From the NCBI GenBank assembly GCA_016209275.1, contig JACQWM010000020.1, positions 1-34,472 of the forward strand: a stretch of 34,472 nt of DNA. The letters run 5' to 3'. Positions 1 through 34,472 of the stretch are shown here, piece by piece (position 1 is the stretch's first letter; every line of letters begins with the position of its first letter). The notes under the pieces are model-generated. The model had not been told where the DNA came from and made no database searches. It was given only the letters and a program-made list of their open reading frames with translations. The position numbers and the translations under genes were made by a program. This stretch comes from Candidatus Omnitrophota bacterium. GTDB taxonomy: Bacteria; Omnitrophota; Gorgyraeia; Aquiviventales; Aquiviventaceae.

Positions 1-117
1 GATCATCCCTGGCGACAATTCGAGCGCGTGCAGCGGCTCAAGGCGTTAAGAAACAGGACAGGTCTCGCTGGCAGCGAAGAGGACAGTTCTACTTTGCAGG
101 ACCGAGGACATTTCTAA
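1..117 (+). mobile_element. Probable 3' end of an insertion sequence (transposase C-terminus remnant plus terminal repeats)
   Basis: An open frame enters from the left edge and stops at 115-117. Its first residues (HPWRQFERVQRLKAL) look like a basic transposase C-terminus, but I cannot assign a family. From 56 on, the DNA shows three imperfect copies of a unit beginning GGACA(g/t)(g/t)TCT, at 56, 81 and 106, exactly 25 bp apart. Spaced repeats of this kind are typical transposase-binding sites at IS ends. The TPR gene starts about 35 bp beyond the last repeat. The element's other end lies outside the window. The IS call is an inference from the repeat layout and the basic peptide. Confidence 0.45.
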
Positions 118-144
118 ATTGCGTTGACAAGTAGCGGGATTCAG

Positions 145-174
145 CTTGACGGAGACAAAAGAGCATGCTAGACT
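145..174 (+). promoter_or_regulatory. Candidate promoter of the first TPR gene
   Basis: TTGACG at 145-150 and TAGACT at 169-174 are 18 bp apart, and TGC just before the -10 gives an extended -10. Transcription would begin near 181, so the ATG at 165 would be untranscribed and the in-frame ATG at 183 would be read as a nearly leaderless start. An alternative -35 (TTGACA, 124-129) has no good -10 partner. This is a pattern match only. Confidence 0.3.
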
Positions 175-767
175 CTCTTCGAATGACGCACCGCACCTGC
201 GCGCCCAACGTCATTGCCGGGCTGGCCATCCTCACGATTGTTCCAACGACGGCGATTCGCGCCTCCACATTACGTGACGAGGCGGTGGGATACCGGGCCC
301 AGGGGTATGAGGCCCAGCAGCGCGGCGATCTTGAGAGCGCATTAAGTTTCTACCAAAAAGCCGCCACCCTTGATCCTTCGTATGCCACCCCGCTGAATGA
401 CGCCGGCGTGCTGCTGGAGGAAAAAGGCCGGTTCGATGAGGCCGAGAGCGCGTATCAGCAAGCACTCATGATTCATCCCAACTATCCGGACGCGCATGCC
501 AACCTGGCCATGCTGTATGAGCGGTGGGCGCAGAAAGAAAAAGCGATCTACCACTGGATGAAGCGGTACCAGCTTGGGGAGCCTCATGACCCGTGGACGG
601 CGCGAGCCGAAGAGCGCTTGGTCGCCTTGGGGGTGTTTGCGCATTATCCAGGACTGAAGGGCCAGGTGTATACCCGCCGACGCATCGTCGACAACGAGAT
701 GAACGCCCACGCCCAATCTGTTGAGGAATTTCGCGCCGTGACCGAAGCGCACGGCAACTGGCCCTAA
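165..767 (+). CDS. Secreted tetratricopeptide-repeat protein
   Basis: A 200-residue protein. The N-terminus is basic, followed by a hydrophobic stretch (about residues 16-30, IAGLAILTIVPTTAI), consistent with a signal peptide or membrane anchor. Two to three TPR units follow at about residues 45-150, with typical patterns such as GDLESALSFYQKAATLDP and GRFDEAESAYQQALMIHP. The C-terminus (about 150-200) has no motif I recognise. It probably acts as a periplasmic or membrane-attached protein-binding scaffold; the partner is unknown. ATG at 183 is an alternative start that still keeps the signal peptide and fits the candidate promoter better. It stands between the IS remnant and polA with no functional link visible. 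Confidence 0.75.
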   Translation: MLDSLRMTHRTCAPNVIAGLAILTIVPTTAIRASTLRDEAVGYRAQGYEAQQRGDLESALSFYQKAATLDPSYATPLNDAGVLLEEKGRFDEAESAYQQALMIHPNYPDAHANLAMLYERWAQKEKAIYHWMKRYQLGEPHDPWTARAEERLVALGVFAHYPGLKGQVYTRRRIVDNEMNAHAQSVEEFRAVTEAHGNWP

Positions 768-836
768 CCACATTCACCCATCTCACCAGAACCACATCGT
801 TTGATCCCAATAGAGCGCGTGTGAGCATTTTGTGCG

Positions 837-3437
837 ATGCCGAAAGCCTATCTGATCGACGGCACGGCGTTTTGCTATCGCGCCTTCTACGCCATCCGCA
901 GCTTGTCGACGGCGGATGGGCGGCCGACCAACGCGGTCTACGGGTTCGTCGTGATGCTCAAGGCGCTGCGCGAGAAGCAGCGCCCGGACTATGCGGCCGT
1001 GGCGTTCGATGCGGGCAAGCCGACCTTCCGCCATCGGAAATTCGAGGCGTATAAGGTGCAGCGCAAACCCATGCCTGAGTCGCTGATCGGGCAACTGCCG
1101 GCGGTGAAGCGGCTGCTGGCGGCCTATCGCCTGCCGATCTTTGAGCTGGAGGGATTCGAGGCCGAGGATCTGCTGGCGACGATCGCCACGCGCACCGCGG
1201 CCGCTGGCATCGACACGTACCTCGTCACCGGGGATAAGGACGCGCTGCAATTGGTCAACGGACATATTAAAGTGTACAACCCGCATAAAGAGGATGGCCT
1301 CGTGATGGACGCCGCCGCGGTCGAGGCCCGGTATGGCGTGGCCCCGGATCGCATGGTGGAGCTCATGGCCCTGATGGGCGATGAGATCGACAACATTCCC
1401 GGGGTCCCCGGCATCGGCGAAAAAACCGCGATGCATCTGCTGCAGCAATTCGGCAGCCTCGAAGAGCTCTATCGGCGCTTGGAGGAGGTCGAGAGCCCGG
1501 TGCTACGGCAGTCGCTGGATGCGTCTCGGGAGCAAGTCGCACTCTCCCGCGAGCTGGCCCAGATCGATCAACACGTCCCGCTGGACGTGAGCCTCGATGC
1601 GCTGAAAATCCAGGAGCCTGATTGGCGCGCACTGCGGGCCATCTTCCGCGAGATGGAATTTAAGAAGCTGCTGCGAGAGCTTGAAGCGCACGCACCCACG
1701 CAGATGTCCAACACGTTAGCCACCATTCATGTTGTCACCAGCCCAAACGAATTGACCGCGCTGAAGGCGCGGCTGGCTCACGCCACCGAAGCGACGGCCC
1801 TCCTGCTGTGGCCGAGCACGCCAGAGGCTGAGGGCTTCATCGCGCTAGCGCCTGCCGCAGCGGAAGCCTGGGTGATTCCGCTTGATGACATCAGCGAGCT
1901 GGCCGGTTGGCTCAGCGATCCACAAGCCAAAAAAATCAGCCATGATGCCAAGGCGGCGAAACGCGCCCTGGCCGCCCGCGGGGTCGCACTCCATGGCCTC
2001 CTCGGCGATACGATGCTCGCGGCCTATCTGTTGAATCCCGCGCGCACACGCCAAGCGCTCAGCGATGTCGCGGACGAACTCCTTGAGCAATCGCTGCCCC
2101 ATCTGCCAAAGTCGCCGGGTATTGATCAGGAACCCTTCGGGCGCTGGGCGATTGCCGCCAGAGAATTGCATGCGGTCTTGGAATCGAAGCTTCAAGCGCA
2201 TCATCTCGACGGCCTCTACCATGATCTCGAATTGCCGCTGCTCGATGTGCTGACCCGGATGGAAGCGGATGGCGTGGCGGTTGACGTGACGTATTTGCGC
2301 GGGCTCCATGCCAGGATGGACGCTCAATTGACCCAGCTGACAGAAGAGATTTACCGGCTGGCCGGCACGACCTTTAATCTCAATTCTCCGAAGCAGCTCG
2401 CCGGCGTGCTCTTTGAGCGGCTGCAGCTTCCGGTGATCAAGCGGACGAAGACCGGGCCCTCGACCGACAGCGACGTGCTGCAGCGCTTGGCGGGTCAGCA
2501 TCCGCTGCCGGAGCAGCTGATGCAATTCCGCGAACTCTCGAAGCTGGTGTCCACGTACGTCGAGGCGCTGCCGAAGCTCGTCGACCCGCTGACCGGCCGG
2601 ATCCATCCGACGTTTAATCAAACGGTCACGGCGACCGGCCGGTTATCCTGCAGCGAGCCCAATCTCCAGAATATCCCGGTCAAAACCGAGCTGGGCCGCT
2701 CCATCCGCCGGGCCTTCATCGCCGGCATCCCGGATGGCGCGCTGCTGGCGGCGGATTATTCCCAGATCGAGCTGCGGATTCTGGCCCACCTTTCAGGCGA
2801 CGCGCATTTGACGGAGGCGTTCCGCCAGCACCGGGATATCCACCGATTTACCGCGTCGCTGATCTACGGGTGCTCCGAAGCGGAGGTCCAGCCTCAGCAG
2901 CGCAGCGCCATGAAGGCGGTGAACTTCGGCATCATCTACGGGATGTCCGCGCACGGCTTATCCAAGGAGCTAGGCATCGGTGTCGAGGAAGCGCAAGCGT
3001 TCATCGAGGCTTATTTCGAACGGTACCCCAAGGTTCGCGACTACCTGCAGAGCCAAATCGAATGCGCGAAGCGCGATGGATTTGTCCAGACCCTGCTGGG
3101 CCGCCGACGGTACATTCCGGAGGTGAAGAGCCCTGACGGCCTGATGCGCCAGTTTGGCGAGCGCATGGCGATCAACGCGCCGATCCAAGGCAGCGCCGCA
3201 GACCTGATTAAACAGGCGATGGTGGAGATCGACCTCGCGCTGCGCGCGGGCGGCTTCCGCAGCCGCATGGTGCTGCAGGTTCATGACGAATTGGTCTTTG
3301 AAGCTCCCCAGGCCGAGCTCGCCAGGTTGGGATCGTTGGTGCGCGACACCATGGAGCACGCCATGACGCTGACCGTCCCGCTGACCGTGACTCTGAACGC
3401 CGGACCCAATTGGCTCGAGCTGACTCCGGTGGAATGA
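837..3437 (+). CDS. polA: DNA polymerase I (proofreading domain degenerate)
   Basis: An 866-residue family A DNA polymerase for gap filling and RNA-primer removal. The 5' nuclease domain occupies about residues 1-290 (start PKAYLIDGTAFCYRAFYAI; TGDKDALQLV; helix-hairpin-helix around IPGVPGIGEKTA). The polymerase domain is complete: motif A LLAADYSQIELR near residue 640, the O helix with KAVNFGIIYGMS, and motif C VLQVHDELVFE near 816. The middle domain (about 300-460) lacks the acidic residues of the 3'-5' exonuclease: no DxE in the first motif, the second-motif Asp is replaced, and there is no YxxxD in the third. It is therefore probably not proofreading, as in Taq or Bacillus Pol I. No strong Shine-Dalgarno precedes the ATG. 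The stop overlaps coaE (ATGA). Confidence 0.97.
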   Translation: MPKAYLIDGTAFCYRAFYAIRSLSTADGRPTNAVYGFVVMLKALREKQRPDYAAVAFDAGKPTFRHRKFEAYKVQRKPMPESLIGQLPAVKRLLAAYRLPIFELEGFEAEDLLATIATRTAAAGIDTYLVTGDKDALQLVNGHIKVYNPHKEDGLVMDAAAVEARYGVAPDRMVELMALMGDEIDNIPGVPGIGEKTAMHLLQQFGSLEELYRRLEEVESPVLRQSLDASREQVALSRELAQIDQHVPLDVSLDALKIQEPDWRALRAIFREMEFKKLLRELEAHAPTQMSNTLATIHVVTSPNELTALKARLAHATEATALLLWPSTPEAEGFIALAPAAAEAWVIPLDDISELAGWLSDPQAKKISHDAKAAKRALAARGVALHGLLGDTMLAAYLLNPARTRQALSDVADELLEQSLPHLPKSPGIDQEPFGRWAIAARELHAVLESKLQAHHLDGLYHDLELPLLDVLTRMEADGVAVDVTYLRGLHARMDAQLTQLTEEIYRLAGTTFNLNSPKQLAGVLFERLQLPVIKRTKTGPSTDSDVLQRLAGQHPLPEQLMQFRELSKLVSTYVEALPKLVDPLTGRIHPTFNQTVTATGRLSCSEPNLQNIPVKTELGRSIRRAFIAGIPDGALLAADYSQIELRILAHLSGDAHLTEAFRQHRDIHRFTASLIYGCSEAEVQPQQRSAMKAVNFGIIYGMSAHGLSKELGIGVEEAQAFIEAYFERYPKVRDYLQSQIECAKRDGFVQTLLGRRRYIPEVKSPDGLMRQFGERMAINAPIQGSAADLIKQAMVEIDLALRAGGFRSRMVLQVHDELVFEAPQAELARLGSLVRDTMEHAMTLTVPLTVTLNAGPNWLELTPVE

Positions 3438-4045
3438 TTGTCATCGGCGTCACCGGGGGCGTCGGGATGGGCAAGAGCACGGTCGCGAAGATGCTGGCGC
3501 GGAAAGGCGCGGTGGTGCTTGATGCGGATGCGCTCTCACACGAGGCGATGGAGCCGAAGAAGCTGGCGTGGCGGAAGATCGTCAAGGCCTTCGGCGAGCG
3601 GGTGCTGAATGACGATCAAACGATCCGCCGCCAGCAACTCGCCGCCGTCGTCTTCCGCGATGCGCAGCAGCGCCAACGCCTGGAGCAGATCCTTCATCCT
3701 CAAGTGCTCCGGATGATGAAGCAGCAGATTCAACGCCTGCGGCGCTCATGCAAGGTCAACGCGGTGGTCGTGGACGTTCCGCTGCTGCTTGAGGCGGGAG
3801 GATCGGGGCTGGTCGACGCGCTTGTCGTGGTGACGGCGCGGCCTGAGGTCCAACGGCAACGATTGAAAAACGCCCATGGATGGACTGATGAGGAAATCGA
3901 TGCGCGGATGGCAGCGCAATGGGATGTGTCGGCTAAGGCGGCGCTGGCCGATGTGGTCGTGGAAAACTCAGACGGCGTGGATCGCACGCGAACACAGGTG
4001 GATCGGCTATGGAACAGACTGGTAGCGCAACACAGCAGCAAGTGA
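3434..4045 (+). CDS. coaE: Dephospho-CoA kinase
   Basis: A 203-residue P-loop kinase catalysing the last step of coenzyme A synthesis, phosphorylation of dephospho-CoA. The Walker A motif GGVGMGKST lies at residues 8-16, followed by the family pattern [21 protein letters not shown] and the R-x-x-Q-R segment ([10 protein letters not shown]) are also typical. I chose ATG 3434 because it overlaps the polA stop as ATGA and begins directly at the beta strand MIVIGVTGG; the frame is open further upstream, but that segment is inside polA. The 3' end overlaps rho by 37 bp, so translation of polA, coaE and rho is probably coupled. Confidence 0.95.
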
Positions 4046-5301
4046 AGCTCGACATCGCCGCGCTCAAGGGCCTGAAAATTTCAGAGCTCACGAAGGTGGC
4101 GAGGGATCTGGGTGTGAACGGCATCTCGGGCCTGAAGAAACAGGACCTGATTTTTAAGGTCCTCTCAGCTCAAACGGAGAAGGAAGGGCTGATTTTTTCC
4201 TCCGGGGTGCTGGAAATTCTACCGGATGGCTTCGGCTTTCTCCGGTCGCCCAACTACAACTACCTGCCGTGTCCGGATGATATTTACGTCTCCCCATCGC
4301 AGATCCGCCGGTTCGATCTGCGCACGGGAGACATCGTCAACGGCCAAGTGCGGCCCCCGAAGGAGGGGGAGCGGTATTTCGCCCTCCTGAAGGTCGAGGC
4401 CGTCAACCACGAGAACCCGGAAGATTCCAAGGTCAAGGTGAACTTTGATAACCTCACCCCAATCTATCCGAATCAGCGGTTTGTGCTCGAGACCAACCAG
4501 AAGGAAATGTCGACGAGGATTTTGGATTTGCTCTCCCCGATCGGCAAGGGGCAGCGCGTCTGGATCGTGGCCCCGCCCTACAGCGGCAAAACCGTGCTGC
4601 TGCAGAAAATCGCCAATGCGATCACCACCAACAATCCGGAAGTCGTGCTCATCGTCCTACTGATCGATGAGCGCCCGGAAGAGGTGACCGACATGCAGCG
4701 CTCGGTGAAGGGCGAGGTGATTTCCTCCACCTTCGATGAGCCGGCCGACCGGCATATCCAGGTGGCGGAAATCGTGCTGGAAAAAGCCAAGCGGCAGGTC
4801 GAGCACAAGAAAGACGTGGTCGTGCTGCTGGATAGTATCACGCGCTTGGCCCGGGCCTACAATACCGTCGAGCCCCACAGCGGCCGCGTCTTGACCGGCG
4901 GCCTTGACGCCAATGCGCTGCATAAGCCGAAACGGTTCTTCGGATCGGCGCGCGGCACCGAGGAGGGCGGGAGCCTCACCATTATCGGGACCTGCATCAT
5001 CGACACCGGTTCCCGGATGGATGAGGTGATCTTCGAAGAGTTTAAGGGCACGGGCAATATGGAGCTGACGCTGGACCGCAACTTGTTCCAGCGGCGGATC
5101 TATCCGGCGATCGACATCCGGCGCTCGAACACCCGCCGGGAGGAGCTCTTGATTCCCAACGACGAATTGCAGAAAATCTGGGTGCTGCGCAAGGTGCTCA
5201 ATGAAATGGATCCGGTGCAGTCGATGGAGCTCTTGATTGATCGTCTGTCCAAGACGAAATCGAATCAAGAGTTTCTCGCCACCATGGCCAAAAAATCATA
5301 A
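4009..5301 (+). CDS. rho: Transcription termination factor Rho
   Basis: A 430-residue hexameric RNA-dependent ATPase that ends transcription. The N-terminal helical region ([15 protein letters not shown]) is followed by the RNA-binding cold-shock-like domain (about 55-125, [18 protein letters not shown]). The ATPase core follows, with Walker [23 protein letters not shown], Walker [17 protein letters not shown], and the secondary RNA-binding loop region [14 protein letters not shown]. Length is typical. The residue two before GKT is usually part of PPKAGKT; here Tyr-Ser replaces Lys-Ala. AGGTGG at 3997-4002 is a good ribosome-binding site for ATG 4009. I see no U-tract intrinsic terminators in the window, so Rho may do much of the termination here. 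Confidence 0.97.
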
Positions 5302-5317
5302 CGAGAAGGAGTAAAAC

Positions 5318-5530
5318 ATGAAGGATGGAATTCATCCGGAATATGTGGAGTGCACGATCACGTGCACCTGCGGGGCGGTCTACCGCACGCGGTCGACGAA
5401 GCCGAGCATCCACGTCGAAATCTGCGCTGGCTGCCATCCCTTTTTCACCGGCACGCAAAAACTCGTCGATACCGCAGGGCGCGTGGAGAAGTTCAAGCGG
5501 AAATACACGAAGAACACTGCCGGCAAGTAA
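5318..5530 (+). CDS. rpmE: Ribosomal protein bL31 (zinc-binding form)
   Basis: A 70-residue protein of the large ribosomal subunit. The start [19 protein letters not shown] and the pair CTC / [10 protein letters not shown] supply four cysteines for a zinc ribbon, which marks the zinc-containing form rather than the zinc-free YtiA type. A strong AAGGAG lies 7 bp before the ATG. It sits 16 bp after rho and before prfA, the usual rho-rpmE-prfA order. The lysine-rich tail ([13 protein letters not shown]) is typical of rRNA contact. Confidence 0.97.
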
Positions 5531-5556
5531 CCCACCCCACTGAGCCCATTCGGTAG

Positions 5557-6645
5557 ATGCAGATTCCTCGACCACAACTGTTGGCTCACCTCGAAGGATT
5601 GGCGCGCCGCTATGCGGAGTTCGAGCATCAGGCGGCGGATTTTTCGATGCACCAACAGGATCCGCAGCAGTATCAGCACATCGCCCGGGAGCTCTCGGAC
5701 TTGCGCGAGATCGTCAGCGCGTACCGCACCTTCCGGTCTGTTGAGCGCGAGGCGGCCGAGGCGGAGTCGATGTTCCACGCCCAAGGCGATCTGGAGTTGC
5801 GAGAGATGGCCAAAGAGGAAGCCGCCCTCCTGCGCCAGCAAGAACTCCGGCTGCTGGAGCAACTGGAGCGGCTGTGGGTTTCGCGCACGGAGATTCCTGA
5901 TCGCCCGCTGATCATCGAAATCCGTGCGGGCACCGGCGGCCAGGAAGCCAGTTTGTTTGTCAGCGATTTGTACCGGACGTACACCAAGTACGCCGCCATG
6001 CGAGGATTGACCGTCGAGCCGATGCAAGCCGACCGCACCGAGTCCGGCGGGCTGAAAGACATCGCCTTTGCCGTCAACGGCCCGGGGGCCCTGCAGGCGT
6101 TTAAGTATGAGAGCGGCGTGCATCGCGTGCAGCGGGTCCCGCAGACCGAAGCCCAAGGGCGGATCCATACCTCGACGGTGACCGTCGCGGTCTTGCTCGA
6201 GCCTGAAGAGGTGGAGCTGCCGCCGATTCCCGCCAAAGATCTGCAGATCGATGTGTACCGCTCCTCCGGTCCCGGAGGGCAGGGCGTCAACACCACGGAT
6301 TCGGCGGTGCGTATCCGGCATATCCCCACCGGCTTGGTCGTGACGTGCCAGGATGAGCGCAGCCAGCTGCGCAACAAGGACAAGGCAATGCGGGTGCTGC
6401 GCGCGCGGCTGCTGGATCAGCTGCAGCGCGAGAAGCAGCAGCAGATCGCCTCTGATCGCCGCCGGCAGGTCGGGGGTGCGGAGCGCAGCGAAAAAATCCG
6501 CACGTATAATTTTCCTGATCGTCGGGTCACCGACCATCGCATCGGCCTGACCCTTCATCAACTCGACGCGATCATGGAAGGGCAGATGCAGGAGCTGATT
6601 GATGCGCTGGCGGCGGATGAACGAGCCAAATCGCTTGATCGCTGA
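5557..6645 (+). CDS. prfA: Peptide chain release factor 1
   Basis: A 362-residue class I release factor, reading UAA and UAG and triggering peptide release in the ribosome. The catalytic GGQ is in SSGPGGQGVNTTDSAVRI at about residues 230-248. The codon-recognition tripeptide is of the PxT class (VQRVPQTEAQGRIHTS), which indicates RF1 rather than RF2 (SPF). There is no sign of the programmed frameshift found in prfB. The gene overlaps prmC, whose product methylates this GGQ glutamine, so substrate and modifying enzyme are translationally linked. No clear Shine-Dalgarno is seen before ATG 5557. Confidence 0.97.
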   Translation: MQIPRPQLLAHLEGLARRYAEFEHQAADFSMHQQDPQQYQHIARELSDLREIVSAYRTFRSVEREAAEAESMFHAQGDLELREMAKEEAALLRQQELRLLEQLERLWVSRTEIPDRPLIIEIRAGTGGQEASLFVSDLYRTYTKYAAMRGLTVEPMQADRTESGGLKDIAFAVNGPGALQAFKYESGVHRVQRVPQTEAQGRIHTSTVTVAVLLEPEEVELPPIPAKDLQIDVYRSSGPGGQGVNTTDSAVRIRHIPTGLVVTCQDERSQLRNKDKAMRVLRARLLDQLQREKQQQIASDRRRQVGGAERSEKIRTYNFPDRRVTDHRIGLTLHQLDAIMEGQMQELIDALAADERAKSLDR

Positions 6646-7486
6646 CGCGAGCCGCCGCCTTGCGCGTTCGGGGAGGGGGCTGGCCCGGCGCGAAGCCGAG
6701 TGGGTCCTAGGCCATGTCGTGGGGTTGCCGCCGCTGGAGCTGTATCTGCGCGCCACACCGGTGACCGCGGGCGAGGCGGAGCGGTTTTGGTCCATTATCG
6801 AGGCACGGGCCCAAGGCGCGCCGCTGCAATATGCGCTGGGGACCGCAGAATTTTTCGGACGGCCATTCCGCGTGGGTCCTGGCGTGTTCATCCCCCGCCC
6901 GGAAACCGAGGCCATCGCCCACGCGGCCCTTGAGGCGTTTCGCGCTCTACACCGCAACCGCCTAAGGCCCTTGCGGTTCCTGGAGTTCGGCGTGGGCAGC
7001 GGGTGCCTGGCGGTGACCATCGCGTGCGAGCTTCCGACTTGTCGTCTCGTCGGAATTGAGGTATCATGGAGCGCTTTGGCTATCGCCCGAGAGAATATCC
7101 AGCGCCATGGGGTCGGCGACCGCGTGGCGCTGATTCAAGGGCATTGGGAGCGGCCGTTAGCCGAAGCGCGGTTCGATGGCATTATCGCCAACCCGCCGTA
7201 CGTGCCGACGGACGATCTCACGCGGCTGCCGGTGGATGTTCGGCAGGAACCTCGTGAGAGCCTCGATGGCGGCCCCGATGGCATGACGCATGTGCGGCGG
7301 TTGTTGTCGGCGTCCCAGGCCCTGCTTGAGCCAGGCGGGGTCGTGGTCGTTGAGTGCGGGGAAGACCAGGTCGATCTCTTGATGGCGCAAGCAGCGGCAG
7401 CCCCGTGGGTTGCGCAGTGTCGCGCTGTAACCGATGTAGCCCAACGTCCGCGCGGGCTGGTGATCACGGCGCGCCCGTCACCTTGA
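6602..7486 (+). CDS. prmC: Release-factor glutamine N5-methyltransferase
   Basis: A SAM-dependent methyltransferase of about 294 residues that methylates the GGQ glutamine of release factors. The N-terminal helical domain includes GTAEFFGRPFRVGPGVFIPRPETE, the SAM-binding motif is FLEFGVGSGCLAV, and the active-site NPPY is in FDGIIANPPYVP. I chose ATG 6602 because GGAG at 6591-6594 is well spaced; TTG 6599 and ATG 6617 are alternatives in the same frame. The start lies inside the end of prfA. The TGA overlaps the TTG start of murA (TTGA). Confidence 0.93.
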   Translation: MRWRRMNEPNRLIADASRRLARSGRGLARREAEWVLGHVVGLPPLELYLRATPVTAGEAERFWSIIEARAQGAPLQYALGTAEFFGRPFRVGPGVFIPRPETEAIAHAALEAFRALHRNRLRPLRFLEFGVGSGCLAVTIACELPTCRLVGIEVSWSALAIARENIQRHGVGDRVALIQGHWERPLAEARFDGIIANPPYVPTDDLTRLPVDVRQEPRESLDGGPDGMTHVRRLLSASQALLEPGGVVVVECGEDQVDLLMAQAAAAPWVAQCRAVTDVAQRPRGLVITARPSP

Positions 7487-8751
7487 AAAAACTTCTCATT
7501 CAACACAGCGGTCCCCTCCAGGGGACCGTCACCGTCAACGGCGCGAAGAACGCGGTGCTGCCGATCATGGCCGCATGCCTGTTGACGGAAGAGCCATCGG
7601 TCATTGACAACGTGCCGCAGGTGACGGATGTCATCTCCATGATGGAGATCCTCCGGCATCTTGGCGTCTCGGTCACCCTTGAGGGCCGGCGTCTGACGGT
7701 TGCGCCGGGCCGCTATGCCGGAACGACGGCCCCCTATGAGCTGGTCTCTCGGATGCGGGCCTCCATCTGCGTGCTGGGCCCGCTCCTCGCCAAGCAAAGC
7801 AAGGCGCAGGTTTCGATGCCAGGCGGCTGCGTGATTGGGCCTCGTCCCATTGATTTGCATCTCAAGGGGCTGCAGAGCTTGGGAGCCACCTTGACCATTG
7901 AGCACGGGGATGTGATCGCGGCCGCGGCTAGGCTGACGGGGGCGAAAGTTCACCTCGCAGGCGCATTTGGCTCCTCGGTCTTGGCCACCGGGAATGTCAT
8001 GATGGCGGCGACGCTCGCCAAAGGGGTGACCGCCATCGAGCAGGCGGCCTGCGAGCCTGAGGTGGCCGATTTAGCCAATTTTCTCATCGCGATGGGGGCG
8101 CATATCGACGGCCATGGAGGCCCGGTGATCCGCATTGAAGGCGTTGAGCGGCTCCACGGAGTTCACTATCAGATTATTCCTGACCGCATTGAAGCCGGCA
8201 CGTGGATGATCGCCGGAGCACTCCTCGGCGGCGATGTCACGGTTGAGGGAGCTCGCGCCGACCATCTCTCGGCCATCATTGATAAGCTCGCGGAGGCGAA
8301 CGTCCATATTGACGCGTCGAACGGGTCCGTGCGGGTGCAACGCAATCGCCATCAACCGTTGCAGGCCGTTGATGTCACCACGATGCCGTTTCCAGGATTT
8401 CCGACGGACATGCAAGCCCAGATGATGGCGCTGCTCGCCGTGGCCCGCGGGGTGAGCATCTTGACCGAAAAAGTGTATCCGGAGCGATTCATGCACATCG
8501 CGGAGCTCAACCGCATGGGAGCCTCGATTACGAAGGAAGGGGTCAGCGCGATCGTCAAAGGGGTGGATCGGCTCTCGGGTGCTCCGGTCGCCGGATCTGA
8601 TCTGCGAGCCGCTGCCGCCCTCGTCTTAGCGGGCTTGGCGGCGGATCATGAAACCGAGCTGACCGGGGTGGAGCATTTGGAGCGCGGCTATCAAGATTTC
8701 GAAGAACAACTCTGCCGATTAGGGGCAAAAATTCAGCGAAAGGAGTCCTAG
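7483..8751 (+). CDS. murA: UDP-N-acetylglucosamine 1-carboxyvinyltransferase
   Basis: A 422-residue enzyme transferring enolpyruvate from PEP to UDP-GlcNAc, the first committed step of peptidoglycan synthesis. Family patterns are NGAKNAVLPIMAACLL near the N-terminus and MPGGCVIGPRPIDLH, with the catalytic cysteine at residue 116. Cys rather than Asp at this position is the form normally inhibited by fosfomycin. I chose TTG 7483: it overlaps the prmC stop, puts the protein at family length and begins the first beta strand (KKLLIQHSG). The upstream open frame is inside prmC and shows no homology. AGGAG for the next gene lies in its last codons. Confidence 0.95.
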   Translation: MKKLLIQHSGPLQGTVTVNGAKNAVLPIMAACLLTEEPSVIDNVPQVTDVISMMEILRHLGVSVTLEGRRLTVAPGRYAGTTAPYELVSRMRASICVLGPLLAKQSKAQVSMPGGCVIGPRPIDLHLKGLQSLGATLTIEHGDVIAAAARLTGAKVHLAGAFGSSVLATGNVMMAATLAKGVTAIEQAACEPEVADLANFLIAMGAHIDGHGGPVIRIEGVERLHGVHYQIIPDRIEAGTWMIAGALLGGDVTVEGARADHLSAIIDKLAEANVHIDASNGSVRVQRNRHQPLQAVDVTTMPFPGFPTDMQAQMMALLAVARGVSILTEKVYPERFMHIAELNRMGASITKEGVSAIVKGVDRLSGAPVAGSDLRAAAALVLAGLAADHETELTGVEHLERGYQDFEEQLCRLGAKIQRKES

Positions 8752-9012
8752 ATGGTGGTGGTTCGTTTAGAGCGTCGGGGGACGAAAAAGAAGCCGCATC
8801 ATCGCATTGTGGCGACAGAACGGACCCGCTCCCAAGGCGGCCGGATCCTGGAAACGTTGGGGTATTATGATCCGTCATTCAAGGAACCGCACTTTTCCTT
8901 GGATGAGTCGCGCCTGGCCTTTTGGATTTCTTCCGGCGCGCAGGTCTCCGAAGCGACCGCGCATCTCATCAAACGGTTCAAAAAGATTTCTGTCGCGGCG
9001 CTCAAACACTAA
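8752..9012 (+). CDS. rpsP: Ribosomal protein bS16
   Basis: An 86-residue small-subunit protein. The start MVVVRLERRGTKKKPHHRIV and GRILETLGYYDP are family hallmarks. The ATG follows the murA stop with no gap, and AAGGAG within the end of murA supplies the ribosome-binding site. In many bacteria rpsP is followed by a KH-domain gene and rimM before trmD. Here trmD follows after 3 bp. Confidence 0.97.
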   Translation: MVVVRLERRGTKKKPHHRIVATERTRSQGGRILETLGYYDPSFKEPHFSLDESRLAFWISSGAQVSEATAHLIKRFKKISVAALKH

Positions 9013-9015
9013 CCG

Positions 9016-9753
9016 ATGCAGATTGATGTGGTGACCATATTTCCGGAGATGTTTCCGCCGGTGCTGAATGCTTCGATCTTGAAGCGAGCTCAGGACAGCG
9101 GCATCGTCGATATCCAGGTGCACAATCTTCGCGACTATACGCATGATCAGCGGCGCACCGTGGATGATCGGCCGTATGGCGGAGGCCCTGGCATGGTGAT
9201 GAAGCCGGAGCCCATCTTTGAAGCGGTCGAGGCTCTCCGAGCCAAGCGGGGCTGCGAGGCGCATCGAATCCGGCAGCCGAGGACGTGTGAAACGATTCTG
9301 TTGAGCCCGAAGGGCGAGCCGCTCTCGGCCGGCCTGGCGAAGGCGCTGGCGGCGCTAACACACGTGCTCTTGATTTGCGGCCGGTATGAAGGGGTGGATG
9401 AGCGGGTGAGGATCGGCTTGGCGGATCGGACCCTGTCCATTGGGGATTATGTGCTGACCGGCGGCGAGCTGCCGGCGATGGTGGCGATCGATGCCCTGGC
9501 GCGGTTCATCCCCGGCGTCCTCGGCCATGCCCAGGCCACCGAGGAGGAATCGTTTGCGGAAGGATGGCTGGAATATCCCCACTATACCCGACCACCGACG
9601 TACCGCGGCATGACGGTCCCAGAGGAACTCTTAAGCGGGGATCATGAGGCTGTGGCGCGCTGGCGAAAAGCCCAGGCCACCGCGCAGACCCTGGCTGTGC
9701 GCCCTGAAATGATCACGAGTCATCAATGTAATCGCTCTGCAAAATCACTGTAA
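9016..9753 (+). CDS. trmD: tRNA (guanine-37-N1)-methyltransferase
   Basis: A 245-residue SPOUT-fold methyltransferase that makes m1G37 in tRNAs reading CNN codons and prevents frameshifting. The N-terminus MQIDVVTIFPEMF, the substrate loop RPYGGGPGMVMKPEP, and the trefoil-knot SAM site (LLICGRYEGVDERV, then SIGDYVLTGGELPAM) are all present. Length is typical. It sits between rpsP and rplS, the conserved ribosomal order, but without rimM. Confidence 0.97.
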   Translation: MQIDVVTIFPEMFPPVLNASILKRAQDSGIVDIQVHNLRDYTHDQRRTVDDRPYGGGPGMVMKPEPIFEAVEALRAKRGCEAHRIRQPRTCETILLSPKGEPLSAGLAKALAALTHVLLICGRYEGVDERVRIGLADRTLSIGDYVLTGGELPAMVAIDALARFIPGVLGHAQATEEESFAEGWLEYPHYTRPPTYRGMTVPEELLSGDHEAVARWRKAQATAQTLAVRPEMITSHQCNRSAKSL

Positions 9754-9776
9754 TCCATTATCAATGGAGGGGTAAG

Positions 9777-10208
9777 ATGGAATGGTTGCAATGGATTCAC
9801 GGCACGCCGAAAGAGAACACGGCGGCGGGCTTGCACCCTGGCGATGAGGTGCGCGTCTGGTACCGCATTTTAGAGCAGGGCAAGGAACGCCTGGGGCAGT
9901 TTGAAGGCACGGTGATCCGCACGCGAGGCGCGCGGGCGTCGAGGACGTACACGGTCAGGCGCGTGACCTTCGGCGAGGGGGTGGAGCGCGTCTTTCCCGT
10001 TGACTCAAAAACCGTGGCGAAGATCGATGTGCTGCGGCACGGACATCTTAAGCGCGCCACGCTCTACTACCTGCGGACGAAGATCGGCAAGGTGCGGGTG
10101 GAATCCACTGACGCGATGGCGACGAAGGCCGTCCGCGCGGCTTCTGAATCGAACAAGGCGGCTGAATCCGCTGCTGTTGTCGCAGAAAAGAGCACCACGA
10201 CCACGTAA
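9777..10208 (+). CDS. rplS: Ribosomal protein bL19 with a C-terminal tail
   Basis: A 143-residue large-subunit protein at the subunit interface. The family core includes PGDEVRVWYRILEQGKERLGQFEGTV spread over residues 22-48 and the end RHGHLKRATLYYLR. bL19 is usually about 115 residues. Here residues about 112-143 form an Ala/Ser/Thr/Lys-rich tail ending in four threonines, probably disordered. A strong GGAGG precedes the ATG. Confidence 0.96.
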   Translation: MEWLQWIHGTPKENTAAGLHPGDEVRVWYRILEQGKERLGQFEGTVIRTRGARASRTYTVRRVTFGEGVERVFPVDSKTVAKIDVLRHGHLKRATLYYLRTKIGKVRVESTDAMATKAVRAASESNKAAESAAVVAEKSTTTT

Positions 10209-10231
10209 CCGGTGATCGGCTTACGGCTTCG

Positions 10232-10786
10232 ATGGGCGTTGTTGCTGGGGTTGATGAAGCCGGCCGAGGCCCTTGGGCCGGACCGGTCGTGGCCGCTGCA
10301 GTCATCCTTCACGTTCCACGCCTGCCCGTCCGCATCGATGATTCCAAACGGTTAACCGCCCACCAGCGTGCCGTGGCCTATGCCGCGATTCTTGAGCAGG
10401 CTGACATCGGAGTAGGCATCGTGCCGGCCGCTGAGATCGACCGAATCAACATCCTGCAGGCGACATTCATGGCGATGCAATACGCCCTCGAGCGATTGCC
10501 TCAGCGGCCGGATCTCGTCCTCGTCGACGGCCATCTCGCTCCGCCGATTGGCCTTCCATGCCGGCCGATCATCCATGGCGATCAGCGCGAGTATGTGATT
10601 AGCTGCGCCTCCATCGTCGCGAAAGTCGTGCGTGACGACCTGATGGGGTTGTATCACGAGCTGGCTCCGCAGTATGCGTTTGCTCGCCATAAAGGCTACG
10701 GGACGAGCCTGCACGCCGCCAATTTGAAACAGCATGGGCCGTCGATCTTCCACCGGCGCACGTTCCACCCCGTCCTCGATGAGTAG
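10232..10786 (+). CDS. rnhB: Ribonuclease HII
   Basis: A 184-residue endonuclease that cuts the RNA strand of RNA-DNA hybrids and single ribonucleotides in DNA. The four metal-binding acids are visible: GVDEAGRGPWAGPVVAAAV (Asp and Glu), DDSKRLT, VDGHLAP (Asp), and the end of SIVAKVVRDD (Asp). The ATG is 23 bp after rplS with only a weak ribosome-binding site. The stop overlaps the yraN start. Confidence 0.95.
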   Translation: MGVVAGVDEAGRGPWAGPVVAAAVILHVPRLPVRIDDSKRLTAHQRAVAYAAILEQADIGVGIVPAAEIDRINILQATFMAMQYALERLPQRPDLVLVDGHLAPPIGLPCRPIIHGDQREYVISCASIVAKVVRDDLMGLYHELAPQYAFARHKGYGTSLHAANLKQHGPSIFHRRTFHPVLDE

Positions 10787-11153
10787 AAGCACGTTTCGCC
10801 AACGGTTAGGCCGTCGGGGTGAGCGAATCGCGGCGGCGCACCTCCGCGCGCAGGGCTATCAGATCGAAGAGACGAACATTCAGTTTCCCGTCGGGGAAAT
10901 CGACATCCTGGCTCGCGAGGGCGCAACACTCTGCTTCGTTGAAGTGCGCTCGGCGTCCTCGGAACAGTGGGGTGGGCCGCTGGCATCGGTCACCTCGCCC
11001 AAACAGCGCCGGCTCATCCGCGCCGCCGCCTGGTATCTGAACCGCCTGCCGCAGTGGCCGCCGCAGTGCCGATTTGACGTCATCGCCATTGGCTGGCGCG
11101 GCGCTGAGGAGCCTTCAGTCGAGCTGATCCGCGGCGCCTTTGATGCCAGTTGA
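10779..11153 (+). CDS. yraN: YraN/UPF0102 family endonuclease-like protein
   Basis: A 124-residue protein of the UPF0102 family. It has the nuclease-like core GEIDILAREGATLCFVEVRS, matching the restriction-endonuclease-like D-(E/Q)xK fold pattern (GExDI...VEVR). The cellular role is not firmly established; it is often next to rnhB, as here. I chose ATG 10779, which overlaps the rnhB stop (ATGAGTAG). It ends the housekeeping block: a new promoter begins 16 bp after its stop. Confidence 0.88.
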   Translation: MSRSTFRQRLGRRGERIAAAHLRAQGYQIEETNIQFPVGEIDILAREGATLCFVEVRSASSEQWGGPLASVTSPKQRRLIRAAAWYLNRLPQWPPQCRFDVIAIGWRGAEEPSVELIRGAFDAS

Positions 11154-11168
11154 CGACGCTCGATCGCG

Positions 11169-11197
11169 TTGAATCCGCCGCAGATTTCCCCTATAAT
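11169..11197 (+). promoter_or_regulatory. Sigma-70 type promoter of the C1/glycine cluster
   Basis: TTGAAT at 11169-11174 and a consensus TATAAT at 11192-11197 are separated by exactly 17 bp. Transcription would start near 11204. This is the best promoter match I found in the window and it lies just upstream of the fchA-like gene. It also excludes the in-frame GTG at 11200 as a start, because that codon would fall before the transcript begins. Confidence 0.75.
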
Positions 11198-11226
11198 AAG
11201 TGTTTCCGTATCCGTATTCATCTAAC

Positions 11227-11230
11227 GAGG
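11227..11230 (+). promoter_or_regulatory. Ribosome-binding site selecting a TTG start for the fchA-like gene
   Basis: GAGG lies 5 bp before TTG 11236. Together with the promoter upstream it makes TTG 11236 the best start in a region that has no ATG. Confidence 0.55.
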
Positions 11231-11235
11231 TTACG

Positions 11236-11724
11236 TTGCACGTTCCGTTGTCGAAATTCCTCGGTCAGGTGGCCCAACAGGGATCCTGGTATGGAGGGGG
11301 AACCGCTGCCGCGCTCGGCGTGGGTCTTTCCGCCGCCCTACTGGAGAAGCTCGCGCACCATCCCGCCGATCGGAAACGCCTGAAACAGATTCGGCAGCGA
11401 AGCCTTTGGCTCGCGGAGCGCGATGCCGCCGTCTTCGCCGGCGTCATTGCCGCTTGCCGCACCGGACGGCGCGGAACGTTTCGGCAAGCCCTGAGAGCGG
11501 CGGTTGAGGTCCCGTGCCGCGTCTATGAGGACGCGCAAGCGGTTCGTGCGCTTGGCCGCAAGATCCAACGGACGATTGCGCCGCGGCTTCAATCAGATGT
11601 GCGTTGCGCCATGGCACTCGCGGAGGCGGGGCAAGCCGGAGCGCAAGGGTTTATCAACGCCAACCTGGCGTGGCTCAACGATCGCGCCTATGCGCTGAGG
11701 ATCCGACGACGGCTTCGGAGATGA
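11236..11724 (+). CDS. fchA: FchA/cyclodeaminase family protein, probable methenyl-tetrahydrofolate cyclohydrolase
   Basis: A 162-residue all-helical protein of the formiminotransferase-cyclodeaminase C-terminal family. Family features are GGGTAAALGVGLSAALLEKLA at residues about 20-40, ERDAAVFAGVIAACR, RAAVEVPCRVYEDA, SDVRCAMALAEAG and NANLAWLND. Members act either as formimino-THF cyclodeaminase or, as Fch/FchA in methylotrophs and clostridia, as methenyl-THF cyclohydrolase. No formiminotransferase domain or histidine-degradation gene is nearby. The next gene is a FolD-like protein missing the cyclohydrolase lysine, which favours the cyclohydrolase role. It is somewhat shorter than typical FchA (about 200). 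The stop overlaps folD as ATGA. The exact substrate is inference. Confidence 0.8.
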   Translation: MHVPLSKFLGQVAQQGSWYGGGTAAALGVGLSAALLEKLAHHPADRKRLKQIRQRSLWLAERDAAVFAGVIAACRTGRRGTFRQALRAAVEVPCRVYEDAQAVRALGRKIQRTIAPRLQSDVRCAMALAEAGQAGAQGFINANLAWLNDRAYALRIRRRLRR

Positions 11725-12605
11725 TCGGAGCAATGGCCGCAATCGAGTTAGAGGGAAAACCTATCGCTGAGCGCATGTTCACGCAGCTGCGGGAAGAGCT
11801 GAGCGAGCTGATTCCGCTTCGAAGTATGCCGAGACCGCAGTTACGCGTCCTCCATTTCAACTCCCAAGCCTCAACACTGTATTGGCAGGCGCAAGAGCGC
11901 ACGGCCGCCAGACTCGCCATCGAAACCGTCGGCAGCCATGAGTGCGACCCGCACGTGCGTCCTGAAGACGTGGAACGCATCATTCATGCGTGGAACCAGG
12001 ACCCCAAGGTGCACGGCATTTTCGTGCATCAACCGCTGCCGGAGCACGTGGATGCGCAGCGGATTTCCTCGCTGATCGACCCGACGAAAGACATCGAGGG
12101 CATCCATCCGCAGAACTCGGCGCGGCGATTCTTCGCCAAAGCCCGCATCGGCTCCTGCACCGCGCTGGCGGTCATGGAGCTCATCGAGTCGACACAGGTT
12201 GATCTGGCCGGCAAAGAAGCGGTCGTGGTGGGGCATAGCGAAATTGTCGGACGTCCGGTCAGCATGCTGCTGCTGGATACCCTTGCCACCACGACGATTT
12301 GTCACATCGGCACCGATAAGGCCGGACGGCTTGAGGAGCATGTGCGGCGGGCCGATGTGCTGGTCGTCGCCATCGGCAGGCCGCAGTTCATCAGAGGGGC
12401 TTGGATTAAGCCTGGGGCCATCGTGATCGATGTGGGCATCAATGTGGTGGGCGGCCGCGTGGTGGGCGATGTGGAGTTCGAGGCGGCCAAAACGCGCGCC
12501 GCCTTCATCACCCCGGTGCCCGGCGGGGTGGGGCCGGTGACGGTCATGATGGTCATGAAGAACACGGTTGAAGCCTTTAAGCTACAACAAAGGAATGGTG
12601 TTTGA
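11721..12605 (+). CDS. folD: FolD-like methylene-tetrahydrofolate dehydrogenase with an altered cyclohydrolase site
   Basis: A protein of about 294 residues with the FolD fold. The Rossmann half is well conserved: VVVGHSEIVGRPVSMLLL, GAIVIDVGIN and PVPGGVGPVTV. The catalytic half is not. In the motif Y-x3-K the Tyr is kept (Y54) but Gln 58 replaces the essential Lys; VQLPLP reads VHQPLP (His 103 at the Gln position); and DVDGFHP reads DIEGIHP (Glu 126 at the Asp position). In FolD the Lys is required for the cyclohydrolase step, so this protein may act only as a dehydrogenase. ATG 11721 overlaps the fchA-like stop; ATG 11733 is an alternative. metF follows. Confidence 0.85.
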   Translation: MIGAMAAIELEGKPIAERMFTQLREELSELIPLRSMPRPQLRVLHFNSQASTLYWQAQERTAARLAIETVGSHECDPHVRPEDVERIIHAWNQDPKVHGIFVHQPLPEHVDAQRISSLIDPTKDIEGIHPQNSARRFFAKARIGSCTALAVMELIESTQVDLAGKEAVVVGHSEIVGRPVSMLLLDTLATTTICHIGTDKAGRLEEHVRRADVLVVAIGRPQFIRGAWIKPGAIVIDVGINVVGGRVVGDVEFEAAKTRAAFITPVPGGVGPVTVMMVMKNTVEAFKLQQRNGV

Positions 12606-12624
12606 TTACACAGATTGCTAAAAG

Positions 12625-13539
12625 ATGATGACACAGATAAATTTGCCTGAAACGGAGCGCTTTGAGCGGAAGCTCGGGAAGAAGTTCTTGGTGACCATGG
12701 AAGTCAACCCGCCGAAAGGCACTGACCTTTCGGAGATCATGAAGGCGGTTGGGCTAGTGAAGGGGCAGGTCGATGCCATCAATGTGACGGACGGCTCTGG
12801 CGCGATCATGCGGGCGTGTCCGCTGGCCGTGGCCAAGGCGGTGCTGGATGCGGGGGCTGATCCCATCTTGCAGATGACCTGCCGCGACCGCAATCGCCTC
12901 GCCCTCCAGGCGGATTTGCTGGGCGCGTCGATCTTGAGCATCCGCAATCTGCTGCTGCTGACCGGCGATGACCCGAAAGCCGGCGACCATCCGGAGGCCA
13001 AACCGGTCTTTGACATCAACTCCGCGGCCCTGATGCAGGCGGCCAAGAGGCTCACGCAGGGCAAGGATATGGCCGGCAAGGACCTCGCTGGCGCTCCAGC
13101 ATTTTGCATCGGGGCGGCGGCGGATCCAGGGGCGAAAGACCTTGAGGTGGAAACCCAAAAGTTTCAGGCGAAGATCGATGGGGGCGCTGAATTTTTCCAG
13201 ACGCAGGCGGTGTTTGACCCGCCTACGCTTCGCGCGTTCATGGAGCGCGTCAAGCCGTTTGGAAAGCCCGTCCTCGCCGGCATCCTCCTGGTCAAGTCCG
13301 CCAAGATGGCTCGGTACATGAATGAGCATGTCTGGGGGATCCGCGTCCCGGATGATCTCATCGCCCGCTTTGAGCAGACCAACGATGCAAAAGCCGAGTG
13401 CGTCGCGGTGACGACGGAGCTGATCCGCGCGGTGCGGGAGGTGGCGGATGGGATCCACGTCTACGCGCTGGGCTGGGAAGCGTTGGTGCCTGAGATCCTC
13501 AAGGAAGTCAAAGGAGCTGACACGAGCACACGCCGATGA
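12625..13539 (+). CDS. metF: Methylenetetrahydrofolate reductase
   Basis: A 304-residue flavoprotein-type TIM barrel reducing 5,10-methylene-THF to 5-methyl-THF. The catalytic Glu is in FLVTMEVNPPKG, the flavin/folate Asp in LLLLTGDDPKAGDH, and GAEFFQTQAVFD and KPVLAGILLVKSAKMARYMNE are typical. It resembles the MetF of acetogens and other anaerobes. I see no MetV-type zinc subunit next to it, nor a gene for one in the window. ATG 12625 (or 12628) has only a weak ribosome-binding site. The stop overlaps gcvT as ATGA. Confidence 0.93.
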   Translation: MMTQINLPETERFERKLGKKFLVTMEVNPPKGTDLSEIMKAVGLVKGQVDAINVTDGSGAIMRACPLAVAKAVLDAGADPILQMTCRDRNRLALQADLLGASILSIRNLLLLTGDDPKAGDHPEAKPVFDINSAALMQAAKRLTQGKDMAGKDLAGAPAFCIGAAADPGAKDLEVETQKFQAKIDGGAEFFQTQAVFDPPTLRAFMERVKPFGKPVLAGILLVKSAKMARYMNEHVWGIRVPDDLIARFEQTNDAKAECVAVTTELIRAVREVADGIHVYALGWEALVPEILKEVKGADTSTRR

Positions 13540-14693
13540 ATAAAACTGCTCTCAACGAGAAACACCGCGCTTTGGGCGCGAAGATGACGGACTTCCACGG
13601 CTGGGAGATGCCGTTGTATTACACCAGCATCCTCGATGAGCATCGCGCCGTGCGCCAAGCGCTTGGCATCTTTGACATCTCCCACATGGGCCAAGTACTC
13701 GTCACCGGCCCGGACGCGACGCGGACCCTGAATCATCTGATGGTGAGCGATTTTTCCCAGGTCGGGTTGAACCGCGCGTGTTATACGCTCATGCTCAATG
13801 AGCGCGGCGGCATCATCGATGATCTGATCATCTACCGCCTGGGTGAGGAGGAATTCCTCGTCATCGTGAACTGCGGCAACCGGGCGATCGATGTGGAGTG
13901 GCTGCGCGCGCATCGCCAAGGGAACACGACCGTCACCAATATCAGCGAGGAGAGGGCCATTCTGGCGATCCAAGGGCCGCTGGCCTCGCGCGTGCTCGAG
14001 ACGCTGATCGACGCCAAAGTGGCCGGCCTTGGCCGGTTTGAAATCGCGCCAATCAGAACCATCGGGCCCGACGCCTGCATCGCCCGCACCGGCTACACCG
14101 GCAGCGATGGGTTTGAGCTGTTCCTTCCGAATCGGCATGCCGGTCGGCTGTGGGAGGCCACGTTGGCCGCCGGCAAACCGCAGGATGCCCATCCCGTCGG
14201 ACTGGGGGCGCGAGATACCCTCCGAGTGGAAGCCGGTCTGCGTTTGTATGGCGCGGACATGGATGCGGCGACGACCCCGTGGGAAGTCGGATTGGATTGG
14301 ACCGTCGCCCTCGGCAAGCCGAACTTTATCGGCAAGGACACGCTCCTGCGCCAGCGGGCGCAAGGGGTGACGCGAAAGTTTGTGGGGTTTGTGTTGCCGC
14401 AAGGCCCGGTGCCCAGGACAGGGATGGAGCTGACGGCCCCTGGCGCGGATCATCGGCGCATCGGCGCGGTCACCAGCGGCACGTTTAGCCCGATGCTGAA
14501 TCAGCCGGTCGGCATGGGCTACGTGGAGCCGGCGTCGGCCGCGGTCGGAGCGCCCTTGGGCCTCACGGTGCGAGCGCAACGCTACGCGGCCGCCATCGTG
14601 AAACTGCCGTTTTGGAAGCCGGAGCGCAAACCTTCGGCGGTCTCATCACCGGCACCATCGAGTGGAACGCATCTATTGGAGAGGCTATCGTGA
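13536..14693 (+). CDS. gcvT: Glycine cleavage system T protein (aminomethyltransferase)
   Basis: A 385-residue THF-dependent aminomethyltransferase. It moves the aminomethyl group from lipoyl-H protein to THF, giving methylene-THF and ammonia, or the reverse. Family motifs are HRALGAKMTDFHGWEMPLYY near the N-terminus, GIFDISHMGQ, the catalytic-region GGIIDDLIIYR, ARTGYTGSDGFELF, and GLGARDTLRVEAGLRLYG. The last 20 residues are Ser/Pro-rich and probably unstructured. gcvH begins one base after its stop. The product or substrate methylene-THF links it directly to the folD and metF genes upstream. Confidence 0.96.
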   Translation: MNKTALNEKHRALGAKMTDFHGWEMPLYYTSILDEHRAVRQALGIFDISHMGQVLVTGPDATRTLNHLMVSDFSQVGLNRACYTLMLNERGGIIDDLIIYRLGEEEFLVIVNCGNRAIDVEWLRAHRQGNTTVTNISEERAILAIQGPLASRVLETLIDAKVAGLGRFEIAPIRTIGPDACIARTGYTGSDGFELFLPNRHAGRLWEATLAAGKPQDAHPVGLGARDTLRVEAGLRLYGADMDAATTPWEVGLDWTVALGKPNFIGKDTLLRQRAQGVTRKFVGFVLPQGPVPRTGMELTAPGADHRRIGAVTSGTFSPMLNQPVGMGYVEPASAAVGAPLGLTVRAQRYAAAIVKLPFWKPERKPSAVSSPAPSSGTHLLERLS

Positions 14694-14694
14694 G

Positions 14695-15090
14695 ATGAAT
14701 ATTCCCGCTGAACTTCGGTATACCAAAACCCACGAGTGGGCGCGGCAAGAGGGCACGGACGTTGCCGTTGGCATTACGTCCCATGCCCAGGAAGAGTTGC
14801 GCGACGTGGTGTTTATCGAGTTGCCGAACGTCGGAAAGGTCGTCAAACAGGGCGAGCCGGCTGCGGTCATCGAATCGGTGAAAGCGGCCTTCGATATTTA
14901 CGCGCCGGTTTCAGGAGTGATCAGCCGCGCTAATGGCGCGCTCGCCAAGTCGCCTCAGGCGGTCAACCAGGATTGCTATGGGGCCGGCTGGCTCTTTGCG
15001 GTGGCTCCCAGCAACCCGGCAGAGCTCTCCTCGCTGTTGTCGGCTCAGGCGTATGAGCAGCAACTCCAGACGCCAACACCCGGACACTGA
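14695..15090 (+). CDS. gcvH: Glycine cleavage system H protein
   Basis: A 131-residue lipoyl carrier that shuttles the aminomethyl intermediate between P, T and L proteins. The lipoylation site is Lys 63 in IESVKAAFDIYAP, and YTKTHEWARQEG is the usual N-terminal motif. I chose ATG 14695 just after the gcvT stop; the longer frame is inside gcvT. The lipM-like gene later in the same run probably makes the lipoyl precursor for this lysine. No dihydrolipoamide dehydrogenase (L protein) is in the window. Confidence 0.96.
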   Translation: MNIPAELRYTKTHEWARQEGTDVAVGITSHAQEELRDVVFIELPNVGKVVKQGEPAAVIESVKAAFDIYAPVSGVISRANGALAKSPQAVNQDCYGAGWLFAVAPSNPAELSSLLSAQAYEQQLQTPTPGH

Positions 15091-15095
15091 ACGTG

Positions 15096-16439
15096 ATGTG
15101 GTATTCCCAAAACACGGATGCGCAGCTGCAGGAGATGCTGCGCGCCATCGGTGTTCGCTCCTTTGCGGAGCTGATCCGCAGCGTGCCCGAAACGCTGCAG
15201 CGCCGCACCCTTGATGTCCCTGACGGCCTTGCCGAAGCCCAGGTGATTGAACTTGGCGAGCAGTTGGCTGCGCGGAATCGTTCGGTCAAGGACGTCATCT
15301 CATTCCTTGGCGCAGGGTCGTATCACCATCTGATCCCGACGGTCGTCGACGCGATCGCGGCTCGCGGCGAATGGCTCACCCCGTACACGCCGTATCAGGC
15401 TGAGGCGAGCCAGGGCACGCTCCAAGCGATCTACGAGTTTCAGACGATGATCTGCGAGCTGATGCAGATGGAGGTCTCCAACGCCTCGATGTACGATGGC
15501 GCCTCGGCGGCCGCAGAAGCCGCCGTCTTATCATTACGCGCCACGGAACGCCCGCGGTTTTTGGTGTCTGAGGCGGTCCATCCGCATGTGCGGCAAACGA
15601 TGTCAACGTATCTCAGCGATGCCAGCGCGATGCTCCAAGTGATCCCCACGGTCAATGGCGTCACCGATGTCGAAGCGCTCGACAAAGCCTTGAAGGATGA
15701 TGTGGCCGGTGTTCTGCTGCAGCAGCCGAACGTCTTCGGCTGTCTTGAACCCATGGCCCAAGCCGCGCAACGCGCGCATCGCGTCGGCGGGTTGTTTGTC
15801 GCGTCGGTCTACCCGGTGAGTCTCGGATTGCTGCAACCGCCTGGAGCCTATGGCGCTGATATTGCCGTGGCTGAAGGCCGTTGCCTCGGCAGCCCGATCT
15901 CCTTTGGCGGGCCGGGGCTGGGATTGTTCACGACCACACAAGCGCTGGTTCGCCGGATTCCCGGCCGGTTGGCCGGCTGCACCGTGGATCAGTCAGGCCG
16001 CCGAGGCTTCACGCTGACCCTGCAGACGCGAGAGCAGCACATCCGCCGGGAGAAAGCGACGTCGAATATTTGCACAAACGAGGGCTGGCTCGCACTTCGG
16101 GCCACGATTTTTCTCAGCGTGCTCGGCTCGCACGGCATGCGAGAGCTGGCACAGCTCAACCTTGAGAAAGCCCATTACGCGCAGAGACGGCTGAGTGAGA
16201 TCCCATGGATCGCGCCGGCGTTTGATCAGCCGTTCTTCAACGAATTCACGCTTCAGTACGATGAAAAGGTGAATGTGGTTCGCCTCAACCGTCGGTTAGC
16301 CGCCAAAGGCGTCGTTGGCGGGCTGCCACTGGCTCAATGGTATCCCCACATGCCGCACGCCGCCCTCTGGTGCGTGACGGAAACCATGACGAAAGACGCC
16401 ATCGACAGGACCGTTGGCGCCCTGAAGGCGTTGGTCTGA
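15096..16439 (+). CDS. gcvPA: Glycine dehydrogenase (decarboxylating) subunit 1
   Basis: The N-terminal half of the split P protein, about 447 residues. Family patterns are SFLGAGSYHHLIPTVVDAI, YTPYQAEASQGTLQAIYEFQTMICELM, NASMYDGASAAAEA, and GRRGFTLTLQTREQHIRREKATSNICTN (given here as two adjacent motifs, GRRGFTLTLQTREQHI and RREKATSNICTN). With subunit 2 it forms the PLP-dependent decarboxylase. GTG 15093 is directly before ATG 15096 and is an alternative start. The stop overlaps the gcvPB ATG by one base, as expected for subunits made in equal amounts. Confidence 0.96.
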   Translation: MWYSQNTDAQLQEMLRAIGVRSFAELIRSVPETLQRRTLDVPDGLAEAQVIELGEQLAARNRSVKDVISFLGAGSYHHLIPTVVDAIAARGEWLTPYTPYQAEASQGTLQAIYEFQTMICELMQMEVSNASMYDGASAAAEAAVLSLRATERPRFLVSEAVHPHVRQTMSTYLSDASAMLQVIPTVNGVTDVEALDKALKDDVAGVLLQQPNVFGCLEPMAQAAQRAHRVGGLFVASVYPVSLGLLQPPGAYGADIAVAEGRCLGSPISFGGPGLGLFTTTQALVRRIPGRLAGCTVDQSGRRGFTLTLQTREQHIRREKATSNICTNEGWLALRATIFLSVLGSHGMRELAQLNLEKAHYAQRRLSEIPWIAPAFDQPFFNEFTLQYDEKVNVVRLNRRLAAKGVVGGLPLAQWYPHMPHAALWCVTETMTKDAIDRTVGALKALV

Positions 16440-17914
16440 TGGCCGAGCCGTTGATTTTTGAGCAGTCGGTTCCGGGGCGGCGCGGTTATCTCTTGCCGCC
16501 CAGCGGCGTTCCCGCCCTGGCTGCTGCCGACGCATGGCCTGATGAGGCGCTGCGGCCGATCCCGCCGCCGCTGCCTGAGGTCGCGGAGTTTGATGTCGTG
16601 CGGCATTACACGCGGTTGTCGCAACTCAACTTCTCGGTTGATACGAATTGTTATCCGCTTGGGTCCTGCACGATGAAGTACAACCCGAAGCTCAATGAGC
16701 GCATTGCCGCGATTCCGGGGCTGGCGTATGTGCATCCGCTGCAGCCCGAAGCGCATGTGCAGGGAACGCTGCAGCTGCTGTATGAATTAGAGCAATTGCT
16801 GTGCGCTATCACCGGCATGGGCGCCTTCACCCTCCAGCCAGCCGCAGGCGCCCAGGGGGAATTGACCGGGCTGAAAATCATCGCCGCGTACCACCGGCGC
16901 AAACGGCACCGCGATCGCACCGTCATTCTGATCCCTGATTCAGCGCATGGCACCAACCCCGCCTCTGCGGCGCTGGCTGGCTTCACCGTGGAAAAACTTC
17001 ACACAGGACCCAACGGCCTGCTCGATGTTCAGGAGTTGCAGCAGAAGCTCACCCGGCATGTGGCCGCTTTGATGCTCACGAATCCCAACACGCTGGGGTT
17101 GTTTGAGCGCGATATCGCGGCCATCACCGCCATGCTGCATGAGCAAGACGCGCTGGTGTACATGGATGGCGCGAACATGAACGCGTTGCTCGGTGTGGCG
17201 CGGCCGGGGGAGATGGGCGTCGACCTCTTGCAACTGAATCTGCATAAGACGTTTTCAACACCGCATGGCGGGGGCGGACCGGGAGCCGGTCCGGTCGGCG
17301 TGCGAACGTCGCTGGAAGAGTTTTTGCCGGTGCCTCGCGTGGTGAAGAAGGGCCGGCACTTTGCCATGACGGCCCGAAGCCGAGCCACGGTGGGCCGCGT
17401 GCATGGATGGTTCGGCAATGTCGGCGTGCTGATCCGCGCCTATGCCTATATTCGCACGCTGGGCCGCGAAGGGCTGATCCGCGCAGGGGAAACGGCGATC
17501 ATCAATGCGAATTACCTTAAGGCGAAAATCAACGACGCCTACGCGATTCCGTATGATCAGCCGTGCATGCATGAGTTTATTGCGAGTGCGACGCCGCTGA
17601 AAGCGCATGGTGTGACGGCGGGCGATGTGGCCAAGCGGCTCCTCGATTACGGCTTTTACGCGCCGACGGTGTACTTCCCGCTCATCGTGGCCGAGGCCTT
17701 GATGATCGAGCCGACCGAAACCGAATCCAAGGAGACGCTGGATCGGTTCGCCGAGGCCTTGGTGCGAATCGCCAAAGAAGCCGCAGAGACCCCGGATGTG
17801 GTCAAGCGCGCGCCCTCTCGGATGCCGGTTGAGCGATTGGATGAAGTGAAGGCGGCGCGGGAGCCGAATTTGCGATGGACCGCAGAGCAACACACAGCCG
17901 TGAGTGGCGGCTGA
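16439..17914 (+). CDS. gcvPB: Glycine dehydrogenase (decarboxylating) subunit 2
   Basis: The C-terminal half of the split P protein, 491 residues, carrying the PLP-binding lysine (Lys 270) in LNLHKTFSTPHGGGGPG. Other patterns are NCYPLGSCTMKYNPK, IPDSAHGTNPASAA and YMDGANMNALLG. Together with subunit 1 it decarboxylates glycine and loads the aminomethyl group onto H protein. I chose ATG 16439, which overlaps the gcvPA stop. The end overlaps the lipM-like gene by 40 bp. Confidence 0.97.
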   Translation: MAEPLIFEQSVPGRRGYLLPPSGVPALAAADAWPDEALRPIPPPLPEVAEFDVVRHYTRLSQLNFSVDTNCYPLGSCTMKYNPKLNERIAAIPGLAYVHPLQPEAHVQGTLQLLYELEQLLCAITGMGAFTLQPAAGAQGELTGLKIIAAYHRRKRHRDRTVILIPDSAHGTNPASAALAGFTVEKLHTGPNGLLDVQELQQKLTRHVAALMLTNPNTLGLFERDIAAITAMLHEQDALVYMDGANMNALLGVARPGEMGVDLLQLNLHKTFSTPHGGGGPGAGPVGVRTSLEEFLPVPRVVKKGRHFAMTARSRATVGRVHGWFGNVGVLIRAYAYIRTLGREGLIRAGETAIINANYLKAKINDAYAIPYDQPCMHEFIASATPLKAHGVTAGDVAKRLLDYGFYAPTVYFPLIVAEALMIEPTETESKETLDRFAEALVRIAKEAAETPDVVKRAPSRMPVERLDEVKAAREPNLRWTAEQHTAVSGG

Positions 17915-18570
17915 GTGTTGATGAGCCTCGCACCGCCGCAGCGCATATGGCCTGCGATGCGCGGTTGGCGGCTGAGGCGATAGGCACGGCGCGATTCTTT
18001 CAGTGGAATCCGCCCGCGGTATCGTTGGGTTTTAAGCAGCCGCGGCCAACATGGATTGAGACGATCGACCATGGACCATGGACCATCGACATTGTTGAGC
18101 GGCCAACTGGCGGCGGGATCGCCTTTCACGGCAGCGACGTGTCAATCTCGGTGGTCTGGCCTCGCGAAGGCGCAGAGCACCTTCATGACATCATGCAGAT
18201 GATCACGGACAGCGCGGTGGAGTGCTGCCGTCAGTTCGGCGTCGTGGCCGACGCGGTGCTCGAACAGCCGGCTCAGGAGCCGATCACCTACTGTTTGGCG
18301 CAACCAAGCTCATACGCCGTCATGGTGGATCACCGCAAAATCGCCGGCTTTGCCATCCGCCGCTATCCCGCAAGCTGGCTGATCCAAGGATCATTGCTGG
18401 TGCGAGCACTGCCTCCCATCGTGAGCGCGCTGCTGCCGGACGACGTTCAGACTGTCCTCGCGCATCGCGCGACGGCGTTGAGCGATCTCGATGATCAGGT
18501 CAGCGTAGGGATGGTGATGGAGGCCTGGCCACGTCAATATCAACGAACAACGGGAAAGGGGCTGGAATGA
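17875..18570 (+). CDS. lipM: LipM-like octanoyltransferase / lipoate-protein ligase family protein
   Basis: A 231-residue protein of the BPL/LplA/LipB fold that attaches octanoyl or lipoyl groups to carrier lysines. Motifs are WRLSVDEPRTAAAHMACDA, RPTGGGIAFH (residues 76-85), and KIAGFAIRR with Lys 155. Cys 140 in ITYCLAQPSSY aligns with the catalytic Cys of LipM, so an octanoyl-ACP:GcvH transferase is likelier than an ATP-dependent lipoate ligase. Its place right after gcvPB suggests H protein as the target. Codons 65-72 are made from a 7-bp tandem repeat (GACCATG) that forms an insertion before the RPTGGG motif. The stop overlaps the next gene as ATGA. Confidence 0.8.
   Translation: MDRRATHSREWRLSVDEPRTAAAHMACDARLAAEAIGTARFFQWNPPAVSLGFKQPRPTWIETIDHGPWTIDIVERPTGGGIAFHGSDVSISVVWPREGAEHLHDIMQMITDSAVECCRQFGVVADAVLEQPAQEPITYCLAQPSSYAVMVDHRKIAGFAIRRYPASWLIQGSLLVRALPPIVSALLPDDVQTVLAHRATALSDLDDQVSVGMVMEAWPRQYQRTTGKGLE
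18067..18087 (+). repeat. Three copies of a 7-bp tandem repeat inside the lipM-like gene
   Basis: GACCATG, GACCATG, GACCATC follow one another directly, and GAC continues a fourth partial copy. The repeat is in coding sequence and gives the peptide DHGPWTID. Confidence 0.9.
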
Positions 18571-19535
18571 TTACCACGGTGGTGGGGAACTATCCGAAAG
18601 TCGCCGATGGGGCGTATTCATCGAAACTCCGCAGCGCTCGAGATCGGTGGGAGCGGAACGAGCTCACCGATGCGCAACTGAAGGCCGTTGAAGACGAGGT
18701 CACTCGGGCGGTGATCGCCGAGCAAGAGCAGGCCGGAGTCGATGTGCTCACCGATGGGCAGATCCGATGGGATGATCTGCTGCGGCCGTTGGCCACCCAC
18801 ATTGACGGGTTTGCCATCCAACAGCGTCTTGAGCGGTGGTTCGACAATAATGTCCTGTTCCGGCGCCCGATTCTGAAGCGCAAGCCGTCCTGGCCCGGCC
18901 CGAGGTTCGTCAATGAGTACCGTTTTGCGAGCCACTGCACGAAGAAACCGGTCAAGGCGGTGCTGCCAGGGCCGTATACGTTTGCGACATGGTGCGAGGA
19001 TCAGTACTTTGCGTCCAAGTCGAAACTCACCCTGGCCTTGGCCGAGATGCTGAACCAGGAAGCCAAGGCGCTGGCTCAGGCCGGAGCCTCGCTGATTCAA
19101 TTTGATGAGCCATCGATCGGCTTCGGCAAAACCGATGCCAGGCTCGCCGTTGAAGGATTGCGGCGCGCCACGCAAGGCGTCTCGGCGACGACGGCCGTCT
19201 ACACCTATTTCGGCGCGGTGAATGGGTGGCTGCCGGCGTTGATGCGAGCTCCCGTGGACATCATCGGCATTGATGTGGTGTCCGACCCGAAGGCGCTGTC
19301 GGCCTTGAAACGGGCGAAGATCACGAAAGCGCTCGCCATTGGCTGTCTTGATGCGCGCAACACGAAATTAGAGTCGGTCAAAGAGCTGCATGCGATCTTT
19401 CGCGCGGTCGCGCCGTTGGTCCCGTCGGATCAGCTGTATATCAATCCCAATTGTGGATTGGAATTTCTCCCGCATACGCAGGCCCTGGCGAAAATCCGCC
19501 GACTGGTCGAAGCGGTTCACGCATTTCGCGGATAA
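18567..19535 (+). CDS. MetE C-terminal-like methyltransferase paralogue lacking the zinc-site residues
   Basis: A 322-residue TIM-barrel protein of the cobalamin-independent methionine synthase C-terminal family, without the N-terminal MetE half. Family features are TTVVGNYPK, VDVLTDGQIRWDDLLRP, AVLPGPYTF, SLIQFDEPSIG and YINPNCGLEFLP. Measured against its neighbour downstream, the zinc ligands His-x-Cys are Tyr 212 and Tyr 214, and the Glu ligand is Asp 236; only Cys 296 remains. It probably cannot bind the catalytic zinc in the usual way, so its methyl acceptor may not be homocysteine, or it may act as a partner subunit of the next protein. ATGA overlap with the lipM-like gene suggests co-translation. 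Confidence 0.75.
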   Translation: MITTVVGNYPKVADGAYSSKLRSARDRWERNELTDAQLKAVEDEVTRAVIAEQEQAGVDVLTDGQIRWDDLLRPLATHIDGFAIQQRLERWFDNNVLFRRPILKRKPSWPGPRFVNEYRFASHCTKKPVKAVLPGPYTFATWCEDQYFASKSKLTLALAEMLNQEAKALAQAGASLIQFDEPSIGFGKTDARLAVEGLRRATQGVSATTAVYTYFGAVNGWLPALMRAPVDIIGIDVVSDPKALSALKRAKITKALAIGCLDARNTKLESVKELHAIFRAVAPLVPSDQLYINPNCGLEFLPHTQALAKIRRLVEAVHAFRG

Positions 19536-19536
19536 G

Positions 19537-19587
19537 GCCGAGCGCCCAACGCGCTCGGCATTCCGCCCCGGCCCTGATGGCCGGGGC
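19537..19587 (+). promoter_or_regulatory. Two consecutive hairpins between the MetE paralogues
   Basis: Hairpin 1: GCCGAGCG (19537-19544) pairs with CGCTCGGC (19552-19559) around a 7-nt loop. Hairpin 2: GCCCCGGCC (19565-19573) pairs with GGCCGGGGC (19579-19587) around CTGAT. No T-tract follows either, so a simple intrinsic terminator is unlikely. The second ends 11 bp before the AGGAGG of the next gene and could affect its translation or mRNA stability. They could also be REP-type repeats. Confidence 0.65.
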
Positions 19588-19612
19588 TTCAGAGACAGAG
19601 GAGGAAATAGTG

Positions 19613-20584
19613 ATGTTGCTCACGACATCTGTTGGGAGCATGCCGAAACCCGCCTATCTTGAGGAGGCGCGGAAACAGCACCGTCGCGGCGAGCTGAACG
19701 CCACGCAGCTGCATGCGTTGGAAGAGCAAGCCACGCGCGAGTGGATCAAGATCCAGGAGGATCTTGGCATCGATATTCTTGTGGACGGCGAGCAATACCG
19801 CGGCGATATGGCCGCCTACTTCGCCGAGCACTTCAGCGGGTTTCATGCCAACACCGAACTCGTGCGCTCCTATGGCAACCGGTACTACCGCAAGCCGATT
19901 ATCGTCGGCAAGATTACGCGCGCCAAGCCCATCACGGTGGGGTGGTGGAACTTTGCGCAGCGCCTCACCGACCGGCCGGTCAAAGGGATGCTGACCGGGC
20001 CCTATACCATCATGGATTGGTCGTTCAACGAATACTATCCCTCCCGCCGCGCGGCGGCCTTAGCGCTCGCCAAGGTCATTCACGATGAGGCGAAGGATTT
20101 GGAGCTCGCCGGCGCGCAATACATCCAGATCGATGAGCCGGCCATCTCCGTTCGGCCGTCAGAAATGGATCTGGCGATCGAAGCCTTAGGCGTGGTGACG
20201 AAAGGGCTCAAGGCCAAAACGCTGACCCATATTTGTTATGGCGACTTCAAGGCCATCGGCCCGAAGTTGTCCAAGCTGCCGGTGGATCACATCGACCTCG
20301 AATTTGCGAATCGAAACTTTGAGCTGCTGGAGGTCTTTCGCGGCAAGCGATTCTCGAAGGAAATCGGGTTAGGGGTCGTCGACGTGCATAGCCACCGCCT
20401 TGAGTCGAAAGACGAAGTGGTGGCCAACTTGCGCAAGGCGTTGAAGGTCTTCCGCCCTGAGCAGATCTATGTCGATCCGGATTGCGGTTTGAAAACCCGA
20501 ACGCCTGAGCAAGCCATCGAGAAGCTCCGCGTGTGCGTGGAAGCGGCTCGCGCGGTGCGCGAGGAGCTCCTCGTCGCCGTCTAA
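19613..20584 (+). CDS. Short (core-type) cobalamin-independent methionine synthase
   Basis: A 323-residue protein equal to the catalytic half of MetE. The zinc ligands are intact: His 206 and Cys 208 in THICYGDF, Glu 230 in HIDLEFAN, and Cys 291 in DPDCGLKTR. TTSVGSMPKP and YIQIDEPAISV are also typical. Short forms of this kind occur in archaea and as core-MetE in Dehalococcoides, where the methyl donor is thought to be a corrinoid protein rather than methyl-THF; which donor is used here is unknown. AGGAGG at 19599-19604 selects ATG 19613 (GTG 19610 possible); the longer upstream frame crosses the hairpins and is rejected. It can use methyl groups made by MetF upstream, directly or through a corrinoid carrier. 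Confidence 0.85.
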   Translation: MLLTTSVGSMPKPAYLEEARKQHRRGELNATQLHALEEQATREWIKIQEDLGIDILVDGEQYRGDMAAYFAEHFSGFHANTELVRSYGNRYYRKPIIVGKITRAKPITVGWWNFAQRLTDRPVKGMLTGPYTIMDWSFNEYYPSRRAAALALAKVIHDEAKDLELAGAQYIQIDEPAISVRPSEMDLAIEALGVVTKGLKAKTLTHICYGDFKAIGPKLSKLPVDHIDLEFANRNFELLEVFRGKRFSKEIGLGVVDVHSHRLESKDEVVANLRKALKVFRPEQIYVDPDCGLKTRTPEQAIEKLRVCVEAARAVREELLVAV

Positions 20585-20597
20585 ACGCCCTTGCTTG

Positions 20598-21440
20598 ATG
20601 ACCCAGGTCACGGTTCAGCAGATTCGATCGGCAAAGCGGCGTGGCAAAAAGCTGGTCATGCTGACGGCCTACGATTATCCTATGGCCAAGGCGATCGATG
20701 AGGCTGGGGTTGATCTCGTGCTCGTCGGCGATTCGCTGGCCATGGTGGTGCTGGGCTTCGAGACGACAGCGCCTGTCAGCGTTGAGGAGATGCTGCACCA
20801 CGCCAAGGCGGCTCGTCGCGGGGTCAGTCGCGCCCTGCTGATTGGGGACATGCCGCTGGCGGCCTTCGGCAGCACGCCATCCACCGCCGTGCGCAATGCC
20901 AAACGCTTTCTGGTTGAGGCGGGTTGCGATGCCGTCAAAATTGAATGGAAGCCAAGCATGGATCAGACGGCGCGCGCCATGGTCGATGCCGGCATGGCCG
21001 TGATGGGCCATGTTGGCTTGACTCCACAAACCGCTGCCGCGGAAGGCGGCTTCGGCATGCGGGGCAAAGATGCGGCCTCAGCGGCCCGAATTATCGCGCA
21101 GGCCGAGGCACTTGAGCGCGCCGGATGCTTTGCCATGGTGCTGGAATGCGTGCCGGATGAAGTGGCCCGGCAGATCACGAAGCGCTTGAAGATCCCCACG
21201 ATCGGCATCGGCTCTGGGCCGCACTGCGATGGTCAAGTGGTGGTCACCTATGATCTGCTCGGCTTGTTTGATCGCTTTACGCCGAAGTTCGTCAAGCAGT
21301 ATGCGCATCTGGGCGATGTCATCCGGCAGGCCACCTCGGCGTTCGTCGGCGATGTGAGAGCCGGCCGGTTTCCTGGAAAAGAACAGACGCGAACGATGGC
21401 TCCAGATGAATTCAAAAAACTCAAGCAACGGCTCTCGTAG
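20598..21440 (+). CDS. panB: 3-methyl-2-oxobutanoate hydroxymethyltransferase
   Basis: A 280-residue TIM-barrel enzyme adding a hydroxymethyl group from 5,10-methylene-THF to ketoisovalerate, the first step of pantothenate synthesis. Motifs are LVMLTAYDYPMAKAIDEAGVD, VLVGDSLAMVVLG (metal-binding Asp), DMPLAAFGS, AVKIEWK, and AVMGHVGLTPQT. Its need for methylene-THF fits its place after the C1 genes. TTG 20595 is directly upstream; ATG 20598 is preferred, though there is no clear ribosome-binding site. Confidence 0.95.
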   Translation: MTQVTVQQIRSAKRRGKKLVMLTAYDYPMAKAIDEAGVDLVLVGDSLAMVVLGFETTAPVSVEEMLHHAKAARRGVSRALLIGDMPLAAFGSTPSTAVRNAKRFLVEAGCDAVKIEWKPSMDQTARAMVDAGMAVMGHVGLTPQTAAAEGGFGMRGKDAASAARIIAQAEALERAGCFAMVLECVPDEVARQITKRLKIPTIGIGSGPHCDGQVVVTYDLLGLFDRFTPKFVKQYAHLGDVIRQATSAFVGDVRAGRFPGKEQTRTMAPDEFKKLKQRLS

Positions 21441-21504
21441 AGGTATGTGCTCCGCTGGATGCTACATGCCGCATCTGTGCTCCAGCAGGCCATCCGAATG
21501 CCTG

Positions 21505-22164
21505 ATGCAGCCGAAGGCGTATTACCCGCTGTTCGCCGACGTGCACGGCCGGCGATGCGTCGTCATCGGGGGAGGAAAGGTCGCGCAGCGAAAGGTGACC
21601 GCCTTGTTGCAGTATGGGGCGGCCATTACCCTGATTAGCCCAACGCTGACAAAGCCGCTCAAGCATTATGCCCAGCGGAAGCTCATTTGTCATGTCAGCC
21701 GCCGGTTCCGCCCGTCGGATCTCCGTGGGGCGTGGCTGGTGTACGCCGCGACCGATGATGAGACCATCAACCGGTCGGTCTACCGCGCTTCGCAGCGGCG
21801 AAGGATTTTCACCAACGTGGTCGACCAAACCCCCTTGTGTTCGTTCATTGCGCCGGCGATCTTTCGCCGAGGACCGCTGACGATTGCGGTGAGCACCGGC
21901 GGGGCGAGCCCGTCACTGGCCAAAAAACTCCGCTCAGAGCTCGGAACGCTCATCGGCAAAGAGTATGTGCCGATGGTGAAATTGCTGACGAACCTCCGAG
22001 GCGCGGCTAAGCGGAAGTTGCCGCAGTATGGCGACCGCAGAATCTTCTTTGACCGGCTCGTGCATGGCCGTGTTTTTACGCTCGTGCGGCAGGGCCACTA
22101 TCAGCGAGCGCGCGATGAAGCGCTGGCCCTCCTGAACCGCGAAGCGGCGTTGAAACGAACGTGA
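21505..22164 (+). CDS. Precorrin-2 dehydrogenase (CysG N-terminal/SirC type)
   Basis: A protein of about 219 residues that oxidises precorrin-2 to sirohydrochlorin with NAD+. The start YYPLFADVHGRRCVVIGGGKVAQRK is typical (read as YYPLFADVHG plus VVIGGGKVAQRK, the nucleotide-binding turn). Also seen are YAATDDETINRSVY, FIAPAIFRRGPLTIAVSTGG and GASPSLAKKLR. It is a single-domain form; the methyltransferase is separate (24007-25518). ATG 21505 starts exactly at the family N-terminus; ATG 21445, directly after panB, is an in-frame alternative with an AGG too close to be useful. It overlaps hemC. Whether it also has ferrochelatase activity (as Met8p does) cannot be told. Confidence 0.85.
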   Translation: MQPKAYYPLFADVHGRRCVVIGGGKVAQRKVTALLQYGAAITLISPTLTKPLKHYAQRKLICHVSRRFRPSDLRGAWLVYAATDDETINRSVYRASQRRRIFTNVVDQTPLCSFIAPAIFRRGPLTIAVSTGGASPSLAKKLRSELGTLIGKEYVPMVKLLTNLRGAAKRKLPQYGDRRIFFDRLVHGRVFTLVRQGHYQRARDEALALLNREAALKRT

Positions 22165-23093
22165 CGGGAACGAGCCCTCTACGCATCGGAACGCGCGGAA
22201 GCCGGTTGGCCATGCGCCAAACCGAGATGGCGCAGGCCGCGCTATCGTCACGGCACGCCCAACGGCGCTTCGAGGTGCGCGCCATTGCCACGCGAGCGGA
22301 TCAGCGGCCGACCGCGTCGCTCGCGGCCATGGGCGGGGAAGGGATCTTTGTCAAAGAACTTGAGGCGGCACTCCTCAACCATGAGATCGATTGCGCGGTC
22401 CATAGCCTCAAAGATCTGCCGCTCGCACTTCCAGCAGGGCTCACGATTGCCGCGGTGCCAGCACGCGCCGATGCACGGGATGCCTTCATTTCTCGCGCAG
22501 GAGAATCATTGGCGACATTGCCCGCGCAATCGCGCATTGGAACTTCGAGCCTTCGCCGGCAAAGCCAGCTGCTGAAGTTTCGCCAGGACCTGCAGATGGC
22601 TGAGATTCGCGGCAACGTCGACACGCGGCTGCGCAAGCTTGACGAAGGCCGGTATGACGCGATCGTGGTGGCCTCCGCCGGTCTCATCCGCCTGGGGCTG
22701 GCCGAACGCATCACTGAATATCTCGGGTTTGACGTGATGCTGCCTGAGCCTGGCCAAGGCGCGTTAGCCATTGAGGCGCGAACCGACGATATCGAACTCC
22801 TGACGTTGCTGAGTACGCTTGAAGATTCCACGACGCGCGCCTGCGTTGAGGCAGAACGAGCGCTCCTGGGCGCCTTAGGCGGCGGCTGCCACGTCCCCAT
22901 CGCCGCCTATGCAAAATTGGAAGGCAAAGAATTAAGGCTAGAAGCTGCAGTCGTTTCCCCAGATGGACGCGAACAAGCGCGAGGCGTCATGAGCGGGTCG
23001 GTCGCTCAACCAGCAGCTTTGGGGAAGGCGTTAGCGAAAGAATTGGAACGGCAAGGAGCGCATCGACTCCTTGAGAAAACCGAGCGCCCGTAG
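22161..23093 (+). CDS. hemC: Porphobilinogen deaminase
   Basis: A 310-residue enzyme joining four porphobilinogens into hydroxymethylbilane. The catalytic Asp 85 is in HSLKDLPLALP, and the cysteine that carries the dipyrromethane cofactor is Cys 243 in GGGCHVPIAAY. SSLRRQSQLLKFR and EIRGNVDTRLRKL are also typical. The GTG start at 22161 overlaps the previous stop (GTGA). Its last three codons and stop are shared with the 5' end of the following tRNA gene. Confidence 0.96.
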   Translation: MTGTSPLRIGTRGSRLAMRQTEMAQAALSSRHAQRRFEVRAIATRADQRPTASLAAMGGEGIFVKELEAALLNHEIDCAVHSLKDLPLALPAGLTIAAVPARADARDAFISRAGESLATLPAQSRIGTSSLRRQSQLLKFRQDLQMAEIRGNVDTRLRKLDEGRYDAIVVASAGLIRLGLAERITEYLGFDVMLPEPGQGALAIEARTDDIELLTLLSTLEDSTTRACVEAERALLGALGGGCHVPIAAYAKLEGKELRLEAAVVSPDGREQARGVMSGSVAQPAALGKALAKELERQGAHRLLEKTERP

Positions 23094-23157
23094 CTCAACT
23101 GGATAGAGCACTAGCCTCCGGAGCTAGGGGTCGTGGGTTCAAATCCCGCCGGGCGCG
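23084..23157 (+). tRNA. tRNA-Arg, anticodon CCG
   Basis: A complete cloverleaf. The acceptor stem GCGCCCG (23084-23090) pairs with CGGGCGC (23150-23156) and the discriminator is G 23157. The D stem is GCTC/GAGC. The anticodon stem CTAGC/GCTAG encloses loop CTCCGGA with anticodon CCG at 23118-23120, reading CGG. The T stem GTGGG/CCCGC encloses TTCAAAT. The 3' CCA is not encoded (CTA follows). It begins inside hemC by 10 bp, so hemC mRNA and the tRNA compete for the same transcript. Confidence 0.96.
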
Positions 23158-23170
23158 CTACCTTGTAGTG

Positions 23171-24010
23171 ATGAATCGAATAGGATTTGTATCCATTATC
23201 GTTGCTGTGACATGGCCAGGATTGCTCTTCGCCGAAGAGGCGCCAACGCCTGCGGAGACTTCCTGGCAGGCGCTCACAGAAAACGTCCGCCGGCTGTATG
23301 ACGCAGGCGAGTACGTCGAAGCGGCCAAAGCCGCCGAGGAGGCCGTTGACGTCTCGCGCACCGCATTCGGCGAAGAGCACACGCGCACCTCAACCGCCCT
23401 GAACAATCTCGCCGAAGTCTGCGGCGCCCAGGGGCGGTTCAAGGAAGCCGAGTCCCTGCATCTGCGCGCGCTGATGATCAATGAAAAGCTCCTTGGAGAA
23501 TTCCATCCCGCGGTGGCGACCGATGCGTTCAATCTCGGAGCCCTCTACCTCCAAGAGAAAAAATATGCGCTGGCGGAGCCGATGCTGCGGCGCGCCTTGG
23601 TGACGCTGCAGATCCACGATGGACCGCGCGATGTTTCTGAGGTGCCGGTCCTTGGGCTTTTAGGAGATGCCGTGGCCGGGCAGCATCGCGAGAAAGACGC
23701 CGAGCAATTGTACCGCCAAGCGCTTGCGATTGTGGCGGATGTCGAGGGCGAGGAGCACCCGGTGGCGGCTGAGCTCTTCAGCAGCTTGGCGGCTGTGGCT
23801 GAGGCTCAGGGGCATATTGACGATGCTGAGCTGCACCTGCGGCAGGCCATCACGATCGCCACCCGCACCCTGGGTCCTGACCACGAAATGACCGAGGCCT
23901 TTGTGCATGATCTGGCGACGTTCTATGAGGCGCACGGCATGCCCGCCAGGGCCGAGCCGCTGCGCGAGCGGGAAGCCTTGCTGCGAGAAGCGCGGGAGCG
24001 CTCCCCATGA
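23171..24010 (+). CDS. Secreted tetratricopeptide-repeat protein (kinesin-light-chain-type repeats)
   Basis: A protein of about 279 residues. The signal peptide MNRIGFVSIIVAVTWPGLLFA is followed by AEEAPTP, with a likely cleavage after Ala. TPR units of the 42-residue kinesin-light-chain type run from about residue 35 to 265, with repeats such as GEYVEAAKAAEEAVDVSRTAFGEEH (seen as GEYVEAAKAAEEAVDV and TAFGEEH), LNNLAEVCGAQGRFKEAESL and EEHPVAAELFSSLAAVAEAQG. It is probably a periplasmic protein-interaction scaffold. It lies between tetrapyrrole genes and overlaps the next one as ATGA, so it may be co-expressed with them; a role there is not shown. GTG 23168 is directly upstream. Confidence 0.78.
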   Translation: MNRIGFVSIIVAVTWPGLLFAEEAPTPAETSWQALTENVRRLYDAGEYVEAAKAAEEAVDVSRTAFGEEHTRTSTALNNLAEVCGAQGRFKEAESLHLRALMINEKLLGEFHPAVATDAFNLGALYLQEKKYALAEPMLRRALVTLQIHDGPRDVSEVPVLGLLGDAVAGQHREKDAEQLYRQALAIVADVEGEEHPVAAELFSSLAAVAEAQGHIDDAELHLRQAITIATRTLGPDHEMTEAFVHDLATFYEAHGMPARAEPLREREALLREARERSP

Positions 24011-25518
24011 GCCGACGCGGATGCGTCTATGTGGTGGGTGCTGGCCCTGGAGACCCTGGCCTGATCACGGTTAAAGGGCAGGAGGCGCTGCGTCGAGCCA
24101 ATGTGGTGGTCTACGATCATCTGGTCTCTCCGCGGCTGCTGAAACAGTGTTCGCCGACGGCGAAGCTGGTGTACGTCGGCAAGGAGGCAGACAAGCACAC
24201 CGCGCCACAAGGCTCGATCAACCGCTTGCTGATTCGGGAAGCCAACGCTGGGAAATCCGTTGTGCGGTTAAAAGGCGGCGATCCGTTCCTCTTTGGCCGC
24301 GGCGGGGAGGAGGCCGAAGAGCTTGTCAAAGCCAAGATTCCGTTTGAAATTGTTCCAGGCGTGACAAGCGCTATTGCGGTTCCGGCGTATGCCGGCATTC
24401 CGGTCACCCACCGTCGCTATGCGTCTTCCGTCGCCATACTGACCGGCCATGAGGATCCCGCGAAGAAGGGCAGCAGCATTCGGTGGCCGCAATTGGCCAC
24501 CGCCACAGATACGCTGGTCTGCTTGATGGGTGTGAGTCGGTTGCCGGCCATCGTGGCCGAGCTTTGTCGCCACGGCCGGCCTGTCTCGACCCCGTGCGCC
24601 GTGATTGCGTGGGGTACTAGGGCGACTCAGCGAACCGTGACAGCCACGTTGTCCACCATCGCGGCCGCTGTCACGAGCGCAGGGCTTCGCCCGCCGGCGA
24701 TTCTTGTGGTGGGCGAGGTGGTTCGACTGCGCAAGCAGCTCAACTGGTTTGAGCGAAAGCCGCTGTTCGGCAAACGCCTCCTGGTGACGCGAGCGCAAGA
24801 GAAGGCGGCCTCGCTGTCGAATCAATTGGAAGCGCTTGGGGCTGAGGTTGAGGAGTTACCGGCGATTGCGCTGGCCCCGGTGCCGTCGAATGGCGCGTTT
24901 AAAACTCTCGTGGCGTCGCTGCCCAACACTGATTGGGTCTTTTTCACCAGCCCTGAAGGTATTGGGTGGTTTCGCGAGATGCTCAAACCGCACCGCAAGG
25001 ACTTGCGAATCCTCTCTGGGTGTCACATTGGCGCGATCGGTTCCAAAACTGCGGTGGCCATTGAGTCGCTGGGGCTGCATGTGGATTTTGTGCCGAAGCA
25101 ATACAGCCAAGAGGGCGTGCTGAACGATTTTCCCAGACGGCTCCTGAAAGGCAAGCGCGCCGTGATCCTCAGCGCCAAAGGCAGCCGCGATGTGTTGGAG
25201 CATGGGTTGCGCGCGCGCGGGATGCAGGTGGTGAAGGGATCGATTTATCAAACCGTCATCCCGAAAGCGCTGCGGCAGAGCGCGACAACGCTCTTTGAGC
25301 GGCCATTTGATGCCGTAACCGTGACCTCGGCGAGCTGTGTGGATCACTTGCACGAAGCGCTCGTCGCCGCAGGCAAGGCGACGCTTTTCCGTCACCTGAG
25401 ATTTGCTTCCATCGGTCCGATCACCTCAGCCGCGGTCCGCGCTCGCGGTGGTCGCGTGGCTATTGAAGCAAAAATCTCAACCATCGAAGGCCTTGTCGAT
25501 GCGATCCAACACGTTTAG
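24007..25518 (+). CDS. Uroporphyrinogen-III C-methyltransferase / uroporphyrinogen-III synthase fusion
   Basis: A 503-residue two-domain protein. Residues about 1-245 are the SAM-dependent CobA/SUMT domain that methylates uroporphyrinogen III to precorrin-2: [71 protein letters not shown] (as two overlapping motifs), and [15 protein letters not shown]. Residues about 258-503 are the HemD domain that closes hydroxymethylbilane into uroporphyrinogen [62 protein letters not shown]. The fusion sends product to the corrin/sirohaem branch at once. Partners on both sides are hemC, the precorrin-2 dehydrogenase and hemB. Confidence 0.95.
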
Positions 25519-25527
25519 AGGAATCTC

Positions 25528-26514
25528 ATGTATCGGACGAGACGGGTGAGGGCATCTGAAGCGCTGAGAGGGTTGATTCGAGAGACGCATCTGTCTGCAG
25601 ATCAGCTGGTGATGCCGCTGTTTGTGCGCGCAGGCAAGAAGGTTCGGGCGGCGATCCCAACCATGCCAGGCCAGTTTCAGTTTTCGGTCGATACGCTCGC
25701 GCAGGAATGTCGGCAACTCAAGGAGCTTGGCGTACCCGCAGTGCTGCTCTTCGGCCTCTCAGATAAAAAAGATGCGCGGGGCAGCCGGGCCTATGCCAAG
25801 AATGGCATTGTGCAGCAAGCGGTGGCGGCGATTAAATCATCGGTGCCTGAGCTGCTGGTCATCACCGATGTGTGCCTCTGCGCGTACACGTTGCATGGGC
25901 ATTGTGGGGTCGTCGGGAGCGACACACGACACAAGACCCATTTCTACATTGATAATGATGCCTCGGTGGAGATTCTCGCAAAGGTCGCCCTATCGCATGC
26001 GAAGGCTGGAGCTGACCTGGTCGCACCATCGGACATGATGGATGGCACGGTAGGAGCGATCCGCAAATTGCTCGATGCTGAGGATTTTGATCGCGTGCCG
26101 ATCATGGCCTACTCCGTGAAATACGCGTCCAGTTTTTACGGGCCGTTTCGTGAGGCCGTAGACTCAGCACCCCAATTCGGCGATCGCCGCTCCTACCAGA
26201 TGGACCCGGCTAATGCCGAGGAGGCGTTGCGCAAGGCGCGGTCCGACGTGGAGCAAGGAGCGGATATCCTTATGGTCAAACCAGCGCTGGTCTACCTTGA
26301 TATTATTCGGCGCGTCAAGCAGGCATTGCCATATCCACTCGCCGCATTTAACGTCAGCGGCGAGTACGCGATGGTCAAAGCGGCGTCAGCTCGCGGCTGG
26401 CTGCAGGAGCGGCCGGTCTGGATGGAAATGCTGCTCGCGATGAAACGCGCCGGTGCCGATATCCTCATCACCTACTGGGCCAAAGACGCCGCCAGACTCC
26501 TCAGAGAAGAATGA
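25528..26514 (+). CDS. hemB: Delta-aminolevulinic acid dehydratase
   Basis: A 328-residue enzyme condensing two ALA molecules to porphobilinogen. The zinc-binding cysteines are C116, C118 and C126 in DVCLCAYTLHGHCG, so this is the zinc-dependent form. The two active-site lysines are K198 (AYSVKYASSFYGPFR) and K251 (MVKPALVYLDII). AGAGGA precedes the ATG. The stop overlaps hemL as ATGA, exactly where a 7-bp tandem repeat begins. Confidence 0.97.
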   Translation: MYRTRRVRASEALRGLIRETHLSADQLVMPLFVRAGKKVRAAIPTMPGQFQFSVDTLAQECRQLKELGVPAVLLFGLSDKKDARGSRAYAKNGIVQQAVAAIKSSVPELLVITDVCLCAYTLHGHCGVVGSDTRHKTHFYIDNDASVEILAKVALSHAKAGADLVAPSDMMDGTVGAIRKLLDAEDFDRVPIMAYSVKYASSFYGPFREAVDSAPQFGDRRSYQMDPANAEEALRKARSDVEQGADILMVKPALVYLDIIRRVKQALPYPLAAFNVSGEYAMVKAASARGWLQERPVWMEMLLAMKRAGADILITYWAKDAARLLREE

Positions 26515-27755
26515 ATCGTCAATCGTCAATCGTCAATCGAAAATCAATCGGAGCTGGTGCTCTCAAGTACCTTGTCGGCGGCGTGAACAGTCCGGTGCGA
26601 GCCTTCCGCCATGTTGGCGGCAATCCGCTCATGCTCCGGCAGGGCCGCGACAGCCAGGTGTATGACGTCGATGGTCGCGCCTATGTCGACTTCATCATGG
26701 GCTGGGGGTCTTTGATCCACGGTCATCGGCAGGTCAAGGGAAGTACCGTCTTAGGATTAACGCACCCTGCGGAAGCCGAACTAGCTCGCCTGATGGTTGA
26801 CGCCGTGCCATCGGTCGAGCAGGTCCGCTTTACCGTCTCAGGCACCGAAGCATGCATGACCGCGGTGCGCCTTGCCCGCGCCGTGACCGGGCGCCCGCGC
26901 ATCCTCATGTTCGATGGCAGTTACCACGGCCATGCCGAGAGCGTGATGGCCGGCAAGACGGCTGGGATCTCTGCGGCCGCAACCCGTGAGGCCATGTCCG
27001 TTCCGTATAATGACATCGAGGCTGTGGCGCGTGCGATCCGCCATCATGCCAACAGATTCGCTTGCGTCATCGTCGAGCCGGTGGCGGCCAACACCGGCGT
27101 CATCGTGCCTGAGGTGGCGTTCCTCAAACGCCTCAGAGCGCTGACTCAGCGTCATGGTATCCTGCTCATTTTTGATGAAGTCGTCACCGGATTCCGTCTA
27201 GCCTTGGGTGGCGCTCAATCCTATTTTCGCATCACGCCGGACCTGACGACCTTTGGCAAGATCATCGGCGGTGGCATGCCGATTGGCGCGCTTGGCGGTC
27301 CCGCACGTTTCATGAAACGTCTTGCCCCGGAAGGGAATGTCTATCACGGCGGCACATTTGCCGGCCACCCGCTGAGCATGACCGCGGGCGCGTTCACGCT
27401 GAAAAAACTCCACGCCCACCCCCCGTATGGCGCCTTAGACCGTGCAGGCCGCAGGCTCCAACGAGGCCTTCAGCACGCCGCTCAACGCTGTGGTATAGCG
27501 ATTCAGATCAACCGGCTCGGTTCCATGCTGACGGTCTTTTTCTCCGACCAGCCCATCCGAAACGCCGGTGACGCCGCTCGCAGTCGCCGGCAACAGTTCG
27601 CCGCGTGGGCCAATGGCCTGCGGCGGCATGGGATTCTCATTCCGCCATCGCCGTTTGAAGCCCTCTTTCTTTCAACCGCCCACACCGCTCAGGACGTCGA
27701 TCGGCTTATCACCGCGTCCGAAGAGATCTTCACCGCCATGGGCAACGGCGCGTAA
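26511..27755 (+). CDS. hemL: Glutamate-1-semialdehyde 2,1-aminomutase
   Basis: A 414-residue PLP enzyme turning glutamate-1-semialdehyde into ALA (C5 pathway). Lys 250 in TTFGKIIGGGMPIGALGG binds PLP; VNSPVRAF, DGSYHGHAE and FDEVVTGFRL are family motifs. Two oddities: the first 12 or so residues (MNRQSSIVNRKSIG) are encoded by a 7-bp tandem repeat instead of the usual N-terminal helix, and about 11 residues are missing between GWGSLIHGH and THPAEAELARL, where relatives carry a helix ending in SFGAPT. The active-site motifs remain. The glutamyl-tRNA reductase (hemA) it depends on is not in the window. Confidence 0.92.
   Translation: MNRQSSIVNRKSIGAGALKYLVGGVNSPVRAFRHVGGNPLMLRQGRDSQVYDVDGRAYVDFIMGWGSLIHGHRQVKGSTVLGLTHPAEAELARLMVDAVPSVEQVRFTVSGTEACMTAVRLARAVTGRPRILMFDGSYHGHAESVMAGKTAGISAAATREAMSVPYNDIEAVARAIRHHANRFACVIVEPVAANTGVIVPEVAFLKRLRALTQRHGILLIFDEVVTGFRLALGGAQSYFRITPDLTTFGKIIGGGMPIGALGGPARFMKRLAPEGNVYHGGTFAGHPLSMTAGAFTLKKLHAHPPYGALDRAGRRLQRGLQHAAQRCGIAIQINRLGSMLTVFFSDQPIRNAGDAARSRRQQFAAWANGLRRHGILIPPSPFEALFLSTAHTAQDVDRLITASEEIFTAMGNGA
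26514..26534 (+). repeat. Three copies of a 7-bp tandem repeat at the hemB/hemL junction
   Basis: AATCGTC occurs three times in a row, followed by a partial AATCG and a degenerate AAAATCAATCG. It begins at the last base of the hemB stop and encodes the hemL N-terminus. Confidence 0.92.
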
Positions 27756-27768
27756 GGGCTCCCAGATC

Positions 27769-28491
27769 ATGCTGGCAACCATCCCCATCGCGCCGCAAGA
27801 AAAGCGGCCGTATGTGCAGCGGCTCTTTACCCGGATTGCGCCGCGGTATGACTGGTTCAATCGATTAGCCAGCCTGGGGCTTGACCAACGCTGGCGGCGC
27901 CGTGTCGTTCGCGAGGCGAGCATCCACCCAGGCTCCAGGGTGCTGGACGTGTGCTCTGGCACCGGCGATCTGGCGATTCTCTCGGCGCGGCAACTGCAGG
28001 GAAACGGCTCGGTGATCGGCGCAGACCTCAATCGCCACATGTTGTCCTTCGCCCAGCGCAAAGCCACAGCGCGTCATCTGCCGATCGTCTGGTGCCAGGC
28101 GGAAGCTGAATGCTTGCCGTTTGCCGATGGAAGTTTTGATTGCGTGACGATCGGATTTTCCACGCGCAACCTGAGCGATCTCACCGCGGGGCTCTCCGAA
28201 ATGATCCGCGTCTTGCGTCCCGCAGGCCGGCTCATCATCCTGGAAACCGGCTATCCTCGCCAGCGCCTGCTGCGATTCGGCTACCAACTGTTTTTGTTGA
28301 CGGTCGCGCGGACGATCGGATGTGTGCTGACCGGCAGCGTGTGGCCGTTTACGTATCTGGCGCGTTCGGTGCGGCAGTTCCTCACGCCTGAGCAAATGAT
28401 CGAACGCTTGCAGCAACTCCAAACTGATGTAGAATACCTCCCATTATCCCTGGGGCTCGCAAGCCTCTATCGGGTCACGAAACATGCCTAG
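27769..28491 (+). CDS. ubiE: UbiE/MenG family quinone C-methyltransferase
   Basis: A 240-residue SAM-dependent methyltransferase acting on the quinone ring. Motifs are FTRIAPRYDWFNRLASLGLDQRW (as FTRIAPRYDWFNRL and SLGLDQRW), the SAM site VLDVCSGTGDLAIL, FDCVTIGFSTRNLSDL and LIILETGYPR. With the prenyl diphosphate synthase next to it, it probably completes menaquinone (demethylmenaquinone methylation); ubiquinone cannot be excluded from sequence alone. I chose ATG 27769, 14 bp after hemL; the longer open frame is antisense-free overlap inside hemL. It overlaps the next gene by 8 bp. Confidence 0.9.
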   Translation: MLATIPIAPQEKRPYVQRLFTRIAPRYDWFNRLASLGLDQRWRRRVVREASIHPGSRVLDVCSGTGDLAILSARQLQGNGSVIGADLNRHMLSFAQRKATARHLPIVWCQAEAECLPFADGSFDCVTIGFSTRNLSDLTAGLSEMIRVLRPAGRLIILETGYPRQRLLRFGYQLFLLTVARTIGCVLTGSVWPFTYLARSVRQFLTPEQMIERLQQLQTDVEYLPLSLGLASLYRVTKHA

Positions 28492-29488
28492 CGCACATCG
28501 TTCGAGGCGCGTCGAAGCAGTACAGCTTCACCAAGCCCTGGCCCCGGTTGAGCGCGATCTTCAGGCCGTGTCTTCCCGCCTGCTCTCACAATTGGCCGAC
28601 CCCATCGCGCGGAAAGTCGTCTACCTGGTGACGGCAGGCGGCAAGCGGCTGCGCCCGGCCTTGGTCCTGCTGACCGGCGCGGTCGGTCCCTCGCCGGATC
28701 GCCCGGCGCTGATTGACACCGCCACATCCGTCGAGCTCATCCACACCGCCACGCTAATTCACGATGACATTATCGACCAGGCCACTATGCGCCGCGCGCG
28801 CCCAAGTTTTCATCAGCGCTGGGGCACGGAACGCGCCTTGCTCATGGGCGACTACCTGTACTCGACGGCGTTTACGATGCTCTCCCGCCTTGAGCAGCCC
28901 GCCGTCATCCAGGTCCTCGCCGATGTCTGCCAGCAACTGTGCCGCGGCGAATTGCGGGAAGTGGAAGCCCGGTTTCGCCTGGACTTGACGGAAGCCGAGT
29001 ACTTTGCGATCATTCAAGAGAAAACAGCGTCGCTCACTGGCGGGTGTTGCCGATCCGGAGCCATCCTCAGCGGCTGCTCGGCAACACAGGTTGAACAGCT
29101 GGCCGCGTTCGGCCAGAACTTCGGGGTGGCGTTTCAAATCATTGACGACTGCCTCGATTTGATCGGCGATCAGCGGCAGCTCGGAAAATCGATTCTGGCG
29201 GATCTGGACAAAGGGGCCCTCTCGCTTCCGATTATTTACCTCGCACAGCAGTTATCCGCGAAAGCCCGGAACGCGCTCTTTGCTCCCCTGCGCCGGCACG
29301 CCAACGACCCGGCGTTTTTGCGCCGTGTGGCCAAGGCGGCTAAGGAATCCGGGGCCGTGGCGAAAGCCCAGGCGCGCGCCGCCGGCTTCATCCGCCGCGC
29401 GGAAGCATCGGTCCATGGCATTGAGATGAATGGCCTTCGCATCGCGTATGAGTCGTTAACCGACTACGCGATCTACCGACAGGGGTGA
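28484..29488 (+). CDS. Long-chain polyprenyl diphosphate synthase (quinone side chain)
   Basis: A 334-residue trans-prenyltransferase that builds the isoprenoid tail of the quinone. The first Asp-rich motif is in LIHDDIIDQA and the second in FQIIDDCLDLIGD; GGKRLRPALVLL binds diphosphate, and GDYLYSTAF and DLDKGALSLPIIYL are typical. The residues before the first motif (SVELIHTATLIHDD) are small, which fits long products (C35 or longer), as in IspB or HepT. Membrane-associated in function but with no membrane span. It lies between ubiE/menG and tatA. Confidence 0.92.
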   Translation: MPSAHRSRRVEAVQLHQALAPVERDLQAVSSRLLSQLADPIARKVVYLVTAGGKRLRPALVLLTGAVGPSPDRPALIDTATSVELIHTATLIHDDIIDQATMRRARPSFHQRWGTERALLMGDYLYSTAFTMLSRLEQPAVIQVLADVCQQLCRGELREVEARFRLDLTEAEYFAIIQEKTASLTGGCCRSGAILSGCSATQVEQLAAFGQNFGVAFQIIDDCLDLIGDQRQLGKSILADLDKGALSLPIIYLAQQLSAKARNALFAPLRRHANDPAFLRRVAKAAKESGAVAKAQARAAGFIRRAEASVHGIEMNGLRIAYESLTDYAIYRQG

Positions 29489-29491
29489 GCC

Positions 29492-29665
29492 ATGCTGGGA
29501 TTCAATGAACTGCTCGTGATTCTGCTGATCGTGCTGCTGCTCGTCGGAGCCAAGCGGCTGCCGGACATCGGACGGTCTCTCGGCCAGAGCATCCGAGAGT
29601 TTCAGAAGGCCCTCAAGGGCAAATCCTCTGAGCAGGACAAGGATGAGTCCGCGACGAAGCCGTAA
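29492..29665 (+). CDS. tatA: Sec-independent protein translocase TatA
   Basis: A 57-residue protein. A short N-terminus (MLGFNE) leads into one membrane helix (LLVILLIVLLLVG), then the hinge AKRLPDIGRSLGQSIREF begins the amphipathic helix (FQKALKGKSS), and a charged tail ends the protein. This is the TatA/E layout; TatB usually has a longer tail. AGGGGTGA before the ATG is a strong ribosome-binding site. The TAA is followed at once by the Rieske gene, a known Tat-type substrate. No tatC is in the window. Confidence 0.93.
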   Translation: MLGFNELLVILLIVLLLVGAKRLPDIGRSLGQSIREFQKALKGKSSEQDKDESATKP

Positions 29666-30235
29666 ATGAGCGACGCCGTGTCCTCAACGCCGCCTGCGGC
29701 GCCCGCGACACCCTCAGCGCCTCAGAAAGACCTCTGGCGGTGGTTCGATGAGACATTCGGCCGCCGCCAATTCTTGCTCCGCGGCGGCTGGGCGTTTTTC
29801 TGGGTCTTCCTGGGCGGCTGGCTGCTCTCCAACCTCAGGTATTTATTCCCCAATGTGCTCTACGAGCCTGCGCTGGCGTTCAAAGCGGGCAAGCCCGAGG
29901 AGTATCCCCTCGGGGTCAGCGAGAAATGGAAGAAACTCCAGCGCACCTGGATCGTCCGCACCGAGCGGGGCTTCTACTGTTTCTGGGCCCGCTGCACGCA
30001 CCTTGGCTGCACCCCGAACTGGTTTGATACGGAAGCGCGGTTTAAATGCCCGTGCCACGGGTCGAACTTCAATGCCGAGGGCGATGTGATCGCCGGTCCC
30101 GCCCCGAAAGCGCTCTGGCGGTGCGCGATCCGGCTGGCGGATGACGGGCAGCTGCTCATCGATAAGGGCCGCTTGGAAAACCGCCCTGAGCTGCGAACGA
30201 TGGGCGACTTCTTCCTGCCGTATCGAAACGCGTAA
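29666..30235 (+). CDS. Rieske iron-sulfur protein of a cytochrome bc-type complex
   Basis: A 189-residue [2Fe-2S] protein. After a Pro/Ala-rich N-terminus comes [16 protein letters not shown], a twin-Arg segment before a single membrane anchor (about 40-60), consistent with Tat export. Cluster ligands are C110 and H112 in CTHLGC and C128 and H131 in CPCHGS; C115 and C130 would form the disulfide. The motif continues NF where high-potential Rieske proteins have a Tyr, so the hydrogen bond that raises the midpoint potential is missing. That fits oxidation of menaquinol. It sits between tatA and the cytochrome b gene. Confidence 0.95.
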
Positions 30236-30246
30236 TCCCGCTTAGC

Positions 30247-31998
30247 ATGAAACAGTACGTGAAAAAAACCAAGCTCTGGAAGTCGGTGTTCCGCCACGAT
30301 TTCACCGATTCGCCCCGGACGCGCCTGCAGCGCATTTTCGGCAACGTCTTCCTGCACCTGCATCCCGTGCGCATCGCGAAAGACGCGCTCAAGGTCACCT
30401 ACACCTGGGGGCTGGGCGGGTTGTCGTTCTACGCCTTTCTCGTGCTGACGGTCTCAGGCATCATCCTGATGTTCTATTACCGCCCGGCCAGCAGCCTCGC
30501 GTATCAAGACATCAAGGATCTCACCTTCGCCGTGACGATGGGCGGCTTTCTGCGCAATCTCCATCGATGGGCCGCGCACCTGATGGTCGTGCTCGTCATT
30601 CTGCACATGATGCGCGTCTTCCTGACCGGAGCCTATAAGCCGCCGCGCGAATATAACTGGGTCGTCGGCGTGATCCTCCTCGTGATGACGCTGTTCCTCA
30701 GCTACACGGGCTATCTGCTGCCGTGGGACCAGTTGGCCTTGTGGGCGGTCACCGTCGGCGCGCAGATGGCCGCGAATGCTCCGCTGGTGGGCAACGAGGG
30801 CCCGTTCCGGCTGCCGTTTATCACCACGGCAAACGATGCCCGCTTCGGCCTGGTGGGTGGGACGATCATCGGCGATGCCACCTTGATTAGGTTTTACGTG
30901 CTGCACTGCATCGCCGTGCCGTTCATCTTTTGCATTTTTCTGTGCGTGCATTTCTGGCGCGTCCGCAAAGACAGTTTCTCCAAGCAGACCGGTGTCAAAG
31001 TGGATGTCTGGCCGCATCTGGTCTCGCGCGAATTGCTGGCCGCCCTGCTCATCACGATCATCCTCTTCGTATGGTCGATCGTGTTGAACGCGCCGCTGGA
31101 AGCCCAGGCGAACCTCAACATCACGCCGAATCCCTCCAAAGCGCCGTGGTACTTCCTGGGGCTGCAGGAACTGCTCGTCTACTTTGATCCATGGATCGCC
31201 GGCGTGGTGCTGCCAACCCTCATCATCATCGGCCTCTGCGCCATCCCCTATGTCGATACCAACCCCAAGGGCATCGGGTACTGGGCCAAGATGCGATGGA
31301 CGTCTGCGCGCGGCGCGCCGCTATGGGTGCCCCAGGAGCGGCCCTTCGCCGTCTCGGTCTTCATGCTCGGGATCATCATGTGGTTCGTGCTGATTGCCAT
31401 CGGCCAGTTCTGCCGCGGACCGAACTGGGAATGGTATTGGCCGTGGGAACCGTGGAGCTACCGGCGGCTGACCAAGGTGACACTCGGAAATCTGCCCAAT
31501 CTGTGGGGCCTGACGCTGATGGGCGCCTACGGGCTTCTCGGCGCGCCGATCCCTCAGAAGATCAACGCCAAGCTCGCGGCGACGCGCGGGCCGAGCGCTC
31601 CGGCGGCGGCCTCCGCCGCGCTGCACCTGGGCCTGGGTCTGCTCATGGCGGCGGCACTCTTCATCCCGCTCGTCCTCCCGCCGCTGTTTGAGGCGCTGGG
31701 ACGCTCGCGAAACGCTCCGGTGATTTCCTGGATGTACGGGCTGGTCCAAGCGCATGGCGCGATCGGCTATGCCGTCATCGTGGTCGCGGTCAGCGCCTTC
31801 GGAGTGATCCTCGGCGGCATCGGCATCCGATTCGCCGCGCTGAAACATCGGCTGTATGAAGAGCTCGGCCCGATCAAATACGCGATCGTGATGGGCTTAT
31901 TGCTCATGATGACGGGCGTGCTCGGAAAAATTCTGCTGCGCTTGCTCTTCGGCGTGAAATACCTCATCCATTTTCCATCGCTGAATTTCAACATCTAA
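30247..31998 (+). CDS. Fused cytochrome b (b6 plus subunit IV type) with extra C-terminal helices
   Basis: A 583-residue membrane protein, the quinol-oxidising core of the complex. Haem ligands are H106 and H120 (13 apart) and H220 and H235 (14 between), the b6 spacing. The Qo-site motif PEWY reads APWY in [17 protein letters not shown], a form compatible with low-potential quinones. The first part covers cytochrome b6 (about 1-245) and subunit IV (about 255-400); after about 450 come roughly three further hydrophobic segments not found in standard b6f, such as [20 protein letters not shown]. The ATG follows the Rieske stop by 11 bp. The extra helices may anchor the downstream cytochrome c or another subunit. 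Confidence 0.93.
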
Positions 31999-32001
31999 CC
32001 C

Positions 32002-33231
32002 ATGAAACGGCTGCTGTTTTTCTTTTTTTCAGTCACCCTGGTCGCGCTCTTTGCGGTGGTGTTGGTGAATGACACCAACCGCCAGTGGAACCATTACCAG
32101 CGCCAGTTTCTTCGCGCGAACCATGATCGGTTGCCGGTCGCAGAGAAGTTCGGGCTGCTGGCCGGCAGCATCAAACAAGTGGTCGTCAACGACCTCCGCG
32201 CGGTGGATCGATGCACCACCTGCCACTTAGCCATGGAAAAACCGCAGCTCGCCCTGGCGGAGGAGCCTTTTCAGGAGCACCCGGGCGACTACCTCGCGTG
32301 GCATCCGGTGGAAAAATTCGGCTGCACCGTCTGCCATGGCGGTCAGGGCCTGGCCACCGACACGAAGGCGGCCCACGGCGATGTGAAGCACTGGGAGGAG
32401 CCGATGCTGCGCGGGCCGCTGGTCCAAGCCTCCTGCCGCCAGTGCCATGGCGATTGGCAGCGCATTGCGGACCAAATACCGCTGCTGGTCAAAGGCCGCG
32501 AGCTGTTTAAGGCGAAAGGCTGCTACGGCTGCCACGCCATCAAGGAGTTCGGCGGCACGATCTCTCAGGACCTGACCGAGGTTGGCTCAAAATCGTATCA
32601 GCTCATGGAAGCGGATTTTGAGATGATGAAGCCGCCGCATGATCGGATTCATTGGTTCATGCGCAAGCTCAAAAACCCCCGGATGCTCAACCCGGGCGTG
32701 CGGCAAGATCAGCTGCCTGAAGGCGAAGAAGAGATCTTTCCGAGCGCGATGCCGAATATCGGCCTCTCCGACGATGAGGTCAGGGCCGTGACGATCTACC
32801 TCTTAAGCCTGACCGCCTCGAATCTCCCGGTCTCGTACGTCATCCCAGCTCCGCCTGAGCCTCAGCCGATCTACACGTCGCAGGCGGAGCGAGGCAAAGC
32901 CGTGTTTGAGAAATACGGCTGCGCGGCGTGCCACGGCCCAGGGGGTGCTGGCGGGCGCCGCAACCCGAATAGCGGGCTGGGGCATGAAGTGCCGCCGCTG
33001 CTGCATGTGAAAGCCTACTACGCCGATCATGTGGAGGATCTCAAACATCTGATCCGCGATGGCCGGCAGCCGACCCCGCGCGCGCAGCCGAACCGTCCCA
33101 ACCCATTCCTCTACATGCCGGCCTGGAAAGACCGCATTTCGGATGAGGATCTCGAGGCCCTCATCGCCTATCTCTTTACACTCTCCGAGAAGCTTCCTCA
33201 GCCTCAGCAGCAAACTCCTCCAAATTCCTGA
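32002..33231 (+). CDS. Membrane-anchored pentaheme cytochrome c
   Basis: A 409-residue protein with an N-terminal signal anchor (LLFFFFSVTLVALFAVVLV) and five CxxCH haem-binding sites at residues 71-75 (CTTCH), 108-112 (CTVCH), 145-149 (CRQCH), 174-178 (CYGCH) and 307-311 (CAACH). Sites one to three form a small multihaem part; the fourth and fifth belong to two class I cytochrome c domains, each with a later Met candidate (AMPNIG, YMPAWK) as axial ligand. It probably accepts electrons from the Rieske protein in place of a classic c1. The ATG is 3 bp after the cytochrome b stop. It ends the respiratory run. Confidence 0.93.
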   Translation: MKRLLFFFFSVTLVALFAVVLVNDTNRQWNHYQRQFLRANHDRLPVAEKFGLLAGSIKQVVVNDLRAVDRCTTCHLAMEKPQLALAEEPFQEHPGDYLAWHPVEKFGCTVCHGGQGLATDTKAAHGDVKHWEEPMLRGPLVQASCRQCHGDWQRIADQIPLLVKGRELFKAKGCYGCHAIKEFGGTISQDLTEVGSKSYQLMEADFEMMKPPHDRIHWFMRKLKNPRMLNPGVRQDQLPEGEEEIFPSAMPNIGLSDDEVRAVTIYLLSLTASNLPVSYVIPAPPEPQPIYTSQAERGKAVFEKYGCAACHGPGGAGGRRNPNSGLGHEVPPLLHVKAYYADHVEDLKHLIRDGRQPTPRAQPNRPNPFLYMPAWKDRISDEDLEALIAYLFTLSEKLPQPQQQTPPNS

Positions 33232-33243
33232 ACGTTTCCGAGC

Positions 33244-33281
33244 GATATCAAATATCGCCGGTGCCGGCGATATCTGATATC
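33244..33281 (+). promoter_or_regulatory. Near-perfect 38-bp palindrome upstream of mnmA
   Basis: GATATCAAATATCGCCGG (33244-33261) and CCGGCGATATCTGATATC (33264-33281) pair over 18 positions with one mismatch, separated by TG. It ends 11 bp before the mnmA ATG and lies 12 bp after the cytochrome c stop. It could be an operator for a dimeric repressor, an RNA hairpin over the ribosome-binding region, or a small mobile palindrome. No T-tract follows, so an intrinsic terminator is unlikely. Confidence 0.8.
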
Positions 33282-33292
33282 ATGCCTCTGCG

Positions 33293-34472
33293 ATGTCTAC
33301 AAAAGTTGTTGTTGCCATGAGCGGAGGGGTGGATAGCTCGGTCGCGGCGGCGCTGCTGCATGAGCAAGGCTTCGAGGTGATCGGCGTGACGCTGCAGCTC
33401 TGGGGCAAGGACGTGTGCACCACGGCTGGCACCAAGTTGTGCTGCTCGGTCCGCGATGCGCTGGATGCCAAGGCGGTGGCCAAGCGGCTGGGGATCCGGC
33501 ATGAGACGCTGGAGCTGGCCGACACGTTCCGCACGCATGTCATCGACTATTTTGTGGAGAGCTATCACGAGGGGCTGACCCCCAATCCGTGCATCGCGTG
33601 CAACGACCATATCAAGTTCGGCTCGCTGCTTGAGCATGCGGACCGGCTTGGCGCTCAGCTCATCGCCACCGGCCACTACGCGCGGATTGTGCCCCCGGCC
33701 AGCCTGGCGAGCGGATGTGCGAGCTCAGCGAGCCGGCAGCGAATTCTGTGGAGCTGCGGCCACCTGTTCGATCGCGCCCTTGCCGGGCGCGGAGTTGGTG
33801 GCCGCTTCGCTGCAAGGCGAGCGCCCGGAGCGAGCACTGAGCGAGCAGGCTGGCCGGGGGCACCGGGGAGTTCTTCACCCACCACGAACATCGAACGATA
33901 TCAGCTCTTGAGAGCTGCTACGCCAGAGAAGGACCAGTCCTATGTCCTCTTCAACTTGACGCAAGAGCAACTCTCGCGCGCTCGATTTCCCATCGGCGAG
34001 CTGACCAAGCCGCAAGTGCGCGAGATGGCCCGCTCGCTTGGGCTGGCAACCGCGGAGAAGCCTGACAGCCAGGATGTCTGCTTTGTGCGCGACCGGAATA
34101 AGGATGGGTTTCTACGCCGTGAGCTCAAGATTGCCGATCAGCCGGGTCAGATTACCACCGTGGATGGTGAGGTTCTTGGCACCCACCAAGGCTTGCTCGG
34201 CTACACCATCGGCCAGCGAGAGGGCATTGGCCTGGCGGTGGGCAAACCGATCTACGTGCTCGCCATCGACCAGCCCAACAACCGCCTCGTTGTTGGCGAG
34301 CGAGCGCATCTCATGCGTCGAACGCTTATCGCCGAGCGAGTCAACTGGGTGTCGATCGCGCCGCCAACCGAACTGATCCGCGCCTGGGCTAAGATCCGTT
34401 CCCGCCATGAGCCAGCCCTGGTCACGATTACACCACGACTTGGCTCGGAGCTGGGGGCTCTGGGCTCTGGGC
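33293..34472 (+). CDS. mnmA: tRNA-specific 2-thiouridylase MnmA, with an in-frame insertion; 3' end outside the window
   Basis: An ATP-pyrophosphatase that thiolates U34 of tRNAs for Lys, Glu and Gln. The P-loop is VVVAMSGGVDSSVAAALL; the two catalytic cysteines are in LTPNPCIACND and PDSQDVCFV; IATGHYARI, KDQSYVLF and GLLGYTIGQREGIGLAVG are family motifs. The frame is open from ATG 33293 to the window end. Between ATGHYARI and ERYQLLRA relatives have only a few residues, but here about 68 are found, most of them encoded by a palindromic element (33689-33863). Whether the protein is active is unknown, but the open frame and intact motifs argue that it is. A palindrome lies just upstream; the last bases of the window are a 7-bp tandem repeat. 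Confidence 0.92.
   Translation, partial: MSTKVVVAMSGGVDSSVAAALLHEQGFEVIGVTLQLWGKDVCTTAGTKLCCSVRDALDAKAVAKRLGIRHETLELADTFRTHVIDYFVESYHEGLTPNPCIACNDHIKFGSLLEHADRLGAQLIATGHYARIVPPASLASGCASSASRQRILWSCGHLFDRALAGRGVGGRFAARRAPGASTERAGWPGAPGSSSPTTNIERYQLLRAATPEKDQSYVLFNLTQEQLSRARFPIGELTKPQVREMARSLGLATAEKPDSQDVCFVRDRNKDGFLRRELKIADQPGQITTVDGEVLGTHQGLLGYTIGQREGIGLAVGKPIYVLAIDQPNNRLVVGERAHLMRRTLIAERVNWVSIAPPTELIRAWAKIRSRHEPALVTITPRLGSELGALGSG
33689..33863. repeat. Palindromic coding-region element inserted in mnmA
   Basis: A 175-bp element bounded by perfect 18-bp inverted repeats: GTGCCCCCGGCCAGCCTG (33689-33706) and its exact complement at 33846-33863. Internal stems are GCAGCGAA (33736-33743) with 33806-33813, GCGGCCACC (33756-33764) with 33797-33805, and an apical hairpin CGCGCCC (33773-33779) / GGGCGCG (33785-33791). 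It begins on a codon boundary of mnmA. I see no obvious target-site duplication. No transposase is encoded, so it would move in trans. It is open in four of six frames; the other two are open over most of its length. Confidence 0.85.
34455..34472 (+). repeat. 7-bp tandem repeat running into the window end (inside mnmA)
   Basis: GGGCTCT is repeated twice, followed by GGGC where the window ends. It is within the mnmA frame, giving Gly/Ala/Leu/Ser-rich residues where the family normally has a conserved beta-barrel segment. Confidence 0.7.

Follow-up and report, generated by a model that had tools for sequence, protein, structure and literature searches.

A family of palindromic repeats lying in frame within mnmA, miaB and iscS of one Omnitrophota family

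The contig analysed here in full (34,472 nucleotides of a Candidatus Omnitrophota bacterium, GenBank assembly GCA_016209275.1, contig JACQWM010000020.1; hereafter the window) carries within its mnmA gene a palindromic element of 175 bp, which we refer to as R1 (33689-33863, forward strand). In Omnitrophota, R1 makes up a new family of coding-compatible palindromes; it is repeated, restricted to one lineage and conserved in its base pairing, the sites that it occupies are empty in relatives, and in five genomes it lies in frame within a gene. We interpret it as a non-autonomous, dispersed palindrome of a single Omnitrophota family, which would spread as a hairpin, resides mostly between genes, and is probably translated as a loop where it has entered mnmA, miaB and iscS; we assign this reading a probability of roughly 0.8.

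R1 forms a single long hairpin, with an MFE of -120.8 kcal/mol and a z-score of -7.7 (none of 200 shuffles was as good). The preliminary description of this DNA had reported perfect 18-bp terminal inverted repeats, nested internal stems and an apical 7-bp hairpin, and each of these features is recovered in the fold. The left terminal arm (33689-33706, forward strand) is perfectly complementary to the right arm (33846-33863, forward strand), and between them lies the conserved core for which a covariance model was built (33706-33846, forward strand; 154 bits at the mnmA copy). The nested stems include 33736-33743/33806-33813 and 33756-33764/33797-33805, with an unpaired 12-nt bulge (33744-33755, forward strand) that is the fastest-varying part of the element. 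The second of these stems belongs to the upper hairpin (33756-33805, forward strand), together with a conserved internal loop (CTGTTCGAT..GGAGTT) and the apical 7-bp stem 33773-33779/33785-33791, whose loop is TTGCC. Four of the six frames of the core are free of stop codons, as had been claimed, and the VPPASL start and GWPGA end noted in both orientations are accounted for by the perfect complementarity of the two ends.

The interrupted gene, mnmA (33293-34472, forward strand), encodes the tRNA 2-thiouridine(34) synthase and runs off the contig end. R1 sits between the MnmA motifs TGHYAR and KDQS in one frame that is open throughout; the catalytic motifs are intact despite the insert, and NCBIfam calls MnmA in two separate stretches that flank the R1 segment. 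The spacing from TGH to KDQS is exactly 29 amino acids in all 22 of the related MnmA sequences, in which the site is empty, and 91 in the window. Alignment with these relatives places the junction after Ile132 and gives 62 extra codons (33689-33874), encoding residues 133-194; the flank of the empty site in the closest relative, ATC TCA, matches the ATT...TCA of the window. Although 175 is not a multiple of three, the insertion extends 11 bases past the palindrome (33864-33874, forward strand), which are likewise missing in relatives, and this extension preserves the frame. The net gain is therefore 186 bp, and the original placement of the element between two conserved motifs without a break in the frame is upheld. 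No clean target-site duplication was found at the mnmA copy, where the flanks CGCGGATT and CGGGGAGTT are at best an imperfect duplication. Tandem repeats of GGGCTCT occupy the contig end (34455-34472) inside mnmA, where relatives continue normally; these may be a further repeat insertion at which the assembly broke off.

R1 is neither a single-copy sequence nor a fixed part of MnmA, the two outcomes that the preliminary description had set against its own reading. In addition to the 22 empty sites, five copies were found in the host genome, two of which are truncated at contig ends, along with an internally deleted sixth. A nucleotide search located R1 in 9 of 99 genomes, the host included, and the covariance model located it in 10 of the 27 genomes of one Omnitrophota family, spanning about ten genera with between 1 and 26 matches per genome. 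Outside the family the model gave no match in a sample of 246 genomes of the class and 384 of the phylum, scanning 85k genomes for the R1 pattern returned matches solely in groundwater Omnitrophota MAGs, and the plasmids and viral contigs that were searched gave no match. The family had been proposed to be unrelated to the Rickettsia and Wolbachia elements, and an Rfam search with eight R1 loci returned no relevant match. No paper on repeat elements of Omnitrophota was found in the literature collection searched, and we know of no in-frame palindromic elements described in this phylum.

The gene context of the copies was read with a home-made hexamer gene finder applied to the fetched stretches, which recovered the expected genes of the window and is distinct from curated annotation. 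By this measure nearly all of the approximately 60 copies are intergenic, with about 90% between genes and about 10% within them. Five copies lie in frame within genes, namely mnmA of the host, miaB of three genomes (G011, G015 and G016) and iscS of G019; the frame is kept and the insert is free of stops in all five. One further copy (L103) lengthens a C-terminus. In G017 and G023 copies also occur as inverted pairs 60-165 bp apart (L093-L097, L120, L122, L123), and in most of the G023 pairs the partners come from different R1 subfamilies.

The miaB site lies between LLxFPxLLRxID and R(I/V)RFTTSHP. Five genomes have no insert at this position; R1 occupies it in three genera, in the sense orientation in G011 and antisense in G015 and G016, and the remaining genomes carry other palindromes of unrelated sequence, all of them in frame (palindromic inserts in G000, G005, G008, G011, G013-G016, G019, G021, G024 and G025; L161-L177). 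The host site is filled by a member of the GATATC family, whose perfect palindromes of 32-38 bp have the form GATATCAGATATC-(variable self-complementary centre)-GATATCTGATATC. This family has 48 copies in the host genome, of which 35 are intergenic and about a dozen lie within or touch genes, several of these at signal-peptide starts; one copy lies in the gap before mnmA (33244-33281, no strand assigned). Its copies stand mostly 5-20 bp from flanking genes, none of the 35 intergenic ones in a divergent gap; several are in frame as RYQISxxxxISDI, among them copies that separate the charged start of a signal peptide from its hydrophobic stretch. A third palindrome family is present in 17 of the 27 family genomes and occupies the miaB site in G019, G005 and G008 and iscS in G005 and G015. 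At one place in iscS the host has a GATATC palindrome and G019 has R1; in-frame palindromic inserts in iscS were seen in at least five genera, in two nearby loops (L252, L259, L264, L118, L218). In the L171 locus of G024 the insert region of miaB is present twice, in different versions, one with a further palindrome nested inside the insert, a possible partial duplication or assembly effect. A second site in MiaB, after EKRQ, holds variable in-frame inserts (L170, L175, L176), some with repeats such as PRTPNPEPRT.

Comparison of the two antisense miaB copies gives insight into the age of these inserts. Between G015 and G016 the protein is 67-75% identical and the flanking four-fold sites are 40-51% identical, which is near saturation, whereas the insert is 94% identical in nucleotide sequence, with 41 of 44 four-fold sites matching (93%), and its R1 core is 98% identical. 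Such near-identity of the inserts despite near-saturated synonymous sites around them suggests recent, site-recurrent spread, and the sequence comparisons are read most simply as R1 having reached one shared position in miaB recently. A single ancient insertion into miaB, passed on by vertical descent and maintained by constraint rather than by mobility, would explain why G011, G015 and G016 share one codon site, but we consider it unlikely. In addition to the disparity between insert and flanks, the fast-varying bulge matches at 12 of 13 positions in G015 and G016, which makes constraint on pairing a poor explanation for the match; the G011 copy, which is also more diverged, is inverted; and other genera have different palindromes at the site or none. 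A bolder extension of recurrent spread is that palindromes home to particular codons of conserved sulfur-transfer genes (miaB, iscS and mnmA), with near-identical copies reaching the same miaB site recently and repeatedly, in different genera and in either orientation, and with unrelated families sharing the site. We offer this tentatively, as a possibility that we are inclined to doubt; if true, it would represent an intein- or intron-like, site-recurrent lifestyle achieved by a hairpin without splicing or an encoded enzyme.

The base pairing of R1 itself is conserved. In an alignment of 69 matches, fitted to the covariance model, two-sided changes are seen in 29 of 33 pairs and 93.8% of cells pair, with a covariation score of 0.255; shuffles score 0.091, and sliding the partners gives no more than 0.034. 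An independent alignment of 17 copies gives 10 pairs and beats 500 of 500 shuffles on most measures. The sequence of the arms varies from copy to copy with their complementarity retained, and variation is greatest in the 12-nt bulge and the apical loop. This conservation fits the expectation if the folded strand is recognised. Strong covariation, the restriction of variation mainly to the bulge and apical loop, and the intergenic position of most copies would also be consistent with a conserved structured RNA of Omnitrophota, acting in regulation or processing, whose overlap with genes is incidental. This alternative appears distinctly improbable, as the neighbours of R1 are unrelated housekeeping genes with no common function (recO/glyQ, carA, nadC/valS, dnaK and genes of the ubiX/ubiD type), its orientation is mixed, following that of the co-directional genes around it in 9 cases and opposing it in 16, the copy number ranges widely among genomes, internally deleted and paired inverted copies exist, and several copies lie within genes in either orientation.

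The proposal that R1 has been selected to be free of stops did not hold: the 288 frames of 48 copies include 121 that are open, whereas dinucleotide shuffles lead one to expect about 156. The idea that R1 is tuned to be translatable was rejected on this deficit of open frames. Since the frames are not unusually open and most copies are intergenic, the in-frame cases are best seen as those that selection on the host gene allowed to survive. AlphaFold models of MnmA and MiaB assign a pLDDT below 50 to the insert residues (138-199 and 262-321, respectively), and in both models a recognisable fold surrounds the low-confidence insert. The extra loop originally envisaged for MnmA is thus predicted as a disordered one, and the models support, but do not prove, a disordered surface loop in both enzymes, because the underlying alignments are shallow (20 sequences for MnmA and 12 for MiaB) and the mean pLDDT is about 70. 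It is very unlikely that R1 is instead spliced from the mRNA or skipped by the ribosome, in the manner of mitochondrial bypassing elements, leaving MnmA and MiaB insert-free; its extremely stable mRNA hairpin would suit such a process, but neither splicing nor bypassing would require the frame to be kept and stops to be avoided in five of five in-gene cases, and the other palindromes at the same sites are likewise in frame. Although all of the genomes are MAGs and several copies lie at contig ends, the probability that R1 is a chance palindrome or an assembly artefact is negligible, with about 0.0003 perfect 18-bp inverted pairs (spacer of up to 200 bp) expected by chance in the window and the family present in ten genera from independent assemblies.

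We infer that R1 is mobile, that it is mobilised in trans, and that it is translated where it lies in genes. In the dispersed-palindrome reading that we favour, the unit would be a structured core of about 140 bp with complementary arms, spreading most likely as a folded single-stranded DNA (or RNA) hairpin that a trans-acting mobiliser recognises. Most copies would settle between genes. Where R1 enters a loop-coding stretch of mnmA, miaB or iscS only in-frame, stop-free outcomes would survive, so that the element would probably be translated as a floppy surface loop with the enzyme still working. A RayT transposase had been suggested as a candidate mobiliser, and RAYT-like Y1 transposase genes are indeed present in 19 of the 27 family genomes, three of them in the host; however, no R1 copy was found beside them at the 30 loci examined (flanks of about 1.5 kb). 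No RAYT was detected in the two genomes richest in R1, which are 66% and 78% complete, and a scan of 10 genes flanking R1 gave no match to a transposase.

R1 resembles REP sequences and BIMEs in consisting of extragenic palindromes, both single and in inverted pairs, with occasional intragenic units. It is considerably larger, at 140-175 bp compared to 20-40 bp for REPs, and the repeat-flanked Y1 transposase gene of the REP/RAYT system has no counterpart among the loci examined here. The GTAG (or CGTC) tag marks the foot of a REP hairpin; GTAG is absent at the mnmA copy and precedes several of the G023 copies. Unlike REPs (PMC3733652), R1 has five clear intergenic sites that are divergent and none that is convergent. 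MITEs are short, non-autonomous, dispersed elements with terminal inverted repeats, some of which form in-frame fusions (PMC10969869), and R1 shares with them its small size (about 175 bp), lack of autonomy, dispersal, terminal inverted repeats and in-frame gene copies. It differs in being palindromic over its whole length, with an internal structure that is conserved and covaries; MITEs are recognised by conserved terminal repeats with a target-site duplication, whereas the arm sequence of R1 differs between copies.

Discussion of in-frame palindromic elements has centred on intracellular Rickettsiales, for which reduced selection is an available explanation. The Rickettsia palindromic elements (RPEs) are palindromes of 100-150 bp in several families, found in frame in functionally unrelated genes (PMC3767692, PMC10969869), and orthologous genes are reported to carry different families at one site or close to it (PMC3767692). 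R1, like the RPEs and the Wolbachia palindromic elements, keeps the frame in genes whose functions are unrelated and is absent from relatives, and as with RPEs different palindrome families share one site of orthologous genes, here miaB and iscS. Nearly half of RPE copies are in genes, compared with about a tenth for R1, and the hosts of R1 are environmental MAGs of a phylum distant from Rickettsia. R1 has no conserved peptide or preferred frame, unlike the RPE proper, since its copies use either orientation and more than one frame. No sequence relation to RPEs was seen, as judged from the Rfam search and from the 85k-genome scan, with its hits only in Omnitrophota. Several unrelated in-frame palindrome families re-using sites in conserved enzymes of environmental Omnitrophota make both spread and loop gain testable by comparison, and they serve as a warning that mobile DNA can be the source of unusual disordered loops in proteins of these MAGs. 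Taken together, the in-frame copies in miaB and iscS and the unrelated palindromes at the same sites show that the Rickettsia-like interpretation was largely right: R1 is a repeat with empty sites that lies in frame in mnmA, miaB and iscS. The proposed selection for stop-free sequence falls away, and most copies prove to be intergenic. R1 works like the RPEs, and the likeness shown is one of working.
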